26,201 bases of DNA, taken from IMG/VR virus record IMGVR_UViG_3300023180_000351, positions 1 through 26,201 of that record. One strand, written 5' to 3'. The number at the start of each line of letters is the position of its first letter. Within the stretch, counting starts at the first letter, position 1. Source of the DNA: a virus. The notes under the pieces are model-generated. The model was not told the DNA's origin, made no database searches, and was given only the letters and a program-made list of their open reading frames with translations. Below are positions 1-26,201 of the stretch, piece after piece. The translations under genes and the position numbers were made by a program.

Positions 1-1
1 A

Positions 2-76
2 GCAACAAAATCAAACGACGAATCGGAAACACCTACCAAATATAATTGGAATGGCACAGCTTGGGTGTCCGAATAG
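2..76 (+). CDS. C-terminal end of an upstream tail protein (partial)
   Basis: This frame is open from the left edge and ends at a TAG at 74-76. The last residues read KYNWNGTAWVSE, a short aromatic/Asn/Gly ending typical of phage tail fibre or tail-associated proteins. Only 24 residues are visible, so the function is inferred from this ending and from the fibre gene that starts 9 bases downstream. The stop codon adjoins the GGAG ribosome site of the next gene, so the two are probably in one transcript. Confidence 0.5.
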   Translation, partial: ATKSNDESETPTKYNWNGTAWVSE

Positions 77-85
77 GAGACTCAC

Positions 86-1855
86 ATGGCCAGATCAAAT
101 GGCGGAATAATCGGTAAAACAAATAAAGCTTCTTTCGGGAAGTGTGTTCAAACAGTAATCACTAGTGATGGATGTCACACAACACAACCAGGAACTAGAG
201 TTGTTAAAACTCTTTTAGTTGGTGGTGGTGGCGGTGGTGGAAATAATCAAGGTGGTGGTGGAGGTGCAGGTGGTGCTGAAGTATTTAATTGTGTTTCTGT
301 TACTGGAAATACAGCTTATCCAATAGATATAGGTGCAGGTGGAGCTAATAATACAGACGGTAATGATACAACTGCTTTTGGTAAAACAGGTGGTGGAGGT
401 GCATCTGGTGGAACTTCTCCCGTAGATAATGGTAGCACCGCGCCTTTGGGTTCAGGTGGAGGTGGATCAAACTGTGGAGCTTTAGGTGGTGGAGGAGGGC
501 CTCAAGGTAATCCTGGTGGGCCTACTGCTGGATCTCCAGGAGGTATGTCAGGTGGTGGCGGTGGAGTTGGTGGAGTTGGAGAACCTGGAGGAACAGGCGC
601 TGCTTGTCAACAAGATGGTGGTCCAGGAACAGATTTTAGTCCACAGTTTACAGGTATACCTAACTCTGGTGTATATGGAGGAGGTGGTGGTGGAGCTTCA
701 AGAAATTGTCAACCTCAAAGAGGTCTTGGTGGACCTGGTGGAGGTGGTAATGGAGAATTAGGAGCTGCTCAAACACCTGGATCAAATGCAACTGCTAACA
801 CAGGTGGTGGTGGAGGTGGAGGTGGTGGACCTATAGGCTCTAGTAGAAGTGGATTTAATGGCGGATCAGGAATCGTAGTCGTAAAAGAATTAAACAAAGC
901 AAGTGGTGTGTGGTCAATGCAAAGTCAAATGGCAGCCAAGCAACAAGGAACATGGCCTGATGGAACAGTAAACTTAGGACAAGTTTTTGATTATCTAGTA
1001 GTTGCTGGAGGAGGTGGTGGAGCTTCTGGCACATACGCTGGAGGTGGTGGTGGAGCTGGAGGTCATAGATCTTCTTTTCCTGGTGGAACAAAATTAAATT
1101 TAGACTCAGGAGTATATACTGTAACTGTAGGAGGTGGTGGTGCCACAGGTACTAAAGGAGACGATTCAGTATTCGGAGTAGGTGGTGTTGAAAATACTTC
1201 AATGATTACATCAACTGGTGGTGGTCAAGCAAATTCAGGTTCTGGTGGATCTGGAGGAGGAGCAAATTCTATTGGTGCAACTGGAGTTGCAAACCCTGGT
1301 GGAGCAGGAAATACTCCGCCTACAAGTCCATCACAAGGTAATCCTGGTGGAGATAATGCTAAACCTGGTCCAAATACTGGTGGTTTTGGTGGATCAGGTG
1401 GTGGTGGTGCTGGGGGATCTGGTGGTGCTGCACCTAATGCACCAGGTTCTGGACCAGGACCAGGAGGTTCTGGAGGTAGTGGAACAGCTAACTCTATTAC
1501 TGGTAGCTCAGTTACAAGAGCTGGTGGTGGTGGCGGCGGTGGATGGTGTGCAGGATCACCTACACCTAATAACGGAGGAGCAGCAGGACCTGGTGGTGGA
1601 GGTGCTGGAGGAGCTTCAGGTTCAGGAAAACCAGTGTCAACAGCTGGAACAGTTAACACTGGAGGTGGTGGAGGTGGACCTGGTAAATGTAATCCTTCTG
1701 CCGATGGAAAAGCAGGTGGTTCAGGAATAGTTGTTGTAAGAGCACCAAGTGCTAGAACTTTTGTAGTAACACCTTGTACAAACACAACATCAAGTACGCC
1801 AGGTGGATGTAAAGTTGCAACGTTTACAGTTTCTGGAACATTGACAGTTTCATAA
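86..1855 (+). CDS. Glycine-rich tail fibre / adhesin-like protein
   Basis: The 589-residue protein is dominated by runs of Gly broken by Ala, Ser, Pro and Asn. Two similar domains are visible. The first runs from VVKTLLVGGG (about residue 39) to IVVVKEL (263-269); the second runs from VFDYLVVAGG (about 300) to IVVVRA (about 548-553). A short non-Gly tail with two Cys ends in VSGTLTVS. Known Gly-rich phage adhesins, such as the tip protein of Salmonella phage S16, pack such runs as polyglycine II helices and bind the host surface, so receptor binding at the tail tip is the likely role. The start is set by GGAG at 76-79, six bases before the ATG. Dense GGT/GGA codons make it richer in G than its neighbours. 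It could instead be another virion surface protein; the Gly-rich architecture itself is certain. Confidence 0.75.
   Translation: MARSNGGIIGKTNKASFGKCVQTVITSDGCHTTQPGTRVVKTLLVGGGGGGGNNQGGGGGAGGAEVFNCVSVTGNTAYPIDIGAGGANNTDGNDTTAFGKTGGGGASGGTSPVDNGSTAPLGSGGGGSNCGALGGGGGPQGNPGGPTAGSPGGMSGGGGGVGGVGEPGGTGAACQQDGGPGTDFSPQFTGIPNSGVYGGGGGGASRNCQPQRGLGGPGGGGNGELGAAQTPGSNATANTGGGGGGGGGPIGSSRSGFNGGSGIVVVKELNKASGVWSMQSQMAAKQQGTWPDGTVNLGQVFDYLVVAGGGGGASGTYAGGGGGAGGHRSSFPGGTKLNLDSGVYTVTVGGGGATGTKGDDSVFGVGGVENTSMITSTGGGQANSGSGGSGGGANSIGATGVANPGGAGNTPPTSPSQGNPGGDNAKPGPNTGGFGGSGGGGAGGSGGAAPNAPGSGPGPGGSGGSGTANSITGSSVTRAGGGGGGGWCAGSPTPNNGGAAGPGGGGAGGASGSGKPVSTAGTVNTGGGGGGPGKCNPSADGKAGGSGIVVVRAPSARTFVVTPCTNTTSSTPGGCKVATFTVSGTLTVS
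200..1741 (+). repeat. Two tandem copies of a poly-glycine domain
   Basis: Copy A is 200-892 and copy B is 983-1741. Both start with a short hydrophobic strand leading into Gly (KTLLVGGG and DYLVVAGG). Both have a second strand-like element before another Gly block (AYPIDIGAGG and VYTVTVGGGG), and both end in GGSGIVVV. The copies have diverged in sequence, so this is an old domain duplication rather than a recent DNA repeat. They are joined by a non-repetitive linker of about 30 residues. Confidence 0.6.
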
Positions 1856-1868
1856 TAAATGTTATATT
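1841..1868 (+). promoter_or_regulatory. Candidate sigma70-type promoter before the oxygenase genes
   Basis: TTGACA at 1841-1846 and TATATT at 1863-1868 are separated by 16 bases. The -35 box matches consensus exactly and the -10 box matches five of six bases. Predicted transcription would begin around 1875, about ten bases before the ATG at 1885, giving a very short leader. The -35 box lies inside the end of the fibre gene. In AT-rich DNA such matches also arise by chance. Confidence 0.35.
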
Positions 1869-1884
1869 AAGTTCATAAAGACAT

Positions 1885-2511
1885 ATGAACTTTACAAATT
1901 ATTATTGGTATTTTAAATCAGCAATCCCAGAACGTATCTGTGATGACATTGTAAAGTATGGTCATCAAATGCAAGATCAAATGGCAGTCACTGGTGGTTA
2001 TGGTGATAAAAAATTAAACGCAAAACAAGTTAAAGATTTAAAAAAGAAAAGAAACTCAGACATTGTTTGGATGAGTGATAGATGGATTTACAAAGAAATA
2101 CAACCTTATGTGCATCAAGCAAACGCTAATGCTGGTTGGAATTTTAATTGGGACTTTAGTGAGTCTTGTCAATTTACAAAATATAAAAAAGGCCAGTATT
2201 ATGATTGGCATTGTGATAGCTGGGATCAACCTTATCAACGACAACAAGGTGATCCATCACATGGTAAAATTAGAAAACTATCTGTAACCGTAACTTTATC
2301 AGATCCTAAAGATTATAAAGGTGGTGAGTTAGAATTTGATTTTAGAAATCTTGATCCAGATAAAAAAAGAAACGTTAGAAAATGTACAGAGATATTACCC
2401 AAAGGATCTTTAGTTGTATTTCCTTCATTTGTATGGCATAGAGTATGTCCAGTGAAAAGTGGTGAAAGAAATAGTTTAGTAATATGGAACTTAGGGTATC
2501 CATTTCAATAA
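1885..2511 (+). CDS. 2-oxoglutarate/Fe(II) oxygenase, prolyl-4-hydroxylase-like
   Basis: This 208-residue protein has the iron- and 2-oxoglutarate-binding pattern of the prolyl-4-hydroxylase/PKHD superfamily. It has the HxD pair H109-x-D111 (in YDWHCDSW), a distal His at H185 (in FVWHRV), and R195 ten residues later (in GERNSLVIW) to bind the co-substrate carboxylate. The strands KLSVTVTLSD and GGELEF match the double-stranded beta-helix core. Such enzymes hydroxylate a protein or small molecule using O2 and 2-oxoglutarate. It follows the glycine-rich fibre by 29 bases and precedes a second oxygenase by 9. The ribosome site before its ATG is weak. The substrate cannot be read from sequence; the adjacent Pro/Gly-rich fibre is a candidate. 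Confidence 0.85.
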   Translation: MNFTNYYWYFKSAIPERICDDIVKYGHQMQDQMAVTGGYGDKKLNAKQVKDLKKKRNSDIVWMSDRWIYKEIQPYVHQANANAGWNFNWDFSESCQFTKYKKGQYYDWHCDSWDQPYQRQQGDPSHGKIRKLSVTVTLSDPKDYKGGELEFDFRNLDPDKKRNVRKCTEILPKGSLVVFPSFVWHRVCPVKSGERNSLVIWNLGYPFQ

Positions 2512-2520
2512 AGGAGAAAT

Positions 2521-3243
2521 ATGAAAAAGAAAAAAGCTAAAGCTAGAAAACAAAAAACAAAAAAAGAAGTAGTTAGTTATCCAAAACAATTAAATTTAGA
2601 ACAATATTTTGCATCTCCTATATGGTTTGCAGATGCACCAGAGTTTGCAGATAGTTTAAATAAAGCGTCTGATAAATATATAGAAGCATCTAAGAAAAAT
2701 TTAAAACCAGCTATTGATAAACGTAATAAAAAGTTTGGGGACAAAGGAGACATGGGTCATGTATTCCATTCAACATCATTGATTGGAGATCCTGACTTTA
2801 AACAATTACAAGATTACATAGGTGCAACAGCACATAACTTATTAGGTGAAATGGGTTTTGATATGTCTGGTCATCAATTGTTTACTACAGAATTATGGGT
2901 GCAAGAGTTTGCTAAAAAAGGTGGTGGACATCATACTTTGCACACTCATTGGAATGGTCACATATCTGGTTTCTATTTTTTAAAAGCAGATGAATCTACT
3001 TCAATGCCTTTGTTCGAAGATCCAAGACCAGGTAATGTTATGAATCTATTACCAGAAAAAGATAAAACAAAAGTAACTTATGCTAGTTCTGCAATAAATT
3101 ATCAAGTAAAACCAGGTAGAATGATGTTCTTTCCATCATACTTACCTCATCAGTACATTGTAGATATGGGTTATAATCCATTTAGATTTATACATTGGAA
3201 TTGTCAGGCAATACCAAAAGGAGTGTTAAACCCTAATGTCTAA
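2521..3243 (+). CDS. Putative 2OG-Fe(II) oxygenase (marine phage type)
   Basis: The 240-residue product starts with a very Lys-rich tail (residues 1-16) and then a domain resembling the 2OG-Fe(II) oxygenase family common in cyanophages and pelagiphages. The key region is HHTLHTHWNGHISGFYFL (137-154), followed by FEDPRP with D167, LPH with H210, and FRFIHWN with R222 as the likely 2-oxoglutarate-binding residue. The exact iron ligands are uncertain because several His residues cluster at 137-143. AAGGAGAAAT just before the ATG is a good ribosome site. It belongs to a different subfamily from the oxygenases on either side, so the three are not simple tandem duplicates. The substrate is unknown. 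Confidence 0.75.
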   Translation: MKKKKAKARKQKTKKEVVSYPKQLNLEQYFASPIWFADAPEFADSLNKASDKYIEASKKNLKPAIDKRNKKFGDKGDMGHVFHSTSLIGDPDFKQLQDYIGATAHNLLGEMGFDMSGHQLFTTELWVQEFAKKGGGHHTLHTHWNGHISGFYFLKADESTSMPLFEDPRPGNVMNLLPEKDKTKVTYASSAINYQVKPGRMMFFPSYLPHQYIVDMGYNPFRFIHWNCQAIPKGVLNPNV

Positions 3244-3385
3244 TAAAAATTTTAAAAAATCTTTTATAAATACTATCTTAAATTCTGATACTAAAAATAA
3301 AGAGTCTGATGATTTTGTTAGAATGTTTTTAAAAGATATACAAAAGAAATTAAAAAGGATAAAAAATGTCATTCAAAAAAAATAA
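3236..3385 (+). CDS. Small basic ORF overlapping two oxygenase genes
   Basis: A 49-residue frame starts at ATG 3236, overlaps the previous gene by 8 bases and the next by 20, and ends in the A-run at 3375-3382 followed by TAA. The product (MSNKNFKKSFINTILNS...) is Lys-rich with a helical C-terminal half and resembles no family I know. It fills what would otherwise be a 122-base gap. GGAG at about 3220 is rather far from the ATG. It may be a genuine small gene, or an extension of the next protein reached by slippage on the A-run. Confidence 0.4.
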   Translation: MSNKNFKKSFINTILNSDTKNKESDDFVRMFLKDIQKKLKRIKNVIQKK

Positions 3386-4007
3386 ATACACAGTATTAAA
3401 AAAAGCTATCTCACCTGAGATTGCAGAGTTTGTTTATAAATATTTCTTAAACAAAAGAGAAGTTGCAAGATTTTTATTTGATCAAAAATATATTTCACCT
3501 TTTACAGAATATTATGGTGTATGGAATGATGAACAGGTACCAAATACTTATTCACATTACAGTGATATTGCAATGGAGACTTTATTAAAAGAAGTAAAAC
3601 CTGTAATGGAAAAACATACAAAATTAAAATTATCTGAGACTTATTCATATGCAAGAATATACAAAGAAGGTGATGTCCTAGCTCGTCACAAAGATAGATA
3701 CTCATGCGAGATATCTACTACATTAAATCTAGGTGGTGACCCATGGCCCATTTATTTAGATCCAACGGGTAAGACAGGTCAGGCTGGTATTAAAGTCGAC
3801 CTTGAACCAGGAGACATGTTAATCTATTCTGGTTGTGATTTAGAGCATTGGAGAGAAGAATTTAAAGGTAAGAACTGTGGACAAGTATTCTTACATTATA
3901 ATAAAGCTAGTTCTAAAACAGCTAAAGAAAACTACTTAGATAAAAGACCTTTACTAGGCACACCTGCCTGGTTTAAAGGTGTTAAGTTGACAAAAATTAA
4001 GAAATAG
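3366..4007 (+). CDS. 2OG-Fe(II) oxygenase family protein (third in the cluster)
   Basis: This 213-residue protein has H108-x-D110 in VLARHKDRYSCE, followed by a strand ISTTLNLGG, a LEPGD turn and a distal His H161 in DLEHWRE. These positions fit the iron site of the 2-oxoglutarate/Fe(II) oxygenase fold. The usual distal Arg/Lys is not obvious; GQVFLHYNK (172-180) lies where it would be expected. It shares little sequence with the two upstream oxygenases beyond these motifs. The ATG at 3366 is preceded by an A-rich stretch with AAGGAT. It is the last gene before a strong terminator and so closes the fibre/oxygenase transcription unit. The substrate is unknown. Confidence 0.75.
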   Translation: MSFKKNKYTVLKKAISPEIAEFVYKYFLNKREVARFLFDQKYISPFTEYYGVWNDEQVPNTYSHYSDIAMETLLKEVKPVMEKHTKLKLSETYSYARIYKEGDVLARHKDRYSCEISTTLNLGGDPWPIYLDPTGKTGQAGIKVDLEPGDMLIYSGCDLEHWREEFKGKNCGQVFLHYNKASSKTAKENYLDKRPLLGTPAWFKGVKLTKIKK

Positions 4008-4015
4008 TCTATACA
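3987..4015 (+). promoter_or_regulatory. Candidate sigma70-type promoter immediately upstream of a terminator
   Basis: TTGACA at 3987-3992 and TATACA at 4010-4015 are 17 bases apart. The -35 match is perfect; the -10 match is only four of six. The predicted start, near 4022, falls just at the foot of the hairpin at 4024. Transcription from here would therefore meet the terminator at once, giving either a tiny hairpin RNA or an attenuated leader for the gene at 4105. Confidence 0.3.
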
Positions 4016-4023
4016 ATAGGCTT

Positions 4024-4061
4024 GTACGGAGAGTTCCACCACACCACTCTCCGTACTTTTT
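4024..4061 (+). terminator. Strong rho-independent terminator
   Basis: GTACGGAGAGT and ACTCTCCGTAC form a perfect 11-bp stem around an 11-base loop, followed directly by TTTTT. It lies 16 bases after the third oxygenase gene and 43 bases before the gp10-like gene, separating the fibre/oxygenase unit from the next virion block. No T-run follows on the opposite strand, so it is one-directional. Confidence 0.9.
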
Positions 4062-4104
4062 ACTATATCCATTAAGTAATAAATTTGATATACAAGGATT
4101 TATT

Positions 4105-6276
4105 ATGTTACAAAAGATAGGTTTTCAGCCAGGATTTAACAAACAAATCACAGAAACCACAGCCGAAGGACAATGGGTTGATGGGGATAATGTGCGTTTT
4201 AGATATGGTACACCTGAAAAAATAGGTGGTTGGGCACAGTTAGGTGAGTCAAAACTTACAGGAGCTGCAAGAGCCTTACATCATTTAGTCAATAAATCAG
4301 GCAACAAGTTTGCAATTATAGGTACAAACAGAATTTTATATGCTTACACAGGTGGTGTATTTTATGACATTCACCCTATTAAAACTACAACAACATTAAC
4401 CAATGCATTTAGTACAACGAATGGTTCACCAACGGTCACTTTAACATTCAGCACGGACCACGGAATACAAGAAAATGATATTATTCTTTTAGATAATTTT
4501 ACAGCTATTACAAACTCTGATTATACAGCTGCAGATTTTGATGATAAAAAATTTATGGTAACATCTGTGCCAACAGCAACCACTTTAACTATTACAATGC
4601 CATCTAATGAGACAGGCTCAGGTGCAACTTTATCTGGTGGCATTAGAGTTCAACATTATTATCCAGTAGGACCCGCAGAACAATTACCTGGCTTTGGTTG
4701 GGGACTAGCTTCTTGGGGTGGAACTGTAACAGGTGAAGCAACTACAACTTTAAATGGTGCTATCAATGATGTCACAACAACCATTATATTAACAGACGCA
4801 TCTTTGTTTCCAACTTCAGGTACAAACTTTGTGCAGATAGGTTCAGAAGAAATTTCATATACAGGTATATCAGGTAATACTTTAACAGGAGTTACAAGAG
4901 GTGTTAGAAACACAACAGCTGCAACACACTCAAATGGTGCAACGGTAACCAACAGTTCAGATTATATTGCTTGGGGTGAAGCAGCATCTGGTGACTTAGT
5001 TGTTGATCCTGGTTTATGGTCTATTGATAACTTTGGAGATAAAGTAATTGCACTAATTCATAATGCACAATGTTTTGAATGGGATTCAAATGCAACAAAC
5101 GCTGTAACCAATAGAGCAACTATTATTGCAGGTGCACCAACAGCGTCACGTGATATGTTAGTATCAACTCCTGATAGACACTTAGTATTTTTTGGAACAG
5201 AAACAACGATTGGAACACCATCTACACAAGATGAAATGTTTATAAGATTTTCGAATCAAGAAGATATTAATACTTATCAACCAACAGCGGTCAATACAGC
5301 AGGTACACAAAGACTTGCAGACGGATCTAAAATTGTAGGTGCGGTTAGAGGTAGAGATGCAATTTACGTTTGGACCGATACGTCTTTATTTACTATGAGA
5401 TTTATTGGTCAACCATTTACATTTGGTTTCCAACAAGTAGGGACGAACTGTGGATTGATTGGACAGAACGCTGCATTAGAAGTTGATGGTGCTGCATATT
5501 GGTTTTCAGAAAACGGTTTCTTTAAATACTCTGGTAACCTTGAGACTATGATTTGTTTAGTAGAAGACTTTGTTTTTGATGATTTAAATACAACAGCTAA
5601 TCAATTAATTAATGTTGGGTTAAATAATTTATTCGGTGAGATTACTTGGTTCTATTGTACAGAAAGTTCGACTGTTATTAATAGATGTGTAACTTATAAT
5701 TATCTTGACTCACGTCCTAATAGACCTGTTTGGACAACAGGAAGCTTGGCCCGTGGATCATGGCAAGACTCTTCTGTGTTTGGTCTACCTCATGCAACAT
5801 ATTTCAATGCGGAGGATGATGCATCATTTGATGTTGTTGGTAATACTGAAGGAAGCACAATATACTTTGAACATGAAAAAGGAACGGATGAAGCATTAGC
5901 AAGTGGGGTAAATACAATTACATCTAATATTGAATCAGGGGACTTTGATATTACACAAACAGGATCTGGACAAGGGCAAACAGGTGTTGCAACTTTTCAA
6001 GGAGATGGTGAATATATTATGAAGATCAGAAGATTTGTACCTGACTTTTTATCTCAAACAGGTGATACTCAAATAACATTACAACTTAGAAATTATCCTA
6101 ATAGCACTCAAGCAAGCTCACCACTTGGACCCTTTACAATTACCTCATCTACTGATAAGGTAGACACTCGTGCAAGAGCACGAGCTATATCTTTAAAAGT
6201 AGCTAATACAGCAGCTAATCAAAGCTGGAAGCTAGGTACTTTTAGATTAGATACACAACCAGATGGAAGACGATAA
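4105..6276 (+). CDS. P22 gp10-like tail accessory / packaged-DNA stabilisation protein
   Basis: The 723-residue protein opens with KIGFQPGFNKQITETTAEG, then WVDGDNVRFRYGTPEKIGGW. This N-terminus is characteristic, in my recollection, of the packaged-DNA stabilisation (gp10-like) family of marine short-tailed phages. Two Thr-rich beta segments appear inserted after the start of the core: about 92-180 and about 210-285. The second includes IGSEEISYTGISG and GVTRGVRNTTAATH, a small beta domain found in many phage structural proteins. The remainder is beta-rich and propeller-like. In P22, gp10 closes the portal after DNA packaging and anchors the tail. AAGGA precedes the ATG by 7 bases. It shares one base with the next gene (TAATG), so the two are translationally coupled. 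Confidence 0.65.
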   Translation: MLQKIGFQPGFNKQITETTAEGQWVDGDNVRFRYGTPEKIGGWAQLGESKLTGAARALHHLVNKSGNKFAIIGTNRILYAYTGGVFYDIHPIKTTTTLTNAFSTTNGSPTVTLTFSTDHGIQENDIILLDNFTAITNSDYTAADFDDKKFMVTSVPTATTLTITMPSNETGSGATLSGGIRVQHYYPVGPAEQLPGFGWGLASWGGTVTGEATTTLNGAINDVTTTIILTDASLFPTSGTNFVQIGSEEISYTGISGNTLTGVTRGVRNTTAATHSNGATVTNSSDYIAWGEAASGDLVVDPGLWSIDNFGDKVIALIHNAQCFEWDSNATNAVTNRATIIAGAPTASRDMLVSTPDRHLVFFGTETTIGTPSTQDEMFIRFSNQEDINTYQPTAVNTAGTQRLADGSKIVGAVRGRDAIYVWTDTSLFTMRFIGQPFTFGFQQVGTNCGLIGQNAALEVDGAAYWFSENGFFKYSGNLETMICLVEDFVFDDLNTTANQLINVGLNNLFGEITWFYCTESSTVINRCVTYNYLDSRPNRPVWTTGSLARGSWQDSSVFGLPHATYFNAEDDASFDVVGNTEGSTIYFEHEKGTDEALASGVNTITSNIESGDFDITQTGSGQGQTGVATFQGDGEYIMKIRRFVPDFLSQTGDTQITLQLRNYPNSTQASSPLGPFTITSSTDKVDTRARARAISLKVANTAANQSWKLGTFRLDTQPDGRR

Positions 6277-7526
6277 TGGCAATAACTGATTTTTTATTTC
6301 CTCAAGGAAATTTTTTAAACATAAGATCCAATGCTCCAAATCAAAGATCTTATAATATTGATGCAACTGCAGATTTAGCTAGAAATTTACCTGGTGGTTT
6401 TTTAAAAGATTTAATTTCACCAGCTGCTGCAGCTACTTTAAGTTTACCATATGATACTATTCAGGGTATTGGAAGAGCTGTAGATCAATCTAATGTAGGC
6501 ACAAGTCCTTATAGAGGTATTGTTGATGATATGGAAATTCCAAGTGGTCCTAGCTTATCGGACATAGGTCGAGCCATTAATGCAGAAAATCCTTTATCAA
6601 GTGCATATGAAAGATTCATAGGTGCATCTGCTCCTTTAGCAGAAAGAATATCTAATATTAGTAATCCTTTTAAAATGAGTCAAGCCGCTGCTTCTGAAGT
6701 TGATTTAAGTAATAGAAATATTAATACTACTCCGTATCAAGATTTAATAATGAATCCTGATTACATGCCAAATAGATTACAAAATTTAGAAAGATTTGCG
6801 GACAATAGATTTGAAGACTCTGAAGAAATACCAGGATTTAATTTTAGAGATGCCCCAACAAGTTTAAAAAGCCGAATAACTAATCCTCAATTTTTAAATA
6901 ATCCCAATAGAGGAATTATTGACAATTTAATTTTATCAAGAGGTAATCCTGATGCAAGTCTAGTTAATAAAACTAAAGATATAGGTAAGAAAGGTTTTAA
7001 TATGGGTAAACAAGCTCTGTTATCAGCAATAGGTTTTGCTACAGGTATACCTTTAGGTATTGTTGGAATGTTACCTGAAAGAGATCCTAGACAAAAAGCT
7101 TTAGAAGATTTTTATGGCAATATTAAAGATGGAACAATTCAAAGTGGTTTAATGGCTGGTTATAATCCTGTATCAGGTGGTCTATTAAATATGCTAACAG
7201 GTGGTAAAATGGGTGAAGAAACTACTTATGGATTAGGTAGAGCTATTGATAAAAGAATGGCGAGAATACAAAAAACTTTAAAGAAAAAGAAATCAGCCGT
7301 TCTTGAACAACGATTAAAAGATTTACAAGCATTAAAGAGACAAGAAGCTGCTGCATTAGAAACTGCTAGATTAGAAAATCTAGGTAGAGATAAAGACCGA
7401 GGTGGTTTTGATCCAAGCGGACCTACTCAAAAATCTATAAGAGAGTCTAGGTCTGATAGGTCTGGTAGAGGACAAAGTGGTGGATTTACTAATCCTGGTA
7501 AGGGGAGTTACGGACCATTTAGTTAA
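6276..7526 (+). CDS. Hypothetical virion protein (possible internal/ejection protein)
   Basis: I do not recognise this 416-residue protein by family. The N-terminal 240 residues are rich in Asn, Ser and Pro, with no clear domain. Around 245-268 is a hydrophobic stretch (LLSAIGFATGIPLGIVGML) that could cross or insert in a membrane. Residues about 327-375 form a charged coiled-coil-like helix (KKKKSAVLEQRLKDLQALKR). The tail is Gly/Ser/Arg-rich and apparently disordered (GGFDPSGPTQKS onward). The layout of disordered start, membrane-active segment and coil resembles phage proteins that enter the cell with the DNA. Its start overlaps the stop of the gp10-like gene by one base. A structural role is inferred mainly from position. 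Confidence 0.5.
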   Translation: MAITDFLFPQGNFLNIRSNAPNQRSYNIDATADLARNLPGGFLKDLISPAAAATLSLPYDTIQGIGRAVDQSNVGTSPYRGIVDDMEIPSGPSLSDIGRAINAENPLSSAYERFIGASAPLAERISNISNPFKMSQAAASEVDLSNRNINTTPYQDLIMNPDYMPNRLQNLERFADNRFEDSEEIPGFNFRDAPTSLKSRITNPQFLNNPNRGIIDNLILSRGNPDASLVNKTKDIGKKGFNMGKQALLSAIGFATGIPLGIVGMLPERDPRQKALEDFYGNIKDGTIQSGLMAGYNPVSGGLLNMLTGGKMGEETTYGLGRAIDKRMARIQKTLKKKKSAVLEQRLKDLQALKRQEAAALETARLENLGRDKDRGGFDPSGPTQKSIRESRSDRSGRGQSGGFTNPGKGSYGPFS

Positions 7527-7535
7527 GGAGTAATA

Positions 7536-7712
7536 ATGGCAAAGATAACTGTAGTATTTACAAGACCCAATAAAGAATACAGACAACAAGATGCTGATTC
7601 TTTAATTAGAGATTTAGACGGATTGATTGAGAAATTAAACTCTACATTTCAACAAGATTTAAGAGATGAACAACAAAGATTCACTTGGTATATGAGTAAG
7701 AGTAATGGCTAA
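7536..7712 (+). CDS. Small conserved phage protein, 58 residues
   Basis: The product starts MAKITVVFTRPNKEYRQQDA and ends TWYMSKSNG. A short beta strand is followed by an amphipathic helix (DSLIRDLDGLIEKLNSTFQQ). AAGGAG at 7525-7530 lies 5 bases before the ATG, and the gene overlaps the next by 8 bases, which supports translation. I recall similar small proteins at this position in marine phages, but no function is known to me. It may be a virion accessory protein or a chaperone for the neighbouring protein. Confidence 0.7.
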   Translation: MAKITVVFTRPNKEYRQQDADSLIRDLDGLIEKLNSTFQQDLRDEQQRFTWYMSKSNG

Positions 7713-8085
7713 TAGATATAAAAACGCAAACTTTGATTTAACAACTACAGATGTAACAGACATATATACTGTGCCATCTGAGTCTAGAGCAATTATACAA
7801 AACATACATGTTGCAAACGTTAGTGGTGGTAACACTGAAATAAAAGCTTTTGTATATGATAACTCTGCATCAAGAGCTTATCAGTTTGCAGAACATACTG
7901 TAAACTCAGGTAACTCTAAATCTGTATCAGATGGTACAATTATATTAGAAGAAAATGACAAACTACAATTATCGGCTGCTACAAGTGATGTATTTGAAGG
8001 CACAGTATCAATACTAGAATTTGACAGAACAAAGGAGGAAAATGCAAGTCATAAAACCAGAGAAAATAATAGAAAAAATAACTAA
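7705..8085 (+). CDS. Conserved beta-rich phage structural protein
   Basis: The 126-residue protein has alternating short beta strands (TDIYTVPSES, AIIQNIHVANVS, IKAFVYDNS, KLQLSAATSD, EGTVSILEF) that suggest a small beta-sandwich. This type is frequent in the tail/head-accessory region of marine phages, and a decoration or tail-surface role is plausible. The C-terminal 18 residues after ILEF are charged and overlap the next reading frame by 44 bases, so they may be a late extension. No Cys, signal peptide or catalytic motif is seen. Its ATG lies within the stop region of the 58-residue gene, so translation is probably coupled. Confidence 0.65.
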   Translation: MANRYKNANFDLTTTDVTDIYTVPSESRAIIQNIHVANVSGGNTEIKAFVYDNSASRAYQFAEHTVNSGNSKSVSDGTIILEENDKLQLSAATSDVFEGTVSILEFDRTKEENASHKTRENNRKNN

Positions 8086-8212
8086 CCTTAAAACAGGGGA
8101 GGAATATAAGGACGATAATGAATGGAAATCTAAGGGTGTACCTGAAGAAGACATTCGAAGAGATATAAAAGTTCTTATGCCAAGCCTTGATATTTTTGGA
8201 AAAACAAAATAA
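8042..8212 (+). CDS. Small hypothetical protein, 56 residues
   Basis: I place the start at ATG 8042 because AAAGGAGG (8031-8038) lies just upstream. A longer frame from the TTG at 8021 would read through that site and is less likely. The product (MQVIKPEKIIEKITNLKTG...DIKVLMPSLDIFGKTK) is charged, with the phrase EEYKDDNEWKSKGVPEEDI in the middle. No family is recognised. The strong ribosome site and tight packing between virion genes support expression. Confidence 0.65.
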   Translation: MQVIKPEKIIEKITNLKTGEEYKDDNEWKSKGVPEEDIRRDIKVLMPSLDIFGKTK

Positions 8213-8224
8213 GATAGATAAACT

Positions 8225-9784
8225 ATGGCAATTTCAAGATCAGATATGAATAGACAACTCTACGATAAAGGTGGAATTATTACTTTAGAGGATGCTAAAA
8301 AAATGGCTCCTCCAGGAGAGTCTTTAGCATATATTAATCCAGAAGAAGCTGCACTTTTAAAATCATTAGGTGGAGCAGGTGAAGATGTTAATGGAACAGG
8401 GATCAAGTCTTATTTTATTAAAAAAATTTTTAAAAAAGCAAAGAAGGCTGTAAAGAAAGTTGTTAAAAGTCCTTTTGGTAAAGCTGCATTATTAGCAACG
8501 CCTTTTTTAATGGGTGGTGGAGCAGGTAGTATAGGTAGTTTTTTTGGTAAAGGTAGTTTTAATCCTTTTATGGCAAAAGGAAAATTCAGTGGTTTAGGTA
8601 GTTTACTTAATAAAGCTGGTCTAGTTTCTGGAACAGGAGGTTTTACAAAACTAGGTAAACTTGCAAGTATTGCTGGAGTGTCGGGTCTTGGTGGTTTATT
8701 AGCTGCTAAAGAACAAGACGAAGATGATGAAATAGATATTTCAGATATTGATAGAGGTGAAGGTATAGATTTTTCGGATGTAGTTAGACGTGCAAGATTA
8801 AATGATCCTGAGTTTAGATTTTTACCACCATCACAATTTACAAATACTTATGCAGAAGGTGGTGAAGTAGGTGGAAGAAAAATCATGGTTGATAGATTAG
8901 AAGTAGAAGTGATGCCAGATGAATCTGAGGAAAGAGCTATGCTAGATGCAATGATGAATGACATTGATGAAGTAATGCCTGAAGATAGAAAAAGAGAATT
9001 TTACAAATTATTAATACCTCAACTTAGAAGATCAGGTGAAATGTCTGATTCAGAATATGAAGGATTAATGGATGAATTATTTGGTGAAGGTAAGGCTGAA
9101 GGAGGAATCATGCCTAGATTAAACCAATTAGGAAGTAATGTATCTTCTGCAGAACAAATGTTACAAGGTATTAATCAAAGATTAGAATCAGCTGAATCTA
9201 GTTTAGGTTCAGGTGGTGGTCAGGCTACTTTTGAATTAGCAGGTGGTAATACCACTACACAACCACCAATGAATTTAGGTCAATTACCTGCTCCATACGA
9301 TCAACGTGGACCTTTTAATGTACAAGACGCTTATGCTAATGCACAAAAAGAAGCTCAAAAATCAAGAGCAGGAGGAATGTTAGGACAAGTAGTATTACCT
9401 GGAGAAATGAGTTTTGAAGATTTTTCAAATCAAATGAATATAAAATCAGGTTTTTTTGGAATGCATGGTGCGGGAGGTGTTCCTGTAGGAGGCAATAATA
9501 TGCAATCATCACCATTACAAACTGCATTAGGTTTAGCGGATGGTGGAAGAATCCCTGCAATGGACGGTGGGATCATGGACCTTGGAGGTAATGAAATGGA
9601 CCTTAGAGGTGGTGGTTTTGTACCATTAGGAGCCAAAGAAAAAGCAGATGATGTACCAGCAAGACTATCTAAAAATGAGTTCGTAATGACAGCAGATGCA
9701 GTCAGAGCAGCAGGTGGAGGAAGTGTTGATAAAGGCGCAGATAAGATGTATAAGATGATGAAGCAATTGGAGGCTCAAGTATAA
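8225..9784 (+). CDS. Putative internal virion / ejection protein with cationic amphipathic segment
   Basis: The 519-residue protein starts with a conserved-looking leader (MAISRSDMNRQLYDKGGIIT). Residues about 64-82 are strongly cationic and amphipathic (FIKKIFKKAKKAVKKVVK). A Gly-rich hydrophobic region at about 85-165 follows. Acidic segments occur near 168-180 and 225-260. Small motifs of the kind AEGG or ADGG recur at 209-213, 290-294 and 438-442. The last 60 residues (GAKEKADDVPARLSKNEFV...) are, as I remember, well conserved among marine phages. A membrane-active delivery role is inferred from the cationic/hydrophobic part and from position; no enzyme motif is seen. It shares one base with the next gene (TAATG). 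Confidence 0.55.
   Translation: MAISRSDMNRQLYDKGGIITLEDAKKMAPPGESLAYINPEEAALLKSLGGAGEDVNGTGIKSYFIKKIFKKAKKAVKKVVKSPFGKAALLATPFLMGGGAGSIGSFFGKGSFNPFMAKGKFSGLGSLLNKAGLVSGTGGFTKLGKLASIAGVSGLGGLLAAKEQDEDDEIDISDIDRGEGIDFSDVVRRARLNDPEFRFLPPSQFTNTYAEGGEVGGRKIMVDRLEVEVMPDESEERAMLDAMMNDIDEVMPEDRKREFYKLLIPQLRRSGEMSDSEYEGLMDELFGEGKAEGGIMPRLNQLGSNVSSAEQMLQGINQRLESAESSLGSGGGQATFELAGGNTTTQPPMNLGQLPAPYDQRGPFNVQDAYANAQKEAQKSRAGGMLGQVVLPGEMSFEDFSNQMNIKSGFFGMHGAGGVPVGGNNMQSSPLQTALGLADGGRIPAMDGGIMDLGGNEMDLRGGGFVPLGAKEKADDVPARLSKNEFVMTADAVRAAGGGSVDKGADKMYKMMKQLEAQV
9509..9535 (+). repeat. 27-base coding repeat, copy 1 (SPLQTALGL)
   Basis: This in-frame segment encodes SPLQTALGL (codons 429-437 of the 519-residue protein). 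It differs from copy 2 at 10645-10671 at only two third-codon positions. The two copies lie in different adjacent genes. Confidence 0.7.
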
Positions 9785-10710
9785 TGGCAATAACAGAAAC
9801 TAGATCATTACCCGCACAGTTTATAGAAGATCTTGGAAAAGATTACGCGAAACAATTAACAGCGACCACGGCTATTCCTGTTGATACTTCTAAATTTGCA
9901 CCAACAGTTGCAGGTCAAGATCCATTACAACAAAGAGCTGCAGCATTAGCAGGTTCAGGTGTTGGATCTTTTGAACCATTTATACAAGCTGCACAACAAC
10001 AAGCAACAGCTGCTGGTCAAACAGTAGGTGATGTTGGAACTACATTAAGTGGTATTGCTGGTTTAACTGGAGCACCAACTTCAGCTCAAATACAACAATA
10101 CATGTCACCATATCAATCACAAGTAATTGATACAACTTTATCAGAGTTTGATAGACAAAGAGCTATACAAGAAAAAAATATTGCAGATCAAGCGATTGCA
10201 TCAGGAGCATTTGGTGGTGGACGTGAAGGTGTACAAAGAGCCGAGTATCAATCTCAATCAGATAGAGACAGAGCAGCATTACAAGCACAATTATTACAAC
10301 AAGGTTTTGGTCAAGCACAACAAGCTAGACAACAAGATATTCAAACTAGATTTGGTTTAGGACAAGCGCAATCTGGTTTAGCTGGACAACAATTAGGACT
10401 AGGACAATTCCAAGCTGGATTAGCAGGTCAAGTACCACAATTACAAAGAGCAGATATTTCTACACTAGGTCAAGTAGGTGCAGCGCAACAAGCACAATCA
10501 CAAGCTGAACTAGATGCACAAAGACAAGCTGCAAGAACCGCGGCCTATGAACCATTGGAAAGATTAGGATTCTTTGGTCAAGGTGTAACAGGATTAATGG
10601 GTGGTTACCCAGCACAATACAATTTCCAATCAACACCTGCAGCATCACCATTACAGACTGCATTAGGATTAGGTACAGGACTCGCAGGAATATTCGGAGC
10701 ATTGAAGTAA
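9784..10710 (+). CDS. Ala/Gln-rich virion protein (possible internal/ejection protein)
   Basis: The 308-residue protein is rich in Ala, Gln and Gly and probably mostly helical. Residues about 110-190 are a charged helical stretch (STLSEFDRQRAIQEKNIADQ onward). Two 14-residue repeats follow at 191-204 and 205-218 (GLGQAQSGLAGQQL and GLGQFQAGLAGQVP). Another Gln/Ala helix follows, then a hydrophobic end (LGTGLAGIFGALK). SPLQTALGL at 288-296 repeats a motif of the preceding protein. Such composition is common in phage proteins ejected with DNA, and its place between two other putative internal proteins agrees. It starts at the TAATG overlap with the previous gene. No family name can be given with certainty. 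Confidence 0.55.
   Translation: MAITETRSLPAQFIEDLGKDYAKQLTATTAIPVDTSKFAPTVAGQDPLQQRAAALAGSGVGSFEPFIQAAQQQATAAGQTVGDVGTTLSGIAGLTGAPTSAQIQQYMSPYQSQVIDTTLSEFDRQRAIQEKNIADQAIASGAFGGGREGVQRAEYQSQSDRDRAALQAQLLQQGFGQAQQARQQDIQTRFGLGQAQSGLAGQQLGLGQFQAGLAGQVPQLQRADISTLGQVGAAQQAQSQAELDAQRQAARTAAYEPLERLGFFGQGVTGLMGGYPAQYNFQSTPAASPLQTALGLGTGLAGIFGALK
10645..10671 (+). repeat. 27-base coding repeat, copy 2 (SPLQTALGL)
   Basis: This in-frame segment encodes SPLQTALGL near the C-terminus of the 308-residue protein. It matches copy 1 at 9509-9535 at 25 of 27 bases, both differences being silent. Confidence 0.7.
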
Positions 10711-10711
10711 C

Positions 10712-11830
10712 ATGATGAATCGTATTTTAAAACGACCTATGTTTAGAATGGGCGGTCGAAGCGATGATGGTATTATGTCTGTTAGACGTGGGTATGCTGA
10801 AGGAGATCAAGTTAAAGAACCAGGATATTTTGATAAATCAGGTTTAGGAATGTTATTAAAAGGTATAGGTACTGAAGCTAGAAAAGCTGGAGCAGGAGTA
10901 TATGATTTAGGTGGTGTACCTTTAAATGCAGCATCTAGATTTTTTTTAGGTGAAAACCCTGGATTTTCTGGAGCTAGATTTTTTGGTTTAGGTGAAAAAG
11001 AAGGTGTAGATCCAAATAAAGCTATGTTTTTAGGAATAGAGACTGAAGCTACACCAAGTGAAATGTTTGCTGGTAAATCTTTAGATCTAGGAACAGCTGC
11101 ACAAGCAGATGATTCAGATACTCCATCTGTTTCAACTGATGAATCAACTACAACAACTGATACAGATACCAAAACTCAAGAACTCTCTGATAACGATCTT
11201 AAAACAATGTATGAAGATTTACTTCCATTATTTAAATCGGAATTATCTGCAGATGATGATGAGTTGAAAAGACAAAAGTATTTAGAACTAGCTAAGTTTG
11301 GTGCAAATATATTAGCACAACCTGGTGGTGATTTAGTTGGTTCAATAGGTAGAGCAGCGGCTCCAAGTATCGAAGGTTTAACAAGAGTTGCAGAAACTAG
11401 AAGAAGAGCTAATCAATCAGCTAAAGCTATGGCATTAGAAGCTGCATTGAAACAAGCTGACCCTGGTACGATTATGAAACAGGTTAGAGATATTATGAGA
11501 TTAGATCCAGATATAAGTAAAAAAGATGCATTAGCAAAAGTATTATCAACAGGTTCTGCTACAAAAGAAGCTACTGCTCAAGGAAGAATAGATGACTACT
11601 CAACAGATTTATTAGAGAGTGATTATGTAAAAGACAAAAAAGCAGCTAAAGCGGCAGCTGAAGCAATTGAAGAATCTAATTTAGGTATTGGAGTATTTCA
11701 AAAAGATCCTGGTGAAAATTATACTCCAGGTGACTACTATATTTTTAAAAATGGTAAGGTAGGAAAATACATAGGTAAAGATAAGAACGGTAAAGACGAT
11801 TTCGCAGAACCTGGTGACGATAATTTTTAA
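10712..11830 (+). CDS. Hypothetical virion protein with RPMFRMGG leader
   Basis: This 372-residue protein begins MMNRILKRPMFRMGGRSDDG and carries GYAEGDQ at 27-33; the leader recalls N-termini seen repeatedly in marine phage virion genes. An acidic Ser/Thr linker (about 130-155, including SVSTDESTTTTDTDTKT) separates a Gly-rich first part from a helical second part. The second part includes the charged helix RVAETRRRANQSAKAMALEA. The C-terminus is a small beta-like unit (GDYYIFKNGKVGKYIGKD). It lies one base after the preceding gene and nine bases before the 1420-residue gene. I infer an internal or tail-associated virion protein; no enzymatic motif is visible. A second ATG at 10715 could also serve as start. 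Confidence 0.55.
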   Translation: MMNRILKRPMFRMGGRSDDGIMSVRRGYAEGDQVKEPGYFDKSGLGMLLKGIGTEARKAGAGVYDLGGVPLNAASRFFLGENPGFSGARFFGLGEKEGVDPNKAMFLGIETEATPSEMFAGKSLDLGTAAQADDSDTPSVSTDESTTTTDTDTKTQELSDNDLKTMYEDLLPLFKSELSADDDELKRQKYLELAKFGANILAQPGGDLVGSIGRAAAPSIEGLTRVAETRRRANQSAKAMALEAALKQADPGTIMKQVRDIMRLDPDISKKDALAKVLSTGSATKEATAQGRIDDYSTDLLESDYVKDKKAAKAAAEAIEESNLGIGVFQKDPGENYTPGDYYIFKNGKVGKYIGKDKNGKDDFAEPGDDNF

Positions 11831-11839
11831 GGAGGTGCC

Positions 11840-14800
11840 ATGGGCTTTCAAATATCTCCAGAAGATAAAAAGACAGAAAAGAAAAAAGAACAAGACGTAG
11901 GTTTTTTTGAATCTGCATTAGCTGGTGTTGCTACAGGTTTATGGAATATACCAAAAGGTTTTGTATCACTAGGTGCAGAGCTATATGATTTAGCAGCAGA
12001 TACAAACACAGCTAAAGATGTTGAACAATGGTTCGACGATGTCAATCCATTTGATGATGAAGCTGAAGCTAGAACAATTGGAAAAATTACACAAGCAATA
12101 ACACAGATAGCACCTCTTGCAATTAAAGGAGCACAACTTGGAACACGAGCAGCGTTAATTGCAAAAAGAGCTTTAGATGCAAAAAAAGCGGGTAAGTATT
12201 TAAGTCTAGCAAAAGTCGGATCTAAAATTATGGGTCCTACTACAGGAGCTATTGTTGGTTCAGGTGTTGGTGAAGCTATTGTTGCTGATGAAGATATTGG
12301 AACCTTTGCTGATATTGCTAGAGGTACTTCATTAGAACCTTTTGCAATTACCATGATGGATAAAGAAACAAAAGAAGGTAGATCAGAAGCATTTAGAAGA
12401 TTAAAAAACAGATTGAAGTTTGGAACTGAAGGTGCATTATTTAATCTTGCATTAGTTGGTGCTGGTAAAGGTATACAACAATTAAGAAAACCTGTTGAAA
12501 CAGGATTACTTGAGTATGCAGAAAGTCCACTAAAAAGAAGACTACAAAAATATGGACTGTTTGGATTAAAACCAGAAGGAACTGGAACTAAATACACTTT
12601 TGAAGCAAGACGTTTTGGTTTAGATAATATTAAAGCTGCTGAATTTGCAGCAAGTAAATCAGTTCAAGAGCTAGATACATCTATTAAAGAACTAGGAGAC
12701 GTGGTTAAAAATCAATACTACACTGCACCTAAAGGATTAAAAGAATCAGTAAGTTCACAAGAAAAATTTTTAACAGACTTGTATGATGTACTACGACCCA
12801 TGGACAATGGATCAGAGTCTTTATTAACAGCTACTAGAAGAGAAGGTGGTAAAGATATTATAAAAAATCAAATAGATGATGTTATTGCATTTAAAAATAT
12901 TAATGATGGTATTAAAGAAATAACTGATCAAACAATTAAATTAGGTGATGACAGAGCTAAAAATTTAATTCCTGAAGCACAATTTACAGAACGAAGTCAA
13001 GCTTTGTTGAAACAATCTAATACATTAAATAAACAATTAGATGATCTAACTAAAAAAAGACCCAATATAGAACAGCTAGTTAAGAAAACAGAAAAAGGTT
13101 TTTTTAAACAAAAAGATTACAGTAATACAAAACAATTTAATGAACTATTAGATAAAGTTAGACGAGCTGGTGGTAACACAGAAAAATTAGAAAACGCTGT
13201 AAAGAATTTTAGATTATCTGTTGATAATATGTCAGTGAGACTTCTTCAAAGAAGAATGCCATCTGATATCGCTGATGGTATAAAAGAAAACTTAGGTAAA
13301 TATTTAAACTCTCAATATAGACAATTTGAATCATCTGGTCCTTTGATGAAATATAAACCTACGGAATCTCAAATTACTACAGCAATTGAATCTGTTAAAG
13401 CAAATAAGATAAAAGGATATCAAGAATTAAATAAAACTACACCCACAAAAGAAGTTCTTGAAAAATTAAATCAAGAAGCAACAGATGAGGTTAATCAGTT
13501 TTTAAAAACTAAATCAGTAGATGAAGTAGATGTTTTAAATTTAAAAAATGAAACAGGAGATGTTTTAAACAAAGCTACAAAAGCAGAAGTTGATTCTGTT
13601 GTTATTAAAGATTCGGTTTTAAAAAATAAAGTATTATTACCATGGCAAGAAGAACTTGCAGGATTAATTAAAGATCCATCATATAGTTTTTATACAACGG
13701 TCAGTAAACAAGGACATTTAAATTATACTTTAAAATACTTAGATGATATTGCAAAAACAGGATCGCAAGGACCAAACAAATTTATATTTAATGCAGATGA
13801 ATTATCACAAGCACAAAAAGCAGATCCATTAAAATTTAAATATATAGAACCAGGATCATCTACAAAAGGTTTATCACCATTAGAGGGTAAATATATTAGA
13901 ACACCTTTTTATGATTCAATATTTGATACAACTAGTAACTGGCTAAATAGAAGTGGTGTTGGAACTTTTTATAAATATGCAGTGCTTGCACCGAAAGCTG
14001 CATCACAAATTGCAAAAACAATTTTATCACCAATAACACACGTTAGAAACTTTATTAGTGCTGGAGCTTTTGTATCTGCCAATGGTGCATTCTTTCCAAC
14101 TTATGGCGATGTTCAAACATTATTACCTAAATCCTTAGGTGGACAAGGTGTGTTTAAACAATCTTATGACTTAACAGGAAAAAGAATATTAGGTACAATG
14201 ACTAAAGCAGATGATGCTTTGTATGAAAGACTATTGAAAGTTGGTGTTGTAGATAGTCAAGTTCAAGTTGGTGAAGCAAAAAGACTTTTAAAAGATGTAC
14301 TAAATAATCCAGCTGCTGCTGATTCAAAAGTATATACTAATCTTACCAATAATTTAAAAAATAAATTATTAAAAGTTTATGGAAAAACACAGGACGCGTA
14401 TGTTGCAGAAGATGACTTTTGGAAAATTATAAACTGGAATTTGGAGAGAAATCGTTACTCTAAACTAGCAGAAACATTAAATGTTAATAAAGGTAATTAT
14501 AAACAAGTTTTAGCAGAAGAGTCTACTAGAGGTAAATATTTTAGAAAATTAGTTCAAAGAGATGAATATGCTGCAGAAAGTTTTGATAACTTTTTAGATG
14601 AAGTAGCAGGAAGCCTAACTAGAAATAGAGTTCCTAACTATGGTTATGTTGGAAGAACTGCAAAAGCTTTAAGACAATCGCCATTTGGAAACTTTATAGC
14701 TTTTCCATTAGAAATACTAAGAACAGGTAACAATATATTTACAGGTGCTATTGATGATATCACTGCAGGTATTGGTAAAGGAACATTTGCAAGTCCAGAA

Positions 14801-16102
14801 ATACCTGAATTAATGCAACTTGGTTTAAAAAGATTAACTAGTTTTGGAATGACTGTGGGTGGTGTTCCTTATGCATTAGCAGAAACATTTAAAGCTAAAA
14901 ATGACGTAACTGATGAAGAGATGAATGCTCTTAGAAGAATGGTTCCTGAGTGGTCTAAAAACTCCACTCTTCTTCCAACAGGTAGAAATGAAAAAGGATA
15001 TTTAAAATATGTAGACTTTAGTTATTCAAATGCATACGATACTTTAACAAGACCTTTTAGATCAGTAATGGGTGCATTAACTCAAGGAGATGTTACTGAA
15101 GAATCTTTAAAACAATCTTTAGCAAAAGGTATGTCTGATAGTTTATATGAACTGATGGAGCCATTTGCTTCAGAGTCTATTTATACAGAAGCATTATTAG
15201 ATTCTACTATTAGAAGGGGTATTGGTAGAGGTGGTAGAAGAGTCTGGTCTGAAGAAGATGACTTTGGTGTGAAAGCGGTTAAAGGAATTGGACATATTGC
15301 TAAGTCACTTGCACCTGGATCTATATCTCAATTTAAAAGATTAGAGAGAGCATCAAGAGGATTAACAGATAAAAAATATGGACAAACATTTAATTTACAA
15401 GATGAGCTTCCAGGATTAGCTGGATTCAGAAGTATTCAATCTGATCCAGAAAGATCTTTACAGTACATGACTACAAGATTTGGATCTAAACTTAAAAAAG
15501 ATGACAACTTATTTATTGCACCGCTATTAAAAGGTGGAAGAGTTAGTCCACAAGATATTGTAAACTCATATAAATATTCAGAGTCTAGAAGATTTGCTAC
15601 ACTGAAAGAAATGTATCAAGATATTGAAGCGGCTAGAACTTTAGGTATGACTAATTCTAAAATAAGAAGAGAACTTCAAAAAAGAAAAGGTATTAAAAAA
15701 ACTGTAATCAATGATTTATTAAGAGGAGTATACACCCCTAAACAACCTAGTAATTTCTTTCAGGAAAGAATGAGAAAAATAAATAGAGATCTAAATGAAA
15801 AAGAAGGTGTTGAAACAGAAAACCCATACATGATCGCTTCTCCATTTATAAGAAAAATTATAACTGAAAATAGATCTATTAATTTATTAGAAGACAATCC
15901 AGTGTTCCCTAGTTTTGAAATACCAGAACCACAAATAACGGGACAAGAATCACGGATCACGACACCTAATTTAACATCACCAGCATCTGTTGATCCAGCT
16001 GTAGTACAGAGCCAAAATGTTAGCTCGACATTACCTGCTAATTTTGCTAATTTACCTACTGCTCAACGAGCAAAAATAATAGAGGATTTTTTAAGATCAT
16101 GA
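11840..16102 (+). CDS. Giant internal virion / DNA-ejection protein, 1420 residues
   Basis: This is the largest gene in the window. The N-terminal 150 residues carry several hydrophobic helices (GVATGLWNIPKGFVSLGAEL, ITQIAPLAIKGAQLG). The middle is a long charged helical region (about 250-620), then more hydrophobic stretches (ITHVRNFISAGAFVSANGAF). The C-terminal 50 residues are Pro/Ser/Thr-rich, ending TAQRAKIIEDFLRS. Size and composition parallel the large internal core proteins of T7-like phages (T7 gp16 is about 1300 residues) that form the ejection conduit. I see no lysozyme or transglycosylase motif, so the resemblance is by architecture and position only. AAGGAGGTGCC before the ATG is one of the strongest ribosome sites here, consistent with high expression. 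It is the last gene before the terminator at 16131. Confidence 0.6.
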   Translation: MGFQISPEDKKTEKKKEQDVGFFESALAGVATGLWNIPKGFVSLGAELYDLAADTNTAKDVEQWFDDVNPFDDEAEARTIGKITQAITQIAPLAIKGAQLGTRAALIAKRALDAKKAGKYLSLAKVGSKIMGPTTGAIVGSGVGEAIVADEDIGTFADIARGTSLEPFAITMMDKETKEGRSEAFRRLKNRLKFGTEGALFNLALVGAGKGIQQLRKPVETGLLEYAESPLKRRLQKYGLFGLKPEGTGTKYTFEARRFGLDNIKAAEFAASKSVQELDTSIKELGDVVKNQYYTAPKGLKESVSSQEKFLTDLYDVLRPMDNGSESLLTATRREGGKDIIKNQIDDVIAFKNINDGIKEITDQTIKLGDDRAKNLIPEAQFTERSQALLKQSNTLNKQLDDLTKKRPNIEQLVKKTEKGFFKQKDYSNTKQFNELLDKVRRAGGNTEKLENAVKNFRLSVDNMSVRLLQRRMPSDIADGIKENLGKYLNSQYRQFESSGPLMKYKPTESQITTAIESVKANKIKGYQELNKTTPTKEVLEKLNQEATDEVNQFLKTKSVDEVDVLNLKNETGDVLNKATKAEVDSVVIKDSVLKNKVLLPWQEELAGLIKDPSYSFYTTVSKQGHLNYTLKYLDDIAKTGSQGPNKFIFNADELSQAQKADPLKFKYIEPGSSTKGLSPLEGKYIRTPFYDSIFDTTSNWLNRSGVGTFYKYAVLAPKAASQIAKTILSPITHVRNFISAGAFVSANGAFFPTYGDVQTLLPKSLGGQGVFKQSYDLTGKRILGTMTKADDALYERLLKVGVVDSQVQVGEAKRLLKDVLNNPAAADSKVYTNLTNNLKNKLLKVYGKTQDAYVAEDDFWKIINWNLERNRYSKLAETLNVNKGNYKQVLAEESTRGKYFRKLVQRDEYAAESFDNFLDEVAGSLTRNRVPNYGYVGRTAKALRQSPFGNFIAFPLEILRTGNNIFTGAIDDITAGIGKGTFASPEIPELMQLGLKRLTSFGMTVGGVPYALAETFKAKNDVTDEEMNALRRMVPEWSKNSTLLPTGRNEKGYLKYVDFSYSNAYDTLTRPFRSVMGALTQGDVTEESLKQSLAKGMSDSLYELMEPFASESIYTEALLDSTIRRGIGRGGRRVWSEEDDFGVKAVKGIGHIAKSLAPGSISQFKRLERASRGLTDKKYGQTFNLQDELPGLAGFRSIQSDPERSLQYMTTRFGSKLKKDDNLFIAPLLKGGRVSPQDIVNSYKYSESRRFATLKEMYQDIEAARTLGMTNSKIRRELQKRKGIKKTVINDLLRGVYTPKQPSNFFQERMRKINRDLNEKEGVETENPYMIASPFIRKIITENRSINLLEDNPVFPSFEIPEPQITGQESRITTPNLTSPASVDPAVVQSQNVSSTLPANFANLPTAQRAKIIEDFLRS

Positions 16103-16130
16103 TAAACAAAATTAAAAGTTTGGGCGGTGT

Positions 16131-16155
16131 GATAGGTCTATCCTATCGGGTTTTT
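16131..16155 (+). terminator. Rho-independent terminator after the virion block
   Basis: GATAGG (16131-16136) and CCTATC (16142-16147) pair around a five-base loop, followed by GGG and TTTTT. The stem is only 6 bp, weaker than the terminator at 4024. It stands 28 bases after the 1420-residue gene and before the lysis candidates. Confidence 0.65.
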
Positions 16156-16178
16156 ATTGTAGCGGGGGTTACAATATA

Positions 16179-16358
16179 ATGGCTAGAAGATCTGCATTAC
16201 AGAAAATAGATGAGCATGAAAAGCTATGTCGTATTATGCAGAAACAAACTTTTGAACAAATTAAAGAGATGAAAGACCGTATTAAACGAATTGAATACAT
16301 GATTATAGGTGGTATGGGATCACTTATCCTAGCCTTAATTATGAACTACATGAAATAA
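16179..16358 (+). CDS. Small membrane protein, holin or XhlA-like candidate
   Basis: The 59-residue product (MARRSALQKIDEHEKLCRIM onward) has a charged helical N-terminal half (about 8-38) and one hydrophobic segment near the C-terminus (MIIGGMGSLILALIMNYM, about 41-58). This coiled-coil-plus-membrane layout resembles XhlA/holin-type phage lysis proteins. The gene ends two bases before the M15 peptidase gene, which supports a lysis cassette. The ribosome site is weak (GCGGGGG some ten bases upstream). Another small membrane role is possible; the membrane segment and position are clear. Confidence 0.6.
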   Translation: MARRSALQKIDEHEKLCRIMQKQTFEQIKEMKDRIKRIEYMIIGGMGSLILALIMNYMK

Positions 16359-16360
16359 AA

Positions 16361-16837
16361 ATGAATCTATCTCGTAATTTTTCTTTACAAGAATTAATTA
16401 AATCAGATACCGCTATACGTAAAGGTATCAATAATAATCCCAACTCAGGTCAAATAGAAAAATTAAAAGCACTTTGTGAAAATATTTTGCAACCTGTCAG
16501 GGACCATTTCGGAAGAGTAAAAGTGACATCAGGATTTCGTAGTGAAGATTTATGTTTAGCTATTGGTAGCTCTAGAAATTCACAGCACGCAAAAGCTGAG
16601 GCCGCAGACTTCGAATGTGTTGGAGTCGATAATGCTGAAGTTGCTGATTGGATTAAAATGAACCTTGAGACAGATCAATTGATTCTCGAGTTCTACACTC
16701 CAGGCGAACCTAATAGCGGATGGATACATTGTAGTTGGATTCCAGAAGGAAGACGTGAGCAATTTATGCACGCATACAAATCAGAAGGTAAAACAAAATA
16801 CAAACCTATAATTGGTAAAGCAAAAGACCTAGTTTAG
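16361..16837 (+). CDS. M15-family peptidase, probable endolysin
   Basis: The 158-residue protein matches the zinc D-Ala-D-Ala peptidase M15 fold. N-terminal residues NFSLQELIKSDTA are typical of this group. VTSGFRSEDL (55-64) is the substrate-side motif. SQHAKAEAADF (74-84) gives zinc ligands H76 and D83, matching SxHxxGxAxD except that Ala replaces Gly. H123 in GWIHCSW is the third ligand. Such enzymes cut peptide cross-links of peptidoglycan, so this is the likely endolysin. There is no signal peptide, so it would depend on a holin; the small membrane protein two bases upstream fits that role. The start follows TAAAA with little Shine-Dalgarno signal, suggesting coupling to the upstream gene. 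Confidence 0.85.
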   Translation: MNLSRNFSLQELIKSDTAIRKGINNNPNSGQIEKLKALCENILQPVRDHFGRVKVTSGFRSEDLCLAIGSSRNSQHAKAEAADFECVGVDNAEVADWIKMNLETDQLILEFYTPGEPNSGWIHCSWIPEGRREQFMHAYKSEGKTKYKPIIGKAKDLV

Positions 16838-16838
16838 T

Positions 16839-16929
16839 GTGGTAGTTGTTAGTTTAACAGCCAATGTTAAGATAATTAGGGATTCGAGAAACTGAACTAA
16901 CGTCGCTCGTTAGAGCAGGATACTACCAC
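16839..16929 (+). ncRNA. Candidate structured RNA in a convergent gap
   Basis: The 130-base gap between the endolysin and helicase stops holds nested inverted repeats. GTGGTAGT (16839-16846) pairs with ACTACCAC (16922-16929) over 8 bp. GTTAGTT (16848-16854) pairs with AACTAAC (16895-16901). Inside are TTAAC/GTTAA (16854-16858 with 16866-16870). A competing pair of hairpins lies at 16897-16913 (CTAACG/CGTTAG) and 16105-like short form GCTC/GAGC at 16905-16916. It is cloverleaf-like but not a tRNA: no T-arm, CCA or anticodon arm fits. It lacks a T-run, so it is not a simple terminator. Which strand is transcribed is unknown. Confidence 0.35.
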
Positions 16930-16967
16930 TTACCCCACGGACTTGTCTCTATCCCATTCGTAAAAAC

Positions 16968-18398
16968 CTATATCCAATCTCTTAATTCTTCACCCATAAC
17001 TTCAGATGCAATATTAATCTTTTTACGTAAAGCTTTCACTATCTTTTCATCGACAGTTTTTTCTGAGATTAAATCAACATAAGTTACAGATTTTTTCTGA
17101 CCTATCCTATGCGCTCGGTCTTCTGATTGTAAACGTTTTTCAAGATCATAACCATTAGAATAATATACAACAGTATTTGCTTGAGTTAATGTAATACCAT
17201 AACCTCCTGTTTGCGGAGTACCAACAAAGAATCTACAGTCAGGGTTTTCTTGAAAACGTTTGATATTGGGTTGTCTATCTTCTTGTGGAGTCAATCCATA
17301 ATAATCAACCACCGATCCTTCACCATATTCTTTTTCAATAGCTTTTTTAATTTCAAACATATCTTTTTGATAGTTGGCCCAAATAATTGCTTTACCTTCT
17401 ACCTCTTCTAAAACATTCATTAGTTCATTTATTCTATTACTTTTTATATTTTGAGTGCTACCATCATCAGCAGTAAAGTGACCACAAGTAATTTGGTGTA
17501 GTCTCATTAACTGAGTCAGAACTGTAACTGTAGTTGTCTGCTTACCATTTAGTATAGCAAGAGCCATAGTCTTCATCTGTTGATATAATTTAGTTTGTTC
17601 TTCTGTAAGTGCTACACTTCTTTTGACATAAATTTTATCTGGTAAATCTAAGCAATCTTCTTTTAATACACGGTAAGAAAAACCTTTTAATTTATCCGAT
17701 AGCTCACCAATATTTTTAAAGAAGTTTACAACTTGTATTGATCTACCTTTTGCATGGATAGTTTTCATTTCAGCATATCTATTTCTAAAAGCGTAGTAAG
17801 ATGCAAAGTCCAATAACCACGGACTAAGGAATTCACATTGACTATATAAGTCTAATGGATTTTTTGTAATAGGAGAACCCGTCATAATTCTTCTATACTT
17901 TGCTAGCTTAGAAAGACTTAAAATATTTTTAGTTCTTTTTGCTGCAGCATTTTTTATAGTCGTAGATTCATCTACACCCATAATTGTATTGTGAGTTCTA
18001 AGAAACGAAGCTGCAAAGTCTGTGCCTTTTGATGTGCTTAATGCTTCAACATTCATAATTAAAATATGAAGTTTACTATCAGACTTTAATAATTCATCTA
18101 AACTTTCTTTTTGTTTTTTAGTAATGTTTGCTTGCCACATTACTGCCTTAGTTTCTATATGGTCTGGTAAGTGTGTTGGAATTTCTTGATTGTACCAAGT
18201 ACCTATAACACCTTTAGGTGCAATAATTAAAGCACCATCTATTTTACCTTTGTCATAAAGCATCGACATATTATCAATCAATACTTTTGTTTTACCAGTA
18301 CCCATTTCCATAAAATAAGCATAACTTTCCTTATTCCAGGATTTTTCTAACGCAGTTAATTGATGCGCATACGGTTTAGTTTTAAATTTATAATTCAT
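16968..18398 (-). CDS. SNF2/DEAD-like superfamily 2 helicase
   Basis: The 476-residue protein carries the full SF2 set. N-terminal PYAHQLTALE is followed by Walker A EMGTGKTK (31-38), motif II DEST (143-146), motif III TGSPITKN (173-180), and motif VI QSEDRAHRIGQ (424-434) after GYGITLTQA. The order and the QxxDRxHRxGQ box are typical of short phage SNF2-type ATPases, which translocate on duplex DNA and may help replication or recombination or displace proteins. DEST instead of DEAH is usual in phage members. It is the only clear minus-strand gene, convergent with the endolysin gene and divergent from the replication block. Its ATG at 18398 is preceded by AAGAAGAAAATATTT on its own strand, a weak A/G-rich ribosome site. 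Confidence 0.9.
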   Translation of the reverse strand: MNYKFKTKPYAHQLTALEKSWNKESYAYFMEMGTGKTKVLIDNMSMLYDKGKIDGALIIAPKGVIGTWYNQEIPTHLPDHIETKAVMWQANITKKQKESLDELLKSDSKLHILIMNVEALSTSKGTDFAASFLRTHNTIMGVDESTTIKNAAAKRTKNILSLSKLAKYRRIMTGSPITKNPLDLYSQCEFLSPWLLDFASYYAFRNRYAEMKTIHAKGRSIQVVNFFKNIGELSDKLKGFSYRVLKEDCLDLPDKIYVKRSVALTEEQTKLYQQMKTMALAILNGKQTTTVTVLTQLMRLHQITCGHFTADDGSTQNIKSNRINELMNVLEEVEGKAIIWANYQKDMFEIKKAIEKEYGEGSVVDYYGLTPQEDRQPNIKRFQENPDCRFFVGTPQTGGYGITLTQANTVVYYSNGYDLEKRLQSEDRAHRIGQKKSVTYVDLISEKTVDEKIVKALRKKINIASEVMGEELRDWI

Positions 18399-18419
18399 AA
18401 ATATTTTCTTCTTTCTGTA

Positions 18420-18447
18420 TTGACTTCTATATAATTGATGATATATC
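18420..18447 (+). promoter_or_regulatory. Possible opposing promoter for the replication block
   Basis: TTGACT (18420-18425) and TATATC (18442-18447) lie 16 bases apart on the plus strand, inside the same interval as the helicase promoter. The start would fall within a few bases of ATG 18456, giving a nearly leaderless message. The match is weaker than on the opposite strand. Confidence 0.35.
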
Positions 18448-18456
18448 TTTTGTCAA
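18428..18456 (-). promoter_or_regulatory. Sigma70-type promoter for the SNF2 helicase
   Basis: Read on the minus strand, TTGACA (complement of 18451-18456) and TATATA (complement of 18428-18433) are 17 bases apart. The -35 box is perfect. Transcription would start near 18421, about 22 bases before the helicase ATG. The -35 box overlaps the ATG of the divergent gene at 18456. Confidence 0.6.
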
Positions 18457-18848
18457 TGTCAGAAAGTACGAAGTATGAAAATTTAAAAAATAATTATGCA
18501 CCAACGGTGTATGTTATTCAGGAAATTCCTGGTACACAATCAGGCAACCCTAAAATAAATATTATGGGTGCGTCTCATTATGGACAATTTAAATTTTTGT
18601 TACCAGAATTTTCACAAATGATTTTTTCTCCTGGTCCACTTATTTATAAGTTAAGAAAAGGTTTAAAAAATTATTATGTGAAAGATTATTTATTACTTAC
18701 AGGAGATCCTGCAATCATTGGTGTTGCATGTTCTATTGTTTCTGATATTACGCACGGAAAATACAACGTGCTTAAATGGGATAAGCAAGAAAGAAAATAT
18801 TATCCTATTGAAATTAATCTATACGAGAAAGGAGAAATAGATGAATAA
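18456..18848 (+). CDS. Conserved marine-phage protein of unknown function
   Basis: I take ATG 18456 (130 residues, MSESTKYENLKNNYAPTVYV); an in-frame ATG at 18438 would add six residues but lies within the putative promoter. The phrase DYLLLTGDPAIIGVACSIVSD near 90-110 and the ending KWDKQERKYYPIEINLYEKG are, in my memory, widely conserved in marine phages, where no function is assigned. I see no catalytic motif. It is the first gene of the replication block and overlaps the next gene by 8 bases, so an early DNA-metabolism or regulatory role is plausible. No good ribosome site precedes it. Confidence 0.7.
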   Translation: MSESTKYENLKNNYAPTVYVIQEIPGTQSGNPKINIMGASHYGQFKFLLPEFSQMIFSPGPLIYKLRKGLKNYYVKDYLLLTGDPAIIGVACSIVSDITHGKYNVLKWDKQERKYYPIEINLYEKGEIDE

Positions 18849-19395
18849 TATAAACTTTGAACAAGACAAAACAGATATATTAGATAAGAGTGAAAATATA
18901 AAATTACTATCTAATGAAGTTCAAAAAATGGAATCTCTATCAAAAGAAATAGAGGACATGGAAGAGAACTTAAAGAAAAAGAAAAAAGATTTAGACGTTA
19001 TATCGGGAGAGGTAATTCCTACCATGATGTCTGAGATGGGTTTATCTCAACTCAAACTAATGGATGGTTCACAGATAGACGTTAAGCCATTCTACAATGC
19101 TACCATTACAGTAGCTAATAGAGAATCGGCTTTCAACTGGCTTCGACAAAATGGTCTGGGAGATATTATCAAAAATGAAGTGGTAGTATCTTTTGGCCGT
19201 GGAGAAGACAACAAGGCAGCAGAATATGCTGAACTTGCAAAGGGTCAGGGTCTTCAACCTGCGCAGAAATTAAAGGTTGAACCCATGACTCTAAAAGCGT
19301 TGGTCCGTCAGCGTATTGAGGCAGGGCAAGAAATGCCTACGGAAATTTTCAGCATATTTGTTGGAAATAAAACTACAATCAAAAGGAAAAAATAA
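18841..19395 (+). CDS. Conserved phage protein with N-terminal coiled coil
   Basis: The 184-residue protein begins with a predicted coiled coil (about 20-55, EVQKMESLSKEIEDMEENLK then KKKKKD). A globular part follows, with MGLSQLKLMDGSQIDVKPFY (about 66-85), SAFNWLRQNGLGDIIKNEV and VEPMTLKALVRQRIEAG. That core is recognisable as a protein commonly found next to the presumed single-strand binding protein in marine podovirus replication modules, but its activity is unknown to me. AAAGGAG at 18828-18834 lies 6 bases before the ATG. It may be an adaptor for replication proteins, given the coil and position. Confidence 0.7.
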   Translation: MNNINFEQDKTDILDKSENIKLLSNEVQKMESLSKEIEDMEENLKKKKKDLDVISGEVIPTMMSEMGLSQLKLMDGSQIDVKPFYNATITVANRESAFNWLRQNGLGDIIKNEVVVSFGRGEDNKAAEYAELAKGQGLQPAQKLKVEPMTLKALVRQRIEAGQEMPTEIFSIFVGNKTTIKRKK

Positions 19396-19397
19396 TC

Positions 19398-20165
19398 ATG
19401 ACAAAAGAAACAAACCTTACGAAGAAGACAGAAGGTGCATTAGCTACAAATATGTTTGAGGCTGATGCAAATGCAGGCACACATAACATGGAGCAAGATG
19501 ATCTTGCCTTACCATTCTTAAAAGTTTTAGGACAACTATCTCCTGAAATTAATAAACAGAATGGAAAATATGTACAAGGTGCAGAACCTGGAATGATCTT
19601 AAACTCTGTTACTAAAGAACTATTCGATGGTAGCAAAGGTATAGATGTAATTCCTTGTTTCTATAAAAGAGAATATCTAGAGTGGAAACCTAGAGAACTT
19701 GGAGGTGGTCTTGTTAGAATCTATTCAATAGATGATCCTATTGTAAGAACAACTAAAAGAGATCAGTTCAATAGAGATGTATTACCAAATGGTAATTATC
19801 TAGAAAATACAGCAAGTCATTTTGTTGTAGCTGCAGGAGAAACTCCAACTACCGCATTGGTATCGATGACGAGAACTCAGTTAAAAGTAAGTAGAACTTG
19901 GAACTCTATGATGATGTCGATAAAAATGCAGGGTAAAAATGGTTTATTTACTCCACCAACATTCAGCCATATTTATCATTTAAAGTCAGTTCAAATGACA
20001 AATGATAAAGGAACTTGGTTTGGTTGGGACATAAGTAAAACTGGTCCTGTTACAGACTCTGGTGTTTATAATATAGCTAAAGACTTTGCTGAGAAAATTG
20101 GTAAAGGCGAGGTTGAGATTAAACACGATAGTGATACTGAAACAACAGAGAAATCACCGTACTAA
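19398..20165 (+). CDS. Putative single-stranded DNA-binding protein
   Basis: The 255-residue protein contains blocks DDLALPFLKVLGQLSPEINK (about 33-52), DVIPCFYKREYLEWKPRE (about 84-101), TRTQLKVSRTWNSMMMSIKM (about 157-176) and KGTWFGWDISKTG (about 205-217). I recall this family in marine phage replication modules where it is sometimes called a single-strand binding protein, in the place T7 gp2.5 occupies. The acidic C-terminus (HDSDTETTEKSPY) is a common feature of such proteins, used to contact polymerase. No experimental link is known to me, so the role is tentative. AAAAGGA precedes the ATG. The gene is followed by a GC-rich hairpin and then the primase. Confidence 0.5.
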   Translation: MTKETNLTKKTEGALATNMFEADANAGTHNMEQDDLALPFLKVLGQLSPEINKQNGKYVQGAEPGMILNSVTKELFDGSKGIDVIPCFYKREYLEWKPRELGGGLVRIYSIDDPIVRTTKRDQFNRDVLPNGNYLENTASHFVVAAGETPTTALVSMTRTQLKVSRTWNSMMMSIKMQGKNGLFTPPTFSHIYHLKSVQMTNDKGTWFGWDISKTGPVTDSGVYNIAKDFAEKIGKGEVEIKHDSDTETTEKSPY

Positions 20166-20181
20166 ACAAAATCCTAGGTAG

Positions 20182-20211
20182 TGGGCGGTGAAGCGAGAGT
20201 GGAGCCGCCCA
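20182..20211 (+). promoter_or_regulatory. GC-rich hairpin in the leader of the primase gene
   Basis: TGGGCGG (20182-20188) pairs with CCGCCCA (20205-20211) in a 7-bp, nearly all-GC stem with a 16-base loop. No T-run follows (ATTAAAATATTATT), so it is not a classical terminator. It sits 13 bases before the primase ATG, which lacks a Shine-Dalgarno site. A role as RNA processing, stability or translation element is possible. Confidence 0.5.
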
Positions 20212-20224
20212 TTAAAATATTATT

Positions 20225-21745
20225 ATGGAAAAGTTTAAAGAGATATTCTCAGGATTAGAACGAGCGTATGGAGTAACATACGTCGACAAGAAAGGTGCCG
20301 ACGGTCAAAAGATCAAAGGTAAATCTTTCGTTCAAAGAGGGATGGTCACAGACAATATGTGGCAAGACCATTTAAACGGTGCTGAACCTAGTTTAGGTAT
20401 CATACCGATTAATGAAGATAATACTTGTAAATGGGGTTGTGTTGATATCGATTCTTATGCAGGTTTTGATCATAAAAAATTAATAGATAAAATAAAAAGT
20501 TTAGACTTACCTCTTTTAGTATTTAGATCTAAGAGTGGAGGTGCACACGTATTTTGTTTTACAACAGTTCCTGTTGAAGCAAAATTAATGAGAGATAAAT
20601 TAGTATCGGTTAGTGCAGTGTTAGGTTATGGTGGATCAGAAGTATTTCCAAAACAAATAGAATTAAAATCAAAAGATGATACAGGAAACTTTTTAAATTT
20701 ACCATACTTTAATGGGGATAAAACAACAAGATATTGTTTCAATGATCAAGGTGAAGCTGTTACTCTGGAACGTTTTTATTTATTGCATGATTTATATAAA
20801 CTTACACCAGAACAATTAGAGACATTAATAATTAAAAGACCTGACTCTGAGTTTAGTGATGGTCCGCCTTGTTTAGAATCATTAACACAGTCTGATATCA
20901 AAGATGGTAGAGATAGAATTATTTATCAATACATACAATATGCAAAAAGAAAATGGCCAGACAGTTGGCAAACAAAGATCAATGCATTTAATTACAAATA
21001 CTTTGAGAAACATCCAGAAGGACCTTTAGAAGATAGAATCGTTCAAGGTAAAATAAAATTTAACGACGGTAAAGATTTAGGTTTTAAATGTAATGAAGAT
21101 CCAATGTGTAATCATTGTGATAAGAAATTATGTAGAACTAGGAAGTATGGTATCGGAGGTGATGCAGTATTTCCAATACTATCTGATCTACAAAAAGTTG
21201 AATTAGATGAACCATATTATTGGGTCAATGTAGATGGAGACAGAGTGAAGCTAGATAATATTGATTGTTTAATGGAACAAAGATTATTTAGAAGAACCGT
21301 TGTTAAACAAATCAATAAGAAACCACCACGGATCACGGTCAAAGAGTTTGAAAAGTATACTGATATGTTGCTTCAAGGTATTGAGATAATCAAAGCACCA
21401 GAAGGATCTTCAATAGTGGATCAATTAAAAGAACATCTAGAAGAATTCTGTACCAATAGAACTGCTGCAGAAACTACTAAGAAAGATATTTTAAATGGAA
21501 ACGTCTACACAGAAGAAGGTAAACATAAATTTATATTTCATAAATTTTATCATGGACATTTACTTAGAAAAAAATGGCCAGAGAAACCACAGGTCACACA
21601 ACAAATGATGAAAGAATATTGTAATTGTAGTGATGATCGAATTGTTATTGGTAAGAAAAGACCAACGATCATGGTAGTGGATGCATTTGAGAAACCAGAA
21701 AAAACTCATACACCTAAAACTTTAAAAGAAAAGGATCCTTACTAA
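20225..21745 (+). CDS. Archaeo-eukaryotic-type primase (AEP / primase-polymerase-like)
   Basis: The 506-residue protein has AEP superfamily motifs. Metal-binding D74-x-D76 lies in CVDIDSY, motif II SGGAHVF (104-110) contains H108, and LNLPYFNGDKTTRY (157-170) lies where motif III is expected. It resembles the primase domain of the TOTE/phage type. A four-Cys cluster C289-x5-C295-x2-C298-x4-C303 (FKCNEDPMCNHCDKKLC) probably binds zinc. The C-terminal 200 residues (from GIGGDAVF) are a domain I do not recognise; they have no Walker A, so no helicase is fused. It should make primers for the family A polymerase encoded downstream. It overlaps the helicase gene by one base (TAATG). The lack of a Shine-Dalgarno site and the hairpin upstream are unusual among its neighbours. 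Confidence 0.8.
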   Translation: MEKFKEIFSGLERAYGVTYVDKKGADGQKIKGKSFVQRGMVTDNMWQDHLNGAEPSLGIIPINEDNTCKWGCVDIDSYAGFDHKKLIDKIKSLDLPLLVFRSKSGGAHVFCFTTVPVEAKLMRDKLVSVSAVLGYGGSEVFPKQIELKSKDDTGNFLNLPYFNGDKTTRYCFNDQGEAVTLERFYLLHDLYKLTPEQLETLIIKRPDSEFSDGPPCLESLTQSDIKDGRDRIIYQYIQYAKRKWPDSWQTKINAFNYKYFEKHPEGPLEDRIVQGKIKFNDGKDLGFKCNEDPMCNHCDKKLCRTRKYGIGGDAVFPILSDLQKVELDEPYYWVNVDGDRVKLDNIDCLMEQRLFRRTVVKQINKKPPRITVKEFEKYTDMLLQGIEIIKAPEGSSIVDQLKEHLEEFCTNRTAAETTKKDILNGNVYTEEGKHKFIFHKFYHGHLLRKKWPEKPQVTQQMMKEYCNCSDDRIVIGKKRPTIMVVDAFEKPEKTHTPKTLKEKDPY

Positions 21746-23247
21746 TGAAAACAATTGTATTCGGCCCGCCAGGTACAGGGAAGACACATACATTACTAGA
21801 AAAAGTAGATGAATATTTAAAGACAACTAACCCAGATCGAATCGGTTACTTTGCTTTTACAAAGAAAGCTGCAAATGAAGCTAAAGAAAGAGCAATGAAA
21901 AAGTTTAATTTAGAAGAAGATGATCTACCGTATTTTAGAACACTACATTCACTAGCTTTTAAATCATTAGGATTGAAAAAGAATCAAGTAATGCAGAAAA
22001 GACATTACGAAGATCTGGGAAGAAAAGAACATTTGTTTCTAGACTATAATGATTATGATGAAGAAGAGACTGGATTGTTCTCAACTAAAAGTGATTATCT
22101 TAGAATAATTAATCTAGCTAAACTTAGAAACATTACAATTGATGAACAGTATAATTTAAAAGAACATAATCAAGATGTTGAATACTCAACACTAATTCAT
22201 TTAAGTAAACAACTTATACAATATAAAAAAGATTATAATCTTATCGACTACAACGATATGATTTTAAATTTTATCAAAGAAGAAAAGTCACCAAACTTTG
22301 ACGTTGTATTTATAGATGAAGCACAGGATCTATCTTTAATGCAATGGGATATGGTTAAACATATTACTGATAAAACAGTTGATTCTTTTATTGCAGGAGA
22401 TGATGACCAAGCTGTATTTAGATGGGCTGGTGCAGATGTTGATTCATTTATTGCACAAAAGGGAAAGATTATTGAACTCAAAGAATCTAGAAGAGTTCCA
22501 AGAAAGATACATGAACTAGCTAACTCAATCATTGGTAGAGTTAATAAAAGAATAGAAAAGAACTGGAACCCTAAACAACATGAAGGAAAACTTAGTTCTT
22601 ACGACAACTTTGAAGATGTAGATATGTCCACAGGTAAATGGTTGGTATTAACTAGAACACGATCAATGTTGGATGCACTAGAAGAAATATTAAGAGACAA
22701 AGGTTTTTATTATGAAAATAGATTCAAGAAACTTTATGAAAAAGATATTCAAGAAGCTGCAACTAACTGGGAGTATTTAATCAAAGGACAGATGCTTGAT
22801 TCAAAACAAATAGAAAATATTTCAAAGTACATTAGTAAAGAAAAATGGAACAAGGATAAACTAAAATCGATGGTTAAGAATACGGTTTACAGTTTAGAAC
22901 AATTACAAAAAGACTATGGACTTCAAACTAATGAGGTTTGGTATGAAGCTTTTGATCAAGCAGGGCAGAAAAGAATTAATTATATAAGACGTATGAAACG
23001 TAATGGAGAGATGTTGAACCAAGAACCACGGATCAAACTATCAACCATACACAGTGCAAAAGGTGGTGAAGAAGACAACGTAGTTTTGCTAACTGATCTT
23101 ACATACAATACTAAAAAATCATACGACAAGAATCAAGATGATGAAACAAGATTATTTTACGTAGGTGCAACAAGAACAAAGGAACACTTACATATTATAA
23201 GACCAAAAGATGATAGCAAATGTTACCCAATGGAGGAAATTATATGA
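21745..23247 (+). CDS. UvrD/PcrA-like superfamily 1 DNA helicase
   Basis: The 500-residue protein has the SF1A motif series. Walker A GPPGTGKT (7-14) is followed by FAFTKKAANEAKERA (motif Ia), FIDEAQDLSLMQWD (II, about 190), AGDDDQAVFRWAG (III, about 218), ESRRVPRKIHELAN (IV), LSTIHSAKGGEEDNVVLL (V, about 432), and ETRLFYVGATRTKEHLHII (VI, about 470). It therefore unwinds DNA with 3'-to-5' polarity by family precedent. It lacks a nuclease domain and is shorter than bacterial UvrD (about 720 residues), a usual phage form. It is coupled by TAATG to the primase and by an ATGA overlap to the next gene, so primase and helicase are probably made together. It may be the main replicative helicase, since no DnaB- or T7 gp4-like helicase is seen. 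Confidence 0.9.
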   Translation: MKTIVFGPPGTGKTHTLLEKVDEYLKTTNPDRIGYFAFTKKAANEAKERAMKKFNLEEDDLPYFRTLHSLAFKSLGLKKNQVMQKRHYEDLGRKEHLFLDYNDYDEEETGLFSTKSDYLRIINLAKLRNITIDEQYNLKEHNQDVEYSTLIHLSKQLIQYKKDYNLIDYNDMILNFIKEEKSPNFDVVFIDEAQDLSLMQWDMVKHITDKTVDSFIAGDDDQAVFRWAGADVDSFIAQKGKIIELKESRRVPRKIHELANSIIGRVNKRIEKNWNPKQHEGKLSSYDNFEDVDMSTGKWLVLTRTRSMLDALEEILRDKGFYYENRFKKLYEKDIQEAATNWEYLIKGQMLDSKQIENISKYISKEKWNKDKLKSMVKNTVYSLEQLQKDYGLQTNEVWYEAFDQAGQKRINYIRRMKRNGEMLNQEPRIKLSTIHSAKGGEEDNVVLLTDLTYNTKKSYDKNQDDETRLFYVGATRTKEHLHIIRPKDDSKCYPMEEII

Positions 23248-23483
23248 CAAGTAAAGGCGTACTAGATGAGGCATTCCCACAAGATAAGCAGATAGGCGGG
23301 AGTCACTACAAAGACTTTCACATTCAGCCTTATGAATTTATATCAAAGAATGATCTCTCGTTTTTTCAGGGCAACGTAATTAAATACGTTTGCAGATACA
23401 AAAATAAAGCAGGCATACAAGATCTAGAAAAGATTAAACATTACTGTGATTTAGAAATATTAAAGATGAAGGATACAAAATGA
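23244..23483 (+). CDS. DUF3310-type protein
   Basis: I place the start at ATG 23244 (79 residues), which overlaps the helicase stop as ATGA and has GGAGG at 23231-23235 upstream. A longer frame from 23220 would consume that site. The sequence IGGSHYKDFHIQPYEFISK and FFQGNVIKYVCRYKNK match the DUF3310 family widespread in phages. The C-terminal helix (GIQDLEKIKHYCDLEILKM) is typical. Some family members are labelled nucleotide kinases in databases, but this stretch has no Walker motif, so no such activity should be assumed. The setting suggests nucleotide or DNA metabolism. Confidence 0.85.
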   Translation: MTSKGVLDEAFPQDKQIGGSHYKDFHIQPYEFISKNDLSFFQGNVIKYVCRYKNKAGIQDLEKIKHYCDLEILKMKDTK

Positions 23484-23656
23484 GTGTAGCAAAAAATTGG
23501 TCCTTACATTACAGAAAAATTTATGAGCCGCAGATTAAAAGATTAACGGAGAGGTATAATAAAATATATGATGAGAATAAAAAAATGAAGGAAAGATTAG
23601 TAAAATATGAAGGCAGTATGAGAATGGTTTATTATTATAACAAAAAAGAAAAATAA
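23480..23656 (+). CDS. Small basic helical protein, 58 residues
   Basis: The frame starts at an ATGA overlap with the DUF3310 stop and ends at a TAATG overlap with the nuclease gene, a strong sign of a translated gene. The product (MSVAKNWSLHYRKIYEPQIK onward) is Lys/Arg/Tyr-rich and mainly one long helix with coiled-coil character (about 15-45). No family is recognised. It could be a small DNA-binding or partner protein for the nuclease next to it. Confidence 0.7.
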   Translation: MSVAKNWSLHYRKIYEPQIKRLTERYNKIYDENKKMKERLVKYEGSMRMVYYYNKKEK

Positions 23657-24150
23657 TGAGTTGGCAAGAATTTAAAGCAAGAGCAAAAATAATAGAAGAA
23701 AACTTTGCAAAGAATTTAACAAACCCTAAATGGGCAAATGATTATCAAGACATGCACGAACATTGGGATGTGGAAGGTACATTAGATGGTAAGCTTTTAA
23801 AGTTTGATGTTAAAGGTATGAAAAAAGTAAATCGTTGGGATAATAAAAAACAAGATGACATTGCTTGGGTTGAAGGAACTAATGTTAGAGGTAAACCTGG
23901 ATGGGTAAAAGGCAAAGCAGATTATATAGTATTTGAAAGAACTGATCATTGGCTTCTAATTGGTAGACAAGAATTATTAGATCACGTACAAAATAAACTA
24001 AAGGAGAAAGGTTACGAAAAAGGTAAAGGAGTTTATCAAATCTATCAAAGAGAAGGTAGACTTGATAAAATCACCATGGTCCCTTTTCAAGATATGGAAC
24101 AATTAACTAATGTAAAAAGGATAAATAAAGATGCAGAAAATAATATTTAA
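23656..24150 (+). CDS. Putative PD-(D/E)xK-type endonuclease
   Basis: In this 164-residue protein, HWDVEGTLDG and LLKFDVKGMK align with the PD-(D/E)xK nuclease core: D38 (or E40), then D51-x-K53 on the next strand. GKADYIVFERTDHWLLIGR continues as a third strand pair. This pattern is typical of small phage endonucleases and Holliday junction resolvase-like enzymes that cut branched or host DNA. The motif is short, so the assignment is provisional. It overlaps the polymerase gene by 20 bases and so is translated with it, suiting a role in recombination or host-DNA breakdown during replication. A restriction-like function seems unlikely because no methylase is nearby. Confidence 0.55.
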   Translation: MSWQEFKARAKIIEENFAKNLTNPKWANDYQDMHEHWDVEGTLDGKLLKFDVKGMKKVNRWDNKKQDDIAWVEGTNVRGKPGWVKGKADYIVFERTDHWLLIGRQELLDHVQNKLKEKGYEKGKGVYQIYQREGRLDKITMVPFQDMEQLTNVKRINKDAENNI

Positions 24151-25984
24151 ACCACAAACAGAATGGTTACCACCTGAAGAATTTCCAGATCTATCTAAAC
24201 ACGATGAGATTGCAATTGACTTAGAAACCAAAGATCCTGAACTAACAAAGATGGGATCAGGAGCAATCATTGGTAAAGGAGAAGTAGTAGGTATCGCTGT
24301 AGCTGTTGAAGGCTGGTGTGGATATTATCCCATTGCTCATGGCGGTGGTGGAAACATGGACAAAGCTATGGTTCTTAAATGGTTTCAAGATGTTTTAAAT
24401 ACTAAGGCTTGTAAAATATTTCACAATGCAATGTACGATGTTTGTTGGATTAGATCTATGGGTTTAAATATTAATGGTGCTATTATAGATACTATGATTG
24501 CATCTGCCTTGTGTGATGAAAATCAATTTCGTTTTGATTTAAATACTTGTGCTAAAAGATATGTGGGTACAGGAAAAGATGAAACAGCTTTATATGCAGC
24601 AGCAAAAGAATGGGGCATTGATCCTAAAGGTGAGATGTATAAATTACCTGCAATGTATGTAGGACAATACGCAGAAAAAGATGCAGCCATTACATTACAA
24701 CTATGGCAATATTTAAAAACAGAAATAACTAATCAAGATATACAATCTATTTTCGATATGGAAACAGAACTATTTCCTTGCCTCGTTGATATGCGTTTTT
24801 TAGGGGTTCGTGTAGATACAGAAGGAGCCCACTTATTAAAGAAAAAATTAGTTGAAGAAGAACAGTCAGCATTACTAGCAGTGAAAAAAGAAACAGGAAT
24901 AGAACCTCAGATATGGGCAGCAAGATCGATTGCCAAAGTTTTTGAGAAACTAAAATTACCTTATGATGTAACTGAGAAAACATCTGCTCCTTCTTTTACT
25001 AAAAATTTTTTACAAAACCATCCCCATCCAGTGGTTCAAAAGATTGCAAGAGCCAGAGAAATAAACAAGGCTCACACAACTTTTATTGATACCATACTAA
25101 AACATTCTCATAAAGGTAGAATACACGCTGAGATTAACCAACTTCGTGGGGATAACGGCGGAACTGTGACGGGTAGATTTAGCTATTCGAATCCTAATTT
25201 ACAGCAAATTCCTGCTAGAAATAAGGAACTTGGACCTATGATTAGGTCATTATTTATACCCGAGAAGGGCCATACATGGGGTGTATTTGACTATTCTCAG
25301 CAAGAGCCTAGGTTGGTAGTACATTATGCAGGATTACAGAACCTATACGGCGTTGATGATGTATTAGATTCCTATAATAATGATCCTGATACAGACTTTC
25401 ATACAATCGTTGCCGATATGGCTAATATACCAAGATCTCAGGCTAAAACTATTAACCTAGGACTGTTCTATGGTATGGGTAAAAATAAATTACAGGCTGA
25501 ACTAGGAGTAGACAAAGAAACTTCTGATGGTTTGTTTAAACAATACCATGATCGAGTTCCCTTTGTTAAACAGCTAATGGATAACGTCATGCAAAGAGCA
25601 CAGCAACGTGGTCAGATAAGAACTTTACTTGGAAGATTATGTAGGTTTCATCTATGGGAGCCGAATATGTTTGGAATGCATAAAGCAATGACACATGATG
25701 CAGCGCTCTTGGAACACGGACCAGGGATTAGAAGAGCTTACACTTACAAAGCTTTAAATAAATTAATTCAAGGATCAGCAGCTGACATGACTAAAAAAGC
25801 AATGATCGAATTATATAAAGAGGGTATCATACCACATATACAAGTGCATGATGAACTTGATATATCTATAGAGTCTCCAGAACATGCAAATAAAATAAAA
25901 GAAATTATGGAGCACGCAGTTGAACTGCAAGTACCCAATAAAGTAGACTATGAATCTGGTCCAAATTGGGGTAATATAAAATGA
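24131..25984 (+). CDS. polA: Family A DNA polymerase with 3'-5' exonuclease domain
   Basis: The 617-residue enzyme is the size of T7-type replicative polymerases and lacks a 5'-nuclease domain. Exonuclease motifs are D30-x-E32 (AIDLETK), FHNAMYDVCW with D103, and YAEKDAAI with Y180 and D184, so proofreading looks intact. Polymerase motif A is FDYSQQEPR with D387. Motif B is AKTINLGLFYG with K439 and Y447. Motif C is QVHDE with D574 and E575. The residue equivalent to E. coli Pol I Phe762 is Leu443. It should be the replicative polymerase, working with the primase and helicase encoded upstream. AAGGAT precedes the ATG. The symbol is given by family; it is not an orthologue of the host repair enzyme. 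Confidence 0.95.
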   Translation: MQKIIFKPQTEWLPPEEFPDLSKHDEIAIDLETKDPELTKMGSGAIIGKGEVVGIAVAVEGWCGYYPIAHGGGGNMDKAMVLKWFQDVLNTKACKIFHNAMYDVCWIRSMGLNINGAIIDTMIASALCDENQFRFDLNTCAKRYVGTGKDETALYAAAKEWGIDPKGEMYKLPAMYVGQYAEKDAAITLQLWQYLKTEITNQDIQSIFDMETELFPCLVDMRFLGVRVDTEGAHLLKKKLVEEEQSALLAVKKETGIEPQIWAARSIAKVFEKLKLPYDVTEKTSAPSFTKNFLQNHPHPVVQKIARAREINKAHTTFIDTILKHSHKGRIHAEINQLRGDNGGTVTGRFSYSNPNLQQIPARNKELGPMIRSLFIPEKGHTWGVFDYSQQEPRLVVHYAGLQNLYGVDDVLDSYNNDPDTDFHTIVADMANIPRSQAKTINLGLFYGMGKNKLQAELGVDKETSDGLFKQYHDRVPFVKQLMDNVMQRAQQRGQIRTLLGRLCRFHLWEPNMFGMHKAMTHDAALLEHGPGIRRAYTYKALNKLIQGSAADMTKKAMIELYKEGIIPHIQVHDELDISIESPEHANKIKEIMEHAVELQVPNKVDYESGPNWGNIK

Positions 25985-25990
25985 TAAACT

Positions 25991-26201
25991 ATGGCTTACT
26001 TGAACGCAAACATACCACCGACTTACGCACAAATAAGAAAGGAGTATTTATATGATCTTAAAAAACATAAAGGAGAAGTCAGTGACTGCATTATCTTTGG
26101 TCTTAGCGCTCTTACAGGCAGGGCTATATTATTTCATGCTATTATGGAAAACGGTGCAATATTTTATCGCTTACCAATTAGCGCGTTTATTCAACAGGGA
26201 T
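25991..26201 (+). CDS. Conserved hypothetical protein (partial, runs off the right edge)
   Basis: The frame opens six bases after the polymerase stop and stays open to the edge (70 codons). The start MAYLNANIPPTYAQIRKEYL, then YDLKKHKGEVSDCIIFGLSA and FYRLPISAFI, recalls a small protein found next to replication genes in many marine podoviruses and cyanophages, with no known function. A compact alpha/beta fold is likely. Only the C-terminal end is missing, as such proteins are usually about 80-100 residues long. The closeness to the polymerase suggests co-transcription. Confidence 0.75.
   Translation, partial: MAYLNANIPPTYAQIRKEYLYDLKKHKGEVSDCIIFGLSALTGRAILFHAIMENGAIFYRLPISAFIQQG
26052..26201 (+). 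CDS. Possible overlapping membrane-protein ORF (partial)
   Basis: In the +2 frame of the gene above, ATG 26052 follows GGAG (26041-26044) at an ideal 7-base gap, and the frame stays open to the window edge (50 codons). The product starts MILKNIKEKSVTALSLVLAL and continues into a hydrophobic stretch (LLQAGLYYFMLLW), as for a small membrane protein. The other frame looks like the conserved gene, so this would be a nested overlapping gene or a coincidence. Confidence 0.25.
   Translation, partial: MILKNIKEKSVTALSLVLALLQAGLYYFMLLWKTVQYFIAYQLARLFNRD

Follow-up and report, generated by a model that had tools for sequence, protein, structure and literature searches.

In the phage contig analysed here, a glycine-rich fibre gene (FIB) is followed, in a run of genes on the same strand, by three genes of the 2-oxoglutarate (2OG)/Fe(II) oxygenase type (OG1, OG2, and OG3); OG1 and OG3 have the predicted fold and the catalytic residues of prolyl hydroxylases, and the linkage of such genes to fibres recurs across phage types and oxygenase subfamilies. 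With modest confidence, we suggest that OG1–OG3 probably hydroxylate proteins of the Gly-rich fibre module, either FIB or its partner MAH, during virion assembly. According to this proposal, the three post-fibre genes would give rise to 2-oxoglutarate/Fe(II) oxygenases while virions are being produced, these would consume host 2-oxoglutarate, O2, and Fe(II) to leave hydroxyl groups on residues in exposed loops of the adhesin, and the hydroxylated adhesin carried by the virion may then differ in its stability, folding, or receptor contact, presumably to the benefit of the phage. Proline would be one candidate target residue among others, and a doubtful one.

The window is the whole stretch of 26,201 nucleotides, i.e., an IMG/VR virus record consisting of a 26.2 kb contig of a marine phage. 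Its nearest named relative, as judged by OG1 (82.8% amino-acid identity), is the Pelagibacter podovirus HTVC033P. The features of the cassette are collected in Table 1.

Table 1. Position of the fibre and oxygenase genes, and of their neighbours, in the window.
Feature	Position	Strand	Basis or remark
MAH, fibre-partner gene, last 24 residues	2..76	+	cut by window start; relative of HTVC033P gp63, phrog_7759
FIB, Gly-rich fibre, candidate substrate	86..1855	+	PF21722 E 9e-20, two Gly_rich_2 stretches; composition
OG1, predicted prolyl-hydroxylase-fold 2OG-Fe(II) oxygenase	1885..2511	+	PF13640, phrog_61; invariant residues; model and structure matches
OG2, TIGR02466/PF13759-type putative 2OG-Fe(II) oxygenase	2521..3243	+	PF13759 E 2e-14; HxH...H motif
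49-aa ORF	3236..3385	+	several relatives have a 51-52 aa ORF in the equivalent place
OG3, phrog_2954 "ferrochelatase", predicted prolyl-hydroxylase fold	3366..4007	+	invariant residues; model and structure matches
Downstream virion structural gene	4105..6276	+	phrog_3287 virion structural protein E 2e-109

The initial annotation had pointed to a fibre gene paired with a prolyl-hydroxylase-like gene, and this pair does exist as open reading frames of 589 and 208 aa with 29 nt between them; the two further oxygenase-type genes and the C-terminus of the fibre partner had been overlooked. The intergenic gaps of the cassette are short or overlapping, and the virion structural gene downstream places it in a structural-region context. 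It is gene order and spacing alone that suggest an operon or a shared late transcript, because the patterns of promoters (27 found vs. 28.7 expected) and of terminators (4 found vs. 4.1 expected) were at chance level in our scans.

The FIB protein contains 33.6% Gly and 6.5% Pro and belongs to the Gly_rich_2 family (PF21722), with 72.1 bits in two stretches vs. a curated cut-off of 24.3; a PDB sequence search with FIB gave no match at E 0.01. MAH, a short protein sitting beside Gly-rich fibres, is a candidate fibre chaperone. The fragment in the window ends in YNWNGTAWVSE before the stop, and HTVC033P gp63 ends in YNWNGSAWVSE; PDB sequence searches with MAH and with OG3 yielded no usable match. 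In the way they are assembled, FIB and MAH may resemble gp24 of the myocyanophage Pam3, with its Gly-rich host-recognising fibre domain, and the small dedicated chaperone gp25 required for its assembly (PMC9608196); the accessible text of that source describes no oxygenase. No oxygenase fused to a Gly-rich fibre was found in the loci examined.

OG1 matches the Pfam family 2OG-FeII_Oxy_3 (PF13640; E 4e-17, 63 bits vs. a cut-off of 27), and its residues H109, D111, H185, and R195, previously described as intact, are invariant across 42 diverse homologs. It carries the HxD...H iron ligands and the downstream Arg/Lys for 2-oxoglutarate by which the 2OG-Fe(II) superfamily is recognised. The predicted model (pLDDT 92.7) is a double-stranded β-helix with the prolyl-hydroxylase fold, the top Foldseek match of which is the collagen prolyl hydroxylase of the chlorovirus PBCV-1 (vCPH, 5c5t; E 6.5e-12), with the P. 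putida P4H bound to EF-Tu, PiuC, and an algal P4H with a (Ser-Pro)5 peptide as further leading matches. In VIA-align, the P. putida prolyl-4-hydroxylase comes first (Z 18.8, rmsd 3.0, 175 residues), and both PHD2 and vCPH (Z 18.2, rmsd 3.1, 168 residues, 25% identity) are within 1 Z of it. By its predicted fold and catalytic residues, OG1 would be a prolyl-hydroxylase-like enzyme, and presumably an active one. The best PDB sequence matches of OG1 are YbiX/PiuC proteins (3dkq, 9ghl; E 4e-7), with which it has the core motif in common, but its assignment as a PKHD-type YbiX/PiuC equivalog (NF003972-5) was rejected, with 60, 42, 35, and 32 bits vs. cut-offs of 143, 180, 399, and 336, i.e., far under every one of them even at best.

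Similarly to OG1, vCPH is a small, virus-encoded 2OG oxygenase with the P4H fold, and hydroxyproline has been reported in PBCV-1 viral proteins, according to a title cited in PMC9301287; the chlorovirus, however, infects an alga, whereas OG1 belongs to a tandem set of three oxygenases next to the gene of a tail fibre. The P. putida P4H (4iw3, 4j25), which acts with EF-Tu, shares the fold of both OG1 and OG3, but it is a cellular enzyme with a host-protein target, whereas relatives of OG1 are hardly found in cellular genomes: when the genomes of 84,980 species were scanned with the single OG1 protein, only 6 loci were found to encode a relative, and therefore no common cellular OG1 homolog turned up. 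That a host protein such as EF-Tu, or a host surface component, is what becomes hydroxylated, with the position of the genes merely reflecting expression timing, is a reading which draws on the presence of the bacterial P4H with EF-Tu and of PHD2 among the closest structures, and a common fold does not identify the substrate. We consider it decidedly unlikely, and under it one would not expect the tight gene-order linkage to MAH and a Gly-rich fibre that is described below for phages of different types.

OG2 scores above the curated cut-offs of both TIGR02466 (70.9 vs. 62.5 bits) and PF13759 (54.5 vs. 27 bits), with 3bvc as its PDB match. OG3 matches phrog_2954, labelled ferrochelatase, and gave no match of any kind in Pfam. 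Since its profile comparison with OG1 was uninformative (probability of 3%), structure was used instead: the predicted model (pLDDT 93.8) is a double-stranded β-helix with the HxD...H motif by which the 2OG-Fe(II) oxygenase superfamily is defined, and H108, D110, H161, and R163 are invariant in 44 sequences. The best Foldseek match is again the P. putida P4H (E 8e-9; Z 15-16 in VIA), PHD2 and other 2OG oxygenases are also found, and there is no ferrochelatase among the matches listed. On the predicted structure, we read OG3 as a putative oxygenase despite its label. Given that phrog_3531 aligns to OG3 on its N-terminal side and to OG1 on its C-terminal side, and that in S-SCSM1 the OG3-type and OG1-type matches both fall in a reported 455-aa open frame, it is suggested that OG1 and OG3 work together.

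The superfamily also includes epimerases, with SnoN among the structure matches of OG3, and some relatives of these genes bear DNA-related labels, as in the case of phrog_274 ("DNA endonuclease V"); furthermore, the cyanophage members have been proposed, in PMC3037559, to act in DNA repair. On these grounds the cassette might serve nucleotide, DNA, or small-molecule chemistry, such as DNA-base modification or metabolite synthesis. This we regard as very improbable, given that the top matches of OG1 are protein prolyl hydroxylases, that the genes lie in the structural region and not among replication genes, and that the phrog_274 members found here are themselves oxygenase-like by profile comparison (87-96% probability).

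The association of OG1 with fibres is not peculiar to this contig. OG1 is preceded by a Gly-rich or MAH gene in 76 of the 80 most similar loci (directly in 67), and each of the other four is on a contig without any fibre gene upstream. Counting one vote per 70%-identity cluster of OG1-anchored loci, linkage to a Gly-rich fibre or MAH within 6 kb was found in 24 of 27 informative clusters (HTVC033P, HTVC023P, HTVC008M, S-SM1, S-RSM4, and Mosig among them), and it spans podoviruses and T4-like myoviruses. In more distant relatives, which extend to HTVC008M-type myoviruses and cyanomyoviruses, the fibre association is kept in other gene orders and involves from 2 to about 12 oxygenase-like genes. 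The three unlinked clusters are L146/L147, S-SCSM1, where OG3 is more than 30 kb away from the Gly_rich_2 match, and Melnitz-2, which has Gly_rich_2 proteins without an OG3 match and only distant oxygenases. When the position of OG3 relative to Gly_rich_2 was put to a whole-genome rotation test in seven isolates, the combined p was 0.003, from single-genome values of 0.02 to 0.55, several of them weak and from genomes that are not fully independent. The initial annotation had taken a lack of linkage across related phages as the outcome that would speak against it, and this outcome did not occur: most OG1 clusters are linked, and three different genome layouts show the association. This statement is limited to the OG1 subfamily, because the scans were started with fibre-linked OG1 proteins, and being neighbours does not make an enzyme active; a distant branch of the PHROG of OG1 adjoins uvsW, and some related oxygenase copies lie beside replication genes.

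The reverse sampling was anchored on MAH, so that fibres were drawn without selecting for oxygenases. Oxygenases were found at 4 kb or less from MAH in 55 of 64 HTVC033P-like loci, in 35 of 70 Bellamy-like loci, and in only 2 of 75 Roseobacter-phage-like loci; the cassette is therefore common in certain lineages and missing from others, and the fibre can do without it. In the Bellamy-like sample a second layout appeared, in which a Gly-rich fibre gene is followed by a gene of 82-87 aa, one PF13759 oxygenase, and then MAH. It is seen in freshwater phages and is present in about 20 other loci, with the lake phage DSL-LC04 as a named example, and, with its different oxygenase subfamily and position, it is the best evidence for an association beyond shared ancestry.

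The published reading of such genes is a different one, namely that they are auxiliary metabolic genes tuning host 2-oxoglutarate, nitrogen status, or iron/haem, for which the fibre side would be a convenient cargo hotspot of the late region. In the accessible text of the sources, modulation of 2OG/NtcA besides DNA repair was proposed for the cyanophage oxygenases (PMC3037559), 24 oxygenase copies in one phage were related to host reprogramming, with functions not specifically investigated (PMC9602691), and oxygenase and ferrochelatase were proposed as partner genes (PMC9599517). The cyanophage oxygenases T4-GC 240/412/611 and the "ferrochelatase" GC 615 were likewise published as auxiliary metabolic genes, in texts whose accessible parts do not point out the linkage to Gly-rich fibres; they are homologous to the genes described here and adjoin tail-fibre genes in S-SM1, S-RSM4, and S-MbCM6. 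The location of some family members outside fibre regions also fits a metabolic role. A general cargo hotspot would, however, be expected to hold mixed genes, and the genes inserted in the cassette are almost uniform in their chemistry: the 80 close loci contain 20 extra genes with a length of 100 aa or above, of which 19 resemble 2OG/JmjC oxygenases, Trp halogenases (PF04820, E 3e-101, at two loci, L041 and L068), or a sulfotransferase (phrog_3347, at L067), the smaller oxygenases having been labelled by means of HMMs built in this analysis and profile comparison; the 51-52 aa ORFs are among the other inserts. In addition, the "ferrochelatase" OG3 is predicted to be an oxygenase of prolyl-hydroxylase fold, and the second arrangement ties yet another oxygenase subfamily to the fibre. 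We therefore find the metabolic reading rather unlikely. A tentative idea, more doubtful than not, is that the fibre-side region works as an island of chemical decoration, where oxygenase subfamilies, Trp halogenases, and a sulfotransferase would be swapped in to alter the adhesin post-translationally; HTVC008M also bears a halogenase, and a Trp halogenase has elsewhere been guessed to confer antibiotic protection (PMC2984593).

If OG1–OG3 do hydroxylate the fibre module, the question arises of which residues would be modified, and here the initial interpretation stands only in part, i.e., in the prolyl-hydroxylase fold and the linkage, and not in the collagen-like Pro-Gly pairs as the substrate. 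Pro beside Gly was held to be special in FIB, but its composition predicts 12.8 pairs each of PG and GP, and the numbers observed are 17 (p about 0.10) and 10, respectively. The motifs quoted in its support are poorly conserved (Pro at 143 and 146 in 30 and 9% of homologs, and at 450, 453, 457, and 459 in 35, 7, 24, and 11%), and the mean identity at Pro positions of FIB (36%) is comparable with that of Ser (36%), Thr (41%), and Ala (33%). Without correction, Pro content is higher in oxygenase-linked than in unlinked fibres (5.9 vs. 3.5%, p 1.5e-19), but it is no different within one mixed sample (4.8 vs. 4.6%), and phylogenetic regression of Pro content on the oxygenase over the MAH tree gave +0.45 points (p 0.19), which lends no indirect support to a prolyl 4-hydroxylase activity of OG1. 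Proline as a substrate signature was thus rejected as evidence by pair counts, conservation, and phylogenetic regression, and so was FIB as a collagen-like protein, with no Pro-Gly enrichment and no collagen Pfam match. A few specific prolines may nevertheless be targets, e.g., 411, 412, and 415, or 554, 563, and 572, all conserved in 74-91% of FIB homologs; Pro291 also belongs to the conserved prolines of FIB.

With respect to precedents, a prolyl 4-hydroxylase is mentioned in one article alongside viral collagen of tail fibres, its use being described there as cryptic (PMC9301287), and another notes that phage 2OG oxygenases, including phrog_61, are structurally like human EGLN3 (PMC12774648). 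In the open-licence literature, we found no report of oxygenase linkage to Gly-rich fibres or of the modification of phage fibres by such enzymes. Virus-encoded protein hydroxylases are known in chloroviruses, and a tail-fibre-linked set of them in bacteriophages would be a new form of these. If a large subset of these oxygenases modifies the phage's own fibres, genes that have been read as metabolic reprogramming would become virion-maturation genes, "ferrochelatase" claims for phage genomes would need revising, and predicting the host range solely from the fibre sequence would be incomplete. If the decoration island also proves true, the receptor-contact surface of these phages would owe its diversity to enzymes in addition to sequence.

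The proteins of the MAH family, relatives of HTVC033P gp63, are about 115–200 aa long, and start in most cases with MAHFA. In many phages, both marine and freshwater ones, they adjoin Gly-rich fibres, whether the oxygenases are present or absent, and we regard this family as a candidate fibre chaperone. The window fibre itself (86–1855) contains 10 Cys (residues 20, 30, 69, 130, 174, 208, 488, 535, 564, and 575), most of them not conserved among homologs.

Further enzyme-type genes were found at the fibre-oxygenase cassette. Trp halogenase genes lie within or close to it in several loci, and short proteins of phrog_274, annotated as “DNA endonuclease V”, resemble 2OG oxygenases (probability 87–96%). 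The JmjC/cupin-type protein of one locus is possibly a further kind of protein hydroxylase.

Features at the cassette in the window and in loci of related phages (L-numbers)
Feature	Position	Remarks
MAH family member	window 2–76; L002:5691–6179 and relatives	
Basic ORF, 49–52 aa	window 3236–3385; L038, L051, L055, L071, L080, L084	OG2–OG3 interval
phrog_274 short protein, 2OG-oxygenase-like	L040:764–1294; also L042, L046, L079	profile comparison
Trp halogenase gene	L041:2290–3783; L068:2282–3793; L186; L364/L365; HTVC008M gp079	
Sulfotransferase-like gene	L067:1747–2325	phrog_3347; flanked by Gly-rich fibre and OG1
JmjC/cupin-type protein	L027:3876–4331	PF08007 E 8e-6; flanked by Gly-rich fibre and OG1

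In the second oxygenase, OG2 (2521–3243), and its PF13759 relatives, HxH...H is conserved instead of HxD...H, which suggests, from these residues, either that three histidines bind the iron or that a carboxylate is supplied from elsewhere. The small basic ORF that separates OG2 from OG3 in the window has counterparts at this place in several relatives.

The phage “ferrochelatase” OG3 (3366–4007; phrog_2954, phrog_3531) has a predicted prolyl-hydroxylase fold, and its HxD...H is invariant. Published claims on phage ferrochelatases paired with oxygenases may need revision.
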